Part shown: piece by piece, positions 1 through 64,000 of the stretch
How the letters are laid out: each line of letters opens with the position of its first letter
Numbering within the stretch: position 1 is the stretch's first letter
Source of the DNA: Synechococcus sp. HJ21-Hayes
GTDB taxonomy: Bacteria; Cyanobacteriota; Cyanobacteriia; PCC-6307; Cyanobiaceae
Direction: 5' to 3'
NCBI RefSeq assembly: GCF_024345835.1
Contig: NZ_JAGQBW010000007.1
Span: 1-64,000, forward strand
DNA length: 64,000 nt
Notes under the pieces: generated by a model
Told to the model about the DNA's origin: nothing
What the model saw: only the letters and a program-made list of their open reading frames with translations
Database searches by the model: none
Program-made: the position numbers and the translations under genes

Positions 1-261
1 TGATCAGATCGAGATCGGTTGCGGCAGAAACGCTTTGGAGCACTGAGAGGGGGCAATTCCACCGATCTCACCCCATGCTCGCAGCCATTGCAAGAATGCC
101 TGTGACACACTTTGAATCAGCCCTGCCATGCCCGCCCCTTGATCTGCCCATCTCGGCGTTCAAGCATCGCTGCACCCGCGAGGATTCCTTGATCCGCTGC
201 TGTGACCAGCTTCAGCATTCGGTGCCACGAGTGCCCCCTTTGCAAAACCCGCATAATCTGA
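1..261. other. Left-edge stretch with no supported gene
   Basis: I see no gene here that I can support. Open frames exist on both strands, but none has recognisable motifs, a convincing ribosome binding site or protein-like composition. No tRNA-like fold, repeat or T-run terminator was seen. Confidence 0.4.
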
Positions 262-567
262 TCGGATCGGCAGTCGAGGGGTCCTCTGGCTTCAACCGCA
301 TGGCTCGTCCGCTTTCGCCCGCGTCTTGCCCGCGTCAATGCCAGAGCACGCTGGTTGACGCCTGAAGGAGCCTTTTCGAGCGATTCGACCAAGGCTCTGG
401 TTGTCTCGACTCCTCAGGCTGCAGCAGAGCGGCTACAGGCCTTTGTGGAACTCAAGGGCTGGCCGCTACGAGCGGTGGAGCGTTTCGCGCTTGTGGCGGC
501 AGATCACGTTTATGTTTGTGACAAACAAAAAGACCCGGAGACGAATCTCCAGGCCTTGCCTACATGA
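262..567 (+). pseudogene. Possible small ORF or gene remnant without a normal start
   Basis: The frame is open from just after a stop at 259-261 to the TGA at 565-567 and reads like protein, with an Arg-rich start followed by an Ala/Leu-rich helical part. The only usual start codon is a TTG at 355, giving 70 residues, yet coding-like sequence continues about 30 codons upstream of it. An ATG at 300 lies in a different frame, so a frameshift or decayed 5' end is possible. I do not recognise the family. Confidence 0.25.
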
Positions 568-651
568 CTTATGAAGTGACTTACTCCTGTCTCGGATTTC
601 CCGTCGCTTCTCCCAGAGCGACTGCAGTGCAACCGATCTGACTGAGTCCCC

Positions 652-3057
652 TCAGTTCTCCGGTTTGGCCAGCGGCATCAGGCACTTGTCGGAGTCGCAG
701 CCTGCGGGGCCGGCTTCCATCAGTTCGCCGCTGTCGTAGCGCTGAAGCGCCTCGAAGAAATCGGCGGTGCTCCTGCGGAACATCACATCCGCCTGTAGCC
801 GTTCATAGGTGGTGTGATCGATGGGCTCGAAGGGCAGGCGCGGGAAGGTGGCGTTGGCATCAAAGCGGGCCAGCAGCGCCGCTGAGATGTAGCCCTCACC
901 CTGCTCAATGGCCTGGTGAATGGCATCAGCCAGGGGCTCGATTTCGTTCTCGCGGAACTCCACGGTGGCGGAGGTGTTGTGGGCCGTGTAGTGCTTCTGC
1001 ACCTGCATGTAGAAGTCGAACTGGGCTATGGCGGAGAAGTTGTTGATCTCCACCTGATCGGCACCCGGGATGTTGGCCCAGCTCACTTCCGTTGGGATTT
1101 CCACCAACCACTCGGTGCAGCGGGGATCAAAGGGATCGTCCAGCAGGCGGCCTTGCTCATCCTTATCGCTCTGGGACGGCACGATTGTGTAGCCGTAGTC
1201 CATACAGGCCAGGGCCACCGGATCGTTCTTGCGGAACGTGATGCGGCGGATGAAACGCTGGGCCTTGGGGGGGTGCCAGCCGGGGGAGGCGCCGGTGAGC
1301 AGGCTCTTGGTGCCGGCGGGCTGCACGGTGGTGCAGCGGTTGGGGCGGCGCAGGCCGTGGTGATCGCAGTAGTCCCACACCGCCTTGTTCACGATCTCCT
1401 TCCAGCGCCCCAGGTATTCGGCTTCCTTGGCCTTGAAGGCGATGCCTTCAGCGGTATTGGGGCGCCCGGCCTCCCACCACTTCAGCCAGGGGGTGCCAAA
1501 GGCATGAACGAAGAAGTCGAACAGACCGGTGAAGCTCACGCCCACGATCGGATCCCAGGCGCGGCTTTGGCGGTAGCGCTCCACCTCGAAGCGGTGGTTG
1601 AGCAGGCAGGCCACCGCCAGGCCGCCAGCGGTGAAGGCTTCTTCCTGGGCCACCAGGTCGTCGGGGTCGATGCGGTTGAGGTGAATCTCCGCGAGGTTGC
1701 AGTGGAAATCGGCGCCCAGGATTTCGCCGCAGGGGTTAAGGCCGTAGCGGCCGAGGCGGTGCTCCAGTTCGGCGCCGCTGATCTCCGGGTGGTGGGTCGT
1801 GAGCCAGCGGCCCGCTTCTTCGCGGCCCTGATCCACGTAGATCTCGATGAATTCGCTGCGCAGCTCGGGGGTACAGAGCAGGTCTGCGTTGGAGCGTGCA
1901 ATTGCCTCAGGAGCGAATTGGATGGCCCCCTCCCCGCTTTGGAATTGCTTCATCACCGCCTCGAGCACCGTGGCGCGGTCGGGGCGGGTGTGGAACACCC
2001 GGGTGTGGTTGGCCATGCGCAGGGCATCGCGCTCGGGGTCGATGCGCCAATTGCCGTCGGCGTCCTGTTGCCAGAGATTTTCCTTGGCCCCGGCGGCTGA
2101 GAGGTCGTCCGCGGCGAACTGGCGCATGCCGGCACTGCGGCGGATGTTGCCAGCCACGATGGTCACGGCAGCCTCATCGATCAGCAGGCAGCACTCCACG
2201 GAGGTGAGCTGGCGGCCCCGGGCCCGGTTGAGGATCTCAGCCACGCGGCCGTAGAGGTCCTTCAGCTTCACAGGGTTGGCCATGCCGCCGAAGCCCTTGA
2301 GGGTTTCGCCCACTGGGCGCACATCCGAGAGGTCCACCGAGATCTCGATGGGGGTGGTTGCATCCAAGCGCTCATCGCTGCACAGCTCGAGCAGCAGCTG
2401 GTAGCTGTCTACCCAGCCGCGGCGGGTGTCGCCAACCTTGATGTGAACCCGGTTGGCCTCGATGGTGTGGCTGGTGTGCTCCTGGCGTTGGCCTGCTGGG
2501 GTGGCACCGATGTTGCTGACGCCCGTGATCACCAGTTCGTTGCGGATCGCCGGCAGCCGCGAGATCAGGTGCGGTTCGATGATGGCCCCGGTGCCGCACC
2601 CCATCATCGCCAGGTCCATCATCAGACCAAAGGCTTCCCAGTCCACCAGGTTGGTGGAGGTGCAGTTATAGGCCCCGGAGAAGTTGTGCTCCTGCTCGAT
2701 CCAGGGGGTGCCGCCGATCCACAGCCAGCGGCCTGAAGGCAGGGCCATCTGTTTCTGTTGCATCCTCCGCAGCAACTCCACTTCCTGCTGGTTGAGGTTG
2801 CCCAGCTTGCGAAGCCCCTCAAGGTTGCGTTCGCCCACCTGATGCCAGCTCTCACGCCCTGAATCGGTCTTGCGGCTGTAGGTCCGGTAGAACACCGGGT
2901 TGGCAGCTGGCGCGGTGGCCGGAAAATCGAGCCGGGGGCCGTTCAGGGCACTGCTGGAAACGGTATTGCCCTGAACAGTGTTGCTAGTACCAGTGTTGCT
3001 GGTGATGGTGCTTGGGCCGGGAACGGACAGGGTCACCGTGGGCGTTTCACTAGGCAT
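652..3057 (-). CDS. nrdJ: Adenosylcobalamin-dependent ribonucleoside-triphosphate reductase (class II)
   Basis: This makes deoxyribonucleotides for DNA synthesis, using adenosylcobalamin to generate the thiyl radical. The 801-residue single chain matches the monomeric RTPR type. Visible landmarks are the Cys in YNCTST near residue 131, the active-site NPCGEI near 440 (cysteine, glutamate and asparagine of the reduction site), the PAGTKS substrate loop near 580, and a redox-active C-terminal pair C787/C792 (CDSDKC). The first roughly 50 residues are a Ser/Thr/Asn/Pro-rich extension outside the enzyme core. The gene is divergent from the methyltransferase at 3156 with about 100 bases between them. 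A small inverted repeat (ACTGAG-tccc-CTCAGT, 641-656) overlaps its stop. No other RNR gene is present in the window. Confidence 0.93.
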   Translation of the reverse strand: MPSETPTVTLSVPGPSTITSNTGTSNTVQGNTVSSSALNGPRLDFPATAPAANPVFYRTYSRKTDSGRESWHQVGERNLEGLRKLGNLNQQEVELLRRMQQKQMALPSGRWLWIGGTPWIEQEHNFSGAYNCTSTNLVDWEAFGLMMDLAMMGCGTGAIIEPHLISRLPAIRNELVITGVSNIGATPAGQRQEHTSHTIEANRVHIKVGDTRRGWVDSYQLLLELCSDERLDATTPIEISVDLSDVRPVGETLKGFGGMANPVKLKDLYGRVAEILNRARGRQLTSVECCLLIDEAAVTIVAGNIRRSAGMRQFAADDLSAAGAKENLWQQDADGNWRIDPERDALRMANHTRVFHTRPDRATVLEAVMKQFQSGEGAIQFAPEAIARSNADLLCTPELRSEFIEIYVDQGREEAGRWLTTHHPEISGAELEHRLGRYGLNPCGEILGADFHCNLAEIHLNRIDPDDLVAQEEAFTAGGLAVACLLNHRFEVERYRQSRAWDPIVGVSFTGLFDFFVHAFGTPWLKWWEAGRPNTAEGIAFKAKEAEYLGRWKEIVNKAVWDYCDHHGLRRPNRCTTVQPAGTKSLLTGASPGWHPPKAQRFIRRITFRKNDPVALACMDYGYTIVPSQSDKDEQGRLLDDPFDPRCTEWLVEIPTEVSWANIPGADQVEINNFSAIAQFDFYMQVQKHYTAHNTSATVEFRENEIEPLADAIHQAIEQGEGYISAALLARFDANATFPRLPFEPIDHTTYERLQADVMFRRSTADFFEALQRYDSGELMEAGPAGCDSDKCLMPLAKPEN

Positions 3058-3155
3058 TGGAGCAACCTTAACGCCACCAGTGGGGTGTGCAAGCAGCGGT
3101 TGCCACCATTGGCGGGGGAGGATGGGCTTCAGGGCCCTAGGGCTGTTCTCTGTCT

Positions 3156-3827
3156 GTGTCTGCCATGGATCGCGTCTGTGAGCCCGAATTGATGGATGAG
3201 GCGGAGCAGGCCCAGGCCTATGCCCAGGCCGATTTCTCCGTCGGTGATCAGGCTCTGGTGGAACGCCTGGATCAGATCTTCCCCGCCGGACTGGGGGCGC
3301 GGCTGTTGGACCTGGGCTGCGGGCCCGGCAACATCAGTTTTCTCCTGGCCGAGCGCCATGGCCAGGCCACGGTGCTGGGGGTGGATGGTGCGGAAGCGAT
3401 GCTCGCCCTGGCCCGGCAGCGGTTGCGGGAGCAGCCCCTGTTGGAGGGTCGGCTTAGTTTCCAGCAGGCTTTGCTTCCCTGCCCAGAGCTGGCCGGTGGG
3501 TTCTCAGCCGTGGTGAGCAACAGCCTGCTGCATCATCTGCACAACCCCCAGGTGCTTTGGCAGGCGTTGCGGCAGTTGGGAGCCCCAGGTACCTGCATCT
3601 ATATGAAGGATCTGCGCCGTCCCGGCAGCAGTGCCACGGCCGATGAGTTGCGTCAGCGCTACCTGGCAGAGGCGCCGCCGGTGCTCCAGCGCGACTACAT
3701 CGCCTCCCTGCATGCAGCGTTTCGCCCCGAGGAAGTGGAGCTGCAGCTGGCCGCCGCCGGACTCCATAGCCTGCGGGTGGAGCCCCTCGAGGATCGCTAC
3801 CTCGAGGTGTGGGGCCAGCTGACCTGA
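3156..3827 (+). CDS. Class I SAM-dependent methyltransferase
   Basis: A soluble 223-residue protein with the Rossmann-type SAM-binding fold. Motif I (LLDLGCGPGN) lies near residues 49-58, the acidic end of beta2 (GVDGAEAM) near 75, and a later SNSLLHHL motif matches the post-I region of small-molecule methyltransferases. The substrate cannot be read from sequence. Translation may begin at GTG 3156 or at ATG 3165 three codons later. The gene stands alone between divergent nrdJ and co-directional prfC, with about 40 bases before prfC. Confidence 0.8.
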   Translation: MSAMDRVCEPELMDEAEQAQAYAQADFSVGDQALVERLDQIFPAGLGARLLDLGCGPGNISFLLAERHGQATVLGVDGAEAMLALARQRLREQPLLEGRLSFQQALLPCPELAGGFSAVVSNSLLHHLHNPQVLWQALRQLGAPGTCIYMKDLRRPGSSATADELRQRYLAEAPPVLQRDYIASLHAAFRPEEVELQLAAAGLHSLRVEPLEDRYLEVWGQLT

Positions 3828-3868
3828 GGGTCTAGGCCCGCTGCAGCCCCACCTGTCAGGCTGGCCCG

Positions 3869-5527
3869 ATGACCAGCACTACGCCCCACACCACCGCTAG
3901 CGCCGCCAGTCCTGAACTCGCGGCTCTCGCCGAGGCTGTGGGCCGGCGCCGCAATTTCGCGATCATTTCCCACCCGGACGCCGGCAAGACCACCCTCACG
4001 GAGAAGCTGCTGCTCTATGGGGGCGCGATCCAGCAGGCCGGTGCCGTGAAGGCCAAGGGCGAGCAGCGCAAGGTGACCTCCGACTGGATGGAGCTGGAGA
4101 AGCAGCGCGGCATCTCGATCACCTCCACCGTGCTGCAATTCGACTACTCGGGCAGCACCATCAATCTGCTGGATACCCCTGGCCACCAGGACTTCTCCGA
4201 GGACACGTACCGCACCCTGGCGGCCGCTGATAACGCGGTGATGTTGGAGGACGCGGCCAAGGGCCTCGAGCCCCAGACCCGCAAGCTGTTTGAGGTGTGC
4301 CGCATGCGGCGCATCCCCATCTTCACCTTCATCAACAAGATGGACCGGCCGGGCCGGGAGCCCCTCGAGCTGCTCGATGAGATTGAGCAAGAGCTGGGCC
4401 TGGCCTGCTGGCCGGTGAATTGGCCCATCGGCAGTGGCGATCGCTTCCGCGGGGTGATCGATCGCCGCACCCAGGAGGTGATCCTGTTTCAGCGGGCCGA
4501 GCGGGGCAAGCAGAGCGAGGAACAGCGGATGTCTGCGCAGCAGGCTGCCACCAGTGGCCTGGTGGAACCAGACCTGCTGGCTACGGCCCTTGAGGAGCTG
4601 GAGCTGTTGGATGGGGCCGGGGCCAACCTCGATCTTGAGCTGGTGCATGCCGGCGAGCTCAGCCCGGTGTTCTTTGGCTCTGCCATGACCAACTTCGGCG
4701 TGCGGCCCTTCCTGGATGCCTTCCTGGAGCTGGCCCAGAAGCCGGTGGCCCGCACCAGCAGCGCCGGCGAGGTGGATCCGATCCGTCCTGGCTTCAGTGG
4801 CTTTGTGTTCAAGCTGCAGGCCAACATGGATCCCCGCCACCGCGACCGTGTGGCCTTTGTGCGGGTGTGCAGCGGCAAGTTCGAGAAGGACATGACGGTG
4901 CAGCACGCCCGTACCGGTAAGACGATCCGCCTATCGCGTCCCCAGAAGCTGTTCGGCCAGGATCGTGAGGTGGTGGAGGACGCCTATCCCGGTGATGTGA
5001 TCGGCCTCAACAACCCCGGCATGTTCGCCATTGGCGACACCCTCTATTTCGGCCCCAGGGTGGAGTACGAGGGCATTCCCTGCTTCAGCCCTGAGATCTT
5101 TGCCTGGCTGCGCAACCCCAACCCCTCCGCCTTCAAGAGCTTCCGCAAGGGGGTGAACGAACTGCGCGAGGAGGGGGCGGTGCAGATCCTCTACGACACC
5201 GACCAGAGCAAGCGCGATCCGATCCTCGCGGCCGTGGGCCAGTTGCAGCTGGAGGTGGTCCAGTATCGCCTGGAGAATGAATACGGCGTGCAGACCCGCA
5301 TCGAACCCCTGGGCTTCTCCGTGGCCCGCTGGGTGGTGGGCGGCTGGCCAGCTCTGGAGCAGGTGGGCCGCATCTTCAACTGCAAGACCGTTCGCGATGC
5401 CTGGGACCGGCCGGTGCTCCTGTTCAAGAACGGCTGGAACCTCAACCAGCTGGCAGAAGACCACCCCGATCTGGAGTTGAGCGCCGTGGCCCCGGTGGTG
5501 AGCGGCGTGGAGCCGATTGCCCTCTAG
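3869..5527 (+). CDS. prfC: Peptide chain release factor 3 (RF3)
   Basis: RF3 is a translational GTPase that recycles RF1/RF2 from the ribosome after peptide release. The 552-residue protein has the standard G-domain motifs in order: SHPDAGKTT (about 34-42), a conserved region ahead of DTPGHQD (about 101) and NKMDR (about 155), followed by the RF3-type domains 2 and 3. Length is slightly above the usual 525-530, owing to a Thr/Ser/Ala-rich N-terminus of about 15 residues. It starts at ATG 3869 and appears monocistronic. Confidence 0.95.
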
Positions 5528-5616
5528 GCCTTCTCAGTAGGGGTTGCCGTCCCACGGTCGCCCCACGGCCTCGCCAGACTTCTTTACAACGAAAGGTCAC
5601 AGCACCTGTCATCCCG

Positions 5617-5841
5617 ATGGCGAGACCTCTCTGGCTGGTGCGGCCCCGTGCAGACGGGGGCTGCGATTACGTCAACTTCGTTCCTGGTGGCTCAAGCGTG
5701 GAGATGCGGGAGGGCAGCCACCTGCCGCCGCAGATGCCCCTGCTCAAGCGCCGGTGCTGGCTGCGCACCGAAGAGGCCGAGCTTCAGCGCCGCCGTCTGC
5801 AACAGGAAGCTGGCTATCACCACAGTGAGCCCCTGTTCTGA
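5617..5841 (+). CDS. Small conserved-looking hypothetical protein
   Basis: A 74-residue soluble protein starting at ATG 5617. It opens with a tryptophan-containing WLVRP segment and ends with an Arg/Glu/Gln-rich helix. The layout (WLV start, LLK then EEA near the C-terminus) recalls small picocyanobacterial DUF1651-type proteins, but the resemblance is weak and I do not assign it. It lies alone between prfC and the CPP1-like gene, about 90 bases after prfC. Confidence 0.5.
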   Translation: MARPLWLVRPRADGGCDYVNFVPGGSSVEMREGSHLPPQMPLLKRRCWLRTEEAELQRRRLQQEAGYHHSEPLF

Positions 5842-5892
5842 GCTGCGCCTCGATACGCTCGATTCACGTTGCCACGCTGTGGGCTTGCAGGC

Positions 5893-6573
5893 ATGAACCA
5901 GGGAGCTGATCCAGCGGCCGGTGGCGCTCTGCCATCCCCTTACGAGCGCCTGGGAATCAGCCCGGACGCCAGCTTCGACGCTGTGCAACAGGCCAAGCGC
6001 GACCGGCTCTCTGAGTTGGGGGACGATCCCCAGGCCCGGGCCCGTGTGGAGGCCGCCTACGACGCGGTGCTGATGGACCGGCTGAAGGAGCGCCAGCAGG
6101 GCAAGGTGAGTTCAGCGGCCCTCAACGCCTCCCAGCGGGAAGCCACACGGCCGGCCCTGGCCAGCCCTCCCGTGCGGCCCAGTCTGCCGGCCATGCCATC
6201 GCTGCCCTCTCTGCCACGACCGAAGTTTTCGGTTCCGAGCCTGGAGCTGGCCATGGGCCGCGAGCGCTGGTTTCCCCTTGGGGTGGGTGCTGTGTTGGTG
6301 GCGTTGCTGCTGCTCACCCCCGCCACCTCCGCAGAGCTGTTGCTGGCCCTTGCCACGGTGATGACCGCCGTGAACCTGCAGCGGCGCAATGGCAAGTTCC
6401 TGTCGGCAGTGGGCTGGAGTTTCCTGCTGCTCAGCGTGGGCCTGGTGCTGGGGGGCCTGCTGGTGCGGGCCATAGATCCCTCCCTCCCCCTGGGCCTGCC
6501 CTTGGCCCCGTCTCAGGTACAGAGCTTGCCGCCCCTAGTGCTGCTGATCCTGGGGGCCCTGCTGCTCGCCTGA
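5893..6573 (+). CDS. CPP1-like membrane protein with J-like domain
   Basis: A 226-residue protein starting at ATG 5893. Residues about 15-70 form a J-domain-like segment (YERLGISPDASFDAVQQAKR) with no HPD tripeptide. A Pro-rich linker follows, then several hydrophobic helices from about residue 125 to the end. This is the architecture of the cyanobacterial/plastid CPP1 (chaperone-like protein of POR1, DUF3353) family, which in plants stabilises protochlorophyllide oxidoreductase. The role here is inferred from family membership. Its stop is one base from a decayed hslO tail on the opposite strand. Confidence 0.75.
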   Translation: MNQGADPAAGGALPSPYERLGISPDASFDAVQQAKRDRLSELGDDPQARARVEAAYDAVLMDRLKERQQGKVSSAALNASQREATRPALASPPVRPSLPAMPSLPSLPRPKFSVPSLELAMGRERWFPLGVGAVLVALLLLTPATSAELLLALATVMTAVNLQRRNGKFLSAVGWSFLLLSVGLVLGGLLVRAIDPSLPLGLPLAPSQVQSLPPLVLLILGALLLA

Positions 6574-6574
6574 G

Positions 6575-6685
6575 TTAGGCCCCCGCAGTGCTGAGTCCGT
6601 CAACCAGCTCCTGCAGTTTGTCACCATTCACTGCATGGATCTCATGGCAGGAATGGCGCTGCAGTAGCAAGATCCAGCGTGCCAT
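6575..6685 (-). pseudogene. Decayed duplicate of the hslO 3' end
   Basis: On the minus strand this reads 36 codons whose last 27 align without gaps to the last 27 codons of intact hslO (8820-8900). Both contain a C-[NH]-E-I motif and LQELVDGL or LQELIDEL before the stop, and the two stops align exactly. By my count 12 of 27 residues are identical, and roughly two thirds of the bases match over about 87 positions. The first cysteine of the CxxC zinc pair is replaced by Arg, and nothing upstream resembles hslO. I read it as a displaced, decaying 3' end left when the DNA between it and hslO was inserted. Confidence 0.7.
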
Positions 6686-7093
6686 GAGAGGTCTCACGAA
6701 TTGCCTCTGACTGGAGAACTAAACGTCGCCGAGTCCACCTGAGATCTTCAGGATTTCTGCGAACATCATTGCCTGGAGCGCTGGAGCGCTGGAGCGCTGG
6801 AGCGCTGGAGCGCTGGAGCGCTGGAGCGCTGGAGCCGTCAGGGGAGCGTAACCAGTCCTCGCCCTCACGGCCGTGGTGTTTCTGTTCTTGCTTGTCATCG
6901 CTCCACATTCCGGCAGTTCAGCTCACAAGATAGCGATTAGGACTTGCTTTTGGCAGGTGCCTAGGCGAGGGAAAACTTGCGATCAGAGGTATATCTGAGG
7001 CATTGTGAAGCTTTTTTGGTTCAGCCAAGGAGAATTCAGGCTTGCGGTCCAATCTCCTGTTTATGACATGTCGGCCCAACTCTCTTTCATTCA
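6686..7093. other. Non-coding stretch at the left end of the insert
   Basis: Apart from the octamer repeat array at 6773-6835 I see no gene here. A minus-strand open frame runs through the repeat, but it is an 8-residue translation of the repeat flanked by atypical sequence. From about 6900 the DNA becomes clearly more A/T-rich than the surrounding chromosome. It presumably contains the promoter of the gene at 7094, but I could not pick a convincing -35/-10 pair. Confidence 0.5.
6773..6835. repeat. Perfect 8-bp tandem repeat, about 7.9 copies
   Basis: The octamer CTGGAGCG is repeated seven times without error from 6773 to 6828, then seven more bases of an eighth copy follow. Each junction creates the self-complementary hexamer AGCGCT, so the array could form many alternative short hairpins. 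Because 8 is not a multiple of 3, unit gain or loss would shift any reading frame across it. It lies in the insert next to hslO. Confidence 0.95.
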
Positions 7094-7558
7094 GTGAAAG
7101 TTCTCCAAACCGCTATTCTGCTTGGATTGCTGGGAGCCCCAGCACCTCTCTTGGCGGCACCCACTGGCTCAGCTGACATCGAAGCAAAAGGAAGTGCGCC
7201 AACCTTTTGCAATATCAGCAACGATGGCGGTGTTGTTTCCATGTCGATCTCTCCCGAGGGAGACAGTCTCATTGGTGATGGAAAGTTTAGCTATGTTGCC
7301 AATGGCAACTCCAAGGTGGTTCTGAGTGCGGTCTCTCAGACGTCTCCCGAAAGAGCTGCTCCATCGTCGCCACGTATTGAACTGGCAGATCTCGTGGCCA
7401 ACAGTTCAGGTAGCTCAAGTGCTGACAGTAAGGAGTCGGGTGGTGTGATCAGAAAGGTCGGTGCCATTACTGCTTCAATTAAGCAGAATAATGCAGCGCG
7501 GCTCTTGACCGCAGGTGACTATGCCCTTCAAGCTACTGCGACCTGCACCTCTCTCTGA
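7094..7558 (+). CDS. Secreted Ser/Ala-rich hypothetical protein
   Basis: A 154-residue protein starting at GTG 7094. A clear signal peptide occupies roughly residues 1-21 (LLGLLGAPAPLLAA then APT). The mature part is rich in Ser, Ala, Gly and Val and has just two cysteines, one near the start (TFCNIS) and one near the C-terminus (ATCTSL). They could form one disulfide, as in small fimbrial or spore-coat-U-like beta proteins. I do not recognise the family. The next gene starts two bases after the stop, so they are probably co-transcribed. Base composition is more A/T-rich than in flanking genes. Confidence 0.6.
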   Translation: MKVLQTAILLGLLGAPAPLLAAPTGSADIEAKGSAPTFCNISNDGGVVSMSISPEGDSLIGDGKFSYVANGNSKVVLSAVSQTSPERAAPSSPRIELADLVANSSGSSSADSKESGGVIRKVGAITASIKQNNAARLLTAGDYALQATATCTSL

Positions 7559-7561
7559 TCG

Positions 7562-7987
7562 ATGAGGCTATTTCTTCTGCTATTAGCAGTTCTGTCGTCT
7601 GGGCATGCATATGCCCAGACTGCTTTTCTTGAGAAAAGAGAGTTCACTGCCAAGAGTGGCACGGTGCGGGTCAAGATGGCTGTCTCCCACACGCGCAAGA
7701 CCGCGGCCGAGCTCACGGTGCGATTGAAGGGGCCTGGAAAAGATGAGAGCACCCCTGGTGCAGTCCTAACTCAGGATGTGGTCATTGTACCAAGTCAGTT
7801 CAAGATACCGCCCAACAAGGTGAGGAGGCTGTCTATCAGCTTTCGTCCTGAACTTGCCACACGAACTCCCTATTTCGCATGCGTCCTTTATCAGCCGCCC
7901 GTCGAGCGAATGGACCGTGGACCGCAAGCTGGTGGATCTATGCTGTTGGCTACGGAATCATGTTCTCGTTTTTGGGTGGTCCCTTAG
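7562..7987 (+). CDS. Secreted protein with a PapD-like (Ig-fold) pattern
   Basis: A 141-residue protein starting at ATG 7562, with a signal peptide ending at a consensus AYAQ site near residue 19. The segment VIVPSQFKIPPNKVRRLSI near residues 78-96 resembles the pattern in N-terminal domains of periplasmic pilus chaperones (a beta strand, then 'P-x-x-x-x-I-x-P-x-x-x-x-x-x-x-I'). It is much shorter than a two-domain PapD chaperone, so it would be one Ig-like domain. Its 3' end overlaps the next gene by about 109 bases if that gene uses the ATG at 7879. The chaperone role is inference. Confidence 0.55.
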   Translation: MRLFLLLLAVLSSGHAYAQTAFLEKREFTAKSGTVRVKMAVSHTRKTAAELTVRLKGPGKDESTPGAVLTQDVVIVPSQFKIPPNKVRRLSISFRPELATRTPYFACVLYQPPVERMDRGPQAGGSMLLATESCSRFWVVP

Positions 7988-8367
7988 TGGCTGGAGAGCG
8001 GCTTGAGCTGGATAGCTTTTCTGCTTATCCTCCTCAACCAAAGATCGAGCTAGATCTCGATGATGGCAGCACGTGTGCTGTAACAGATCGCGCTCCGCCA
8101 ACGTTGGTGTTCTACGGTAAGCAGCTCAACAGCATTGATCAGCCGAGAGGAAGTGCGTTGGGAATGAAAAATGATTTCGGCGGCGGAGTCGCCCTTGTAA
8201 TTCCACTCGGTGGAACAGAATTCAAGCAAAAGTGTTCAGGCTTGCTGCAACTTCAAGAAGGTAGAGCCAAGATGGCCTTGGCAAATCAGATGCTTGAGGC
8301 AGGTCAGCTTACCGAGGCTGACATGAAGAAGCTTGTTGAAAGGATGCGCCTGGTTCTTGGAATCTAG
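7879..8367 (+). CDS. Exported protein with an IPLGG / Cys / helical-tail pattern
   Basis: A 162-residue protein. From ATG 7879 it has a basic n-region (SAARR) and a hydrophobic stretch (YAVGYGIMFSFLGG) that fit a signal peptide; a later in-frame ATG at 7960 would remove most of it. The mature part has a Cys in a STCAVTD context, a glycine-rich beta segment ending in ALVIPLGG, a second Cys (KCSGLL), then a charged helix. I have an impression of similar small envelope proteins in cyanobacteria but cannot name a family. It is the last of three co-directional secreted-protein genes. Confidence 0.55.
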   Translation: MRPLSAARRANGPWTASWWIYAVGYGIMFSFLGGPLVAGERLELDSFSAYPPQPKIELDLDDGSTCAVTDRAPPTLVFYGKQLNSIDQPRGSALGMKNDFGGGVALVIPLGGTEFKQKCSGLLQLQEGRAKMALANQMLEAGQLTEADMKKLVERMRLVLGI

Positions 8368-8642
8368 CTGCACTGATAGCAGGGTTGCCCTGGTTTCGTG
8401 GATAAGGCCCACTGCTGTTGACTTCTGCACTTCTGGGCGGGTGGCAGCCCTTCGGAAGGGCTCCAGTGGAGGCGTTCCAAAGGGAGCCGGATGACAGTGC
8501 AGTCCAGCACGACAAATCCATGGCTCCGCCGGGCTAGCTCCTTTGATAGCTCGTGAAGCCGACCTCGCCTGTTGTCCCAGCGGGTTCGCGGCGGCTCAAT
8601 CATCATCAGATCACCAAGCTGCAATTCAAGCGTTGGGTGCAT
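8364..8642 (-). CDS. Possible small SH3/KOW-like protein
   Basis: A 92-codon frame on the minus strand. Its first 60 residues look protein-like: LGDLMMIEPPRTRW, then RRGRLHEL, then a strand-like GFVVLDCTVIRLPLERL. That order resembles a small beta-barrel of KOW/SH3 type. The C-terminal third is compositionally odd and could be read-through. It converges with the secreted trio, overlapping its last codon. It may be a gene, a remnant or chance; I cannot decide from sequence. Confidence 0.3.
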   Translation of the reverse strand: MHPTLELQLGDLMMIEPPRTRWDNRRGRLHELSKELARRSHGFVVLDCTVIRLPLERLHWSPSEGLPPAQKCRSQQQWALSTKPGQPCYQCS

Positions 8643-8666
8643 GGAACTCGTGCATCACCACACCTG

Positions 8667-8735
8667 AAAGTCAGTGCAGCCAGTGCGGTAAGAGTACTGC
8701 GTGTCGTTGAACGCGGTGAAGAGATAACGGCAACT
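8667..8735 (+). pseudogene. Possible remnant of a Phd/YefM-type antitoxin
   Basis: This short frame reads VSAASAVRVLRVVERGEEI and two more residues, resembling the N-terminal signature of Phd/YefM antitoxins (an acidic helix then V-x-x-GEEI-x-x-T). There is no start codon nearby in a good context, no full-length antitoxin and no toxin gene next to it. Apart from this and the weak minus-strand frame, 8368-8819 holds nothing I recognise. The match may be chance. Confidence 0.18.
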
Positions 8736-8819
8736 GTTCTCTACGTGATCTGGTTGGCTTCTGCGCTCTTGGAGCTCTTTTTTTGCAACTGGCTGCCACA
8801 AGCTGTTGGTTGTGAGAAG

Positions 8820-9740
8820 TCAGGCGGTGACAGGATCTAGCTCATCAATCAGCTCTTGTAGCTCCTCGGCACCCACCTCATAGATCTCATTGCAGAAGTG
8901 GCAGGTGAGTTCCGCCTTGCCATCTTCCTGCAGGATGTCGCTGAGTTCGGTGCGGCCCAGCAGTTTGAGGGCGTTCACGCTGCGCTTGCGGCTGCAGGGG
9001 CAGTGGAAGTGCACTTCCTGCTGGGCCTCGGCATCCTCGAGCAGTTGGGGATCGAGGTCAGGAAATATATCTTCCAGCAGGGCTTGCAGGTTGCCCTCGC
9101 ATTCCGCCAGTCGTTGGCTGAAGCCGCTCACCTCGCGGCAGCGATCCTCCAGAAGAGCCACCAGGGCCGGTTCCCGGGCGGCCTTGGGCAGCACCTGCAC
9201 CAGCACCCCTCCGGCGTGACGTACACCGCTGCTATCGAGCTGTTCGCCCACAAACACGGCGGAGGGGGTCTGTTCGGAGTGCAGTAGGTAGGAGGCCACG
9301 TCCTCGCCGATGCCGCCGCTCACCAATTCCACCGTGGAGCTGAACGGTTCTCCTTCCCCTAGATCGCGCACTACGTGCAGGTAGCCGGTGCCGGCGGCCT
9401 GTTTGAAATCGAAGTGGGGGGTGCCATCGCTATCGCTCACCAAGTTGAGTTCGAGGCCCGGGTTGCCCACATAGCCGCGCACCCGGCCATCCCGGCCTGC
9501 ATCCACCATCAGGCCTCGCAGGGGGCCATCCGAGGCAATTCGCAGATTTACCCGGCCGTGGGTCACCTTCATCGAGCTGGCCAGCAGTAGGCCAGCCGTC
9601 ATCGCCCGCCCCAGCAGGGCGGTGGTGAGGAAGGAGAGCTGGTGGCGCTGGCGGGCGTAGCGCAGGCACGTGGTGGTGCTCACGGCCACCAGACGAATGC
9701 CGCCCCCGGCAGCGGTTGCGCGCACCAGTTGATCTCGCAT
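8820..9740 (-). CDS. hslO: Redox-regulated chaperone Hsp33
   Basis: Hsp33 is a cytosolic holdase activated by oxidative unfolding. The 306-residue protein starts at ATG 9740 and carries the C-terminal zinc/redox centre: a CxC pair (HCPC, near 247-249) and a CxxC pair (CHFC, 280-283). All four cysteines are present, so the redox switch should work. The gene is intact, but a degenerate second copy of its last 27 codons lies 2.2 kb away, beyond the insert. It begins 56 bases after the end of the upstream ABC ATPase gene on the same strand. Confidence 0.93.
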
Positions 9741-9796
9741 CCCGCCGCGTGCTCCTCGGATCCAGTCAGGGCACTGTATTCAGCGCCGCCGGCACA

Positions 9797-10432
9797 TCAG
9801 CGCATTTGGGCCAGCAGCCCCTCCTCCAGCCGCCAGGCCCGGCCGGGTTCCACCAGCCCATCGAACAACTCCGGCTCGTGGGTCACCACCAGCAGCACCC
9901 GGTCGCGGCTGAGCGCTCCCAGCAGTTGCAGTACCTCGTCGCGCACCGACCAGTCGAGGCCGGCGGTGGGTTCATCCAGTAGCAGCACCTGGGGGTTGCG
10001 CAGCAATTGCACCGCCAGGGCTAGGCGCCGCTGCTGGCCGCCACTGAGCCGTTCGGGCGCCTGTTGCAGCGGCACCCCCTGCAGACCCACCTGGGCGAGC
10101 ACCGCTTCCACCTGCTCCGATGGCAGGCGGCGCTGGCCCAGTTTCAGTTCCTGGCCCACGGAGAGGCCGAGGAAATGGCGTTCCGGGAACTGGAACACGA
10201 GCCCGCACAGCCAGCGCCGCTGGCGAGCGTTGAGAGCTTCGCCTTTCCAGAGAATTGAGCCGCTGCTGGGATCCGCCAGGCCGCAGATCAGGTCCAGCAG
10301 GGTGGTTTTCCCCGACCCACTGCGCCCGGCTACCAGGGCCGGGGCCCCGGGTTCCAGCGCCACGCTGGCACCCCGCAACACCGGTTCAGGGGCGGTGGCG
10401 GCCTGGTAGTGAAGGGATCGGAGCTCGAGCAT
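9797..10432 (-). CDS. ABC transporter ATP-binding protein (CbiO/EcfA or ABCI-like)
   Basis: A 211-residue ATPase with Walker A (GRSGSGKTT, about 36-44), a Q-loop in VFQFPERHF, signature LSGGQQRR, Walker B LLLDEPTAG and a switch histidine in VVTHEPEL. The Q-loop phrase is typical of cobalt/nickel and energy-coupling-factor ATPases and of the plastid ABCI10/11-like proteins. No permease gene is adjacent, so partner and substrate are unknown. It is upstream of hslO on the same strand. Confidence 0.8.
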   Translation of the reverse strand: MLELRSLHYQAATAPEPVLRGASVALEPGAPALVAGRSGSGKTTLLDLICGLADPSSGSILWKGEALNARQRRWLCGLVFQFPERHFLGLSVGQELKLGQRRLPSEQVEAVLAQVGLQGVPLQQAPERLSGGQQRRLALAVQLLRNPQVLLLDEPTAGLDWSVRDEVLQLLGALSRDRVLLVVTHEPELFDGLVEPGRAWRLEEGLLAQMR

Positions 10433-10563
10433 CCGCGCTGCTGTGCCGGCCTTCAGTGGCCCGATGGCGGTCCCAGCATGTTTGATGGGGGCAAGCCTCG
10501 CTGGGCGGATGCACGATCTGATGGAGTGGCTCTGATGGACTTGGGTTGGAAGGGCTTGGTTTG

Positions 10564-11031
10564 ATGCAGATCCAGTTTCGCGAATTCGATCCCTTTAACT
10601 GCTGGATTTGGCTGCGCTTCTCCAATCCCCCTGGCCAGGGGGAGCGCAGCTACGTGGAAACGGTGTTTGATAGCTGGTTCTTCCTCGGCAAGCTCGGCGG
10701 TTTCAATGCCGAGAACCTCCAGGTGCACGAGGAAGGTGCCGATGTGAGCTGGATGGCTTACGACGGCGAGGACGCGGAACGGGCCATGCCGGCCCTGATG
10801 CACAACATGGGCGAGATGGAATACCTGGACGACTGGGCCCGGTGCTGGCTCGATCTCGGCACCAGCGATGCCGTGGGCCTCGATGTGTTGATCAACACCC
10901 TGCGCCAGCTCAATTGCGATGTTGTTCAGATCGAGGAGCTGTTGATCGGCGGCATCAACGAGGACTGGCCCGTGGAGCACCACCCCGACAGCCTCTTCCC
11001 CCAGGCTGGTGATCTGGACGCCGACGCCTGA
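10564..11031 (+). CDS. DUF3531 family protein
   Basis: A 155-residue soluble acidic protein, rich in Trp and Asp, starting at ATG 10564; a TTG 18 bases upstream is less likely. The opening (QIQFREFDPFNCWIW) and the later WLDLGTSDA and EELLIGG segments fit the cyanobacterial/plant DUF3531 family, of unknown function. Its TGA is immediately followed by the ATG of rsmE, so the two are probably translated from one message. Confidence 0.75.
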   Translation: MQIQFREFDPFNCWIWLRFSNPPGQGERSYVETVFDSWFFLGKLGGFNAENLQVHEEGADVSWMAYDGEDAERAMPALMHNMGEMEYLDDWARCWLDLGTSDAVGLDVLINTLRQLNCDVVQIEELLIGGINEDWPVEHHPDSLFPQAGDLDADA

Positions 11032-11799
11032 ATGGCCCAGGAGCGGCGCCGGCTGCTGATCGCCCCGGAGCGTCTCACCGCGGCGCCGGATGGCTCCGTG
11101 GTGCTCACGGCAGACGAGAGCCGCTATCTCACCCGGGTGCTGCGCCTGGCCCCGGGCGATGGCTTGGCCATCACCGATGGTGGGGGCAATCTCTGGGAGG
11201 CTCGCCTGCAGGGGCGCGATCGGGCCTTGCTGGAGCAGCCTTTGCAGGCACCGTTGCAGCGGGCGGCACCACCGCGGCCGGAACTGGTGTTGGCCGCCGC
11301 CGTGGTGAAGCGGGATTACGACGTGGTGGTGCGGATGGCGGTGGAGCTGGGGGTGGATCGGTTTCAGCCCCTGATCGCTGAGCGCACGGCTGTGCTGGGC
11401 CAGCTTAAGGTCGAGCGCTGGCGGGCGATTGCCCGCGAAGCTGCGGAACAGTGCGAGCGGCTGTGGCTGCCGCAGGTGGCTGAGCCTCAGTCGGCATGCC
11501 AGGCGATGGTGGCCGCCGCCGCCGCGCCCCGCAGCCTGCGGCTGTTGGCCACCACCCGCCGGCCGGGATTGGCCAGCCTGCAGGAGGTGCTGCTGCAGCA
11601 GCAGCTTGATCAGCCACCCAATGCTCTGTGGCTGGCCTGCGGCCCCGAGGGGGGCTGGAGTGATGGGGAAGAAGCTGAGGCCGAACTGCAGGGTTGGATC
11701 CCTGTGGGTTTGGGGCCACGGATCCTTCGCAGTTCCACGGCCGCGGTGACCGCTCTCGGCCTAGTGAGCAGCTGGCGCCATGGGTGCTGGAGCTGCTGA
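11032..11799 (+). CDS. rsmE: 16S rRNA (uracil-1498-N3)-methyltransferase
   Basis: RsmE methylates U1498 of 16S rRNA in the 30S subunit. The 255-residue protein has the small N-terminal PUA-like domain (ADESRYLTRVLRL near residues 26-38) and a C-terminal SPOUT/trefoil-knot domain, with the SAM-binding ACGPEGGW and the knot segment LGPRILRSSTA near the end. It directly abuts the DUF3531 gene and converges with the gene ending at 11822. Confidence 0.9.
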   Translation: MAQERRRLLIAPERLTAAPDGSVVLTADESRYLTRVLRLAPGDGLAITDGGGNLWEARLQGRDRALLEQPLQAPLQRAAPPRPELVLAAAVVKRDYDVVVRMAVELGVDRFQPLIAERTAVLGQLKVERWRAIAREAAEQCERLWLPQVAEPQSACQAMVAAAAAPRSLRLLATTRRPGLASLQEVLLQQQLDQPPNALWLACGPEGGWSDGEEAEAELQGWIPVGLGPRILRSSTAAVTALGLVSSWRHGCWSC

Positions 11800-11821
11800 A
11801 CCCCCAGCCAGGCCCTTCAGC

Positions 11822-12193
11822 TCACTTCTTGCCGAACAGGCTGCCGGCCATGGCCTTGAAGCCCGCCAAGTTGGCGCCACCGCTGCGGCGACGCATCGGC
11901 AGGGCACCGCCGGCGGTGACGAAATCCGGGGCAAAGGTGGCGTTGTTGATGGCTGGCCGGGCCGCATCGGCGGCCGCCAGTTCAGCGGCAATGGCCTCGG
12001 CAGTGGTGAGCACGTTGGTGCCGGCAGTTGGTGCTGGCGCTGGCTCGGCGGGTGCAGGTGTGGTTTGTGTTGCGGCCTCGGCCTTCACAGTGGCTTTGGC
12101 GGGAGCTTTCTGCACGGGAGCCACCACGGCGGCCGTTTGCGGGGCCTTCTCGTCGAGGTTGAGGAAGAACTTGCCCTTGAGGTTGAAGACCAT
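11822..12193 (-). CDS. Picocyanobacterial hypothetical protein
   Basis: A 123-residue protein starting at ATG 12193. It has a short N-terminal strand motif (VFNLKGKFFLNLDE), a long low-complexity Ala/Pro/Thr linker from about 17 to 65, and a basic end (MRRRSGGANLAGFKAMAGSLFGKK split over about 24 residues). There is no signal peptide or membrane helix. I do not know the family. It converges with rsmE and is divergent from the VTE6-like gene. Confidence 0.6.
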   Translation of the reverse strand: MVFNLKGKFFLNLDEKAPQTAAVVAPVQKAPAKATVKAEAATQTTPAPAEPAPAPTAGTNVLTTAEAIAAELAAADAARPAINNATFAPDFVTAGGALPMRRRSGGANLAGFKAMAGSLFGKK

Positions 12194-12299
12194 GGCGCCG
12201 ATCTTGAAGCCGATGGGGGGATTATCTGTTGCCGGCAGGGGCTTCTGGTCCTCCCCTTAGGGCAGTGCAACATGCTCGGTTGTTGTGCGACCTCACCCC

Positions 12300-13064
12300 A
12301 TGCTGCCGATCCTGGTGCTGGCCTCGCCGGAGCGGCTGTGGCACTGGTTGCTGGCCCTGCTGATCAACGCCGTGTTGATCGCCCTGGCCCAACGGCTGCC
12401 GCTGCTCACCAAGCGGGGATGGGTGCATGCCGGCCTCCTGGGCACCCTGCTGCTTGGATCCCTCGATTGGCCTGGTTGGTGGGCGGTGGTGCTCTACCTG
12501 CTGCTCGGCTCCCTGGTGACCAAGCTGGGCTTCAGGCGCAAGCAGGACTTGGGCCTGGCTGAGCCCCGTGGTGGTCAGCGGGGGCCTGAGAACGTGTGGG
12601 GGTCTGCGGCCACCGGTGCCACCCTGGCCTTACTCACCGTGCTGCCCTCTGCGCCGACTCCGCTGCTGTTGATCGGCTTTGCGGCCAGCTTCGCCGCCAA
12701 GTTGGCCGACACCTGCGGCAGTGAGATCGGCAAGCGCTGGGGCCGGCACACCCTGCTGATCACCAGCCTGCGCCCTGTGCCCGCCGGCACTGAGGGGGCA
12801 ATCAGCCTCGAGGGCACCGCCGCCAGCGCCGCGGGCAGTGCCCTGATGGCCTTGGTGATGCTGCAGCTCGGCTTGCTGGCTGGGGGCGGCGCCTGGCTGC
12901 TGGTGGCCCTGGTGGGTCTGGTGGCCACGTTGATCGAGAGCCTGATCGGCGCCACCCTGCAGCCCCGTTTTCGCTGGCTCACCAATGAGTGGGTCAATGC
13001 GCTGCAGACCCTGATCGCTGCCCTGCTAGCCATGCTGGTGGCCGTCGGGCTTGGGCTGGCCTAG
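12300..13064 (+). CDS. DUF92 / VTE6-type phytyl-phosphate kinase
   Basis: A 254-residue integral membrane protein with about six to seven hydrophobic helices, matching the TIGR00297/DUF92 family. The plant member VTE6 phosphorylates phytyl phosphate to phytyl diphosphate for tocopherol and phylloquinone from recycled chlorophyll phytol. Conserved-looking segments are ENVWGSAATGA, AAKLADTCGSEIGK and GTEGAISLEGT. I chose ATG 12300 over GTG 12285. Its TAG overlaps the stop of the convergent sigma-factor gene within the palindrome CTAG at 13061-13064. Confidence 0.78.
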   Translation: MLPILVLASPERLWHWLLALLINAVLIALAQRLPLLTKRGWVHAGLLGTLLLGSLDWPGWWAVVLYLLLGSLVTKLGFRRKQDLGLAEPRGGQRGPENVWGSAATGATLALLTVLPSAPTPLLLIGFAASFAAKLADTCGSEIGKRWGRHTLLITSLRPVPAGTEGAISLEGTAASAAGSALMALVMLQLGLLAGGGAWLLVALVGLVATLIESLIGATLQPRFRWLTNEWVNALQTLIAALLAMLVAVGLGLA

Positions 13065-13858
13065 GTGCTGAGCAGGGCAGGCTCCAGCTGCTGTTGCAGT
13101 TGGGCCATCAGCTCCTCGCAGCGCCGCTGGGTCACCTTCGCGCTCCAGCCCAGCTGATTCCCCAGATCTCGCCAGGAGCGTTGTTGGATCACGCGACCCA
13201 ACAAGAGGCGCCGCTGGGGCGCCTGCAGCTGCCGCAGCACGCTCCAGAGCAGGCGGCGCAGGTCGCTGGCGATCACGGCGGTGTAGGCATCGCCGCTGGG
13301 GGCGGCGATCAGGTCCACCAGGCTGTCGCCGCTGGCTTCCGTTCCCTGGCAGGGCTGATCCAGGCTGCCCATGTGCAGGGCGCTCTGCAACGCCAGGGCC
13401 TCCTGCCAGCGCTCCAGGGAGCACCCCAGCTGCTGGCACAGTGCCTCGGGGCTCAGGGGTGCTTGCCCTTGGTGCTGGCGTTGCTGTTGCAGCTCCTGTC
13501 CTCGCTGATGCAGCTCGCGCAGGCCCCGGCTGCCATGGATGGGCTGACATTGATCGCGCAGATACTGGCGAATGGCACCGGTGATGTAGGGCATGGCGGC
13601 GCTGCTGAGGGCAGTGCCGCGGCGGGGATCAAACCGCTCCACGGCCTTGATCAAGCCGAGACGACCTGCCTGCTCCAGGTCGTCGAAGGAATTAGCGCTC
13701 CGCTGGGATTCAAGCCAGGCCACGCGCCGCACCAGCGGTAGGTTGGCGCTCACGAGGGCATTGCGCAGGGCCAGGCGGCGGGCGGGGTTCTGCTCGGCTG
13801 CGTAGGCTTGCAGAAGCGCGGCGTTGTGGCGGTGGGCGTGGGGTTGAGAAAGGGACAT
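13061..13858 (-). CDS. Group 3 RNA polymerase sigma factor (SigF-like)
   Basis: A 265-residue sigma-70-family protein. Region 2 is clear (FDDLEQAGRLGLIKAVERFD, then ITGAIRQYLRD around residues 60-115), a short region 3 follows, and a region 4 helix-turn-helix lies near the end (RSWRDLGNQLGWSAKV). Its length and the absence of region 1 fit alternative group-3 factors rather than the primary sigma. No anti-sigma gene is adjacent. I chose ATG 13858; a GTG lies one codon upstream. It ends inside the stop codon of the convergent VTE6 homologue. Confidence 0.8.
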   Translation of the reverse strand: MSLSQPHAHRHNAALLQAYAAEQNPARRLALRNALVSANLPLVRRVAWLESQRSANSFDDLEQAGRLGLIKAVERFDPRRGTALSSAAMPYITGAIRQYLRDQCQPIHGSRGLRELHQRGQELQQQRQHQGQAPLSPEALCQQLGCSLERWQEALALQSALHMGSLDQPCQGTEASGDSLVDLIAAPSGDAYTAVIASDLRRLLWSVLRQLQAPQRRLLLGRVIQQRSWRDLGNQLGWSAKVTQRRCEELMAQLQQQLEPALLST

Positions 13859-13940
13859 CACGGGTGAAAGGCATCCGTCTTCTCACGGTCACCTCTCTCC
13901 CCAGGGACGGAGTTCCCCCGCTCGGGCTGTTCTGGCTCCC

Positions 13941-14618
13941 TCAGTTGAGGGGTGTTGCCCTGACCAGGGGCTCGAGCTCGGCCCAACGCAGCAGCGCCGG
14001 CCAGCGCTGCACGCGCTGATACACCTGGCGATGCCCTTCCGAGTTGAGATGTACCCCATCACTGCTGAGCCATTGGGGCCAGCAGGGATCCTCCAGCAGT
14101 GCGTCCAGCAGTGGCAGGAAGGGCACATCCGCTTCCAGGCAGGCTTCCTCTAGCAGGCCCTCGTAGCGGCGCACCTGCTCCAGGGAGTACCAGAGCACCT
14201 CGGCGTAGGGCATCGGCTCCTCCAGTACCGGGGTGAGGCCCACCATCAGCACCGGGGCCATCAACCTGGCCCGGTCAAGTATTTGCTGCAGGCCGAACAG
14301 GAAGCCCTCGGCATCGAGCTGGGGCCTTCCGTCCGCCCGCCCCACCCGAGCCGTGTCGTTCAGTCCTACCGCCAGCAGGATGCCGTGGGGTTGCTGGCGG
14401 CGCAGTTCGCCGCGGCAGCTCACCTCGCGATCCAGTCGCGCCGCCACCCGTTCCAGCCCATCGCCGCGCACCCCCAGGGGGTAGAGCACCGGTCCGCCGG
14501 GCAGCCCCATCCAGTGACGACGCAGCCGCTCGCACCAGCCACCCTCCTCCGGGTCGCCCCAGCCGTAGACGCCGCTGTCACCCAGCACGATCAGCTTTTT
14601 GGGAATCGCGGTGGGCAT
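13941..14618 (-). CDS. SGNH/GDSL-type hydrolase
   Basis: A 225-residue protein with the SGNH blocks: GDSGVYGWG near residue 13 (block I serine), a Gly in PLGVRGDG (block II), GLND (block III Asn) and DGVHLNSEGH near residue 204 (block V Asp-x-x-His). These define a lipase/esterase-like hydrolase. No signal peptide is visible, so it is probably cytosolic. It follows the ABC permease by 16 bases on the same strand and is probably the last gene of that operon. Start is ATG 14618; a longer upstream frame only covers the permease 3' end. Confidence 0.75.
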   Translation of the reverse strand: MPTAIPKKLIVLGDSGVYGWGDPEEGGWCERLRRHWMGLPGGPVLYPLGVRGDGLERVAARLDREVSCRGELRRQQPHGILLAVGLNDTARVGRADGRPQLDAEGFLFGLQQILDRARLMAPVLMVGLTPVLEEPMPYAEVLWYSLEQVRRYEGLLEEACLEADVPFLPLLDALLEDPCWPQWLSSDGVHLNSEGHRQVYQRVQRWPALLRWAELEPLVRATPLN

Positions 14619-14634
14619 GAACGGCTCCTCTGGG

Positions 14635-16179
14635 TCAGGCCGGACGCAGCAGCCGGCGGCGTGCGCGGTCGCTGAGATCTTCTCCCACCAGGGTGAGTAC
14701 CACGTACATCGCGAGCAGTGCCGCCAATTGATCCCAGGCAAAGGAGCTCAGGCTTTCCCGCAGCTGGGCTCCAAGGCCTGTGCCGGCCACCAGCCCCACC
14801 ACGACCGTTTCCCGCAGGATCACATCCGCCCGGTAGGCCCCATAGGCCAGATAGGAGCGGGCCAGTCCACTGAAGCGCCCGTAGAGCAGGGCCAGGCGCG
14901 GACCACTACCGCTGCAGTGCAGGGCGTCTTCTGTGGCGGCGCCCGTGGCCTCGGCTCCCTCCAGCAGTAGCCGGCCCAGGATGCCGAGGTTGTGGAATCC
15001 CAGGGCCAGGGCGGCTGTAACCACCCCGGGTTTCAGCACGAAGAGCAGCAGTAGCGCCGTGAGCGGCGGCGGCCAGAGACGGCCGAAGGCCCAGATCAGT
15101 TGCAGCAGCCGTCGTCCCCAGGGCCACGGGGCTACCAGCAGCAGCAGCAGCGGCGCCACCCCCACGGCGAGGGCCGCGGCCAGCAGGGTGAGTACCAGTG
15201 TTTGCAGCACCATCGATGGCCATGGCAGGGCCAGGGCTGATGCCCATCCCTGGGGCGCCAGGGGAGGCAGTGGTTGCCACTGCAGCAGGGACCTTGGGTC
15301 CACCTCCAGGGCGTTCCCCACCCACAGCAGCAGCGGCACCAGCGCCAGCAGCGTGAGCACCAATTCCCGCCCTTGCTGCCCCACGCTCCTGGCGCCTAGA
15401 CCAAAGCGGGCGGGCATGCCCCAGCGGCGGCGCAGGGCCCCAATACCGGACTCGAGCCCCAGCATGACGGCCAACAGCACCCACAGCCCGGTCCACAGTT
15501 CGTGGAACTGCAAGGACTGCAGCGTCAGCACCAGCTCGTTGCCCAAGCCCCCCAGGCCAAACACCCCCAGCAGCGTGGCGCTGCGCAGGGCGCATTCCAG
15601 TCGGTACCCGCCATAGCTGATGACTCCCGGCAGCAGTGGTGGCCCGAGGGCGGTGAGCAGCGCGGTGCCGGCCGGTGCACCGCCTGCCCTCAGCGCCTCC
15701 AGGTTGCGGGTGGGCAGGGCATCCAGGAGGTCGCTCACCACCCTGGCCACCAGGGCTCCATAGGGGATCGCGATGGCCAGCACCGCCACGGCGGGTTGTT
15801 GCCCCACCAGCTGCAGCAAGAGCAGGCCCCAGATCAGTTCATGGATCGCCCGGGGGATGGCGAGGATCCGCCGCACCAGCTCCGCCGGTAGGGCTGTGCC
15901 ACTGAGGCTCTGCCAGATGACCCGCGAACTGGCGAGCCCCAGCACGAACCCCAGCACCAGGCTCACGGCCCAGCCCAGCAGGGCCATGCCCAGCGTGACC
16001 CCCAAACCCGTGATCACCGAGTTGAGCACCAAGGGATCCAGGGAGGGGCTGATGGCGCCTTGCAGGAACTGGCCGAGCAGCTCCCAGCCGCCGCCGTGCA
16101 GCAGCAGCGGCAGGGCTATCAGCACCGGCACCAGCACAAGGGCCGGCAGTAATAGCAGCAGGGGCGGGGCGGCCCTCAT
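14635..16179 (-). CDS. Double-length PhnE-like ABC transporter permease
   Basis: A 514-residue inner-membrane permease with about twelve hydrophobic helices in two similar halves, each ending in a PhnE-type EAA region. In the first half this is ALRAGGAPAGTALLTALGPP; in the second it is around EDALHCSGSGPRLALLYGRF. It is therefore a head-to-tail fusion of two permease domains that are usually separate chains in phosphonate, phosphite or selenate importers. Its ATG overlaps the stop of the upstream ATPase gene in ATGA (16176-16179), implying translational coupling. Confidence 0.82.
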   Translation of the reverse strand: MRAAPPLLLLLPALVLVPVLIALPLLLHGGGWELLGQFLQGAISPSLDPLVLNSVITGLGVTLGMALLGWAVSLVLGFVLGLASSRVIWQSLSGTALPAELVRRILAIPRAIHELIWGLLLLQLVGQQPAVAVLAIAIPYGALVARVVSDLLDALPTRNLEALRAGGAPAGTALLTALGPPLLPGVISYGGYRLECALRSATLLGVFGLGGLGNELVLTLQSLQFHELWTGLWVLLAVMLGLESGIGALRRRWGMPARFGLGARSVGQQGRELVLTLLALVPLLLWVGNALEVDPRSLLQWQPLPPLAPQGWASALALPWPSMVLQTLVLTLLAAALAVGVAPLLLLLVAPWPWGRRLLQLIWAFGRLWPPPLTALLLLFVLKPGVVTAALALGFHNLGILGRLLLEGAEATGAATEDALHCSGSGPRLALLYGRFSGLARSYLAYGAYRADVILRETVVVGLVAGTGLGAQLRESLSSFAWDQLAALLAMYVVLTLVGEDLSDRARRRLLRPA

Positions 16180-16958
16180 GGGCTGGTGGCCTCCGCGCCA
16201 TAGAGCCGCTGGATCTGTTCGGGCCCGATCTCCGACACGGGCTGATCGAACTGGATTTGCCCGTTTCGGAGCCCTATGGCCCGATCGAAGCCCTGCAGTA
16301 GGTCTGGGCGGTGCAGGCTCAGCAGTAGGGCTCGCGGTGCCCCGGCCTGCTCGAGCAGCAGCTCCAGCAGATCGGCCGCCAGCCGCGGATCGAGGTTGGC
16401 CAGCGGCTCATCGGCCAGCAGCAGCGTGGGCTCTTGGCGCAGCATCCGCGCCATAGCCACCCGCTGGCGCTGCCCCCCGGAGAGCGCGGCCACCGACTGG
16501 TTGAGCAGCTCTGGGTCCAGGTCCATGCGCTGCAGGGCCTCGGCGCAGGCAGCGCTGTCGATCGGCAGCAGGAGGTTGAGCACGGCCCGGGGCCAGCCCC
16601 AGCGGGCCAGGCAACCTGCATTGAGGTTCTGCTGCACCGTGAGCTCGTCGATCAGGCGCAGGTCTTGCCAGAGAGTGCCGATGCGGGCCTGTTGCCTGAG
16701 CCGCCCACGGGCGGAGTGGGCCCGCGGCTGCTGGTCCCACAGCACCTGCCCTCCACTGGGGGTCAGCAGGCCATTGGCCACTGCCAGCAGGGTGCTTTTG
16801 CCGGCCCCGCTGGGGCCCAGCAGGGCCACCCGCTCACCGGCCGCAATCTGCAGGGTGACGCCATCCAGCCTGGGTCTGCCCCGTCCCTTCACCGTGATGG
16901 CCTCGAGGGCGAGAACCGGCGGTGTGGTGTTGGGAGAGGGCACTTGCATGGCCCCCAT
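16176..16958 (-). CDS. PhnC-like ABC transporter ATP-binding protein
   Basis: A 260-residue ATPase with Walker A GPSGAGKST near residue 48, Q-loop in TLWQDLRL, signature LSGGQRQRV, Walker B LLLADEPLANLD and a switch His in LLSLHRPDL. It is closest in style to PhnC-type ATPases of phosphonate/phosphite/selenate importers, consistent with the PhnD-like protein upstream and the PhnE-like permease downstream. Starts are possible at ATG 16958 and ATG 16949. Confidence 0.85.
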   Translation of the reverse strand: MGAMQVPSPNTTPPVLALEAITVKGRGRPRLDGVTLQIAAGERVALLGPSGAGKSTLLAVANGLLTPSGGQVLWDQQPRAHSARGRLRQQARIGTLWQDLRLIDELTVQQNLNAGCLARWGWPRAVLNLLLPIDSAACAEALQRMDLDPELLNQSVAALSGGQRQRVAMARMLRQEPTLLLADEPLANLDPRLAADLLELLLEQAGAPRALLLSLHRPDLLQGFDRAIGLRNGQIQFDQPVSEIGPEQIQRLYGAEATSP

Positions 16959-16967
16959 GCTGCCTGG

Positions 16968-17054
16968 TTACAGGTGGGTGAATCGGAAGGCGATCAAGGC
17001 CAGGATCGTGCCCACCAGCACCAACTCCAGTAGATCGGGGCCGCGTGGATTCAT
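16968..17054 (-). CDS. 28-residue membrane microprotein in the ABC operon
   Basis: A short gene of 28 codons. Residues about 8-24 are a single hydrophobic helix (LLELVLVGTILALIAF), flanked by MNPRGPD and a short RFTHL tail. Its ATG overlaps the stop of the upstream 77-residue gene in ATGA (17051-17054), and it ends about 10 bases before the ATPase start. That tight placement argues for a real translated gene. No function is known to me; an accessory subunit of the transporter is inference. Confidence 0.55.
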   Translation of the reverse strand: MNPRGPDLLELVLVGTILALIAFRFTHL

Positions 17055-17284
17055 CGCAGTCTCTGGCGGCCGTTTTCTAGGCGGGCCACAGAGGGCAACG
17101 CCAGGGCCAGTAGCAGAAGAGGGATCTCCAGCAGCAATTGGCCGTTGCCCAGCACAACCACCGCCAGGTCCACCACCGCAAAGACGCGCAGAAACAACGA
17201 CCACACGTCATCGTTTTCGCTGCTGCCCCGGATCCAGATCAACAGCCCCGCGAGCACCAGCACGCTGTCGATCAGCACGGTCAT
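17051..17284 (-). CDS. Small two-helix membrane protein in the ABC operon
   Basis: A 77-residue protein from ATG 17284; a GTG at 17311 would add 9 residues. The first helix is about residues 3-18 and a second long hydrophobic stretch is about 32-62, with a polar GSSENDD segment between. It lies between the binding-protein gene and the ATPase, is coupled to the 28-residue gene by an ATGA overlap, and is preceded by a strong stem-loop. I do not recognise the family. Confidence 0.6.
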   Translation of the reverse strand: MTVLIDSVLVLAGLLIWIRGSSENDDVWSLFLRVFAVVDLAVVVLGNGQLLLEIPLLLLALALPSVARLENGRQRLR

Positions 17285-17315
17285 GCTGCGGGGCGGGGAG
17301 GAACGAATCACGCAA

Positions 17316-17349
17316 TTCTGACCCCAGAGCAGGAGCTCCGGGGTCAGAA
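17316..17349 (-). promoter_or_regulatory. 10-bp stem-loop between the binding-protein gene and the rest of the operon
   Basis: A perfect inverted repeat, TTCTGACCCC (17316-17325) and GGGGTCAGAA (17340-17349), with a 14-base loop. On the minus strand it follows the stop of the binding-protein gene at 17358 by eight bases and precedes the small membrane-protein gene. No T-run follows in either direction, so it is not a typical intrinsic terminator. A 3' stabiliser or partial terminator keeping the binding protein in excess is the likely role. Confidence 0.75.
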
Positions 17350-17357
17350 GCCCTGAT

Positions 17358-18311
17358 TCAGCGGATCTTGCCGATCTCCCGGCCCACCTGCTCGATCCGT
17401 TTGTATTCGCCAGGCGTTGTCTTGATGAACTGCTGGGCGCCGAACAGTTTGAGGATCTGTTTCTGCTCCGGGTCGCTGGGCCGCCAGCTCAGGATCGCCT
17501 GTTGCAACTTGGTGGTGAAGCCCTTGCCGAAGCGCTGGTTCAGGTTGCCCTGGGCGATCCAGTGGTAGTCGGGATAGCCAGGCGACGTCCAGATGGCCAT
17601 TACCTTGGAGCGGCTGGCCTTGCCGTTGTGGAGGCTGGAGCGCCACACCTGTTCATTCACAGCCCCTGCGTCATAGGCACCGCTCTGCACCAAGGCGATG
17701 GTGGCGTCGTGGCTGCCGCTGAAGCCTGCGGCTCCTCCGGCGAACATGCTGGGCTTCACGCTGGCCTTGCCCAGGAAGTACTGGGGCATCAGACGCCCCG
17801 AGGTGGAGCTTTCCGATCCAAAGGTGAAGCGCTTGCCCTTGAGCTCCTGTAGCCCCTGGATCGCCGTCACTGGCTTGAGCCCGCTCTTGGTGTTTGCGAT
17901 GAAGATGCTGCGGAAGGAAGCGTCGATATCCCGCTGTGCCAGCACCACCGCGTTGGGTTTCTGCAGGCGAGCCTGCACGCCGGTGAGGCCGCCGAACCAG
18001 ACCACATCCAAGTCGCCGGTGCGGAAAGCTGTCACCGCCGCGGTGTAATCGGTCATGGGCACGTATTGCACCGGCACGCCCAGTTGCCGGCTGAGTTCTT
18101 TGGCCACCAAGCCGTAGAGCCGGTTCAGCGTTTCCGGCTTCTGGTCGGGGATGGCGCTGATGCGCAGGGGTTTGGGCTCGCTGCTCTGCTGGGCCTCAGC
18201 TCGGGGCAGCAGGGAGGGGCCGGCGGGCGTGAGGCTGGGCAAGGCCGCCGGCAGCAGGGCCAGGGAGAGGCCCGCCAGCACGGCGGCCGAACGTTCTCGT
18301 GAGAGCAGCAT
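17358..18311 (-). CDS. PhnD/selenate-type ABC transporter substrate-binding protein
   Basis: A 317-residue periplasmic protein with an N-terminal signal peptide ending near residue 40 (RAEAQQ). The mature part fits the PhnD-like family annotated as putative selenate-binding: SAIPDQKPETLNRLYG near 52, PMTDYTAAVTAFRTGDLDV near 85 and ESSTSGRLMPQYF near 168. The ligand could be selenate, phosphite, phosphonate or another oxyanion and is not determined by sequence. It heads the minus-strand operon of stem-loop, two microproteins, ATPase, permease and GDSL hydrolase. Confidence 0.85.
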   Translation of the reverse strand: MLLSRERSAAVLAGLSLALLPAALPSLTPAGPSLLPRAEAQQSSEPKPLRISAIPDQKPETLNRLYGLVAKELSRQLGVPVQYVPMTDYTAAVTAFRTGDLDVVWFGGLTGVQARLQKPNAVVLAQRDIDASFRSIFIANTKSGLKPVTAIQGLQELKGKRFTFGSESSTSGRLMPQYFLGKASVKPSMFAGGAAGFSGSHDATIALVQSGAYDAGAVNEQVWRSSLHNGKASRSKVMAIWTSPGYPDYHWIAQGNLNQRFGKGFTTKLQQAILSWRPSDPEQKQILKLFGAQQFIKTTPGEYKRIEQVGREIGKIR

Positions 18312-18355
18312 CGGGCATGAAACGGATGGACCCCTGGATTCTGCCGGGCCTGGCG

Positions 18356-19534
18356 TCAGAGGCTGGCTAGGAAGCGCTGCAGGCGTGTCAGGCCATCGTG
18401 GATGGTGGCCGTTGATGCCGCACAGGAGAGGCGGATGCAGCGGTCGTCGCCGAAGGCACCACCAGGCACCACCGCCAGGCCTTGTTCGTCCAGCAAGCGG
18501 TTGCAGAAGGTCATCGAGTCCAGGCCGGTGCTGCTCACATCCGGAAAGGCATAGAAGGCCCCTTCGGGAGGTAGGAGCTCCAGGCTCTCCAGGGCCCTCA
18601 ATCCATCACTGAGAAGGGCGCGGCGCTCGTTGAACTGGGTGGCCATCTCCTGCACGCAGTCGCGCGGCCCACTCACGGCGGCCAGGGCGCCGTACTGGGC
18701 AAAGCTACACACGTTGCTGGTGCTCTGGCTCTGCAGGGCACTGGCGGCTGCCACCACGGGTTTTGGCCCAGCTAGCCAACCGATGCGCCAGCCGGTCATG
18801 GCCCAGCCCTTGGCGAAGCCATTCACAATGAACACCCGATCGGCCAGATCCGGCGCCACCGCTGCGAAGCTGTGGTGCTCGTGGCCCGGGGCCAGCAGGA
18901 ACTCGTAGATCTCGTCGCACACCACCGCCACCTGGGGGTGGCGGCGTAGAACGGCCGCAATGGCTTCCAGCTCTGGGCGGCTGAGCACCATGCCCGTGGG
19001 ATTACCCGGGCTGTTGAGCACTAGCAGCTTGCTGGCGGGCGTGATCGCCGCCTCCAGCCTGGCTGAATCGAGGCGGAACCCCTCGCTGGCGGAGCTGGGG
19101 ATCAGCTTCACCGACGCTCCGGCCAGCTTGGCAATCTCCGGGTAGCTCAGCCAGAAGGGGGCGGGGAGCAGCAGCTCATCGCCCGGACCCAGCAGCACCT
19201 GGAACAAGTTGAACAGGGCCTGTTTGCCGCCGTTGGTCACCAGCACCTGATCGCTGCTGGTGGGCACCTGATTCTCGTGGGTGAGCTTGGCGGCAATGGC
19301 GTCCCGCAGGGCCGGTTCGCCGGCGGCAGGGCCGTAGCGAGTGTGGCCTGTATCCAGGGCGGCGGCGGCGGCTTCGCGGATGAAGGCGGGGGTGTCGAAG
19401 TCCGGCTCGCCGGCGCTAAGGCTGCAGATGTCCTTGCCCTCCGCCTTGAGGGCCTTGGCCCGGGCGGCAATGGCCAGGGTGAGGGAGGGCTGCAGAGCTT
19501 CTGCCCGGGCAGACAGCGACAACGGGCGCAGCAT
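18356..19534 (-). CDS. PLP-dependent class I aminotransferase (AspC-like)
   Basis: A 392-residue cytosolic enzyme starting at ATG 19534. It shows the fold type I landmarks of subgroup I-gamma aspartate/prephenate aminotransferases: SAGEPDFDTP near residue 40, a NSPGNPTG loop near 175, CDEIYE near 205 and the PLP lysine in NGFAKGWAMTGWR near 237. The likely reaction is transfer of an amino group between glutamate and oxaloacetate, or prephenate. A frame open 19 codons upstream has less convincing sequence. Confidence 0.85.
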   Translation of the reverse strand: MLRPLSLSARAEALQPSLTLAIAARAKALKAEGKDICSLSAGEPDFDTPAFIREAAAAALDTGHTRYGPAAGEPALRDAIAAKLTHENQVPTSSDQVLVTNGGKQALFNLFQVLLGPGDELLLPAPFWLSYPEIAKLAGASVKLIPSSASEGFRLDSARLEAAITPASKLLVLNSPGNPTGMVLSRPELEAIAAVLRRHPQVAVVCDEIYEFLLAPGHEHHSFAAVAPDLADRVFIVNGFAKGWAMTGWRIGWLAGPKPVVAAASALQSQSTSNVCSFAQYGALAAVSGPRDCVQEMATQFNERRALLSDGLRALESLELLPPEGAFYAFPDVSSTGLDSMTFCNRLLDEQGLAVVPGGAFGDDRCIRLSCAASTATIHDGLTRLQRFLASL

Positions 19535-19645
19535 GCGGAGCAGCGACGGACAACAGCAGCCCTGCGCAGCGTTGCCAGGGATAGCTCTCATCCTGCCCTA
19601 CGCCCCATCCCCGATTGGTTCGGCGCAGACTTTTTGCTATCCGCT

Positions 19646-20071
19646 GTGGCTGCCTTGGTTGCCTCCTCCGTTCCGGGCTGCTCGATCGTGCTGGCGGCCG
19701 ACGACCCTGCGGGACTGGCGGCCTTCTACGGCTCCCTGCTGCAGCAGCCGCCCACAGTCGGTCTGTCGGCCAGCCATTGGCGCTTGGCCCTGCCGGCCGG
19801 TGGCCAGCTGCAGATCTATGGACCCTCCCGCTCCCGCCCCCGGCCCCGCCAGGAGGGGCGCCTGGCCCTGTGCCTGCAGCGGCCTGGCGATGGCAAGGCC
19901 CTGCATGGTTGGATCCTGCAGGCCCAGGCCCTGGGTGCTCAGGTGTTGGATGGACCGCGGCAGGAGCCCTTCGGCTGGGAGGCCTGGCTGGCGGATCCGG
20001 AGGGCAACCGGCTGTTGCTGCTGGTGCTCGCGTCTGCGCAAACGGTTCCTGCGGCAGGGAAGGGCCCATAG
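19646..20071 (+). CDS. VOC (glyoxalase/bleomycin-resistance fold) protein
   Basis: A 141-residue protein of the vicinal-oxygen-chelate fold type. It shows an AADDPAGLAAFYGSLL beginning (strand-helix with FY) and ends with WEAWLADPEGNRLLLLV, the typical last strand with DPEGN. Whether metal is bound and what the substrate is cannot be read. No ATG is available in frame; GTG 19646 or nearby TTG codons are the likely starts. It is divergent from the aminotransferase and 32 bases upstream of the uracil-DNA glycosylase gene. Confidence 0.72.
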   Translation: MAALVASSVPGCSIVLAADDPAGLAAFYGSLLQQPPTVGLSASHWRLALPAGGQLQIYGPSRSRPRPRQEGRLALCLQRPGDGKALHGWILQAQALGAQVLDGPRQEPFGWEAWLADPEGNRLLLLVLASAQTVPAAGKGP

Positions 20072-20103
20072 GATCGCGGCCCCATCGCCCCCCTGGCTCT
20101 GGC

Positions 20104-20763
20104 ATGTCTGAGCTGTTGTCGGCGCCGCTGTTTGCCCAGGCCCAAGGGGTGGTGCCGCTGGATCGCGATCCGGCTCTGGCCCAGTTGGCTAGCGATTGCC
20201 AGGCCTGCCGTCGCTGTTCCCTGGGGGCCAGTCGCCTCAATGTGGTGGTGAGCCGCGGCAACCCCCGGGCCCGCTTGATGGTGATCGGCGAGGGTCCGGG
20301 TGCCCAGGAGGACGAGCTGGGCCAGCCCTTTGTGGGGCGCTCCGGCCAGCTGCTGGATCTGATGCTCGAGAGCGTGGGCATCCATAGCAATCGCGATGCC
20401 TACGTGTGCAACATCGTGAAGTGCCGGCCGCCGGAGAACCGCAAGCCCACCGCGCTGGAGATGGCGGCCTGCCGTCCCTGGCTGGATCAGCAGATTGCCC
20501 TGGTAGATCCTCAGGTGATCCTGCTGGCGGGGGCCACGGCGGTTGAGGGTCTGCTGGGGATCAAGGGGGGCATCACCAAGCTGCGCGGCCAGTGGCGCCA
20601 AGGGGAAGGGGGCAGCCTGGAGGGCCGTTGGCTGATGCCGATCTTTCACCCCTCTTATCTGCTGCGCAATCCCTCCAAGGAGCGGGGGGCTCCCAAGTGG
20701 CTCACCTGGCACGATCTCCAGGACGTGCAGCGGCGGCTGGTGCAGCTCCAGGGCCCCAGCTGA
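20104..20763 (+). CDS. Family 4-type uracil-DNA glycosylase
   Basis: A 219-residue DNA repair enzyme that removes uracil from DNA. It has the iron-sulfur ligands of type 4 enzymes (CQACRRC near residues 33-39, further Cys in VKCRPPENRKP and MAACRPW), the active-site motif GEGPGAQED near 67 and the HPSYLLR motif near 184. ATG 20104 gives a start without extra sequence. It lies between the VOC gene and ispG on the same strand. Confidence 0.88.
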   Translation: MSELLSAPLFAQAQGVVPLDRDPALAQLASDCQACRRCSLGASRLNVVVSRGNPRARLMVIGEGPGAQEDELGQPFVGRSGQLLDLMLESVGIHSNRDAYVCNIVKCRPPENRKPTALEMAACRPWLDQQIALVDPQVILLAGATAVEGLLGIKGGITKLRGQWRQGEGGSLEGRWLMPIFHPSYLLRNPSKERGAPKWLTWHDLQDVQRRLVQLQGPS

Positions 20764-20808
20764 TAGTTGCTTTGTGACAGGCTTGCGGCACCCCCCGGCC
20801 CCCCACCG

Positions 20809-22041
20809 ATGACCGGCACCCTGGTCCGCTCCGACGCCCCTGCCACCGACTGGGCCAGCGACCCCCGCTTTGACACGGTGATCCGCCGCCGCAAGACCCG
20901 CAGCGTGCGGGTGGGCGATGTGTGGATCGGCAGTGAGCACCCGGTGGTGGTGCAGTCGATGATCAATGAGGACACCCTCGATATCGAGGGCGCCACCGCC
21001 GGTATTCGCCGGTTGCATGAGGCGGGCTGCGAGGTTGTGCGGCTCACGGTTCCCTCCTTGGCCCATGCCAAAGCCGTGGGTGAGATCCGCAAGCGCTTGG
21101 AGGACAGCTATCAGCCGGTGCCCCTGGTGGCGGATGTGCACCACAACGGCATGAAGATCGCCCTCGAGGTGGCCCACCACGTGGACAAGGTGCGCATCAA
21201 TCCGGGCCTGTTTGTCTTCGACAAGCCTGATCCGAATCGCACCGAGTTCTCCCCTGAGGAGATCGCCGCCATCGGCGAGCGCATCGTGGAGACCTTCGAG
21301 CCCCTGGTGAACCTGCTCAAGCAGCAGGATAAGGCCCTGCGCATCGGCGTGAACCATGGCTCCCTGGCGGAGCGGATGCTGTTTGCCTACGGCGATACCC
21401 CCCTGGGGATGGTGGAGAGCGCCCTTGAGTTCATCCGCATCTGTGACCGGCTCGATTTCCACAACATCTGCATCTCGATGAAGGCGTCCCGGGCGCCGGT
21501 GATGTTGGCGGCCTACCGACTGATGGCCCACCGCATGGATGCCGAGGGCTTCCACTACCCCCTGCACCTGGGGGTCACCGAGGCCGGCGACGGCGATTAC
21601 GGCCGCATCAAGAGCACAGCCGGCATCGCCACGCTGCTCTCCGATGGCCTGGGGGACACGATTCGTGTGTCGCTCACCGAGGCGCCGGAGAAGGAGATTC
21701 CCGTTTGCTATTCGATCCTGCAGGCCCTGGGGCTGCGCAAGACGATGGTGGAGTACGTGAGCTGCCCCAGTTGCGGCCGCACCCTGTTCAACCTGGAGGA
21801 GGTGCTGCACAAAGTGCGCAATGCCACCGCGCACCTCACCGGCCTGGACATCGCCGTGATGGGCTGCATCGTGAACGGTCCTGGTGAGATGGCCGATGCC
21901 GATTACGGCTACGTGGGCAAGACCCCCGGCGTGATCTCGCTGTATCGCGGCCGTGAGGAGATCCGTCGGGTGCCGGAGGCCGAGGGGGTGGAGGCCCTGA
22001 TTGCGCTGATCAAGGACGACGGCCGCTGGGTGGATCCCTGA
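20809..22041 (+). CDS. ispG: 4-hydroxy-3-methylbut-2-enyl diphosphate synthase (GcpE)
   Basis: IspG converts ME-cPP to HMBPP in the plastid-type MEP pathway that supplies carotenoids, quinones and phytol. The 410-residue protein has the GcpE barrel with early [11 protein letters not shown], and the C-terminal 4Fe-4S domain with ligands in [11 protein letters not shown] and [14 protein letters not shown] 20809 is chosen; an in-frame TTG 42 bases upstream is less likely. The reductant in cyanobacteria is usually ferredoxin. Confidence 0.95.
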
Positions 22042-22120
22042 GATAGCGGTTACCCGGCCCTTCCCACCCTGCCTGTGGGGGCTAGCTTGTAGGCAGAAAA
22101 GGGCTTTGGGAGCTCGCTGA

Positions 22121-23482
22121 ATGGGGATAGGTCGCACCATGCGTCGCGCCATGAGTCGCACGATCGGCCGCGCCCCGGTTGTCGTGCTGGTGGGTGTTGG
22201 GGCGATGGCCGCTGCGGTGGTTCCTCCCCTGTTGGGCCCCAGCGCGGCGTCGCTGATCAGCGATAGCCCCAAGGAGGTGATCGACCAGACTTGGCAGATC
22301 GTCTTCCGTGACTATCTCGACACTACGGGTAAGTACACCCCGGAGAAGTGGCGCACCCTGCGCAAGTCGGTGCTCACCAAGAGCTACGGCAGCACCAAGG
22401 AGAGCTATGAGGCCATCCGCGGGATGCTCGGCAGCCTCGATGACCCCTACACCCGCTTCCTGGATCCCCGGGAATTCAAGGAGATGCAGATCGACACCTC
22501 GGGAGAGCTCTCTGGGGTCGGCATTCAGCTGAGCCTTGACAAGGACACGAAGGAACTGGTGGTGGTGTCGCCGATTGAGGGCTCACCGGCCTCACGGGCC
22601 GGGGTGATGCCCAAGGACGTGATCATCTCGATCGACGGCAAGAGCACCAAGGGCATGTCCACTGAGGACGCGGTGAAGTTGATCCGCGGCCAGGCCGGCA
22701 GCAAGGTGACCATCCAGCTGCGCCGCGCTGGCAAGGTGGTGGAGGCTCCACTGGTGAGGGAGCGCATCGAGCTCCACGCCGTGGATCACCAGGTGAACAC
22801 CACCGGGGATGGCACCAAGATCGGCTACATCCGGCTAAAGCAGTTCAATGCCAATGCCGCCAAGGATATGGCCGCGGCGGTAAAGGACCTGGAGGGCAAG
22901 GATGTGCAGGGCTACGTGCTTGACCTGCGCAGCAACCCTGGCGGCCTGCTGATGGCGAGCATCGCCATTGCGCGCCAGTGGATGGATGAGGGGATCATCG
23001 TGTCCACAAAGACCCGAGATGGTATTCAGGACATCAAGCGTGCAAATGGTCGGGCTCTTACCAAGCGCCCCCTAGTGATTCTGGTGAACGAGGGTTCCGC
23101 TAGCGCCAGCGAAATCCTCTCCGGTGCCCTGCAGGACAATCACCGTGCGGTGCTGGTAGGTGAGAAAACTTTCGGCAAGGGGTTGGTGCAGTCGGTGCGG
23201 GGACTCTCCGATGGCTCCGGCATGACCGTGACCATCGCCAAGTACCTCACTCCCAGTGGCCGCGATATCCATAAGCATGGCATCGATCCGGATGTGCGGG
23301 CCAAGCTCACTGAGGCCGAGGCCCAGAAGCTGCGCCTCGAAGACCTCGGCACCAAGAAGGATAGCCAGTACCGGATGGCCGAATCCACCTTGTTGAAACA
23401 GATACGTGGCGCTGGGGTGGTGACCAAGGCCAAGGCCTTCAACCCCACCACCACCAACCTGCCGGCCGCGCTTCAGCGCTAA
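22121..23482 (+). CDS. S41 C-terminal processing protease with PDZ domain
   Basis: A 453-residue protease of the CtpA/B/C family, anchored or exported by an N-terminal hydrophobic segment (about residues 18-38). A PDZ domain spans about 120-210, including GVGIQLSLDKD and IEGSPASRAGVMPKDVI. The catalytic Ser/Lys dyad is visible in EGSASASEIL and GEKTFGKGLVQ. Cyanobacterial CtpA matures the PSII D1 precursor; which paralogue this is cannot be told from one sequence. It starts at ATG 22121. Confidence 0.88.
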   Translation: MGIGRTMRRAMSRTIGRAPVVVLVGVGAMAAAVVPPLLGPSAASLISDSPKEVIDQTWQIVFRDYLDTTGKYTPEKWRTLRKSVLTKSYGSTKESYEAIRGMLGSLDDPYTRFLDPREFKEMQIDTSGELSGVGIQLSLDKDTKELVVVSPIEGSPASRAGVMPKDVIISIDGKSTKGMSTEDAVKLIRGQAGSKVTIQLRRAGKVVEAPLVRERIELHAVDHQVNTTGDGTKIGYIRLKQFNANAAKDMAAAVKDLEGKDVQGYVLDLRSNPGGLLMASIAIARQWMDEGIIVSTKTRDGIQDIKRANGRALTKRPLVILVNEGSASASEILSGALQDNHRAVLVGEKTFGKGLVQSVRGLSDGSGMTVTIAKYLTPSGRDIHKHGIDPDVRAKLTEAEAQKLRLEDLGTKKDSQYRMAESTLLKQIRGAGVVTKAKAFNPTTTNLPAALQR

Positions 23483-23513
23483 GAGGTGAGACCAGCGCCC
23501 TCGCTTTGGCTCG

Positions 23514-23690
23514 TCAGGCGCTGCCGCCGACGGGCTGCATCAGGCCGCCACCGGGGCTGGAATCATCGTCGTCATTGCCCGTGTCTCCCTGGGTGAGGGC
23601 ATAGATGCCGAGGGCCACAAGACTCACCAAGCCTGAAATCAGGCCAAAGCCCCCCTCAAGGCCGCCCGAGACATCCATCAGTTCGCCCAT
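23514..23690 (-). CDS. Small membrane protein with acidic tail
   Basis: A 58-residue protein from ATG 23690. A glycine-rich start leads into one hydrophobic helix (about residues 13-31, FGLISGLVSLVALGIYAL), then an acidic GNDDDDSS tail. The frame stays open upstream, but that part is polar and probably not translated. It is convergent with the S41 protease and follows mfd on the same strand. Function unknown. Confidence 0.55.
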   Translation of the reverse strand: MGELMDVSGGLEGGFGLISGLVSLVALGIYALTQGDTGNDDDDSSPGGGLMQPVGGSA

Positions 23691-23786
23691 GGGCCAGCCC
23701 GGTGTGTGCTGTGAAGTGTAACGAAGGTTTGAGTTGGTTGCGTTGGGCCTTCCGGCGCAGGCGGTTTCGGCTGTCTGCATCTCTCA

Positions 23787-26700
23787 TCAAACGCTCAAAA
23801 CAGCCTCGTTGGCCGCCTTCATTTGTGCGGCCCGCTGGGCCTCGGTGAGGCCATCGGCCCCGGGGATCTGTTCCGCCATCTGGTTCAGCCAGCCCATCAG
23901 TTCCTCCAACTGTTTGTCGGCCGGCAGCACCCCCAGGCCCCGGGCCAGCACCTTGGCGGTGCTCCCCGATCCGGCCTGATACACGAGCCGCCCATGCAGG
24001 TGCTGGGGCAGGCCCTGGCGTAGCAGCCGGAATGCTGGCTCCTCCATCGGGGTGTCGAGGGCGATGTTGGGCTTCTCCGGCTTGATGCGCGAGAAGCCGC
24101 AGCGCTTCGCCACCAGCTTCAGTTCCATCAGCAGCAGCAGCGATTGCACCGGCGCGGGGATGGCGCCGTAGCGATCCACCCAGCCGGCTGCCAGCTCCAC
24201 CAGGGCCTCCTTGCTGCTGCAGTCGGCCGCGGCGCGGTAAGCGGCCATCTTCTCGTCGTTCTCGGTGATCCAGTCGCCGGGGATGAAGGCGGTGATCGGT
24301 AGATCGATCTGGGTGTCGTCCACCGCTGGGATGTCCTGCCCCTGGATCTCTGCAAGGGATTCCTGCAGCATTTCCATGTAGAGGTCGAAGCCGATGGTTT
24401 CCATTTGGCCGCTCTGCTCCACCCCCAGCAGGTTGCCCACGCCGCGGATCTCCATGTCGCGCATGGCCAGCTGGTAGCCGCTGCCCAACTGGGCGAATTC
24501 CTGAATCGCTCGTAGCCGCTGGCGCGCCGCCTCGCTCAGGGAGGCATCGCCGGGATAGAAGAGCCACGCGTGGGCCTGGATGCCGCTCCGGCCCACTCGG
24601 CCCCGTAGTTGATAGAGCTGGGCCAGGCCGAACTTGTGGGCGTCCTCGATCAGGATTGTGTTCACGCGCGGGATGTCCAGGCCGCTCTCCACGATCGTGG
24701 TGCAGAGCATCAGGTCGGCCTCGCCGGCGTTGAAGGCCACCATGGCGCTCTCCAGCTCCCCCTCGGCCATCTGGCCGTGGGCCACCAGCAGCCGCAGGCC
24801 GGGAACCATGGCCCGCAACTGGGCGGCCACATCCTCGATGCCCTCCACCCGGGGCACCACATAGAAGATCTGGCCACCGCGGTCGAGCTCCTGGCGGATG
24901 GCGCTGCGCACCGCCTCCTCATCGAGGGCGGCCAGGTGGGTTTTGATCGGCCGGCGCAGGGGCGGTGGCGTGGTGATCAGGCTCATCTCCCGCACGCCGG
25001 AGAGGCTCATGTAGAGGGTGCGCGGGATCGGCGTGGCGCTCAGCGTCAATACGTCCACGTCTTTTCTGAGAGCCTTGATCTTTTCCTTCTGGTTCACGCC
25101 GAACCGTTGTTCCTCATCCACCACCAGCAGGCCTAATTGCTTGAAGGTGGTGCTCTTGCCGAGCAGTTGGTGGGTGCCCACCACCACATCCACGGTGCCT
25201 GCGGCCAGGCCCTCCTGGATCACCTTGCGCTCGCCGGCGGTGCGGAAGCGGTTGAGCAGGCTCACCTTGAGGGGATAAGGGGCGAAGCGTTCGGTGAGCG
25301 AGCGCCAGTGCTGCTGGGCCAGCACCGTGGTGGGGGCCAGCATCGCCACCTGTTTGCCGGCCGTGACGGCTTTGAAGATGGCGCGGATGGCCACTTCGGT
25401 TTTGCCGAAGCCCACATCGCCGCACACCAGCCGGTCCATAGGCTGGGGTTGCTCCATATCTCGTTTCACATCGCTGATCGCCTTCACTTGGTCGGGGGTG
25501 GGCTCGTAGGGGAAGGAGTCTTCGAGTTCGCTCTGCCAGGGGCCATCGGCGGGGAAGGCGAAGCCCGGGGCCTGGTGGCGCTCGGCGTAGAGCTTCACCA
25601 GGTCCACCGCCACCTTGCGCACGGCTTTCTTGGCCCGCTCTTTGGCCTTGGCCCAGGCAGTGCCGCCCATGCGGTTCAGGTCGGGCGGAGCGTCGCTGGT
25701 GGCGCGGTAGCGGCCCAGGCTGCCCAGCTGATCGGCCGCCACCCGTAGCAGGCCATCGGCGTACTGCACCACCAGGTAATCCCGCGATTCGCCGCTGATG
25801 GCCAGCTTCTCCAGCTTGAGGAACTTGCCGATGCCGTGGTTGCGGTGCACCACGAAATCGCCCGGCTGCATCTTGTTGGGATCCACCGTGCGGCTTGCTG
25901 CCTTGCGGCGCCGACGCACGTAGCCGGTGGCGGCCAAGCTCTGCTGGCCGAAGAATTCCCGATCGGTGATCAGCACCAGCTTCCAGGCCGGCAACTGCAG
26001 CCCTTCCAGCTCGGCGGTGCCGCGGGTTTTGAGGGCCACTGGCGTGGCTTGCTCCACTAGCCGCTCGATGGCGGGGAAGTCACTGGGGTTCGGCACGAAC
26101 CGCGTGATGCAGTCGTGCTCCTCCAGCAGGGCCACGGCCCGGCTGGGCTGGGCCGAGAGCAGCCACACCGTGGACTTCTCGGCCACAAACCCCTTCACGA
26201 GGCCGGCGAGTTTGCCGAAGGCATTGGGGTAGGCCGGCACCGACCGGGAGGCCAGATCAAAACTGTTGGGGTGGTTGTCGGTTTCGTGCAGTTCCGCCAG
26301 ATCGAAGCCGGCAAAGGCGTTGGCTTGCTCTAGGGCTGCGGCGGGCGGGCGGTGCAGCAGCGGTGGCAGCTCCAGCCCCAGTTCCTGCACCACATCAGTG
26401 TGGTGATCGGCGGCGTGGTCAAACCACTGCTGGCCGTGGGAGAGGCAGTGTCGCCGCTCATCCACGGCGATCAGGGTGTTGGGGGGGAGGTAGTTGAGCA
26501 GGGAGGCCGGCCGCTGCCAGGCCAGGCCCATCAGCCTTCGCATGCCCTCGGGGGTGCCGCCCTCCAGCAGCAGGTCGCTGGCTTCCGGGCTGAGCAGTTG
26601 ATCCAGCCCATCGGGCATGGACTCTCGCAGTGCTTCGGCAATCAGGGGGCCGTAGCCGGTGGGGGTGAGGCGCACCACCTCGATGGCATCAAGGGAGCGC

Positions 26701-27350
26701 TGGGACGCGGGATCAAATTCCCGCAGTTTTTCCAGCTCCTCGCCAAAGAACTCGAGCCGCACGGGAAGCTCGGCACTCACCGGGAACAGGTCGACGATGT
26801 CGCCCCGTCGGCTCCAGCTGCCTTCCTGTTCAATCGTGGGCACCCGCTCGTACCCGAGCCGGGTGAGGGTGGCCGCCAACTCCTCCAGATTCACCGTGTC
26901 GCCCTTGCGCAGGCTCAGGCACTGGTGCTGCAGCGCATCGGGGGGCGGCAGGTGGGGCTGTAGGGCCCGCTCGGTGGCCACGATCGCCTGGCGCCTCGTG
27001 CTGCCGGCACCACCATCGAGCAGCTCGCTCAGCACCTGCAGTTGCCCCCAGGTGATCTCACTGGTGGGATCAAAGGGCTCGTAGGGGCTCCCTTCGCTGG
27101 TGGGATAGAGCTGGCAGCTGTCCCAGCCCATCAGCTCCAGCAGGGCTGCCCAGCGGCCCGCCTCTTCCAGGGTGGGAACGATCACCAGCAGTGGCGCTTC
27201 GGCTGCCGCCGCGAGGGCACTGCTCACCAGGGCTCGCGCCCCCCGGCCCGCCCCACTAAGTCGAAGGCGCTCTGCCCGTTGCAGGCGCAGCAGCACCTCC
27301 CCGGTGAGGGTCACCTGCTGCAGCTGACGCACCAGGGCGGTGAGGGGCAT
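23787..27350 (-). CDS. mfd: Transcription-repair coupling factor
   Basis: Mfd removes RNA polymerase stalled at lesions and recruits UvrA. At 1187 residues it has the family's full length and order: the UvrB-like N-terminal module, a CarD/RID domain near 500 ([16 protein letters not shown]), the RecG-like translocase with [11 protein letters not shown] (Walker A) and VVDEEQRFG (DEEQ box), the TRG motif, and a C-terminal D7 domain. Start is ATG 27350. It is divergent from the zinc-ribbon metalloprotein gene with about 120 bases between. Confidence 0.95.
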
Positions 27351-27471
27351 TGGAGCAAACCTGCGGAGCCGGGCATCCTCGCAAGTGGAAAGGGTGCGCG
27401 CGCGCCAGAATTGGCCGAGAGCGTGGCAGTCGAGCCGTGGATGTCACGAAGGTTGTGCCCTTGCAGCCCTG

Positions 27472-28323
27472 ATGGCCCGCTACCGCTGCCCCTATTGCCA
27501 CCCCAGGCCCGTGCTGGTTCAACGCCGCTCCAATGGCGCTCTGCATTGCGGCCATTGCGGCGATCCGCTCGAGCGGGTTCTCCTGGTGCGTCCGCTGCCC
27601 GCGCTGGTCGGTCTTCTGGTCCTCGGTGGCCTGGCGCTCACGGCGGCGGCGCAGCATCCATCCGTGATGCCGTCGGCGCCGCCGCAGCTCAGGCCGCAGG
27701 ACTACCCGCTCTCCAGTGGTCGGGAGGCGGTGCTGCATGCCCAGTTGGAGGCGGCCGATCGCCGCTGGCAACCCCGGGCTGAGCCCCTGCCTGGTGGGGG
27801 CACCCGCTACGTCTACAAGCGTCGTGCTGGCGATCCCGCCCTGTCTGTTGAACAGATCAAGCGATTGATCCAGAACCCGCCTCGGTTCGACACCGAGCGC
27901 CGTGCCATCGATGCCCTGCTGGTTCAGCTGCGTTCCCGCGGCGTCAGGGTGGTGCTGGGGCCCCCTCGCAAGGCTGGGGCTGCCGGGGAATGGGAACCCC
28001 GCGCGCGCACCCTGCGGATCCGGCCAGATGTGCCTGCCAAGGGCAGCCGCGAGTTCGCGACGGTGCTCAACCACGAGGCCATTCACGTGGCCCAGAGCTG
28101 CCGCCGCGGGCTGCTGGAGTTGCATCCCCAACCCTTGGGCCTTTCCAGGGCCGTGGATGCCCAGGCGCGCCGCCACCTCAGCGACCCCCTCTACGCCAAG
28201 GCCTCGCCACGGGAGCGGGCCCTGGAGGAAGAGGCCTACGCCAACCAGCACCGCCTCGATCTGGGCGCCCGGCTGGTGCAAGCCCATTGCCGTATGCCGG
28301 GCGGGAAACCGCTGCCGATGTGA
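27472..28323 (+). CDS. Membrane-anchored zinc-ribbon protein with HExxH motif
   Basis: A 283-residue protein starting at ATG 27472. It has an N-terminal zinc ribbon (C6/C9 and C26/C29), one membrane helix (about 42-60), a linker, then a domain with H201-E-A-I-H205 followed about 47 residues later by a glutamate cluster at 251-253 (EEEAYANQH). HExxH plus a downstream Glu is the ligand pattern of gluzincin-type metallopeptidases, so a membrane-tethered protease is plausible. Family and substrate are unknown to me. It is divergent from mfd. Confidence 0.65.
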   Translation: MARYRCPYCHPRPVLVQRRSNGALHCGHCGDPLERVLLVRPLPALVGLLVLGGLALTAAAQHPSVMPSAPPQLRPQDYPLSSGREAVLHAQLEAADRRWQPRAEPLPGGGTRYVYKRRAGDPALSVEQIKRLIQNPPRFDTERRAIDALLVQLRSRGVRVVLGPPRKAGAAGEWEPRARTLRIRPDVPAKGSREFATVLNHEAIHVAQSCRRGLLELHPQPLGLSRAVDAQARRHLSDPLYAKASPRERALEEEAYANQHRLDLGARLVQAHCRMPGGKPLPM

Positions 28324-28431
28324 ATGTCCTTGAGCCCTGCCGAGTGCCTAGCCAACCGTCAGCGCGTTGCTTCTGCGCTCAGACCAGGGTTGGTGCTCAA
28401 CGCTTTGCACATCCCGGCCTAATACTCACGC

Positions 28432-29163
28432 CTATTTGGAGGTGCTCTCCATGAGCTCCCCTTCCAGAAGCATGTTGAAGTGCAGCAGTTGCTCATCGCT
28501 GAGTTGCTGGCGGCTGGCGAGTTGGAAATGTTCCTCTAGGAACGCACGGCCCTGGCTGGCATCCCACTGGAGCTGCTGCAGCATCTGATCGCACTGGGAC
28601 AAGAGATCGGCCCGGCGGAGCGGCACCGGTGCGCTGGCGGGATCGCTGCCGGGGCTCAGCTGTTGCACCGTTTTGAGATAGGCGCTCAGGTCGCCGTAGC
28701 TGGTGAGCCGTGAGCGGCTCGGGTGGCCAAAGGCCCGCTGCAGGTAAGTGGATTCCTGATCGCGGTCCCAGCCCAGCCGTTGCAGGTGTAGATCCAAGGC
28801 CGCCAGCTCGTCGCTCCAGTCGTCAGGTGGTTGCTGGATCCCTTCTGTCGGGGGCAGTTCAGGGCTGGCGGGTGCCTCAAGTGGGGCGTTGGTTTCCGCT
28901 GCTTCCCCCATAGGGCGCCGAATCACGCTGTTGCGGGCCTGCGGGGTGGGGATCGGCGTTGCCGCTGCCGTTGGCGGCGCTGGTGTCCCGGCTGGGGTGG
29001 TCACCAGTCGCTTCTGGAGGCGCTCGATTGCTCGGTCTTCCGCCACCTCGGCGCTCTCTGCCTCCCCCAGTGCACTGCCCAGGCAGGCCCCCTGCTGCCA
29101 GGCCGATACCCGCACCACGCGCCGGCCAGCTTCAGCGTGCACCAGTCGGGCCTTCAGCTGCAT
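28432..29163 (-). CDS. Picocyanobacterial hypothetical protein, two-part
   Basis: A 243-residue soluble protein from ATG 29163. The first 55 residues look like a small alpha/beta domain (LKARLVHAEAGRRVVRVSAW onward, then AVEDRAIERL-like helix). A Pro/Thr/Ala-rich linker runs to about 125, followed by a helical C-terminal domain with LHLQRLGWDRDQE and two Leu/Gln-rich helices. No catalytic motif is visible. It may be a regulatory or scaffold protein, but that is a guess. It is divergent from terC. Confidence 0.6.
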   Translation of the reverse strand: MQLKARLVHAEAGRRVVRVSAWQQGACLGSALGEAESAEVAEDRAIERLQKRLVTTPAGTPAPPTAAATPIPTPQARNSVIRRPMGEAAETNAPLEAPASPELPPTEGIQQPPDDWSDELAALDLHLQRLGWDRDQESTYLQRAFGHPSRSRLTSYGDLSAYLKTVQQLSPGSDPASAPVPLRRADLLSQCDQMLQQLQWDASQGRAFLEEHFQLASRQQLSDEQLLHFNMLLEGELMESTSK

Positions 29164-29226
29164 CGCGCGGTTGCCGCTCGAACACGCTTCCTAGAGTGCC
29201 TGCTTCCGGCCTCCGCTGCAGATCTG

Positions 29227-29988
29227 ATGGAAGCCGAGTCGATTCCCTCCCTGTCTCCCTTGATCGAAGGGGCGGATCAATGGGGCGAATTGCTGGCGCT
29301 CCTGCCGCTCTTGGTGGCGCTCGAGGCGGTGCTGTCCGCCGATAACGCCATTGCACTGGCGGCTATTTCCCGCAGTCTGCGCACTCCGGCACTCCAGGGC
29401 CAGGCCCTCAACCTGGGATTGGCGCTAGCGCTTGTCTTCCGGCTGGGATTGATCGCTGCCGCCAGCTGGGTTCTGGATTTCTGGCCCCTGCAGCTGGCGG
29501 CGGCGGGTTATCTGTTGTGGCTCAGTGGCAGCAACTTGCTGCCCCGCTGGTTCCGTTCGCACGCCGGGGATCCCGAGGTGGCGGCCGATGCCGCTCCTGA
29601 GGCCGAGACCAGCGCCCCCACCGATCGGCCGTTGCTGGCGGTGGTGGCCACCCTGGCCGTGACCGACCTCGCCTTCTCCATCGACAGCGTTGCGGCGGCT
29701 GTGGCCGTGAGCGACAACCTGCTTCTGGTGATGGCTGGTGGTGTGATCGGCGTGATTGCCCTGAGGCTCACCTCAGCCCTCTTCATTCGCTGGCTGGCTG
29801 TGTTTCGCCACCTCGAGGCTGCCGGCTATCTGGCGGTGGGGCTGGTGGGGGTGCGGTTGGTGCTGCGGCTGGTGGCCCCACAGTTGGTGCCACCGGAATG
29901 GGGTTTGCTGCTCCTGGTGGCGCTGTTGTTCCTCTGGGGCTTCTCTGCGCGCAATCCGGCGGCTGATCCCGCTGAGATCAATTCCTGA
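29227..29988 (+). CDS. TerC family integral membrane protein
   Basis: A 253-residue membrane protein with about seven helices, starting at ATG 29227. TerC hallmarks are present: EAVLSADNAIAL near residues 36-47 and TDLAFSIDSVAAAVA near 145, the two acidic intramembrane motifs proposed to bind metal ions. TerC-family proteins act in metal export or metalation of exported proteins. The plastid homologue is needed for thylakoid biogenesis. Confidence 0.88.
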   Translation: MEAESIPSLSPLIEGADQWGELLALLPLLVALEAVLSADNAIALAAISRSLRTPALQGQALNLGLALALVFRLGLIAAASWVLDFWPLQLAAAGYLLWLSGSNLLPRWFRSHAGDPEVAADAAPEAETSAPTDRPLLAVVATLAVTDLAFSIDSVAAAVAVSDNLLLVMAGGVIGVIALRLTSALFIRWLAVFRHLEAAGYLAVGLVGVRLVLRLVAPQLVPPEWGLLLLVALLFLWGFSARNPAADPAEINS

Positions 29989-30005
29989 GTTGTGCTGCTG
30001 AATCG

Positions 30006-30344
30006 ATGCGCGTTGAGTTGCGACAGGCCGGCAGCAACCACTTGCTGGAGTTTCTGGATCTCGAGGACATCCCCCAGCCGGGCCGCTGGCTGGAACTGGA
30101 GGACCGCAGCTTCCTGGTGCTCCAGCGGCACCACCGCTACCAGCTGCGAGCCGGGCGCTATGAGCTGGCGGCCATTGCTCTGCAGGTGAAGCCCCAGAAA
30201 CGGCCAGCGGATGCCCGCTGGTGGGAGGGGCGCTGGGTGATCGGTGACCCCAGCTGTCGATTCAATGCCCGCACCCCTCTGCTGCGCTGCGCGGTGTTGC
30301 CTGATGGGCCCTGTGAGCGCTGCGCCCACTTCAGCCCCGACTGA
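30006..30344 (+). CDS. DUF6464 family protein
   Basis: A 112-residue soluble protein from ATG 30006, with a beta-rich start and a Cys-containing end: GDPSCRFNARTPLLRCAV followed by GPCERCAHF. Three of these cysteines could bind a metal. The GDPSCRFNARSPLLRCA-like phrase is typical of the cyanobacterial DUF6464 family, of unknown function. The next gene begins five bases after its stop, suggesting co-transcription. Confidence 0.7.
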   Translation: MRVELRQAGSNHLLEFLDLEDIPQPGRWLELEDRSFLVLQRHHRYQLRAGRYELAAIALQVKPQKRPADARWWEGRWVIGDPSCRFNARTPLLRCAVLPDGPCERCAHFSPD

Positions 30345-30348
30345 TCCC

Positions 30349-31005
30349 ATGGCGACTTGGTATGAGGGACAACTGGTGTCTGGCCATGGCGTGGCGTCGG
30401 GACGGGCGGGAGAGAGTCCCTACCCCGCTGGCACGATCAGCCTGCAGGCGCCCTTCTTCCGGCAACTGGGGCTGGACTTGGGGGGCTTCCAGCTCGGCAC
30501 CCTCAACCTCGATTTCAGTCCCGGCGAATGGCGGTTGCGGGATCCCGACCACTGCTTTCCCCAGCTGCGCTGGACCGATCGACATCCGCCGGAAACCTTT
30601 TCCTTCTGGCGTTGCCGCCTGCTGCGCTGTTCCCAGGCGCCCGGGCTGGCCGTGGACGCGTTGGTCTACCACCCCCATCCCGAAACCAAACGGGCCCACC
30701 ACCAGCGCCCTTCACTGCTGGAGGTGTTGGCACCTCCCCTGGGGCCCGTGGCGGTGGCCGATCGTTTCGCCCTGGAGCTCGATCCATGCCGCTGCCGGCT
30801 CATCCAGCCGGAGCGCCTGCGGGCTCGGCTGCTGGAGTTCTTGAAGTTCCGGGTGTTGGCAGCCCAGGACAGCTTCTTCGACGGCAGCGATTTGCAGGCA
30901 TTCCGGGCCTGGTTGAAGGGCTGCTGGCCCGAGGCTTGCGACCTGGCTGATGCCGACCTGCAGCGCACCCTGGAGCAGGCCCGCCGGCTCTACACCGAGG
31001 GCTGA
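30349..31005 (+). CDS. Conserved-looking hypothetical protein
   Basis: A 218-residue soluble protein from ATG 30349. The first half is beta-rich with many aromatic residues (MATWYEGQLVSGHG, then LDLGGFQLGTLNLDFSPGEW). The middle has HPHPETKRAHHQ, and the C-terminal third is helical. No family or catalytic motif is recognised. It follows the DUF6464 gene closely on the same strand and is probably in one operon with it. Confidence 0.6.
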   Translation: MATWYEGQLVSGHGVASGRAGESPYPAGTISLQAPFFRQLGLDLGGFQLGTLNLDFSPGEWRLRDPDHCFPQLRWTDRHPPETFSFWRCRLLRCSQAPGLAVDALVYHPHPETKRAHHQRPSLLEVLAPPLGPVAVADRFALELDPCRCRLIQPERLRARLLEFLKFRVLAAQDSFFDGSDLQAFRAWLKGCWPEACDLADADLQRTLEQARRLYTEG

Positions 31006-31151
31006 CGCAGGGGTGCGGCCTAGGGTGAAGCCATCCTCTGAGATGAGCTCCGATTTCCCTGTCATCCAACCCAGCTCCGGGTCAGGAGCAGCGTTCGCGG
31101 CCCCGGCGCCTCGCCCGTGCCGCGACATCGGAGCCCTCCCATGCCCCGGCT

Positions 31152-32447
31152 GTGGCGGCCGTGTCTGACGAGGAGCTCAGCCAATCGGCCTTTGCGGTCC
31201 TGGGTCTGGGCCGCCCGATCGTGCAGGCGGTTGTGGAGAAGGGCTACACCACCCCCTCACCCATCCAGCAGCAGTGCATCCCCGCGGTGTTAGCGGGCCA
31301 CGATGTCATGGCCGCCGCCCAGACAGGTACCGGTAAGACCGCCGGTTTCACCCTGCCGATGCTGGAGCGGTTGCGCCATGGCCCCCACGCCCGCAACAAC
31401 CTCGTGCGGGCCCTGGTGCTCACCCCCACCCGCGAGCTTGCCGCCCAGGTGGGCGAGAACGTGGCGGCCTATTCACGCCACTTGGATCTGCGCTCCGATG
31501 TGGTGTTCGGTGGCGTGAAGATCAATCCGCAGATGATGCGTTTGCGGCGCGGCACTGACGTGCTTGTGGCCACACCGGGCCGGTTGATGGATCTGGCCCA
31601 GCAGAACGCCGTGAAGCTCGACCGGGTGGAAATCCTGGTGCTGGATGAAGCCGATCGGATGCTGGATATGGGCTTCATCCGCGATATCCATAAGATCCTG
31701 GCCCTGTTGCCTCCCAAGCGCCAGAACCTGCTGTTCTCCGCCACGTTTGAGGCCTCGATCAAGAAGCTGGCCACAGGCCTGCTCCACAACCCGGTGCAGC
31801 TGCAGGCCACACCCGAGAATCGCACGGCCACCACGGTGGAGCACGTGCTTCATCCCTGCGACATGGCCCGCAAACCCGACCTGCTCTCCCATTTGATTAA
31901 GAGCAACGACTGGCAGCAGGTGCTGGTGTTCTCCCGTACCAAGCACGGCGCCAATCGCATCGCCGAGCGGCTCACCAAGGAGGGGATGGAGGCCGCCGCT
32001 ATCCACGGCAACAAGAGCCAGGGGGCCCGCACTAGGGCCCTGGCGGGCTTCAAGAGCGGTGAGGTGCGGGTGTTGGTGGCCACCGATATCGCGGCGCGGG
32101 GCATCGACATCCACCAGCTTCCCCACGTGGTGAACCTGGATCTCCCCAACCAAGCGGAGGACTATGTGCACCGCATCGGTCGCACCGGCCGCGCCGGCCA
32201 CAGCGGCCACGCCGTGTCTCTGGTGGCCGCCGAGGAGCATGAGCTGCTGCGGGCCATTGAGCGGATGATCGGCAACCCGTTGCCCAAGCAGGCCGTGCCG
32301 GGCTTTGAGCCCACCATCCTCTCCGCACCGCCCCTGGATCTCAGTGGTGGCCGGGGCCGAGGCGGCTCCCGTGGCGGCTCCCGCGGTGCCCCATCTCGCG
32401 CGGCCCGGCCCGCGGCTCCCCGCAGCCGGCGCGCCCCAGGCCGTTAA
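31152..32447 (+). CDS. DEAD-box ATP-dependent RNA helicase (RhlE-like)
   Basis: A 431-residue RNA helicase with the full motif set: Q motif ([11 protein letters not shown]), motif I AQTGTGKT, Ia [20 protein letters not shown], and IV-VI including RGIDI and [11 protein letters not shown] short Arg/Gly-rich tail follows. No ATG is available in frame; GTG 31152 or GTG 31161 is the start. Cyanobacterial members are often cold- or redox-induced. Its TAA overlaps the stop of convergent fmt inside TTAA (32444-32447). Confidence 0.9.
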
Positions 32448-33478
32448 GCCTGGGGCTCAGGGCCCAGCTGGTCGCCCACCTTGGCCCCCAGTTGTTGGAT
32501 CAGTACCGGCCCTGCAGAGGCGGTTTTGCCCTCCAGCTGGGCCTCGCGCACCAGCACCGGACACCCCTGGGTGGCCACCACCAGACCGATCCCGTCGGCG
32601 ATCGCCAGCACCCTGCCCGGAGCGGCTTCTGTGGTGGTCAGGCCGCCCTGCTGGGCTAGCAGCTGCCCTTCCGGACTGAGTTGCGCGGCCAGCCGTTGTA
32701 CCAGGGGTTCGGTGGCCAGCAGTTTCAGTCGCTTGCCCTGCCAGCTGGTGGTGGCGCCGGGGTAGAGCCCCATCACTTTGCGGTGGATGGCCAGGGCGGA
32801 GCTGTTCCAATCGATGCTGAAGTCGTTCCGGGTGAGCATGCGCGCGTAGGTGAGGCCCTCCTCCAGTTGGGGGGTCACCCCCAACCGCGCCCAGCGCTCC
32901 GCCTGCGGGCCGGTGCCTACGGCTGCGATCCGCGGCAGCGCCTCCACCAGCAGCTCAGCCGTGAGCGCCGCTAAGCGCTGCCCCAGCTGCTGGGCGTTCT
33001 CCAGTAGGCCGATTGGGATCGCACGCTCGAGCAGCACGGGGCCCGTATCCAGCCCTTCCTCCATGGCCATCACGCCCACCCCGGTGTGGCTATCGCCCTC
33101 CAGCAGGCTCCATTGAATGGGTCCCGCCCCGCGCCAGCGGGGCAGTAGGGATCCATGGCCGTTCCAGCAGCCCAGGGGCGGCTGGGCCAGCACCTCCGGC
33201 GGCAGGATCTGGCCGTAGGCCACCACCACGGAGAGGTCTGCCTCCAGGGCGGCGAGCCGGGCCTGGCACTCGGAATCGCGGCGGATCCGTTCCGGGGTGA
33301 ACACCGGAATACCGAGCTCCAGGGCCCTGGCTTTCACTGCGGAGGCCATCAGCTGCTTGCCGCGCCCCCGGCGGCGGTCGGGTTGGGTGACGACCCCCAC
33401 CAGCTGATGGTCTGCCGCCACTAGGGCCTCGAGGCTGGGAACGGCATAGGCGGGCGTTCCCCAGAACAGGATCTTCAC
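32444..33478 (-). CDS. fmt: Methionyl-tRNA formyltransferase
   Basis: Fmt formylates initiator Met-tRNA for translation initiation. The 344-residue protein starts at GTG 33478, which overlaps the stop of the upstream tldE in GTGA. Landmarks are the N-terminal [11 protein letters not shown], the loop PDRRRGRG, and the active-site region with [16 protein letters not shown], where the Asn-His-Asp catalytic set normally lies (here NGHGS). The C-terminal OB-like domain is present. A longer in-frame extension into tldE is unlikely to be used. Confidence 0.93.
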
Positions 33479-34869
33479 GCTTCGCCGGTGATGGACAGGC
33501 CCTCCACCCACACCAGAGGGCAGAGCCCATCGGGGGTGATCTTGGCCTCCCCTTCAAAGCCCACGATCGCCTTGAGCAGGGTGCGGATGTCCCCGGCCAC
33601 CGTGGCAGCTTCCACGGAACGCACCTCGCCGTTCTTCACCAGCCAGCCGTCGAATGGCAACGAAAAGGATCCTTGGCTGGCCTTCACTCCCGCATGCAGG
33701 GCTGAGAGGGAGTCGATCCACACGATCGGCTCGTCCGCCTTGTACCGATCCAGGCCCTGCTGGCCACCGCCACTCCCAGGGGTGGGCCCAATCTCGAACC
33801 AGTCCGGTCCAACCGACACCTTGGCCCCTAGGCCCGCATGGCCGGTGGGGGCCACGCCAAAGGCGCGGGCGGTGGCCTCAGAGTGCAGGAAGTTGCGCAA
33901 CGTGCCGCCCTCCAGCAGGGTTAGGCGCCGTGTGGGGGTTCCTTCGCCATCGAACGTCGAGGCGCCGATGTTGCCCGGGTGCAGGCCGTTGTCGTGGAGG
34001 TCGAGGAAGGGCACTGCCAGTCGCTCGCCGATCGCGTCACGGTTGCTCAGGCTCACGCCGTCGAGCACGGCTCGGCCGTTGAACAGGCTGCTGAAGGCAC
34101 CGATCAGATCGAGGAACGCCTCGGGACTGAACACGCAGGTGTAGCGCCCGGTTTCGATCGGTGCGTAGTTGAGGTGGCTGATGGTGCGCTCGGCGGCCTC
34201 GTTGATGCAGCCGGCGATGTCGAGATCGCTGGCGCCATAGGCGAGGCGCACAGCTCCTGAACTGCGAGGTTTACGTCCTGCTTCTTCGGCCCTGGCATAG
34301 AGGTAGAGGCTGGCGGTGCTCAGGCGTTGCTGGCGGCAGGCACCGTCGCTGTTGAGGTAAAGGCGCTCGCTGCTGCGCTCGGCCAGGCCGTTGTAGGGCA
34401 CGGTGCCAATCGCGGCATGGCGATTCAGCAGTTGCCGTTCTGCGTCCTTGAGGGTGTCCAGCAGCGTGAGGATGCCCTGGGGTGCGTGGATTGGTTGATC
34501 CAAGGCTGCTACGGGAGCCGTGGCCAGGGGGGAGAAGGCGGGGGTGTCTTCGGCATTGCCGAAGGCGCTGGCATCGCGGGCGCCGGACAGGGCGCGCTCC
34601 AGCCCGTCATCGGACAGATCGGAGGTGCTGGTGATGCCCACCAGGCCTGCGTCGTTCCACACCCGCACGGTGATGGAGCTGCGCTGGGCACCTTTCATCT
34701 GCTTGGCTTCCCCCCGGTCCACCTGCACGGAGGTGTCGGTACTGCAGGCGGCGCCCAGGTCCCACTGGCGAATACCGGCATTGGTGGCGAGCTGCTCGAG
34801 CTTGCTGCGCAGTTGTTCGGCCTGGAGGCCTGCGCTGGCGGGAGCCCCGTTGGCAATCGTGGCGGTCAT
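33475..34869 (-). CDS. TldE/PmbA family protein
   Basis: A 464-residue partner subunit of the TldD/TldE metalloprotease, which in other bacteria trims leader peptides and unfolded peptides. It lacks the zinc-binding HExxxH, as expected for the E subunit. Conserved segments include VSLSNRDAIG and the C-terminal WLVKNGEVRSVEAATVAG. Start is ATG 34869, two bases after the tldD stop, and its own stop overlaps the fmt start, so tldD-tldE-fmt look like one operon. Confidence 0.85.
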   Translation of the reverse strand: MTATIANGAPASAGLQAEQLRSKLEQLATNAGIRQWDLGAACSTDTSVQVDRGEAKQMKGAQRSSITVRVWNDAGLVGITSTSDLSDDGLERALSGARDASAFGNAEDTPAFSPLATAPVAALDQPIHAPQGILTLLDTLKDAERQLLNRHAAIGTVPYNGLAERSSERLYLNSDGACRQQRLSTASLYLYARAEEAGRKPRSSGAVRLAYGASDLDIAGCINEAAERTISHLNYAPIETGRYTCVFSPEAFLDLIGAFSSLFNGRAVLDGVSLSNRDAIGERLAVPFLDLHDNGLHPGNIGASTFDGEGTPTRRLTLLEGGTLRNFLHSEATARAFGVAPTGHAGLGAKVSVGPDWFEIGPTPGSGGGQQGLDRYKADEPIVWIDSLSALHAGVKASQGSFSLPFDGWLVKNGEVRSVEAATVAGDIRTLLKAIVGFEGEAKITPDGLCPLVWVEGLSITGEA

Positions 34870-34871
34870 GC

Positions 34872-36332
34872 TCAGCGGCCCCCCACGGTGATCGAATCCA
34901 CCTTGATGTGGGGTTGCCCCACGGTGACGAAAATGCTGCCGCTCACGGAGCCACAGAAGCCGGCCGCGAGTTCCAGGTCGTTGGCGCACATGGAGATGCG
35001 CGGCATCACCTCTTTGGCTTCACCGATCAACGTTGCACCCTTCACCGGCTTGGTGAGTTGCCCGTTCTCGATCAGGTAGCCCTCCTCCACAGCGAAATTG
35101 AACTGGCCGGTGGGGCCAACGCTCCCGCCCCCCATGGACTTGCAATAGAGCCCCTTGTCCACCGAGGCGATCAACTCCTCGGGTGTGTGGGGGCCGGCGG
35201 CAATGAAGGTGTTACGCATGCGGCTGGCGGCGGCAAAGGTGTGGCTCTGGCGGCGGCCGCTGCCGGTGCGGGCGTGGCCGGTGCGCAGTTCGCCGGCTCG
35301 GTCGGAGATGAAACGCCGCAGGATGCCGTTTTCGATCAGTACGGTGCGCTGGGCTTCCATGCCCTCGTCGTCCATGCAGAGGGAGCCAAAGGCTCCATCG
35401 GTGAGGCCCTCGTCGATAGCCGTAACCGCTTCATGGGCAATGGGTTCTCCCACCTTCTCGGCAAATGGGGTGGTGCCCCGCTCCACCTGGGTGGTTTCCA
35501 GCAGGTGCCCACAGGCCTCATGGAAAATCACGCCGCCGAAGCGGTTGGCCAGCACTACCGGCAACTGGCCAGCCTCCACGTAGTCGGCGTAGAGCATGCT
35601 GCCGGCGCTTTCGCACACCTCCTGGGCGCTCGCTTCGGCATTCCAGTGGCGCAGGTCGTCAGGTCGGCCGGAGGTGCCGTAACGCCGGCCTACGCCAGCC
35701 CGGTGGTCGCCATCGGCGGCGAGCACGTTCAACCCCACCGACTGGTGCAGCCGCACATCGCGGGCAAAGGTGCCGTCGCTAGCTGCCACTAGCACTTCCT
35801 GCCAGTCGCGTGCGTAGCTGCCGCGGCGGGCCTGGAGGTGGGCGCCGTGGCGCTCCAGCAGAGCGGTGCCCTCCAGCAGCTTGGCTGTGGCCTCCTGGAG
35901 TTCGGGGCAACGGGCCAGCCAGTCGGTTTTGGTCGCTGCGAAGTCGCGCAGGTTGGCCAGGCCGTCGAAACCGCTGAGCGCGCCCTCGCTGCGCTGCAGT
36001 CCGAGCATCCCCAGGGCCTGCTCGAGGGCTCGCTGCAGACCGGCATCACTGAGGTCGTTGGTGCTCACGAACCCATCGCGGTCGCCGCGGAACACGCGGA
36101 TGCCAGCTCCCATGCCAAAGGCGGGGCTGACGCTGGTGATCGTGTCCTGTTCGGCCAGCACGCCGATGTGGTCGGTGCGCTCCAGGAACACCTCCACCAA
36201 GTCGGCTCCCGCTGCTCGGCCGCCGGACAGTAGGGCTTCTAGCCGGGGCTGCCAGAGGTGATTCAGCTGATCGGTGCGGGGTCCGGGGGACCCGGCCGGA
36301 ATTCCGGTGGGGGAGGCGGCGGAAACGACCAC
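34872..36332 (-). CDS. tldD: TldD family zinc metalloprotease
   Basis: The catalytic subunit of TldD/TldE. The zinc motif HEACGHLLE (HExxxH) lies near residue 245, and the C-terminal part has GRRQSH and NTFIAAG segments typical of TldD. I chose GTG 36332, giving 486 residues, because the frame upstream of it runs into the acsF terminator hairpin. A peptide substrate in this organism is not evident; no bacteriocin gene is nearby. Confidence 0.87.
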
Positions 36333-36374
36333 GCGTTGGGAGAGTGCAAGGTGAAAGCCAGGACTGGTCCTAGC

Positions 36375-36404
36375 AAAAAGGCCCTGGCCGCAGTGGCCAG
36401 GGCC
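36375..36404 (-). terminator. Intrinsic terminator of acsF
   Basis: On the minus strand a 10-bp GC-rich stem (GGCCCTGGCC paired with GGCCAGGGCC, 5-base loop) is followed by five T residues (36379-36375). It lies about 40 bases after the acsF stop and ahead of tldD, separating the two transcripts. Confidence 0.85.
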
Positions 36405-36442
36405 CTCGGGATCTGCCGGCAAGGCCGGCGGCTGGTGAGACC

Positions 36443-37528
36443 TCAGCGCACGGCTGGCTGGTACTGCTCGCTGCGAATCGGGTTCATCAGGAACAACTGG
36501 GCCATCTCTAGGCCATTGGCTGCCCAGTAAGGCAGCTTGCGCAGCAGCTTGATCGGGGCCGGGGCTGTGCCCTCATCCGCCTTGGCTAGGGCGTTGTTGT
36601 TGCTCACCAGCCGCTCGAGGCGCTCATAGAAGCGGGGGTGCTCCACGTTCAGCACCACGGGGAACACCCGGGCAGACGTCTCGTTGGTCTTGGCGATCAC
36701 GTACTTGTCGTACGCGCGGGCATCGAGCCCTAGGGCCTCGTAAAACTCCTTGCGAGCCACGTCGCGCACGTACATGGTGGCGAACACCGCTAGGAGGAAG
36801 AAGCGGCACCAAAGCCGGGCCCGCAGGCCGGTGACGGTCTTGGGCTGTGCCTTCATCAGGGCATCGAAGAAGTCGCCGTGGCGGTTCTCGTCCTGGCACC
36901 AGTTCTCGAAGAAGTTGAAGATCGGGAAGATCTTGCTGTCGGGGTTCTTCTCGAGGTGGCGGAAGATGGCGATGTAGCGCCAGTAGCCAATCTTCTCGCT
37001 CAGGTAGGTGGCGTAGAAGATGTAGGCCGGTTTGAAGAAGGTGTAAGCCTTGCTGGCGGTGAGGAAGCCGAGATCGAGCTGCAGGCCGAAATCGCTCATG
37101 GCCTTGTTGAGGAACCCGGCATGGCGGGCCTCATCCCGTGCCATGTGGGCGAAGCACTCGGCCAGGAGCGGGTTCTTGTCCTTGATCCGACGGCTTAGTT
37201 CCTTGTAGAGGAGGAAGCCAGAAAACTCGGAGGTGCAGCTCTGCTCCAGGAACTCCACGAACACCCGCCGGGTGTCCGGATCGAGCTTGTCGGCCGCGCC
37301 TTCGAACTCCTCGTTGCGGACGAAGTGGTGGCGGTTGTAGTCCTTGCGGAACTCCTCACAGATCGCTTCGAGCTCCGCCTCGTTGGGGCGAAGATCCATC
37401 GCCGCCATGGCGTCGAAGTCTGTGGTGTAAAACCGCGGGGTGAGGATCGTGTCCTTCACAGGGTCCTTGATCGCCGGCGCCTCGGGGGTGCCCATGGCGG
37501 GGGTAGCAACGGCTGTGGGGGGCACCAT
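36443..37528 (-). CDS. acsF: Mg-protoporphyrin IX monomethyl ester oxidative cyclase
   Basis: AcsF (ChlE, CycI) forms the isocyclic ring of protochlorophyllide using oxygen, in chlorophyll synthesis. The 361-residue protein carries the diiron ligands in two E-x-x-H motifs (MARDEARH near 129-136 and CQDENRH further on), within a conserved core containing [12 protein letters not shown] and [13 protein letters not shown]. Start is ATG 37528. It has its own terminator and no adjacent chlorophyll gene. An oxygen-independent BchE is not in this window. Confidence 0.96.
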
Positions 37529-37615
37529 CGGGTGTCGCAGCTATGGACGGAGCAGCATCGTAGGAGCCGCGGCGTCCTTGCCGGCGCTCTGTAAACAGTC
37601 TGGGCTCAGCCCCGG

Positions 37616-38050
37616 TTAGTTGGCACCCAGCCACTTCTGGCCGTTGAGCCGCTGTACCAGGCGCGACACCAGCAGGGCCAGGGTCATTTTCTTTTCATCG
37701 ATCAGAAAAGACTCCAATACCGTCGGCTCGGCACCAGCTTCCGCTACCGCGATGGTTTTCGCCGAACTGATGGCGTCGCTGGTGAAGCAGAGCCAGAAGC
37801 GCCGGGCCCCTGGCAGCACTCCTTTCACCATCCAGCAGCTGCTGCCCACCACAGGCATCGGACCCTGCTCAAAACTGATGGTGGTCTCCGGTCCGCCGTA
37901 GGCCTTGATTTCCTTGGCGAGGGCCGGGATCAGCAGATTCGGCACAAAGTCGGAGAAGGCCTGATCTTCAGGCGCCGGCGGCTTCACGGCCTTGGCAGGG
38001 GATGCCTGGGCCGTCGAGGCGGCGGGTTCGGGTCTGGCGGAATCGGTCAC
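37616..38050 (-). CDS. DUF2996 family protein
   Basis: A 144-residue cyanobacterial/plant-type protein of unknown function. After an Ala/Pro-rich N-terminus of about 28 residues comes a conserved alpha/beta domain with DFVPNLLIPALAKEIKAYGG, VVGSSCWMVKG, and an end with LESFLIDEKKMTLALLVSRL. The start is GTG 38050. No membrane segment is visible. It stands between the hypothetical gene at 38111 and acsF on the same strand. Confidence 0.75.
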   Translation of the reverse strand: MTDSARPEPAASTAQASPAKAVKPPAPEDQAFSDFVPNLLIPALAKEIKAYGGPETTISFEQGPMPVVGSSCWMVKGVLPGARRFWLCFTSDAISSAKTIAVAEAGAEPTVLESFLIDEKKMTLALLVSRLVQRLNGQKWLGAN

Positions 38051-38110
38051 CGTCGCGGGCCTAGGGCAGAAAACTGGTCCGAACTTTAGGGAGGCCCCGC
38101 GGCCGTTTCG

Positions 38111-38632
38111 TCACCAGTCGTCGCTTGAGGGTGTGTCCCAGCCGTCGCTATCACTGGAACCGTCGCTGGCAGCGGCCGGTGGGGCCATGGTTGTGGCTTT
38201 GCGAATCACCCGGAAGGGCACCGAAACCGTGGGCGGCGGATCGGTAGGGGCGCGGCTGGGGCCGGCCCATCCCCCCCAGTTTGCGGGCGCTGAGGCGTCG
38301 GGTTCACGTTGGTTGCTGCGGCCGCTTGGCTCGGTCCACTCCTCCTGGCGGGAGGCGCTGCCGCCACTGCGCCGCACCTGCCGGCTGGGGGCGGGCCCGG
38401 CACTGCCCTGCAGGGCCAGGGCGGTGCCCGCGGCACTGAGGCCGGCACCGGCCGCCGCCGCCGCCGCCATCCAGGTGCCCACTGGCCAGGCGGGGCTCCG
38501 CCAGATGAGCAGCTGCAGGCTGGCACCGGGCCGTGGATTCAGGGCGCCCACCAGCAGCACCGCCAGCAGCGGGGTGAGCAGGGGGAGCAGCAGAAAACGT
38601 TGCAACACGGGGTCAGGCTTGAATCGGTCCAC
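38111..38632 (-). CDS. Picocyanobacterial hypothetical membrane protein
   Basis: A 173-residue protein with two N-terminal hydrophobic helices (about residues 11-31 and 46-72), followed by a polar, low-complexity C-terminal half rich in Ser, Pro, Arg and Trp that ends in an acidic SDDW. The start at GTG 38632 lies 20 bases inside the end of ubiX, so translation is probably coupled to it. Function unknown. Confidence 0.55.
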
Positions 38633-39242
38633 TCCAGCGGCGCAGGGGGCCGAGGTCGTAGCCCAGGCAATCGAACACCCGGATCACCAGAAAATCCACC
38701 ATGTCGTCGATGCTCGTGGGCTGGTGATACCAGGCGGGAACCGGTGGGGCGATCCGTGCCCCAGCCTCCGCCAGGGCGGTGAGGTTGCGCAGGTGAATCA
38801 GGTTCCAGGGGGTTTCCCGCGGGCAGATCACCAGCGGGCGTCCCTCCTTGAGGTGCACGTCCGCTGCACGCTCCACCAGATCGGTGGCCACCCCCGCGGC
38901 GATCCGTCCCACCGTGCCCATGGAGCAGGGCAGGATCACCATGCCGCGGGTGCGAAAGCTGCCACTGGCTATTCCAGCCGCCTGGTCGTTCCAGCGACGG
39001 CAGCGCAGCTGACCGCCGCTGGTGCCGGTGCGCTCGCGCCAGAACTGCTCCTGGGCTTCGGGTTCACTGGGCACTCGCAGGCCCAGTTCCGCTTGCCACA
39101 CCCCGATGGCACCGCGGCTCACCACCATCTCCACCTGCTCGCCGGCCTGCAGCAGCAGTTGCAGGGCCCGCTGGGCTAGGGGCTGGGCGCTGGCGCCGGA
39201 TACCGCCAACACCACCGGATCGACGCCTGCAGTGGGGGGCAC
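38613..39242 (-). CDS. ubiX: Flavin prenyltransferase UbiX
   Basis: UbiX makes prenylated FMN, the cofactor of UbiD-type decarboxylases used in plastoquinone-type quinone synthesis. The 209-residue flavoprotein has [14 protein letters not shown] near residue 14 (flavin phosphate loop), [16 protein letters not shown] near 104 and [14 protein letters not shown] near 140. It starts at GTG 39242, three bases after the RNase II-like gene, and overlaps the next gene by 20 bases. Confidence 0.9.
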
Positions 39243-39245
39243 CGA

Positions 39246-41549
39246 TTAGGCCTCGTCGCCGTTGAGCTCGTCGTCGCCATCGGGCTCGTGGTCGGCGTGG
39301 CCGCCCTTGTCGTACTCCTCGTAGCCCTCGGGGAGCACCACGGCCAGGTCGATCTGATGACGCAGCACATCCACTTTCTGGATGATCACCTCCACTTGGT
39401 CCCCGAGCATGTAGGTGCGGCGATTTTTGCGGCCCACCAGGCGGTTCTGGCGGGAGCGGTACTCGTACCAGTCGTCCTTGAGGGAGCTCACGTGCACCAG
39501 CCCCTCCACTTGGGAGGGAGGCACTTCCACGAAGAAGCCATAGCTCTGAACGCCGCTGATCACACCGGTGAGGGTCTGGCCCACCAGTGGCTCGGCCTGA
39601 CGGGCCTGAGCCATGGCTAGGGCATCAGCTTGCAGGTCGATGGCGAAACGGGAGCGGGCGTTGAGCCGGTGCAGCAAGGCTCCACTGCGGGCTTCCTCCA
39701 CGGGGGTGAGGTTGCTCGGGGCGAGCAGGGGCCAGTCGATGGTGCCGTGGCTGCTGTCACCGGCGATGTCCACCCGGGTCTTGTGGCGCACGGAGGGGCG
39801 GTCTTTGCCCTCGCAGAGCAGGAGCACAAGCACGTGCTGGTTCCACAGATCGGCGTAGTGGAGGGCGGGGTAACACCAGGGGGCAAAGGCCACCGGGTCC
39901 CCGGCCAGCATGTTGGCGCCCGGTTCCATTGACAGGCTTACGGGGCGTAGGGGGTCCTTGAGCTGCTGCTGCAGTACCCGGCAGCGGTCGGTGGCGGCAA
40001 ACGCCACGGCCAGTTCCTGGGCCGTGGCGTTGCCATCGGTGGCGAGCTCTAACGGGATCTCCAGGGCCAGGGCCGCCTTGGCGACTTCGTTCACGGCCTC
40101 GCCATCGGGAGCCGGGTTCTGGGCATAGATCGCCGGTAACTCCAGGGCGGCCAGATGGCGGCCCAGGGCACGATGGGCCGGCAGGATCAGCTCCCGCAGC
40201 AGGCCCATGGGCTCACGGCAGGGATCCAGCTGCACCATCCAGCCCTGGCGAGTTTCATCCGGTTCGGGAATGGCCAGATCACCCAGCCCGTCGATGGCCG
40301 GCATGGCCAGGGCGAGATCGATGGAGCCTGCGGCGAGCCGCTGCTGGCGCAACAGACCTGCCAGGTCCACCAGTTGTTCGAGCAGGGGCAGCACCTCCTT
40401 CACGGCCTTGAGGGCCGCAGGTGTGGTGCGGGCCTTGGGCTTGCGTTCCGCGAGGGCCTGCAGGGCCTTCGTGTCCACCAGTCCGTCAGCCTTGATGGTG
40501 CTGCGGCAGAAGCGGTAGTGCTCCAGACCCCCATCGCTGCTGAGCTCAAGAGCCACCGAGAGGGCGGCTTCCGGGGTTCCCACCTTGAAGGCAGAAGCCT
40601 TGCTCAACGCTGTGGTGAGCAGCGGCAGCCAGCGAGGACCCACACACAGGGCTTCCGCCTGCTCTCGTAGGAAGAGATCGAGGTTGCTGCCAAAACCCAC
40701 CCGCTCGGCCACTGCCGGGGCATGCACCCAGAGCCGCAGGCCGGTGTCGGTGGTTTCGAGCGACACGGCCGGCAGGTTTGGTGCGTCTGTGCCGCTCCAG
40801 CTCTGCAACAGCAGGGTTGGCAGGGCGGTGAGGTCGTCGCGATCCTTCGGTTCGGGGGTCTTGAGCGAACCCTTGGGTGTCGCGGGGCGTTCCCGCAGCC
40901 CATGCTTGGTGAGCAGTAGATCGAGATCGGCCTCCGGCCCCGCATTGATCGCCAGGCTGCGGGCCACATGCCCCTGGGGGGCAAGCTGCCCCACCGGGTA
41001 GCGATCCACCTGTACCTCCACCACGGCCTCATCGGCCGGTTTCAGGTGCTTGGCATCCCCCTCCGGTAGCTCTAGGGCCGTCAACAGCCGATCGTCCAGG
41101 GGCACGGCCACCAGCCGCTCGTTCTGCTGCTCCACCTGGGCCAACAGGCTGGTGGTGTGGCGCTCGAGGATGCACTGCACTCCCCCTTCGGGGGAGCGGC
41201 GCCGACCGCCCTCACGGGTGATGCGCACCAGCACCCGATCACCATTCCAGGCGTGGTTGAGCTGGTTGTCGCGGATGTAAATGTCTTCGCCGCCGTCGTC
41301 CCGGAGGGCGAAACAGAAGCCCTTGCTGCTGCAGCGCAGCCGCGCTGTGATCAGTCCGTCGTCCTGAACGCGGCCCACCCCGTCGTCGTTCTCCTCGAGA
41401 ACGCCCACCCGCACCAGGCCGGTTAAGGCGATGCGGAGCTGGTGCTTGTCGGCCTCGGCACTCAGCCCCAGAGCCTTTTCGAGCTTGGCAATGGGGAGAT
41501 GCGCCTCGGCGGGCAGCTGTTCGATCAGGTCGGCGACCGTGAACTTCAT
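39246..41549 (-). CDS. RNase II/R family protein (Zam-like) with degenerate active site
   Basis: A 767-residue protein of RNB architecture: N-terminal helical and cold-shock-like domains, a central RNB-type domain (about 240-590) and a C-terminal S1 domain (about 670-745, GFFVEVPPSQVEGLVHVSSL). Aligned by eye with E. coli RNase II (Asp 201/207/209/210), the segment around residues 247-262 reads QSWSGTDAPN, keeping only one of four catalytic aspartates. The basic 'SPIRR' region is also replaced, by WCYPALHYADL. Catalytic loss is inferred; RNA binding may remain. Resemblance to the cyanobacterial Zam group is my recollection. It ends three bases before ubiX. Confidence 0.8.
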   Translation of the reverse strand: MKFTVADLIEQLPAEAHLPIAKLEKALGLSAEADKHQLRIALTGLVRVGVLEENDDGVGRVQDDGLITARLRCSSKGFCFALRDDGGEDIYIRDNQLNHAWNGDRVLVRITREGGRRRSPEGGVQCILERHTTSLLAQVEQQNERLVAVPLDDRLLTALELPEGDAKHLKPADEAVVEVQVDRYPVGQLAPQGHVARSLAINAGPEADLDLLLTKHGLRERPATPKGSLKTPEPKDRDDLTALPTLLLQSWSGTDAPNLPAVSLETTDTGLRLWVHAPAVAERVGFGSNLDLFLREQAEALCVGPRWLPLLTTALSKASAFKVGTPEAALSVALELSSDGGLEHYRFCRSTIKADGLVDTKALQALAERKPKARTTPAALKAVKEVLPLLEQLVDLAGLLRQQRLAAGSIDLALAMPAIDGLGDLAIPEPDETRQGWMVQLDPCREPMGLLRELILPAHRALGRHLAALELPAIYAQNPAPDGEAVNEVAKAALALEIPLELATDGNATAQELAVAFAATDRCRVLQQQLKDPLRPVSLSMEPGANMLAGDPVAFAPWCYPALHYADLWNQHVLVLLLCEGKDRPSVRHKTRVDIAGDSSHGTIDWPLLAPSNLTPVEEARSGALLHRLNARSRFAIDLQADALAMAQARQAEPLVGQTLTGVISGVQSYGFFVEVPPSQVEGLVHVSSLKDDWYEYRSRQNRLVGRKNRRTYMLGDQVEVIIQKVDVLRHQIDLAVVLPEGYEEYDKGGHADHEPDGDDELNGDEA

Positions 41550-41661
41550 TGGCGGTTTGGGAGGGCGCGGTGGCGGCTGTTGGGGCCCCTGGAGTGCGTG
41601 TCCAGCGATGCGCTATCGGAACGGCAACAACGCCCCGATGGCCAGCGCCAACTCCGCAACT

Positions 41662-41976
41662 TTAGGGATTGGTGGTCGCGGTGTCTTCAGCACCGTCGTC
41701 GCTCTGTCCTGACTTGATCACCAGCCGCAGCCCAATGACCAGAAAGCCAATGGAGGCAGCCAGTTGCAGAGCATTGGGGGGAATCACCGCCGAGAGGGAG
41801 CCGCCGGCGCCGGCTCCCAGCAGGCTGGCCAGAACCAGAGCGGCCGCACTGCCTGCAAACACAGCGCCACTGCGGTTGGAGGTGCCGCTGATGGTCACGA
41901 TGGCCAGTTGGGTCTTGTCGCCGAGTTCAGCCAGAAACACGGTGGCGAAGGTGGAGGCCAGAAGAGGAAGTTGCAT
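41662..41976 (-). CDS. UPF0016/GDT1-type half-size membrane transporter
   Basis: A 104-residue membrane protein with three helices and one family signature, ELGDKTQ (E-x-G-D-K-T), near residue 16. Members of this family move Mn2+ or Ca2+; the cyanobacterial Mnx exports Mn2+ from the cytosol and matters for photosystem manganese. The start is ATG 41976. It is the second of two adjacent single-repeat genes, which probably form a heterodimer equal to a full-length two-repeat protein. Confidence 0.85.
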   Translation of the reverse strand: MQLPLLASTFATVFLAELGDKTQLAIVTISGTSNRSGAVFAGSAAALVLASLLGAGAGGSLSAVIPPNALQLAASIGFLVIGLRLVIKSGQSDDGAEDTATTNP

Positions 41977-41981
41977 GGCGC

Positions 41982-42353
41982 TCAGGAGGCGAGGGGGAGC
42001 ATGCTCACAGCGGCCTGACGGCCCAGCCAAAGGCCCAGGCCGATCATCAGGATGCCCGCCAGCCGCTCCAGCTGCTGTGGGGGCAGAACCCGGGCCAGCC
42101 AGCGGCCGAGCAGCACCCCCACCAGGCTGGAGCTGATCAGCGCCAGGGAGGCTCCGATGAACACAATCACGGGCCGGCCCGACTCTGCCGAGAGCAACAG
42201 GGCAGCCAGCTGGGTCTTATCACCCAGTTCCGCAAGAAAGACCGTGGTGAAGGTGGTGAGGAAGACGGCGCCAAAACTGCCTGCAGCCGTATCGGCGGGC
42301 GTAATGGCTTCTGTGCCCGTTCCGGTGTCGGTGTCGGCGGGGTCCTGGGACAT
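41982..42353 (-). CDS. UPF0016/GDT1-type half-size membrane transporter (partner)
   Basis: A 123-residue membrane protein with a polar Asp/Thr-rich N-terminus (about 25 residues), then three helices and the same ELGDKTQ signature. It is followed six bases later by the second half-size gene at 41976, so both are presumably made together. Substrate (Mn2+ or Ca2+) is inferred from the family. Confidence 0.85.
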   Translation of the reverse strand: MSQDPADTDTGTGTEAITPADTAAGSFGAVFLTTFTTVFLAELGDKTQLAALLLSAESGRPVIVFIGASLALISSSLVGVLLGRWLARVLPPQQLERLAGILMIGLGLWLGRQAAVSMLPLAS

Positions 42354-42358
42354 GGAGG

Positions 42359-42730
42359 TCAGAGAGCCTGTTCGGGGGGCTGCCGGATCGCCTGCTCGAA
42401 GCGTCGCATCACCATGCCACGGCCGCCATGTTCGCTGCGAATCTGCTGGCGGCAGCAGTTGATGGCGAAGGCATTGGCCTCCTCCGCTGGAACCTCAAAC
42501 AGGCTGGCCAGGTTTTCCACCCGGCAGAACATCGGCCGGTCCTCATAGATGCGGCAGTTGCTGGAGCCTGTGTCGAAGTGGATGCACCAGCCATCCGGTC
42601 CCACCATGGCCAGGTATTGCTCCTGCTGCTCTTCGGTGAGGGCGGCTAGGGCCTCCTCCCGTTCACCTGGATCCAGGCGGCAGCAGGAGCCGCAGCCGCT
42701 GATGCAGCGCCAGTGCAGGTCTGCGCTCAT
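42359..42730 (-). CDS. YkgJ family cysteine-cluster protein
   Basis: A 123-residue protein with the Fe/Zn-binding cysteine cluster of the YkgJ/UPF0153 family: C9-x3-C13-x2-CC (CISGCGSCC), a middle Cys in NCRIYEDRPMFCRV, and ...NCCRQQIR. The cluster is intact. Function is unknown. It starts at ATG 42730, lies five bases upstream of the UPF0016 pair on the same strand, and is divergent from psb30. Confidence 0.85.
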   Translation of the reverse strand: MSADLHWRCISGCGSCCRLDPGEREEALAALTEEQQEQYLAMVGPDGWCIHFDTGSSNCRIYEDRPMFCRVENLASLFEVPAEEANAFAINCCRQQIRSEHGGRGMVMRRFEQAIRQPPEQAL

Positions 42731-42748
42731 CGCGGCAAGCCCTGCGGC

Positions 42749-42767
42749 TGTGACAAGCCGTCACAGT
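42749..42767. promoter_or_regulatory. CRP-like palindrome upstream of psb30
   Basis: A perfect 7-bp inverted repeat CTGTGAC-aagcc-GTCACAG lies in the divergent region between the YkgJ gene (19 bases away) and psb30 (81 bases away). The TGTGA...TCACA halves match the CRP/SyCRP1 consensus, but the spacer between them is 7, not the usual 6. It could be an operator or a small hairpin. Confidence 0.35.
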
Positions 42768-42847
42768 GCGGCGTCGGCTCCCTTGGGGAGGTCCACTGCG
42801 GACCGTAGGGTTGGGACTGACTTGTGCAGCCGCTGCGCCGTTCTCCC

Positions 42848-42955
42848 ATGGGAATCGACTTCCATCTGATCGCCAACTTCGCTGCTCTGTTCCTGATCAC
42901 CATCGCCGGGCCGGCTGTGATTTTCATCCTCTTCTACCGCCGCGGCGCCCTCTGA
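42848..42955 (+). CDS. psb30: Photosystem II protein Psb30 (Ycf12)
   Basis: A very short gene of 35 codons from ATG 42848 to TGA 42955. The protein is a single membrane helix, with [19 protein letters not shown] and ending [10 protein letters not shown]. The IAGPAVIF...YRRGAL phrase is the signature of Psb30, a peripheral one-helix subunit of the PSII core near cytochrome b559. It is followed by a strong intrinsic terminator, which supports an independent short transcript. Confidence 0.93.
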
Positions 42956-42995
42956 GCTTCGGCAGCGTCCAAGCTCCTAACCAAATGGGGCTCAG

Positions 42996-43032
42996 CCCCC
43001 TGGCTCTCGAATGGGAAAGCCAGGGGGTTTTT
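42996..43032 (+). terminator. Intrinsic terminator of psb30
   Basis: A perfect 10-bp stem CCCCCTGGCT / AGCCAGGGGG with a 12-base loop, immediately followed by TTTTT, 40 bases after the psb30 stop. It also lies just beyond the 3' end of convergent recJ (43050). Confidence 0.93.
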
Positions 43033-43049
43033 GATGGCCGTGGCCTGCT

Positions 43050-44954
43050 TCAGGCCACCAGCCCAAGGGCCATGGCAGCGTCCTGGACCAGGGCCTGCAC
43101 ATAGGGGTGGTTGGCCTGGGGATGGTCGGCGCTGAGGCCCTCTCCCGCCAAGGCCAAGCCCCGGAGTTCATCGCCGGCGGCATTGCGGATGACCAGGCCA
43201 TCCCCGTCCCGGGTCACCCAGTAGGTGCGGCCCTGCCGCTGTAGGCGCACCGCGTCCGCGCAGCTTTCCCGCAGGGCTACCAGCTCCAGCTGCAGCCGTT
43301 CTTCCCCCTGCCAGCGATTCAGCCGCAGCCTGTAGGCCACATCCACGTGCTGGGGCAGGGTCCAACCACCCTGCCAGCGCCAGGCCACGGCACGAACCCT
43401 GGTGTCGCCCTGGCCGAGGGTGAGTTGGAGATGCCCCCCCCGCAGCTCTTTTTGCTGGGTGACCCGGCAGCGGCTGCTCCAGAAGATCGGAGTGGGGTGC
43501 CCGATGCCAAAGGGCTCCAGACGTTGCAGTTGCTGCCACAGGCCCCGGTCGATCTGCTCGAGCTGCAGCAGAGCCTCCGGCTCCACCACCAGGCCACTGC
43601 CCTGGTGGGTCAGCCAGACCGCCGCCATGCCGTTGAGCGCCTCATGCAGGGCCGCCACCCGCTCCGCCAGCACGGTGAAACCGCCGGCGGCCGGATGGCC
43701 CCCATGGCGTTCCAGCAGGGCGCTGCACTGCTGCAGGGCCTGGTCCACGGCAAACCCCTTGGGCGCCCGCACGGAGGCGCGCAGTCGGCCATCCCCCTCG
43801 CTGGCCAGCAGGGCTGCCGGCAGCCCGAATCGCTCCACCAGTCGGGCCGCCACGATGCCAATGACGCCATGGTGCCAGTGGCTCTGGGCCAGCAGCAGGA
43901 AGGGGCTGCGCTGGGCACCATCGGCATCCACCAGGGCTACGGCCTCCGCCTCGATCGCATCACACAGTTCCCGCCGCTGACGGTTGAGGGCTTCGCACTC
44001 CCGGGCCAAGTCGAGGGCCCGCTCCTGGTCTGTGGTGGTGAGCAGCTCCACCACCAGCTCGGGGTCGCCCAGGCGTCCCACCGCATTGATCCGGGGGGCG
44101 ATCTGGAAGCCCACGGTGCTCGCATCCACCGGAACGTCGTCCAGCCCTGCGAGCTGCTGCAACGCCTGCAACCCCGGCAGGGCACTGGCTTTCAGCCGTG
44201 GCAGGCCGTCCATGAGCCAGCGACGGTTCACCCCCTGCAGCGGGGCCATATCGGCGATGGTGCCGATGCAGAACAGATCGAGGGCCATGGCGAGCCCCTC
44301 CTCCGAGCGAAAGGCCTTGGCCAGGGTCACCGCCAGTACGTAGGCCAGCCCCACCCCGGCTAACCCGCGGTACGGCGACCCCTCCGGGGTGCAGGCCGGG
44401 TGCAGCAGGGCCAGGTAGGGCGGATGCTCAGCCGGCAGGGTGTGGTGATCGGTGAGCACCACATCCAGGTCGAGCGCCTTGGCCCGCTCGAGGGCCTCGC
44501 GGGCGGCGATGCCGTTATCCACCGTCACCAGCAGGCGGATGCCCTCACCAGCCAGCCGCTCCACCATGGCGCTGTTGAGGCCATAGCCATCGTCGAGACG
44601 GCTGGGGATGGCAGCCACCGGTGCTGCCCCCAGCCGTTGCAGTACCCCCACCAGTAGGGCCGTGCTGGTCATGCCATCGGCGTCGTAATCGCCACAGATG
44701 GCCACCGCCTCGCCTCCCTTACAGGCCTGACGCAGGCGTTTTACGGCGGTTTTCAGATCCGGGAAATGCTTGGCAGGATCGGGTGCCTCGGCGGGCTCCA
44801 GCAGGTTTTCAATGGCTTCCCGGCTGCCCAGGCCCCGCCGCTGCAGTACGGCCAGGAGGGGTTCGCAGAGCCCCAGGCTCTGTAGTTCAGGGTTCGGAAC
44901 TGCCGGTACGGGCAGCTGCCAGCGTTGCTCGGGGGCAGCGGAGAGCAACAGCAT
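43050..44954 (-). CDS. recJ: Single-stranded-DNA-specific exonuclease RecJ
   Basis: RecJ degrades single-stranded DNA 5' to 3' in recombination and mismatch repair. The 634-residue protein has DHH-family motifs in order: I ICGDYDADGMTS near residue 85, II VTVDNGI near 143, III VLTDHHTLP near 165, IV including IADMAPL, and the DHHA1 motif with ERHGGHPAAGGF near 413. Length is somewhat above the E. coli protein. Start is ATG 44954. It is divergent from cbbY. Confidence 0.92.
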   Translation of the reverse strand: MLLLSAAPEQRWQLPVPAVPNPELQSLGLCEPLLAVLQRRGLGSREAIENLLEPAEAPDPAKHFPDLKTAVKRLRQACKGGEAVAICGDYDADGMTSTALLVGVLQRLGAAPVAAIPSRLDDGYGLNSAMVERLAGEGIRLLVTVDNGIAAREALERAKALDLDVVLTDHHTLPAEHPPYLALLHPACTPEGSPYRGLAGVGLAYVLAVTLAKAFRSEEGLAMALDLFCIGTIADMAPLQGVNRRWLMDGLPRLKASALPGLQALQQLAGLDDVPVDASTVGFQIAPRINAVGRLGDPELVVELLTTTDQERALDLARECEALNRQRRELCDAIEAEAVALVDADGAQRSPFLLLAQSHWHHGVIGIVAARLVERFGLPAALLASEGDGRLRASVRAPKGFAVDQALQQCSALLERHGGHPAAGGFTVLAERVAALHEALNGMAAVWLTHQGSGLVVEPEALLQLEQIDRGLWQQLQRLEPFGIGHPTPIFWSSRCRVTQQKELRGGHLQLTLGQGDTRVRAVAWRWQGGWTLPQHVDVAYRLRLNRWQGEERLQLELVALRESCADAVRLQRQGRTYWVTRDGDGLVIRNAAGDELRGLALAGEGLSADHPQANHPYVQALVQDAAMALGLVA

Positions 44955-45036
44955 CGGCCCAACAGGAGTCCATCCTGCAGCGTCATGCCGGGACGATCCA
45001 GCGCCCTAACCTCCTGGCCACGGTTGTGATGGCCCG

Positions 45037-45795
45037 GTGCCCTTTCCCGCGGCGCTTCTCTGGGATGTGGATGGCACCCTCGCCGAGACGGAGCTCGATG
45101 GCCATCGGCTCGCCTTCAACCGCGCCTTGGCCGAAGCGGGCTTGCCCTGGTGCTGGGATCCCGCCACCTATCTCGCCTTGCTGCCGATCAGCGGCGGGCG
45201 GGAGCGCCTGCGCTTCTTTCTCCAGCAGGTGGAGGGTGCACCGCCCAGCGCTGCGCGCGTTGAGGCGTTGCAGGCCGCCAAGCAGCGCCATTACGCCGCC
45301 CTGGTGGCCGCGGGTGGCCTGGGCCTGCGGCCTGGGGTGGCCCGGCTCCTGAAGGCTGCCGCTGCCGCTGGGATTCCCCAGGTGATCGTCACCACCAGTG
45401 GACGCGCCGCAGTGTCTGCCCTGCTGGAGCAGGCGTTGCCTTGCTCACAGCCGTTGTTTCGTTTCTGGGTGTGTGGGGAGGATGTTGCCCGTAAGAAGCC
45501 CGATCCAGAGGCGTACCGCCTCGCCTTGGCGCAGCTGGGTTGCGATGCCGCCCAGGCTCTGGCGATTGAGGATTCCAGCAATGGACTGCGGGCGGCCATG
45601 GCCGCAGGGCTGTGCACCCTGGTGACCCGCAGTGCCTCCAGTGCGGCTGAGCCCGTGGAGGCGTTCAGTGCGGCAGCGGCGATGGTGGATCACCTGGGTG
45701 AGCCCGGCTCCCCCTCCGTGGTGTGGCACGGCCCGGCTTGCCCCGATGGCCACATCACGCTCTCCTACCTGCAGCAGCTGTTGCGGCGGCCATGA
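45037..45795 (+). CDS. cbbY: CbbY-type HAD phosphatase (xylulose-1,5-bisphosphatase-like)
   Basis: A 252-residue HAD hydrolase with motif I DVDGTLAETE near residues 10-19, motif II TTSGR near 118, motif III Lys in ARKKPDPEAY and motif IV IEDSSNGLRAA. The pattern DVDGTLAETE plus a W-x-W-D-x-x-x-Y-x-x-L-L cap segment is that of CbbY, which dephosphorylates xylulose-1,5-bisphosphate, a misfire inhibitor of RuBisCO. It starts at GTG 45037 and its stop overlaps ycf20 in ATGA. Confidence 0.85.
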   Translation: MPFPAALLWDVDGTLAETELDGHRLAFNRALAEAGLPWCWDPATYLALLPISGGRERLRFFLQQVEGAPPSAARVEALQAAKQRHYAALVAAGGLGLRPGVARLLKAAAAAGIPQVIVTTSGRAAVSALLEQALPCSQPLFRFWVCGEDVARKKPDPEAYRLALAQLGCDAAQALAIEDSSNGLRAAMAAGLCTLVTRSASSAAEPVEAFSAAAAMVDHLGEPGSPSVVWHGPACPDGHITLSYLQQLLRRP

Positions 45796-46136
45796 CCCGA
45801 CTGCCCCTCCAGGCCACCCGTTTCAACCGGCTCCAGCGCCGCGTGGTCACGGCTCTGGTCGGTGGTTTTCGCGGCAGTTGGCGTCGCCGCAGCCTGGGCC
45901 TGCTGGCCCTGCTCCTGGGCCTCTATGCCGGCAACAACCTCACGGCCTACTGGCTGCAAAAACTGGGCCAGCGGCCCCTGGTGGTGCTGATCACGGTGCT
46001 GCTGGTGGAGCTCCTGGTGCGCCTGCGCACCCATCTCGTGAAGGGTCAGCCGGCCCTGGCCTGGGTGATGCTCGACAACCTGCGCATTGGCGTCGTGTAC
46101 GCGCTCATGCTGGAGGCCTTCAAGCTGGGCTCATGA
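45792..46136 (+). CDS. ycf20: Ycf20-like (DUF565) membrane protein
   Basis: A 114-residue protein with two to three hydrophobic segments (about 38-54, 65-80, 95-112). The sequence around GLYAGNNLTAYWLQKLGQRP is characteristic of Ycf20/DUF565, a cyanobacterial and plastid family. A green-algal Ycf20-like protein affects non-photochemical quenching, but the biochemical role is unclear. Start ATG 45792 overlaps the cbbY stop, and its stop overlaps the glxK start. Confidence 0.82.
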   Translation: MTRLPLQATRFNRLQRRVVTALVGGFRGSWRRRSLGLLALLLGLYAGNNLTAYWLQKLGQRPLVVLITVLLVELLVRLRTHLVKGQPALAWVMLDNLRIGVVYALMLEAFKLGS

Positions 46137-47017
46137 CGCTCGAGTCCTGGATCCTGGCCGAGCTCAGCGGGCGGGTCAGCCGAGCTGAGCGCCCCTTCAT
46201 CGGCCTGAATGGACCCGTGGGGGCAGGCAAGAGCACCCTGGCGCGTCATTTGCAGCGGGTATGCGCCAAGGCTGGGCTGCGCTTGGCCGTGGCGTCCATC
46301 GACGACGCCTATCTGCCCTGGCAGGAGCGGCAGCGGGCCATGGCCGGCAATCCCTTTGGCGTCACCCGGGTACCGCCCGGGAGCCATGAGCCGCAGTTGC
46401 TGCTGCACGGGCTGCAGGAGTGGCGGGCCCAACCTGCCGAGGGCCCCGCGCAGCTGGTGCTCCCCCGCTTCGACAAAACCCTGCGGGGTGGCGATGGCGA
46501 TCGGGTTGCCGATTGGGATGGAGAGGCCGATGCCTTGCTGCTGGAGGGCTGGCTGGTGGGCTGTTGTTGTTTGGATCCGGGGGCTCTGGAGGCTGGCCTG
46601 GTGAGCGATCAGGGCCTCGAGGGGGTGTCTGCGCTGGAACGGCAGTGGATACCCCACTGGAACCAGCAACTCGTGGCCTATCAGCCGCTGTGGGAGCAGC
46701 TGGATCTGCAGCTGGTGCTCTGGCCGGCCCGCTGGGAGCTGCCCTTGCGCTGGCGCCTTCAGGCCGAGGCACGCCAACGCAGGCGCGGCGGAGGCTGGAT
46801 GGCACCTGCCGCGCTCAGTGCTGTGGTGCGAGCCAGCCTGAGTTCACTGCCTCCCCGGCTCTATCAACGGCCAGTGCTGCAGCGGGCGGATTGGGTTCGC
46901 GTGCTGGATGGACAGCGCCGCACCCTCTTGGAGGGAAGCGGCGCTGGGGTGTTGGAACAAATCGAGGTGGCTCGTGAGGATCAGGCCTCGTCGCCTTCCT
47001 CTTCAGCCACGGGGTAG
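46133..47017 (+). CDS. glxK: D-glycerate 3-kinase
   Basis: A 294-residue P-loop kinase resembling plant/cyanobacterial GLYK, the last enzyme of photorespiration, phosphorylating glycerate back to 3-phosphoglycerate. It has Walker [10 protein letters not shown] near 28, [12 protein letters not shown] near 56, [12 protein letters not shown] near 122, and an LLEGWLVG Walker-B-like strand. It starts at ATG 46133 overlapping the ycf20 stop (ATGA). Its 3' end runs 37 bases into the convergent rpmF gene. Confidence 0.88.
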
Positions 47018-47157
47018 ACGAAGCCTTGGGCGCGGCCACTCAGTACGGCCTTGCCGATGGAGAGGGCTTTTTGGGCGGCAACAGCTGCCTTGCCTTTCCA
47101 AGTGGCGTGGCGCTGGTTGCGCTTGCCCTTGGACGTTTTCTTCTTGGGAACAGCCAT
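46981..47157 (-). CDS. rpmF: 50S ribosomal protein L32
   Basis: A 58-residue basic ribosomal protein starting [20 protein letters not shown], the standard L32 beginning, with an acidic EEEGDEA end seen in picocyanobacteria. It lacks the usual zinc-binding cysteine pairs, as is common for cyanobacterial L32. ATG 47157 is the start; a longer upstream frame is not L32-like. It is divergent from ftsH and overlaps the end of convergent glxK. Confidence 0.95.
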
Positions 47158-47243
47158 CCCGCTCTCGATATGCCAAACCAAGATCTTCCGCTGCCGTCCT
47201 CCCTTTCGTCAAATCGCTAAGCTCGGGCCACTAGTAGATCCCT

Positions 47244-49112
47244 GTGAGCAACGGCGTTCAACCCCCTTCGGAACGCGCCGGCGATCCGCCCATGAAGGCC
47301 CCTGGTCTGATGCGGGATTTGGGCTTGTCCAAATCGCCTCCGCCCAGTTACAGCGAGCTGTTGCAACAGCTGCGCAGCGGCAAGATCAAAGAGTTGGAGC
47401 TCTCCACGGCCCGCCGCGAAGTTGCGGTGACCTATGCCGATGGCCGTCGCGTCACGGTCCCGGTGTTCAGCAACGACCAGCAGTTGTTGAGCAGTGCCCA
47501 GGAGGCTCGCGTGCCGCTCACGGTGCGCGATGACCGCAAGGACGAAGCCACCGCTGGCCTGGTGGCCAACGTGTTGCTGTTGCTGCTGCTGTTCGGTGGG
47601 CTGAGTCTGCTGATCCGCCGTTCGGCCCAGGTGGCCAATAAGGCCATGGGCTTCGGCCGCAGCAAGGCCCAGGTGCAGCCCGAGGGAACTGTGGCGGTGC
47701 GCTTCGAGGATGTGGCCGGCATCAATGAGGCCAAGGAGGAGCTCCAAGAGGTGGTGACCTTCCTCAAGGAGCCCGAACGCTTCACGGCCGTGGGCGCCAA
47801 GATTCCCAAGGGTGTGCTGCTGGTGGGCCCCCCCGGCACCGGCAAGACGCTGCTTGCCAGGGCCATCGCCGGTGAAGCTGGCGTGCCCTTTTTCTCGATG
47901 GCCGCCTCGGAATTCGTGGAGCTGTTCGTGGGCGTGGGGGCCAGCCGCGTGCGCGACCTGTTCCGCAAGGCCAAGGAGAAGGCTCCTTGCATCATCTTCA
48001 TTGATGAAATTGATGCTGTGGGCCGCCAGCGCGGCGCTGGCATCGGTGGTGGCAACGACGAGCGGGAGCAGACCCTCAACCAGCTGCTCACCGAGATGGA
48101 CGGCTTTGAGGAGAACTCCGGCGTGATCCTGCTGGCGGCCACCAACCGCCCCGATGTGCTCGATACGGCGTTGATGCGTCCTGGCCGTTTCGACCGTCAG
48201 ATCCACGTGGACCTGCCCGATCGCCGGGGCCGGGAAGCCATTCTTTCGGTGCATGCCCGCAGCCGTCCCCTCGGTCCTGAGGTGTCCCTGGCCGATTGGG
48301 CCAGCCGCACCCCCGGCTTTTCAGGGGCGGACCTCTCCAACCTGCTGAATGAGGCGGCGATCCTCACGGCCCGGCGCGACCGGCAGACCATTGATGATCA
48401 GGCCCTCAGCGATGCCCTGGAGCGCATCACCATGGGCCTCACGGCGGCTCCCCTCCAGGACAGCGCCAAAAAACGCCTGATCGCCTATCACGAGGTGGGT
48501 CACGCCCTGCTCACCACACTGCTGCCCGCAGCCGACAAGCTCGACAAGGTGACGCTACTCCCGAGGGCCGGGGGCATCGGCGGTTTTGCCCGCACCATGC
48601 CCGATGAGGAGGTGTTGGACTCGGGCCTGATCAGCAAGGCCTACCTGCAGGCTCGCATGGTGGTGGCCATGGGGGGTCGGGCGGCGGAGCTGGTGGTGTT
48701 CGGTCCTAGCGAGGTAACCCAGGGCGCCTCCAGTGACCTGGAGATGGTGTCCCGTATCTCCCGCGAGATGGTGACCCGCTACGGCTTTTCCTCCCTGGGG
48801 CCGGTGGCCCTAGAGGCCGATGGCGGCGAGGTGTTTCTCGGTCGTGATTGGTTGCGCTCTGAGCCCCACTATTCCCGCGAAACCGGCAATCGCATCGATC
48901 AGCAGGTGCGGCAGTTGGCCACCGCCGCTCTGGATCAGGCGGTGGCGCTGCTGCGCCCGCGCCGGAAGCTCATGGATGAGCTGGTGCACCTGCTGATCGA
49001 GAAGGAAACCCTTGAGGGCGAGGAGTTCCAGGCGGTGGTTGAGCGCCATGGCGCAGCCAGCCAGCCAGACCTAGGTAAATCGAATATCCAGGCTGCGCAA
49101 CTGGGTGTGTAG
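47244..49112 (+). CDS. ftsH: ATP-dependent zinc metalloprotease FtsH, single N-terminal TM
   Basis: A 622-residue AAA protease. It has Walker A GPPGTGKT (195-202), Walker [12 protein letters not shown], the SRH with [19 protein letters not shown], and the zinc motif HEVGH near 416. Cyanobacterial FtsH forms PSII-repair and quality-control hexamers. Unusually, only one hydrophobic helix (about 105-124) precedes the AAA domain; the first roughly 100 residues are polar, so the usual first membrane anchor is absent. It starts at GTG 47244. Its end overlaps the convergent cupin gene by 42 bases. Confidence 0.92.
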
Positions 49113-50060
49113 GCCGGCGTCCTGGATGGGCAACAGCAGGGCCGTGCGGCCGCTTTCATTGACATGGGCATGCCAGTGGCCCGGTGGTGTGATGAAGGCA
49201 CCACCGGACTCCCAGTCGATGCGCTCGGGATCCCGAATCGTTCCGTCTGGATTCAGTTCGCGGCCCACGAGGGTGTAACACCCGGGATCACAGTCCACGA
49301 TCAGATCAAGCGCTACCGATTGATGGCGATGGGCGCCCTGGGTGGCTCCGGCCGGCACCATCCCGAGCATGGCCCAGAGCACGTGGGTCACGGTGCGGGT
49401 GGACGGTAGATCGCGGTTGGCCAGCAGCAGGCTGAGCCGGTTGCTCTTGGCGCTGCTGGGGTCAGCGGCGAGGGCCTCGAGTTCGGCGAGCAACCAGTCC
49501 GCTGGGTAGTGGGTGGCTTCGAAGCGGGGCTGGCTGGGCTGCACGCCTAGGTAGTGCAGCAGGGGCGCATCGTTCACCCAATACAGCACGCTGGTGGCGT
49601 TAGCTTCAAGGAGTGGAGCGGCCCCTGCCGGCAACACGAACAGATCACCGGCTTGCCAGGTGAGGCTCACGGCAGGGCTGGCCACTTCGGCGCTGCGCTC
49701 GCAGCGACCCCGGCCCGACAGCACATAGAACAGGGAGCTGGTGGCTAGGGCCGCTGCCTTCACCCCCTCACCGGCCTCGATCCGCAGGAAATGGGCCGCC
49801 AAGGCTGGGCTGGTGGCGGGGCCGTTGATCCCCAGCTCTTCACTGAGATCCAGGGGAATCACGGCGCTGGGCCCAGTGGCATGCAGCTCTGGTCCCCAAT
49901 GGCGATAGGGGATGGGCTCGGTGAGGCCGCGCCGCACTGGGTTGGCAGCCTGGCGGTAATCGAACAGCAAGGCCTTGCTGCTCGCTGGAGCCGCAGGTAT
50001 GACCGGGGACGCTTCGGGGGTGTTAGCCATGGCTGCCGCACGATCCGGTGCTGTAGTCAT
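49071..50060 (-). CDS. Cupin-domain protein (gentisate-dioxygenase-like)
   Basis: A 329-residue protein from ATG 50060, or ATG 50027. It has two cupin-type beta-barrel halves: the first around SSLFYVLSGRGR to AGDLFVLPAG, the second around GAHRHQSVALDLIV to FITPPGHWHAHVNES. Histidines in the second half (HRH and HWHAH) are good metal ligands; the first half lacks them. The layout resembles gentisate 1,2-dioxygenase relatives, but substrate is unknown. It overlaps the end of ftsH. Confidence 0.75.
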   Translation of the reverse strand: MTTAPDRAAAMANTPEASPVIPAAPASSKALLFDYRQAANPVRRGLTEPIPYRHWGPELHATGPSAVIPLDLSEELGINGPATSPALAAHFLRIEAGEGVKAAALATSSLFYVLSGRGRCERSAEVASPAVSLTWQAGDLFVLPAGAAPLLEANATSVLYWVNDAPLLHYLGVQPSQPRFEATHYPADWLLAELEALAADPSSAKSNRLSLLLANRDLPSTRTVTHVLWAMLGMVPAGATQGAHRHQSVALDLIVDCDPGCYTLVGRELNPDGTIRDPERIDWESGGAFITPPGHWHAHVNESGRTALLLPIQDAGLHTQLRSLDIRFT

Positions 50061-50147
50061 CGCGTCACCCCTGGATTGAGATCACCCTATTGAGCCGTCG
50101 CCCCGATCTGGCCACTGCGGCAATGGCTACAAGGGCGGGGGTGTGGC

Positions 50148-50423
50148 TCAACCGCCTGCGACTGCGGGAACGATGCTTACCTCATCGCCATCGCTGAGGG
50201 CGGTTGCCTGGTTGTCCAGAAACCGGATGTCCTCGCTGTTCACGTACACGTTGAGGAAGCGGCGCAACTTGCCACCTTCATCGCAGAGGCGGCCCTTGAT
50301 CCCCGGGTAGCGACCTTCCAGTGCATCGATTAGGGCGTCCACGCTGGTGGCCTCCAGATCCACGCTGGCTTCGTCGTTGGTGAATTTCTGCAGAGGGGTG
50401 GGAATCAGAATCTGAACGGCCAT
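50148..50423 (-). CDS. ThiS/MoaD-family sulfur-carrier protein
   Basis: A 91-residue ubiquitin-like beta-grasp protein ending in the diagnostic Gly-Gly (PAVAGG), which is adenylated and thiocarboxylated in this family. The [13 protein letters not shown] beginning and [14 protein letters not shown] end fit MoaD/ThiS. It lies 59 bases downstream of thrC on the same strand, not with molybdopterin or thiamine genes, so a role as a sulfur donor in another pathway (compare actinobacterial CysO) is possible. Confidence 0.82.
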
Positions 50424-50482
50424 GGCTGGTGCAGGAAACGAATAGAAGATCGAAGCCGGGCGTACGGCGTTGGCGACCCGGT

Positions 50483-51754
50483 TCAGCCCTTGAGGGCTGC
50501 CTGGGCCTGCTGCCAGGCAGCGTTGAAGCTGTCCAGCTGGGCTTCGATGGTGTAGGGCGCGCCGATGGAATCGACAATGGCCTCGGTGGTCTTGAGGCCA
50601 TTGCCGGTGATGTAGGCCACGGTGCTCTCGTCGGGGTTGATCTTGCCCTGTTCCACCAGCTTCTTGAGCACCGCAATGGTGGTACCGCCGGCCGTTTCGG
50701 TGAAGACGCCCTCGGTTTCAGCCAGGAGCTTGATGCCCTCGATGATTTCCGTGTCGTTCACGGCCGCAATGTTGCCCCGGGTTTTGTTGGCAATGTCGAT
50801 GGCATAGGGGCCATCGGCCGGATTGCCGATGGCGATCGACTTGGCGATGGTGTTCGGTTTCACCGGCGTGATGAAGTCCCGGCCTTCGGCGAAGGCCTGG
50901 GCGATTGGGGAGCAGCCCTCGGCCTGGGCACCGCTGAAGCGCACGTGCTTCTCGTCCACCAGCCCTACCTTGATGAACTCGTCAAAACCCTTGCGGATCT
51001 TGGTGAACAGGGAACCGGAGGCGAGCGGCGCCACAATGTGGTCAGGCAGTTGCCAGCCCAGCTGCTCGATCACCTCGTAGCCCAGGGTTTTGGAGCCTTC
51101 CGAGTAATAGGGGCGAAGGTTGATGTTCACGAAGCCCCAGCCGTAGGTGTTGGCCACTTCCGAGCACAGGCGATTCACCTGGTCGTAGTTGCCCTTCACC
51201 GCCATGAGAGTGGGGTTGTAGATCAGGGTGCCGAGCACCTTGCCCAGTTCCAGATCGCTGGGGATGAACACACAGCAATCGAGGCCCGCATGGGCGGCGA
51301 TGGCTGCGGTGGAGTTGGCCAGATTTCCGGTGGAGGCGCAGCTCACCGTGGTGAAGCCCAGCTCACGGGCGCGGGTGAGGGCTACAGAGACCACCCGGTC
51401 CTTGAAGGACAGGGTCGGCATGTTGACGCCGTCGTTCTTGATGTAGAGGTTTTTGAGGCCGAGGCGCTTCGCCAGGTTGTTGGCCTTGAGCAGGGGGGTG
51501 AACCCGGTGCCCACATCAATGGGATCGCCCTCGATGGGCAGGAAATCGCGGTAGCGCCAGATCGAGGCGGGCCCGGCTTCGATCGTGGCCCGGCTCACCC
51601 GGTTGCGGATGGCCTCGTAGTCGTACACCACTTCGAGGGGGCCGAAGCAGACGTCTTCACAGACGTGACGGGCGCCAGCTTCATAGGGATGGCCACATTC
51701 TTTGCAGCGCAGGCCGGTGAAGGTGGAGCGAGAGAGAGTGGCCGTCACGATCAC
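50483..51754 (-). CDS. thrC: Threonine synthase
   Basis: Converts O-phosphohomoserine to threonine with PLP. The 423-residue protein has an N-terminal zinc-ribbon-like part ([20 protein letters not shown]), the PLP-lysine motif [11 protein letters not shown] near 114, the phosphate loop region [11 protein letters not shown], and GGTTIAV-type end motifs. No ACT or SAM domain is obvious. It starts at GTG 51754 (a second GTG is two codons on) and is divergent from the UPF0182 gene. Confidence 0.92.
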
Positions 51755-51905
51755 GCCCTGGAGGTTGAGAGGAAGCTAGCAGCGCCGTTGGGGCTGCCGA
51801 TTATTCACCGATGCTGGAGGTCGGGTATTGACAGAGAGCTGATGGGGCTTGCCCTCTGTGACTGCCGTGGCTTGACCTCCGGGGGTGCCTGCCTAGCCTC
51901 GCTGG

Positions 51906-54728
51906 GTGACTGGTACCGCACCCCGTTCCTCCGCCTATCCCATCCCCGGCTGGCTGCGGGCGGTTGGGGTTTTGGCTCTGTTGGTGGGGGCGCTGGTGCT
52001 GCTGCCGCGGTTGGGGATCGAGCGCCAGTGGTTTGCCCAGTTCGGGGCGGAATCCGTGGTGATGCGCCGCTGGTTGCTCCAGGTGCTGGCCTTTGTGGTG
52101 GTGATGGGCCTCGGCGTTCCCCTTCAGCTGCAGCAATTGAGCCGCTGTTGGCGGCTGCGCCAGGAGGCTGCGCGCAAGCTTCTGCCTGAGGCTCCGCTGG
52201 TGGTGCTCGGACCTCGCCTCCTGACCGCAGTGCTGGTGGGCCTGCTGGTGTTGCTGGCGGCGGGACTCACTTATCTCATGGTGCAGGCGAGAGATCTGAT
52301 CGCGGCCCCCTTCAGTGGGCAGGTGATCACCGGAATCCCGGTGCTGGCGGATCTGCCCCCCTGGTTGGTCCTCGGTCTTGGGGCTGCCCTGCTGCTGCCC
52401 CTGTTGCTCTGGCCGCTCACCACCTTGCGCATCACCCTGGCGGCGGCCCTGGCGGGATCGGCCACGGCCCTGGCCCGGGGCTGGAGCCTCTGGTTGCCGG
52501 CCCTCCTGGCGGTTTCCTTTGGGGAGCGGGATCCGATCACCGGCTTTGACCTCAGCTTCACGGTGCTGCAGCTGCCGGCGCTGCACTTGCTCGTGAGTGT
52601 GGTGATGGCCCAGGCGATCGTGGGTCTGGCCGGTTGCCTCTGGCTCACCTTCAGCGAGGGCTCCAGTCTCTCCGATTTGCGTTTCCCGGGGCTCAGCCGC
52701 CAGCAGCAGCGGGTGCTGCAGCCCCAGTTGGCGGTCTTGGCCCTGATGGCGGCCCTCAGCAACGCTCTGGCCCCTTTCGACCTGATGGTGCAGGGAAGTG
52801 GTGTGGCCGCAGGTGCCGGTTTTGTTGACCTGCACGTGCGGCTGCCCCTGCGGCTGCTGCTGTCGGCCTTGCTGCTGTTCACGGGCGTGGGGTTACTGGT
52901 TCCCTTGCCCCGGAACTGGCTCCGGCGCGGGGCCTTGTTTCCCCTGGCACTCACGGCTCTGGCGGTGCCGATTGCCGAGTGGATCGTGGCTCCCTTGGTG
53001 CAGCGCATCTGGGTGCAACCGCGCGAGCTCGTGGTGGAAATGCCCTATCTCCGCCGTTCCATTGATGCCACCCGCCGGGCCTTCGGCCTCGAGACGGTCA
53101 AGCAGCTGGTGCTGGAGCCGCGCCAGAAGCTCACCTCCGAGGATCTGGCGGCTGCTCCTGGAACCCTCAGCAATATCCGTCTCTGGGATAGCAAGCCCCT
53201 GCTCGAGGCCAACCGTCAGCTGCAGCAACTGCGGCTCTACTACCGGTTCTCTTCAGCGGCCGTGGATCGCTATCCACTCAGCGCGGATCCGGCTCGCCAG
53301 GGCTCCCAGCAGGTGTTGATCGCTGCCCGAGAACTGGATACCGGTGCTCTACCGCAGGACTCCCGCACATGGTTGAACCGCCATCTGGTCTTCACCCACG
53401 GCTATGGCTTCACGGTTTCCACCGTGAATGCCTTTGGCCCAGATGGTCTGCCGCTTTATTTCGTCAAGGATCTGGGTCGCGGCAGCAAGGTTCAGGGCAT
53501 TCCTCAACTCGGACTCCAGACAGAGTCGGTTCGCAAGGCCCTGCCGGTGGGCCTGCCTCGGCTGTATTTCGGATCTGCCAAATCCTCCTATGTGATCGCC
53601 CCCACCCAGGTGCGGGAGTTCGACTATCCGGAGGGTGACCTCAACCTCTATTCCCATTACACCGGCCAGGGCGAGGTGCCGATCCATGGACCCCTGGATC
53701 GGCTCATGGCCGCCGCCTATCTGCCGGAGCCCCGGCTCTTGTTCACGGGTTCCTTAACCCCCTCCTCGCGACTGTTGCTGCGCCGCCAGGTGAATGAGCG
53801 GCTCAAGGCCCTCGCGCCTTTCCTGCGCTTTGAGAGCCAGCCCTATCTGGTGACCGCAAGGGTGGCGAACACCCCGGGCTATGAGTCTGATAACCACCAG
53901 TACTGGATGCTGGACGGCTTCACTGTGAGCCGCAGCTATCCCTATTCTGATGCCAATCCATCGGGAATTCGCTACTTCCGTAACCCGGTCAAAGTGGTTG
54001 TGGATGCCTACAACGGCCAGGTGTGGCTCTATGTGAGTGATCCCAGCGATCCGATCCTGCGCACATGGAAACGAGCCTTTCCGGAGTTGTTCCGTCCCCT
54101 CTCCGCCATGCCGAAGGTTCTTCTGGGCCATATCCAAGTGCCCCAGAGCCAGTTCCAGGTTCAGGCCGAGCGGCTGTTGCGTTATCACGTCACCGATGTC
54201 CGCACCTTCTACAACGGTGATGACGTGTGGTCGATCCCCCTTGAGATCTACGGGTCTGCTAACACTCCGGTACGCCCCTATCACGTGACAGTGCAGTTGC
54301 CGGGCGAAACTAAGCCCGAATTTGTGCTGCTGCTGCCGTTCTCGCCCCTGAAACGGCCGAACATGGTGGGTTGGTTGGCGGTGCGTAACGACCCTCCCCA
54401 TTACGGCGAGCAGTTGCTGGTGCGCTTCCCCCAGCAGCGTCTGTTGCTTGGGCCTCAGCAGGTGTCATCGCTGATTGAACAGGATCCTGCGATCAGTTAT
54501 CAGTTTGGCCTCTGGAATCGGGTAGGCTCGCGCCTCATCCACGGCAATCTTCTGGTACTGCCTGTTGGAAAGGGCCTTCTCTATGTGGAGCCGATCTATC
54601 TGCAGAGTAAGAATAACGATCTGCCTACCCTGGTGCGTGTTGTGGTAACCGATGGCACCACGTTTGTCATGGAGCGCAATCTGAAGGATGCTCTCAAGCG
54701 CCTGGTGTCAACCACGCCCAAGGGTTGA
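51906..54728 (+). CDS. UPF0182 family large membrane protein
   Basis: A 940-residue protein: about seven hydrophobic helices in the first roughly 350 residues, then a large, probably extracytoplasmic, C-terminal domain. Segments such as ERQWFAQFGAESV, GTLSNIRLWDSKPLLEANRQLQQLRLYY-like phrases (about 28 residues) and the Asp/Tyr-rich YPYSDANPSGIRYFRN are typical of UPF0182 (DUF1615-unlike; PF03699). Function is unknown. Start is GTG 51906. The C-terminal 60 residues are somewhat A/T-richer in codon use. Confidence 0.85.
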   Translation: MTGTAPRSSAYPIPGWLRAVGVLALLVGALVLLPRLGIERQWFAQFGAESVVMRRWLLQVLAFVVVMGLGVPLQLQQLSRCWRLRQEAARKLLPEAPLVVLGPRLLTAVLVGLLVLLAAGLTYLMVQARDLIAAPFSGQVITGIPVLADLPPWLVLGLGAALLLPLLLWPLTTLRITLAAALAGSATALARGWSLWLPALLAVSFGERDPITGFDLSFTVLQLPALHLLVSVVMAQAIVGLAGCLWLTFSEGSSLSDLRFPGLSRQQQRVLQPQLAVLALMAALSNALAPFDLMVQGSGVAAGAGFVDLHVRLPLRLLLSALLLFTGVGLLVPLPRNWLRRGALFPLALTALAVPIAEWIVAPLVQRIWVQPRELVVEMPYLRRSIDATRRAFGLETVKQLVLEPRQKLTSEDLAAAPGTLSNIRLWDSKPLLEANRQLQQLRLYYRFSSAAVDRYPLSADPARQGSQQVLIAARELDTGALPQDSRTWLNRHLVFTHGYGFTVSTVNAFGPDGLPLYFVKDLGRGSKVQGIPQLGLQTESVRKALPVGLPRLYFGSAKSSYVIAPTQVREFDYPEGDLNLYSHYTGQGEVPIHGPLDRLMAAAYLPEPRLLFTGSLTPSSRLLLRRQVNERLKALAPFLRFESQPYLVTARVANTPGYESDNHQYWMLDGFTVSRSYPYSDANPSGIRYFRNPVKVVVDAYNGQVWLYVSDPSDPILRTWKRAFPELFRPLSAMPKVLLGHIQVPQSQFQVQAERLLRYHVTDVRTFYNGDDVWSIPLEIYGSANTPVRPYHVTVQLPGETKPEFVLLLPFSPLKRPNMVGWLAVRNDPPHYGEQLLVRFPQQRLLLGPQQVSSLIEQDPAISYQFGLWNRVGSRLIHGNLLVLPVGKGLLYVEPIYLQSKNNDLPTLVRVVVTDGTTFVMERNLKDALKRLVSTTPKG

Positions 54729-54778
54729 GCTGGTTGGGTCCTTGGTCTCGGTGCTCAGCCAAGAGGTGCTCGGCCAAC

Positions 54779-54802
54779 AAAAAAGGCCCCGTAGGGGGCC
54801 TT
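54779..54802 (-). terminator. Intrinsic terminator of fba
   Basis: On the minus strand an 8-bp stem (AAGGCCCC / GGGGCCTT, 4-base loop) is followed by a run of T (complement of AAAAAA at 54779-54784). It lies about 35 bases after the fba stop, between convergent fba and the UPF0182 gene. Confidence 0.88.
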
Positions 54803-54836
54803 CGACTTCAGGGGTTGGTCTGGTCCAGCTGCTGGA

Positions 54837-55910
54837 TCAGGCAGCCACGGCGGTCTTGGGGTCGAGTTCGCCCTTGGCGTACAGACCGGCGTAGAAGTTG
54901 ATGTCGCGCTGTTTGATCTTGCTGGCGTTGCCGGCGCACCAGAACTGCTGGTAACGATCGAGGCACACCTGCTTCATGTAGGCCCGGGCAGGCTTGTTGA
55001 AGTGGCGGGGATCGAAGTTAGCGGGGTCTTTGGCGGCAGCTTCCCGCACAGCGGCGGTGAAGGCCAGGCGGTTGTCGGTGTCGATGTTCACCTTGCGCAC
55101 GCCGTTGCGGATGCCTTCCTGGATTTCCTCTACGGGCACGCCGTAGGTCTCGGGGATGGCACCGCCGTACTTGTTGATCATGTCCAGCCACTCCTGGGGC
55201 ACCGAGGAGGAGCCGTGCATCACCAGGTGGGTGTTGGGGATGGCCTTGTGGATTTCGGCGATGCGGCTGATGGCCAGCACTTCACCGGTGGGCTTGCGGG
55301 TGAACTTGTAGGCGCCGTGGCTGGTGCCGATGGCGATGGCCAGGGCGTCCACCTTGGTTTTGGCCACGAAGTCGGCGGCCTCGGCGGGATCGGTGAGCAG
55401 CTGGCTGTGGTCGAGCTTGCCCTCGAAACCGTGGCCGTCCTCAGCCTCGCCCATGCCGGTTTCCAGGGAGCCCAGGCAACCCAGTTCACCTTCCACGCTC
55501 ACGCCGATGGCGTGGGCCACATCCACCACTTCCTTGGTGACGGCCACGTTGTACTCGTAGCTGGCGGGGGTCTTGGCGTCGGCCATCAGGGAGCCATCCA
55601 TCATCACCGAGGTGAAGCCGTTGGCGGCGGCACCGAAACAGGTGGCGGGGCTGTTGCCGTGGTCCTGGTGCATCACCACCGGGATGTCGGGATAGGTTTC
55701 CACGGCAGCCAGGATCAGGTGGCGCAGGAAGTTTTCGCCGGCGTACTGGCGGGCACCGCGGGAGGCCTGGAGAATCACCGGAGAGTCGGTCTCGTGGGCC
55801 GCCTCCATGATCGACTGCACCTGCTCCAGGTTGTTCACGTTGAAGGCAGGGATGCCATAGCCGTTTTCAGCGGCATGGTCGAGCAGCAGGCGAAGCGGTA
55901 CCAGCGCCAT
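54837..55910 (-). CDS. fba: Class II fructose-bisphosphate aldolase
   Basis: A 357-residue zinc aldolase used for fructose- and sedoheptulose-bisphosphate in the Calvin cycle and gluconeogenesis. Visible motifs are [12 protein letters not shown] near 24, the zinc ligands in MHQDHGN (about 80-86), the Glu in EGELG, SHGAYK with ligand histidine, and HGSSSVP near 212. ATG 55910 is chosen; the longer frame upstream overlaps intergenic DNA. It has its own terminator. Confidence 0.94.
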
Positions 55911-55960
55911 GGGGGAGACCTCGAGGGGGAATGCGGGCGATCCTAACCGGCGCCTTGTTG

Positions 55961-57070
55961 TCAGAATTCCTGGCGTAGCCCCGTATCCGCAGCAGCCAGG
56001 GCGAGATCGCTGATGGCCTGGCTGTGGACGGCCTCCGCCAGGCCTGGCACCATCGGCCGGCTGGCGCGGGCCGCCTCCGCCCACCAGCCAATCAGGCGTG
56101 CCACTGGGGCCACGCGGCCATCGGGCCAGGTGTGGGGGAAGGCCAGGGCTGGATCCGGGCTGATCTCTTGCAACGCTCCGCTGCCCTGGGCCTGCCAGAG
56201 CTGAAAGCCATGGACGTAGTCGTTCTGGTTGCTGGAGCCGAGCACCAGGGTGCCCTCGCTCCCATAGATCTCGATCCAGTAGCCGCGCCCCGGTCGGGTC
56301 ACCGAGGCCAGGCTCACCTGTGCCGCCAGGCGGCGTCCGCTGGCGGCCTCCAGCTCCAGCTGCAGCAGGGCGATGTCCTCGGCATCCACGGCGGCCAGCC
56401 GTCCGCTGCCATCAGCCAGGGGGCGCTGGGGAATGGCCATGCTGCGTTGGGCACCCACGCTTCGGGCCGGTCCCACCAGCCAGTGCAGGGTGTCGAAGGC
56501 ATGGGTGCCCAGGGATCCCAGCACGCCGCCGCCGGCAGCCCGTTGCGAATACCAGTTCCACGGCCGCGTTCCATCGGCCCTGCTGCCCATCAGCCAGTCG
56601 AGTTTCACCAGCCACGGTGTGCCAATGGCGCCCTGGTCCAGCAGGACCTTGAGCTGCATGAACAGGGGCACGGCGCGGTATTCGAAATCCACGGCCACGC
56701 TCACGCCGGCCTCCAGGGCCTGGCGTTGCAGCTCCTGGATCTGACCCGCATCCAAGGCCACGGGCTTCTCGAGTAGCAGGTGCTTTCCAGCGGCAATGGC
56801 CGCCTGGGCCAGGGCAAAGCGGGGGGCCGGCGGGGTAGCAATCACCACGGCATCCACCTGGGGATCGCTCAGCAGGGCTTCGAGCTCGCTGGTGCCGGGC
56901 AGGTTGGCGGCGGCACAGGCCTGTTCGAGCCGCTCGCGGCGTGGATGCCAGAGGGCCACCGGCTCGGTGAGGGGGCAGTGCCGCAGGGCCGGCAGGTGCA
57001 CTTTCTCGCCGAAGCCCAGGCCGGCTACGGCCACCCGCAGGGGTTGCAACGAAGAGGCGGTGTCGATCAC
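55961..57070 (-). CDS. Gfo/Idh/MocA family oxidoreductase
   Basis: A 369-residue NAD(P)-dependent dehydrogenase-like protein. N-terminal Rossmann motif [14 protein letters not shown] (about 16-29), the EKPVALD motif near 100 with the conserved Lys, and a C-terminal alpha/beta domain with [13 protein letters not shown]. Substrate (a sugar, inositol or bile-pigment type) is not determined; the HLPAL and THAFD context is common in general sugar dehydrogenases. It lies just upstream of fba on the same strand. Confidence 0.85.
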
Positions 57071-57098
57071 GGCGGCGGGGTGATGGCGAGTGAAGGAA

Positions 57099-57542
57099 TC
57101 AGGATCCAGCCAGCAGGTTGGCCCCTGCGGCGCAGACCGCCTGGATGGTTTCCTCGATCAGTCCATCGTTACTGGCCGGCTGCCACTGGCTTCCCCATTG
57201 CGGCAAGCCATTGATGGAGGTGTCGCGGAACAGGTTCTGGCCGCAATCGATCTCCATCACGTAGAGATCGCTGGCCGGGGGGCGCTGGGAGCGGCCCTGC
57301 TCGCTGCCGGGATCGGGCTGTGGCATGGCCTGCTGAAAGCGGCTGAGCACCGTGAGGTTGCCCGCCTTGCTGATGCGCAGGCTGCCGGCATCCCACCACT
57401 GCTGCCCCTCGGCAGTACTGGCCACCGGTTGCCAATCCACCGGTCCGGCCCAGCTGCCGCTGGGGTTGAGCAGCACCACGGCAACCGCCAGAAGCGCCGC
57501 CAGGAGCTTGCCCACACCGCTGCGGAACTGCTGGGGTGTCAT
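57099..57542 (-). CDS. Secreted hypothetical protein
   Basis: A 147-residue protein with a signal peptide (hydrophobic about residues 10-26, cleavage at SWAG near 30-33). The mature part is rich in Trp and Gln and contains [13 protein letters not shown] near 95-107 and a second Cys near the C-terminus (QAVCAAGAN), suggesting a disulfide. I do not recognise the family. Its ATG overlaps the accD stop (ATGA), so it is probably co-translated with accD. Confidence 0.65.
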
Positions 57543-58414
57543 ACGGATGCGGCCTTGGTACAGCCGTGCATCTTCAGCAGACCCACCAGGGTGCTGCGCA
57601 GTTTCGTGCGCGGCACGATGTGGTCGACGAAGCCGTGGTCCTGCAGGTATTCCGCGGTCTGGAAGTCGTCGGGGAGTTTCTCCCTCAGGGTCTGCTCAAT
57701 CACCCGACGGCCGGCAAAGCCGATCAGGGCCCTCGGCTCGGCCAGGATCAAGTCGCCAAGCATGGCGAAACTGGCGGTCACGCCACCGGTGGTGGGGTGG
57801 GTGAGCAGGGGTAAATAGAGCAGTTCGGCCTGGCGATGGCGCTCCAGGGCTCCGGAGATCTTGGCCATCTGCATCAGGCTCAGCATCCCTTCCTGCATGC
57901 GTGCTCCGCCAGAGGCACACACGATCAGCACGGGGTAACGGCGCGCCGTGGCCGTCTCGATCAGGCGGGTGAGCTTCTCCCCCACCACCGACCCCATGGA
58001 GCCGCCCATGAAGCGGAAATCCATCGCCCCCAGGGCCAAGGGCAAACCCTCCACGGTGCAAAGGCCGGTGATCACGCCGTCCTTGAGGCCGGTGGAGCGC
58101 TGGGTGTCGCGGATCCGGTCGGCGTAACTGCGGCGATCCTTGAAGGCCAGGGGATCAGTGGGGGCCAGATCAGAATCGAGGGCTTCAAAGCTGCCCTCAT
58201 CGGCGATCAGGTGAATCCGCTCCTCGCTGAAAATGCGGTGGTGATGCCCACAACCGCTGCAAACACTGGCATTGGCCGCAAGATCCTTGCGATACACCAC
58301 CAGCCCGCATTCCGGGCATTTGCTCCAGAGCCCGTCCTCCTCGTTCACCTCCTGGGGATTGCGAACCGCCGGTGCGGTCTTGCGGCGATCGGCAAACCAG
58401 TCGAACAGCGACAT
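57539..58414 (-). CDS. accD: Acetyl-CoA carboxylase carboxyltransferase subunit beta
   Basis: The beta subunit of the carboxyltransferase that makes malonyl-CoA for fatty acid synthesis. The 291-residue protein has the N-terminal four-Cys zinc ribbon (CPECG and CSGCG, about 34-56), and the crotonase-like core with [13 protein letters not shown] and [12 protein letters not shown]. Start is ATG 58414. The alpha subunit is not in this window. Confidence 0.95.
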
Positions 58415-58454
58415 GGAGGCAGGGAGCGTCCGGGTTTAGGTGGTCTTCAGACCA

Positions 58455-59291
58455 TTAAAGGGCTCCCCAGCCCAGCCAGTGCCCTAGCTGTTGCAGCCAG
58501 AAGCTGTTGCCACCGATCCACACGGCCAGGCCTCCACCGGCCAGGAACGGACCGAACGGGAAGGGTTGACCGCGTTTGAGTCGGCCGCTCAGCAGGCCGA
58601 GGGCACCGAACAGCGCTCCCGCTAGCACCGCAAGGAGCACCGCCAGGCCAACGCCGCTGAGCCCAAGCCAAGCTCCCAGCAGGGCTGTGAGCTTGGCATC
58701 GCCCAGACCCAGGGCGGGCTTGCCCATCACGTTGTGGGCCAGGCCACTCAGCCCTTCCATGGCCAGCAGTCCCCCACAGGCCGCCAGCAGATGCTCGAGC
58801 AGCAAGCTGCGCCCACTGCTCTCCCCCTGGCTAAAGCCGGCGATGGCCGTGATCGCCAGGCCGAGCAGCACCCCCCAGCGGCAGAGGGGTTCCGGTAGCC
58901 ATAGGTGATCCAGATCGATCAGGGTGAGGGGCATGAGCAGGGCCACCAGCAGCCAGCCCGCCACCAGCAGCATCCAGCCGGGGGGGGCGGCCAGGGCGGA
59001 GGGGCTTCCCAGGGCCGTGGCCACGAACAGGCCAGCGGTGAGTAGCTCAACCGCGGGGTAGCGCGCGCTGATGGGGTTGCCGCAATGGCGGCAACGGGCC
59101 CTCAGAACCATCCAGCTGAGCAGTGGCACATTTTCAAACCAGCTCAGTTGGCTGCCGCAGTGGGGGCAGTGGCTGCGGGGGTGAACCACCGATTCCTCCC
59201 TGGGCAGGCGCCAGGCCACCACGTTGAGGAAGCTGCCTAAGCAGGCACCCAGCACAGCGGCCAGGACAGCAGCAACAGCAGTCGAGCTCAT
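58455..59291 (-). CDS. Prepilin peptidase (A24 family)
   Basis: A 278-residue polytopic membrane aspartic protease that cleaves type IV prepilins and methylates the new N-terminus. It has the two CxxC pairs (CPHCG and CRHCG) and both catalytic aspartates, in LIDLDHLWLP and GLGDAKL. It could serve DNA uptake or pili in this organism. ATG 59291 overlaps the stop of the upstream gene by one base (TGATG). No pilin gene is in the window. Confidence 0.92.
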   Translation of the reverse strand: MSSTAVAAVLAAVLGACLGSFLNVVAWRLPREESVVHPRSHCPHCGSQLSWFENVPLLSWMVLRARCRHCGNPISARYPAVELLTAGLFVATALGSPSALAAPPGWMLLVAGWLLVALLMPLTLIDLDHLWLPEPLCRWGVLLGLAITAIAGFSQGESSGRSLLLEHLLAACGGLLAMEGLSGLAHNVMGKPALGLGDAKLTALLGAWLGLSGVGLAVLLAVLAGALFGALGLLSGRLKRGQPFPFGPFLAGGGLAVWIGGNSFWLQQLGHWLGWGAL

Positions 59292-59683
59292 CAGCCGCGG
59301 TAGGTGGTTCGGGTACTCCGCAGTCGCTGTGTGCGGCCACGCACAAGGTCGAGCGACACGTACTGCTCATCGGGCAGGAGCACCGGCAGTTCGAACACCA
59401 CCCGGCCCTGGCCCATGCCCGTGCCTGACAAGACAACACCCAGGGGCTCCAGTCCGCTGGGACAACGCTCGATGTAGGTGAAATAAATCCTTCGGGCCCG
59501 GCCGATCACATCGGAACTGTTGATGCGATCCCAGCGGGGCTGCAGGCGCAGCTCAGAGCGAACGTCCGGCCGTGGGCCCTGACCGGAAGGCCCAGTGGCC
59601 CCCGCAATCACAAAGGACGGAGGACCACCGGGCGTAGAGGGGACGGGTACTGACTTCACCGGGTCCGCCTGACGGACCCACAC
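59291..59683 (-). CDS. Hypothetical protein upstream of prepilin peptidase
   Basis: A 130-residue protein from GTG 59683. A Pro/Gly-rich N-terminus of about 40 residues is followed by a beta-rich part (RRIYFTYIERCPSGLEPLGVVL, in two pieces) and an end rich in Arg/Thr. Only the last roughly 80 residues look conserved. Its stop overlaps the prepilin peptidase start, so the pair is co-expressed; a pilus-related role is only a hypothesis from position. Confidence 0.5.
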   Translation of the reverse strand: MWVRQADPVKSVPVPSTPGGPPSFVIAGATGPSGQGPRPDVRSELRLQPRWDRINSSDVIGRARRIYFTYIERCPSGLEPLGVVLSGTGMGQGRVVFELPVLLPDEQYVSLDLVRGRTQRLRSTRTTYRG

Positions 59684-59698
59684 TAGTGGCTAAAAGCC

Positions 59699-60601
59699 TC
59701 AGGACAGTTTCTTTTTCTCCTCGATCATCCGGTGAATGATCGGGGTGAGGATCAGCTCCATGGCGAAGCCCATCTTGCCGCCGTTCACCACGATGGAGGT
59801 GGGGCTGGACATGAAGGAGTCGTGGATCATGTCCAGCAGGTAGGTGAAGTCGATCCCCCACTTCTCACGGGCACCCTTGCGGAAGTGGATGATCACGAAC
59901 GATTCATCCGGGGTGGGGATGTTCCGGATCATGAAGGGGTTGGAGGTGTCCACGGTGGGCACCCGCTGGAAGTTGATGTCCGTGCGGCTGAACTGCGGGC
60001 AGATGTGGTTGATGTAATCCGGCATGCGGCGCAGGATCGTGTCCACGGTGGCCTCAGCCGAATACCCACGCTCGTGGTTGTCGCGGGCGATCTTCTGGAT
60101 CCACTCCAGGTTCACGATCGGCACCACGCCCACCAGCAGGTCGGCGAGGGAGGCCACGTTGTAGCCATCTCCTTCCACACCGCCATGCAGGCCCTCGTAG
60201 AAGAGCAGGTCGGTGCCGGCGGGGATGGGTTCCCAGGGGGTGAACTGGCCTGGTTCCAGGTTGGTGCCAAGGCGTCCGTTGTGCTCAGCGGCTTCCTCCA
60301 CGGAGTGCAGGTAGTAGCGCTTCTCGCCGCCGCCGCTCTCGCCGTAGCTGCGAAACAGTTCGCCCAGCTTGTCGAACAGGTTGGCCTCGGGGCCGAAGTG
60401 GGAGAAGTTTTCACCCTTGGCTAGGGCCTCGGCCATGGCCTGCTTCATGGGGCCACGCTCGTAGCGGTGGTAGCTGTCGCCCTCCACCACGGCGGGGGTG
60501 ATGCCCTCGCGTTTGAAGATCTGCTCGAAGGCACGCTTGACGGTGCTGGTCCCTGCGCCGGAGGAACCGGTGACAGCCACAACCGGATGACGCTTCGACA
60601 T
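59699..60601 (-). CDS. prk: Phosphoribulokinase, short class I type
   Basis: Makes ribulose-1,5-bisphosphate for RuBisCO. The 300-residue protein has P-loop GSSGAGTST (about 12-20), GDSYHRYER near 42 and LLFYEGLHGGV near 135. This is the proteobacterial class I form, not the roughly 330-350-residue plant/beta-cyanobacterial form. Only one Cys (ICPQF) is present, so the thioredoxin/CP12-type regulatory cysteine pairs are absent. I chose ATG 60601; a TTG lies two codons upstream. It lies between leuB and the gene at 59291. Confidence 0.93.
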   Translation of the reverse strand: MSKRHPVVAVTGSSGAGTSTVKRAFEQIFKREGITPAVVEGDSYHRYERGPMKQAMAEALAKGENFSHFGPEANLFDKLGELFRSYGESGGGEKRYYLHSVEEAAEHNGRLGTNLEPGQFTPWEPIPAGTDLLFYEGLHGGVEGDGYNVASLADLLVGVVPIVNLEWIQKIARDNHERGYSAEATVDTILRRMPDYINHICPQFSRTDINFQRVPTVDTSNPFMIRNIPTPDESFVIIHFRKGAREKWGIDFTYLLDMIHDSFMSSPTSIVVNGGKMGFAMELILTPIIHRMIEEKKKLS

Positions 60602-60669
60602 GCGCAAGGATCAGCAGAACTGTGGGCGAGTTTGGCAGGTCGTGGGTCTGTCCCCTAGTGCCAGGCGTT

Positions 60670-61755
60670 TCAGCCCTCAAGGGCCGCCAGTAACTGGTCG
60701 CCCATGGCCTGGCAGCCCAGCTGAGTGCAGCCTTCGGCCATCAGGTCACCGGTGCGGTAGCCGGAGGCCAGCACGGCATCCACGGCTGCTTCTAGGGCCG
60801 TGGCGGCGGCGTCCTGCTGCAGCCCAACCCGGAGCATCATGGCCGCACTGAGCACCATGGCCATGGGGTTCGCCTTGTCCTGGCGGGCAATGTCGGGGGC
60901 TGAGCCATGGATGGGCTCGAACAGGCCTGGCCCCTCCGCCCCCAGCGATGCGGAGGGCAGCATGCCGATGGAGCCTGTGAGCATGGCGGCCTCGTCGCTG
61001 AGGATGTCGCCGAACAGGTTGCTGGTGAGCAGTACGTCGAACTGCCTTGGGGCACGCACCAGCTGCATGGCGGCGTTGTCCACGTACATGTGGGTGAGCT
61101 CCACGGAGGGGTACGCGCTGGCGTGGAGGGTTTCCACCCGGTCGCGCCACAGCTGGCTCACATCCAGCACATTGGCCTTGTCCACCGAGCAGAGCCTGCC
61201 GCCCCGCTGCAGCGCCAGATCGAAGCCCACCTTGGCGATGCGATCGATCTCGTAGTCGAAATAGGCCATGGTGTTGAAGCCGCGCACATGGCCATTGGCT
61301 TCAACCCGGCCCTTTGGGGTCCCGAAGTACACCCCGCCGGTGAGTTCGCGCACCACCATCAGGTCCACGCCCTCGATCACCTCCCGCTTGAGGGTGCTGG
61401 CCTCCACCAGGGCTGGAATGATCTTCACCGGCCGCAGGTTGGCGAATAGTCCCATCCCGGATCGCAGCCCCAGCAGGCCGGTCTCGGGGCGCTGCTCGCG
61501 GGGCAGGCTGTCGTACTGGGGGGAGCCGATGGCGGCCAGCAGCACAGCATCGGCGGCCTTGCAGGCCGCCAGGGTGCTGGTGGGCAGGGGCTCTCCGGTG
61601 GCATCGATGGCGGCGCCGCCCATGGGCTGCTCGTCGTAGACGAGCTCAAACCCGTGCCTGGCACTCACCACATCCAGCAGCTGCCGGGCCACCGCGGTGA
61701 TCTCCGGGCCGATGCCATCGCCGGGGAGCAGGGTGATCCGGTAGCTGGACGTCAT
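60670..61755 (-). CDS. leuB: 3-isopropylmalate dehydrogenase
   Basis: Third step of leucine biosynthesis, oxidative decarboxylation of 3-isopropylmalate. The 361-residue protein has [11 protein letters not shown] near 9, the substrate arginines in [25 protein letters not shown] near 245 (metal-binding aspartates) and the NAD-binding region with [14 protein letters not shown]. Start is ATG 61755. Not obviously in an operon with lpxD, which ends about 80 bases upstream. Confidence 0.95.
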
Positions 61756-61838
61756 GGTGAGGAGGGGGCAGGAACCGCCAAGGGCGGTGTTTCAGGACTG
61801 GGCGCGAGGCTAGGCCTTGGGCGGATCCCGGCCGATGC

Positions 61839-62906
61839 TCAGGGCTTCAGCTGCTTCTCCAGCTGGCGCAGGGCCTTGGCCATCTCCGGCAGTTTGTTGA
61901 AGGCAGCAGAACAGCGCAGCCACAGCCGGTTGGGGATGGCGGGGTAACCGCTCACCACTTCGCCTGGGGCCACCTCGCCGTGGATGCCCGATTTGGAGGA
62001 GGCGATCGAGCGATCCCCCATCACGGCCTTGTTGGCCAGCCCCACCTGGCCGGCCAGGATCACGCCGTTGCCCAGCTTGGCCCCGCCGGCGATGCCCACC
62101 TGGGCGGCGAGGGCGCAGCCTTGGCCCGTGGTCACGCCATGGCCCACGTGCACCAGGTTGTCGATCTTGGTGCCAGCGCCGATGCGGGTTTCTCCCACCG
62201 ACGGGCGATCAATTGTGCTGCCGCAGCCCACTTCCACACCGGCTTCTAGGACCACTAGGCCGGTCTGGGGCATCTTGCGCCAGCCATTCGCAGTAGGAAC
62301 AAAGCCAAAACCCTCGCTGCCGATCACGGCGTTGGAGTGCACCACACAGCCGCTCGCCAGGCGTGAGCCCGGGTGCAGCACGGCACCGGCGTGGAGTTCA
62401 CAGCCCTCGCCGATCTGTACGTCCTCGTAGATCACCACATGGGGATGGAGGGTGCAGCTGGAGCCGATCTGCACCTCGGCGCCGATCACCACATGGGCCC
62501 CAACGTGGGACCCCATGCCCACCACCGCAGAGGGGTCGATCACCGCGCTCGGGTGGATTCCTGCAGGCTTGGCCCGACGGGGATGGAGGGCCTCCAGGGC
62601 CTCGGCGAACCCCAGCCGGGGATCCGCCAGGGCGATCCAGGCCAGCCCCTGGGCACTGGCCTGCTCTTGCAGTGCTGGCGCCTCATCGCCGCGTTGCGGG
62701 AGGAGCACCGCACTGGCTGTGGTGCCGCCGAGAGCGGCAGCCAGGGCATTGCCTGGCTCCAGAAAACTCAGCTGGCCGGCCCTGGCCTGATCGAGGGCGC
62801 CGGCACCCTGGAGCTCCGGATCGCTGCCCAGGTCATGGGGCAGGTGCTGGAGGCCGCCGGCGGATTGCACTTCACTCAGCCGGCTGAGCAGGTCGCTGAA
62901 GCGCAT
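61839..62906 (-). CDS. lpxD: UDP-3-O-acylglucosamine N-acyltransferase
   Basis: Adds the N-linked hydroxyacyl chain in lipid A synthesis. The 355-residue protein has an N-terminal uridine-binding domain and a left-handed beta-helix of hexapeptide repeats (for example [20 protein letters not shown]), with a catalytic His in VHVGHGV. It indicates that this organism makes lipid A-type lipids, although picocyanobacterial lipid A is known to be simplified. Start is ATG 62906. Confidence 0.92.
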
Positions 62907-62960
62907 GGGGGCCGTGGGCTTTCGGCCGAATCGTAGGGCCCGTGCTTGGACCCAGGTCGA

Positions 62961-64000
62961 TCAGCTGGGGGTGGCGGCAGCGGTGAGCACCAGGTGATCG
63001 CGGTGCACCACCAGCCCGCGCTGGCCCATCACGCTGCGCAGGTCGTCGCTGCTGAGGGCGGATAAACCGCGAGCCAGCTCACGACCATCCAGGGCCAGGA
63101 GACGCACGGCATCTCGGGCGGCGAAGTGGCCCTCCACCTGCTGGACCCCCACCGCCAGCAAGGAGGCCCCCTGCTGCACCAGCGCTTGCTCGGCGCCCCG
63201 GTCCACGGTGATGCTGCCCTGGGGCAGCAGGGCGTGGGCCAGCCAGCCCTTGCGGTCGCTGAGGGGTTGGGGGCTGGGATGGAAGCGGGTGCCCACGTTG
63301 GCCCCCGCTAGCAGGGCCTCCAGTACCGCCGGATCGCGGCCATCGGCCAGCCGCACCGGAATGCCGCTGGCGGTGGCGATGCGGGCGGCGGAGAGCTTGG
63401 TGGTCATGCCCCCGGTGCCCCAGTTGCCGCCCCCCTTGGCCACGCCTGTCAGGGCTTCCAGTTCCGCCAGGCTGTTCACCTCGGCGATGGGACGGGCGTC
63501 GGCATCGCGGCGGGGATCTCCCGAATAGAGGCTGTCGATGTCGGTGAGCAGCACCAGCTCATCGGCCCCAACGGCTACGGCCACCAGGGCGGAGAGGGTG
63601 TCGTTGTCGCCGAAGCGCAACTCATCGGTGGCAAGGGTGTCGTTCTCGTTGATCACCGGCGTCACACCCCAGGCGAGCAGTTGCTCGAGGGTGCGGCAGG
63701 CGTTCTGGTACCGGCGCCGTGACGCCAGATCGCCGCGGGTGAGTAGCACCTGGGCCACGCAGCGGCCGTGGCTGGCGAAGGCCTGGTCGTAGAGGGTCAT
63801 CAGCCGCCCCTGGCCCACGGCGGCGGCGGCCTGCAGGGCCTCTACCTCAGTGGGGCGCTGGGCCTGGCCCAGGGCATGGCAGCCCAGACCCACCGCCCCA
63901 CTGGTGACCAGGGCCACGGGTTCCCCCCGCTGCCACAGGCCACTGAGGCTCGAGGCCAGATCGGCGATCACCTGCTCGGTGCTGCGGGATGGATCGCCCC
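62961..64000 (-). CDS. proB: Glutamate 5-kinase, 5' end outside window
   Basis: First step of proline synthesis. The visible part has the amino-acid-kinase segment VTSGAVGLG, then NENDTLATDELRFGDND, the LTDIDSLYSGDPR motif, GTGGMTTKLSAA, and a C-terminal PUA domain (RGAEQALVQQGASLL onward). The frame is open to base 64000, so the start lies beyond the window; an in-frame GTG near 63971 is inside the protein. Confidence 0.93.
   Translation of the reverse strand, partial: GDPSRSTEQVIADLASSLSGLWQRGEPVALVTSGAVGLGCHALGQAQRPTEVEALQAAAAVGQGRLMTLYDQAFASHGRCVAQVLLTRGDLASRRRYQNACRTLEQLLAWGVTPVINENDTLATDELRFGDNDTLSALVAVAVGADELVLLTDIDSLYSGDPRRDADARPIAEVNSLAELEALTGVAKGGGNWGTGGMTTKLSAARIATASGIPVRLADGRDPAVLEALLAGANVGTRFHPSPQPLSDRKGWLAHALLPQGSITVDRGAEQALVQQGASLLAVGVQQVEGHFAARDAVRLLALDGRELARGLSALSSDDLRSVMGQRGLVVHRDHLVLTAAATPS

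What the first reader, a model, noticed from the sequence alone, without database searches (positions are those of the whole stretch)
6575..8822. Insert bounded by an intact hslO and a decayed copy of the hslO 3' end
Just after the CPP1-like gene, the minus strand carries 27 codons aligning without gaps to the C-terminus of hslO, with the same stop position; the real hslO ends 2.2 kb away. Between them lie A/T-rich sequence, an octamer repeat and three secreted-protein genes. This is what integration into the 3' end of a protein gene leaves when the incoming DNA supplies a new tail. Alternatives are a tandem duplication or recombination with foreign hslO-containing DNA.
Basis: partly seen in the sequence, partly recalled or inferred. 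Interest (0 to 1): 0.65.

Follow-up and report, generated by a model that had tools for sequence, protein, structure and literature searches.

The report
Insertion scar at a gene's end
In a picocyanobacterium, a small block of foreign genes was inserted where two genes meet end to end, leaving a worn-out leftover of one gene's last 27 codons behind; several relatives carry different extra genes at the same spot.

Summary
Minus-strand 6658-6575 (84 nt with stop) aligns without gaps to the hslO 3' end (8903-8820): nhmmer E 1.7e-8, second-best place in the window after hslO itself. In relatives the CPP1-like gene and hslO are convergent neighbours, often 2-5 bp apart, and in four of them one unbroken alignment runs from CPP1 through the remnant. 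So the remnant is an hslO tail in its ancestral place and 6659-8819 is an insert: DUF1651 relic, octamer array, and a pilin-like/PapD-like gene trio whose middle gene occurs in 11 of 398 other genomes. Other relatives hold unrelated cargo at this junction: 8 of 81 loci exceed 800 bp (window included), against 1 of 234 for neighbouring pairs. None of those scanned has a tail remnant or a recognised integrase. Insertion is supported; site-specific integration is not; the present tail shows no sign of another origin than the rest of hslO. Best mechanism, inferred: recombination with DNA carrying hslO plus cargo, its far end joined inside the resident hslO tail. A scar of a known kind; recurrence at this junction is the more useful result.

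The parts
5869..6573 (+). CPP1-like gene (Pfam PF11833; longest ORF given, true start not settled), convergent ancestral neighbour of hslO
   Evidence: Pfam E 1e-43; next to hslO in relatives
6575..6658 (-). decayed hslO 3' end (27 codons plus stop), 1 bp from the CPP1 stop
   Evidence: continuous CPP1-to-remnant alignment to four relatives (one of them also)
6659..7093 (.). left spacer of the insert, 54.5% G+C; holds the octamer array and a DUF1651 relic
6773..6835 (.). tandem array, 7.9 copies of CTGGAGCG
6835..6905 (-). fragment related to the start of a DUF1651 gene of relative G064
   Evidence: DNA 56/74 to L249, whose ORF is DUF1651 at E 2.7e-10; the window fragment itself gives no significant Pfam hit
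7094..7558 (+). trio gene 1, FimA-like (pilin-like) fold predicted
   Evidence: AlphaFold pLDDT 70.6; Foldseek E 5.5e-4 to 5nkt, the only hit under 0.001
7562..7987 (+). trio gene 2, single-domain PapD-like fold predicted
   Evidence: AlphaFold pLDDT 80.8; Foldseek E about 2e-5 to pilus chaperones, but eukaryotic PapD-like/MSP domains score the same; Pfam PapD_N only 0.15
7879..8367 (+). trio gene 3, unknown; overlaps the end of gene 2
   Evidence: found with genes 1 and 2 elsewhere
8368..8819 (.). right spacer, no recognisable gene; one 24-bp match in 299 other family genomes (two candidates scored per genome)
8820..9740 (-). intact hslO (Hsp33, PF01430); tail 8903-8820
   Evidence: Pfam E 2.3e-84

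Best explanation
A composite piece of foreign DNA entered the convergent CPP1/hslO junction of an ancestor of this strain. Shown: the remnant is an hslO tail still in the ancestral position beside CPP1, and what lies between it and the intact hslO is additional. Inferred: the incoming molecule carried hslO (or its end) joined to cargo. It recombined with the resident hslO by homology on the hslO side, and its other end was joined inside the resident hslO tail, at the CxxC codon. Either a non-homologous join (homology-facilitated illegitimate recombination) or a single crossover of a circle would do. hslO stayed whole; the resident last 27 codons were cut off beside CPP1 and have decayed without constraint.
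For: Ancestral adjacency of CPP1 and hslO. In G165, G209, G134 and G449 one unbroken alignment covers CPP1 and the remnant up to window 6657. Homology stops abruptly at the CxxC codon. The remnant's 7 changes not seen in 18 genus tails fall at codon positions 1 (5) and 2 (2), as expected after loss of constraint. At 9 tail sites where the window differs from G443, the remnant has the genus consensus at 8, so it does not look like a recent copy of the window's tail. The insert is composite: the trio also occurs in other places and its fourfold-site difference from G443 is 0.33-0.41, against 0.11-0.23 for four core genes. Seven further loci of the 81, plus G455, have more than 800 bp here. Pfam families Competence (PF03772) and DNA_processg_A (PF02481) are in the genome, though 10-11 of 14 control genomes have them too. 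PMC3240628 (passages) reports both HFIR and single-crossover integration leaving a duplicated gene end.
Against: No junction sequence identifies the mechanism, and no donor with hslO next to this cargo was found. Left-side and right-side trees are poorly resolved around the window and show no foreign side. The remnant plus window-tail clade is not rejected (p-AU 0.39). At the 10 tail sites where window and G443 together differ from the genus consensus, the remnant has their state at 5, the consensus at 3, another base at 2, so its branching point is not fixed. None of the other inserts scanned carries such a remnant.
Confidence: 0.55

Rival explanations
1. Site-specific integration: a recombinase-bearing element integrated at an att site in the hslO 3' end, supplied a new tail, and later lost its recombinase.
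For: The topology (whole gene, cargo, truncated gene end) is that of att duplication. Integration at protein-gene 3' ends is known, e.g. SGI1 at trmE (PMC8409611, abstract and passages).
Against: No integrase in the insert or among the ORFs of other inserts that were scanned. No tRNA in the window. The longest shared run is 8 nt. Other inserts scanned lack a tail remnant.
Confidence: 0.12
2. Local duplication of the hslO end (tandem or by slippage) came first, and cargo was captured later between the copies.
For: It needs no donor. The AU test does not reject remnant plus window tail as a clade.
Against: The remnant is 45/69 identical to its own tail but 48/69 to the G200 and G134 tails. No second copy of the CPP1 3' end lies beside the intact hslO, although the two genes abut in the ancestral state, so a duplication would have to end almost exactly at the 2-5 bp spacer.
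Confidence: 0.2
3. The CPP1 side is the foreign one: incoming DNA brought cargo, a foreign hslO tail and part of CPP1, recombining through CPP1/prfC, and the native hslO stayed.
For: The topology is the same. The remnant is not closest to the window's own tail. CPP1 and prfC were not found in the draft of sister G443, so that side cannot be checked.
Against: The prfC-side tree places the window near the same relatives (L033, L040) as the hslO-side tree does after G443, though both are poorly resolved there.
Confidence: 0.1

Closest known systems
Homology-facilitated illegitimate recombination and single-crossover gene-end duplication (PMC3240628, passages read)
   Same: Kilobase-sized insert, truncated gene end left beside it, one side in a homologous gene; DNA-uptake families present in the genome.
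   Different: Natural, undated event; no donor, no microhomology and no accompanying deletion could be shown.
SGI1-type islands at the 3' end of trmE (PMC8409611, abstract and passages read)
   Same: Cargo at the 3' end of a conserved protein gene that stays whole.
   Different: No integrase, no att repeat; the insert is only 2.2 kb.
Tycheposons (PMC10872708, passages read)
   Same: Cargo at a recurrent chromosomal place in aquatic bacteria; the paper says they were found in Prochlorococcus and other taxa.
   Different: No tRNA gene, no tyrosine recombinase.

Membership tests
Integrase-driven genomic island | recombinase gene in or beside the element | tested here: not met
   Pfam, NCBIfam and PHROGs scans of insert ORFs: none
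Integrase-driven genomic island | identical direct repeat (att core) at both ends | tested here: not met
   42/58 with a longest run of 8 nt; a decayed repeat cannot be excluded
Tycheposon | tRNA at the border and tyrosine recombinase | tested here: not met
   no tRNA in the 64-kb window; no recombinase in the insert
HFIR product | homologous recombination on one side | tested here: inconclusive
   hslO is whole; no mosaic breakpoint seen against G443
HFIR product | non-homologous or microhomology join on the other side | tested here: inconclusive
   abrupt end of homology at 6658; donor sequence unknown
Transposon/IS insertion | transposase and terminal inverted repeats | tested here: not met
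   no transposase hit in insert ORFs; no inverted pair framing the insert among the 25 of 33 listed
Tandem duplication | second copy is closest to its own source | tested here: inconclusive
   45/69 own, 48/69 others; p-AU 0.39
Recurrent flexible-gene site | unrelated cargo at one junction in several relatives | tested here: met
   8 of 81 loci over 800 bp, window included, against 1 of 234 for five neighbouring pairs; contents

The most novel reading that the evidence does not exclude
The convergent CPP1/hslO junction is a standing gene-capture site of this picocyanobacterial family that works without any recombinase. Incoming strands that carry hslO recombine through it, and the remnant here is a visible scar of how cargo gets in while hslO is kept whole.
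Probability: 0.35. Interest if true: 0.5.

Novelty: new member of a known kind. Interest (0 to 1): 0.33.

Why it matters
How small gene blocks without their own recombinase enter bacterial chromosomes is seldom visible afterwards (my own judgement, not searched). Here the ancestral junction is known to within a few bases, a scar of one entry remains, and several relatives hold other cargo at the same place, so the entry mechanism could be tested by sequencing close strains.

Tried and rejected
Looked for a CPP1 3' end beside the intact hslO, as a duplication or foreign hslO-CPP1 DNA would leave: none. One weak CPP1-profile hit in L031 (E 1.5e-5) lies in a hydrophobic stretch of an ORF overlapping the glycosyltransferase gene and was set aside as chance.

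Looked for tail remnants beside other inserts or wide gaps (L031, L049, L160, L178, L192, L081, L244, L242, L148, L199, L034, L043-L045, L240, L241, L243): none. The remaining loci with short gaps were not scanned.

Placed the remnant on a tree: it joins L178 at 87/75, which I do not trust with 75 filled columns. Five rows (L083, L160, L172, L176, L177) have absurd branches, probably out of register in that ungapped alignment. My first remnant-to-tail count was out of register by two codons and was redone. L200 had no motif match and was dropped from the tail comparison, leaving 83 of 84.

Trio gene 2 in viral contigs, plasmids and phages: no match. Whole insert in own genome: only this copy. 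Usher PF00577: 0 of 15 genomes, with E. coli ringing as control. PMC7522525: passages searched, nothing on islets. Literature listings: hslO with integration site or genomic island (10 of 660 listed, none holding the word hslO) and Vulcanococcus, hslO, CPP1 and related words (8 of 11 listed) showed no earlier report; titles and abstract starts only were seen.
Full report
WHERE. The window is G000:C37:1-64000 of a 2.94-Mb, 39-contig genome. Its genus group g1 includes genomes whose contigs have the same lengths as records titled Vulcanococcus sp. (G177, G209) and Synechococcaceae bacterium isolate RE-23may17-332, CANHMF01 (G443) (titles, lengths). These names rest on equal contig lengths only. 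G443 is the nearest genome seen: 93% DNA identity from hslO onward.

THE OBSERVATION. Minus-strand 6658-6575 and 8903-8820 are both 84 nt long, end in a stop and align without gaps. Against 83 hslO tails the remnant scores 40.0 mean identities of 66, behind hslO itself (47.6) and well ahead of every other place on both strands of the window (at most 32.1). nhmmer gives E 1.7e-8, with homology from the CxxC codon to near the stop and none upstream of it.

ANCESTRAL STATE. In relatives the order is prfC, small ORF, CPP1-like, then hslO in the opposite direction, ABC gene, and so on. In the genus, 25 genomes were searched, the window's own included; both gene ends are in reach in 22 (the gaps of G218, 56 bp, and G455, about 1,013 bp, I computed from coordinates). 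The gap is 2-72 bp in 12 (2-5 bp in 7), 161-302 bp in 6 and 839-6,626 bp in 4: G451 839, G455 about 1,013, the window 2,246, G227 6,626. In the other 3 the pair is not in reach. In G443 hslO is followed by a choice-of-anchor I gene and the contig edge, and two DNA searches did not find CPP1 or prfC (40 of 196 and 12 of 117 candidates were scored). G452's contig ends inside CPP1, and G454 (62% complete) gave only weak matches. In the window the remnant's stop is 1 bp from the CPP1 stop. In G165, G209, G134 and G449 a single alignment runs from CPP1 through to window 6657 (for G449), which is what an hslO tail in its original place must show.

IS THE SITE SPECIAL? I fetched neighbourhoods for 20 hslO places, then 60 more, taken down the similarity ranking of 225 matching genomes, plus a few more. 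Among 81 loci with both matches, the distance between CPP1 and hslO matches exceeds 800 bp in 8, the window included. For five neighbouring gene pairs in the same loci it does so in 1 of 234. Measured stop to stop, one of the 8 (L148) is 669 bp. Loci are not all independent genomes (G137 gives two), and the control pairs are not convergent, so this is a local control only. Cargo differs each time: orange carotenoid protein, FRP, a fatty-acid-desaturase-family protein, an RNA methyltransferase-domain protein, a glycosyltransferase and an HlyD protein in G227; glycosyltransferases and a Nif11 peptide in G137; class-I aldolase and a ligand-gated-channel-domain protein in G081, a heavy-metal-associated domain protein in G127; a VIT-family protein in G250; SnoaL-like in G451 and an unassigned ORF in G455. 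None of the scanned ORFs is an integrase, and none of these loci has a tail remnant.

THE INSERT. It is composite. Left spacer: a 74-column match to a DUF1651 gene of G064 beside the octamer array. Middle: three ORFs that occur together elsewhere. 12 of 399 genomes of the order, the window's own included, encode gene 2. In 10 of the 11 others genes 1 and 3 match beside it; in G422 they match only in small part. G455, not in that sample, has one whole trio and one cut by a contig end. In none of the other 90 loci of my hslO/CPP1 set does a trio gene match. Right spacer: one 24-bp match in 299 other genomes, two candidates scored per genome. G443 holds the trio on another contig, matching only window 7005-8367 at 84%. 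Fourfold-degenerate sites of the trio differ by 0.33-0.41 between the two genomes, while hslO, ABC, p10546 and rsmE differ by 0.11-0.23. The two copies are therefore probably not inherited from the common ancestor, unless these genes mutate faster. Predicted folds: gene 1 FimA-like, gene 2 PapD-like.

ORIGIN OF REMNANT AND TAIL. The present hslO, tail included, groups with G443 (100/100; 60/69 in the tail), so there is no sign that the present tail comes from another lineage than the body. The remnant is 45/69 identical to the window's tail, 48/69 to those of G200 (L041) and G134 (L032) and 46/69 to G227's. A decayed recent copy of the present tail should be closest to it. At the sites where window and G443 share a state against the genus consensus the picture is mixed: the remnant has the pair's state at 5 of 10, the consensus at 3, another base at 2. 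Where window and G443 differ it has the consensus at 8 of 9. Its 7 changes absent from 18 genus tails lie at codon positions 1 and 2. I read this as an hslO tail that left the lineage on the stem of window plus G443 or near their split. The AU test on so few columns rejects nothing (p 0.39-0.47), and prfC-side and hslO-side trees agree as far as they are resolved.

MECHANISM. Shown: displaced ancestral tail, insert, recurrence of the site. Inferred: recombination with DNA carrying hslO and cargo, with the far join inside the resident tail. PMC3240628 (passages) describes both outcomes: homology on one side with a non-homologous join on the other, and single crossovers that duplicate a gene end. 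The genome encodes members of the Competence and DNA_processg_A families, which many control genomes also have, so this makes uptake possible and no more. Site-specific integration has the right topology but no recombinase, no kept repeat and no tail remnant in the other inserts scanned. Local duplication is possible but would have to end almost exactly at a 2-5 bp spacer.

VERDICT. A real insertion scar of a known kind. The useful part is that this convergent junction is entered repeatedly.

Noticed in passing
window 7094-8367; L067-L076, L246, L247: The three-gene unit pairs a FimA-like predicted fold (Foldseek 5.5e-4, model pLDDT 70.6) with a single-domain PapD-like predicted fold, while no usher (PF00577) was found in 15 genomes, trio carriers and others. 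It may be a chaperone-pilin cassette without usher in cyanobacteria.
   Followed up: partly
window 7879-7987: Gene 3's long ORF overlaps the end of gene 2 by 109 nt in another frame, and the match to G443, G082, G047, G227 and G143 begins at its first residue; the true start is unclear.
   Followed up: no
L031 2387-9245: G227 carries an orange carotenoid protein, FRP and a fatty-acid-desaturase-family gene between CPP1 and hslO.
   Followed up: partly
L067 8644-9075 and 2301-3622: In G443 the trio copy lies beside an ORF that weakly resembles an IS3 transposase (E 0.015), on a contig with a tRNA-Ala followed by a possible integrase fragment (weak Int_N hit, E 0.23).
   Followed up: partly
window 6773-6835: A perfect array of 7.9 copies of the octamer CTGGAGCG directly abuts the DUF1651 relic; G436 has a degenerate similar stretch.
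   Followed up: partly
L098: Record CALPNT020000012 is titled Bifidobacterium breve but carries an hslO 77% identical to this picocyanobacterial one, so its label is doubtful.
   Followed up: no
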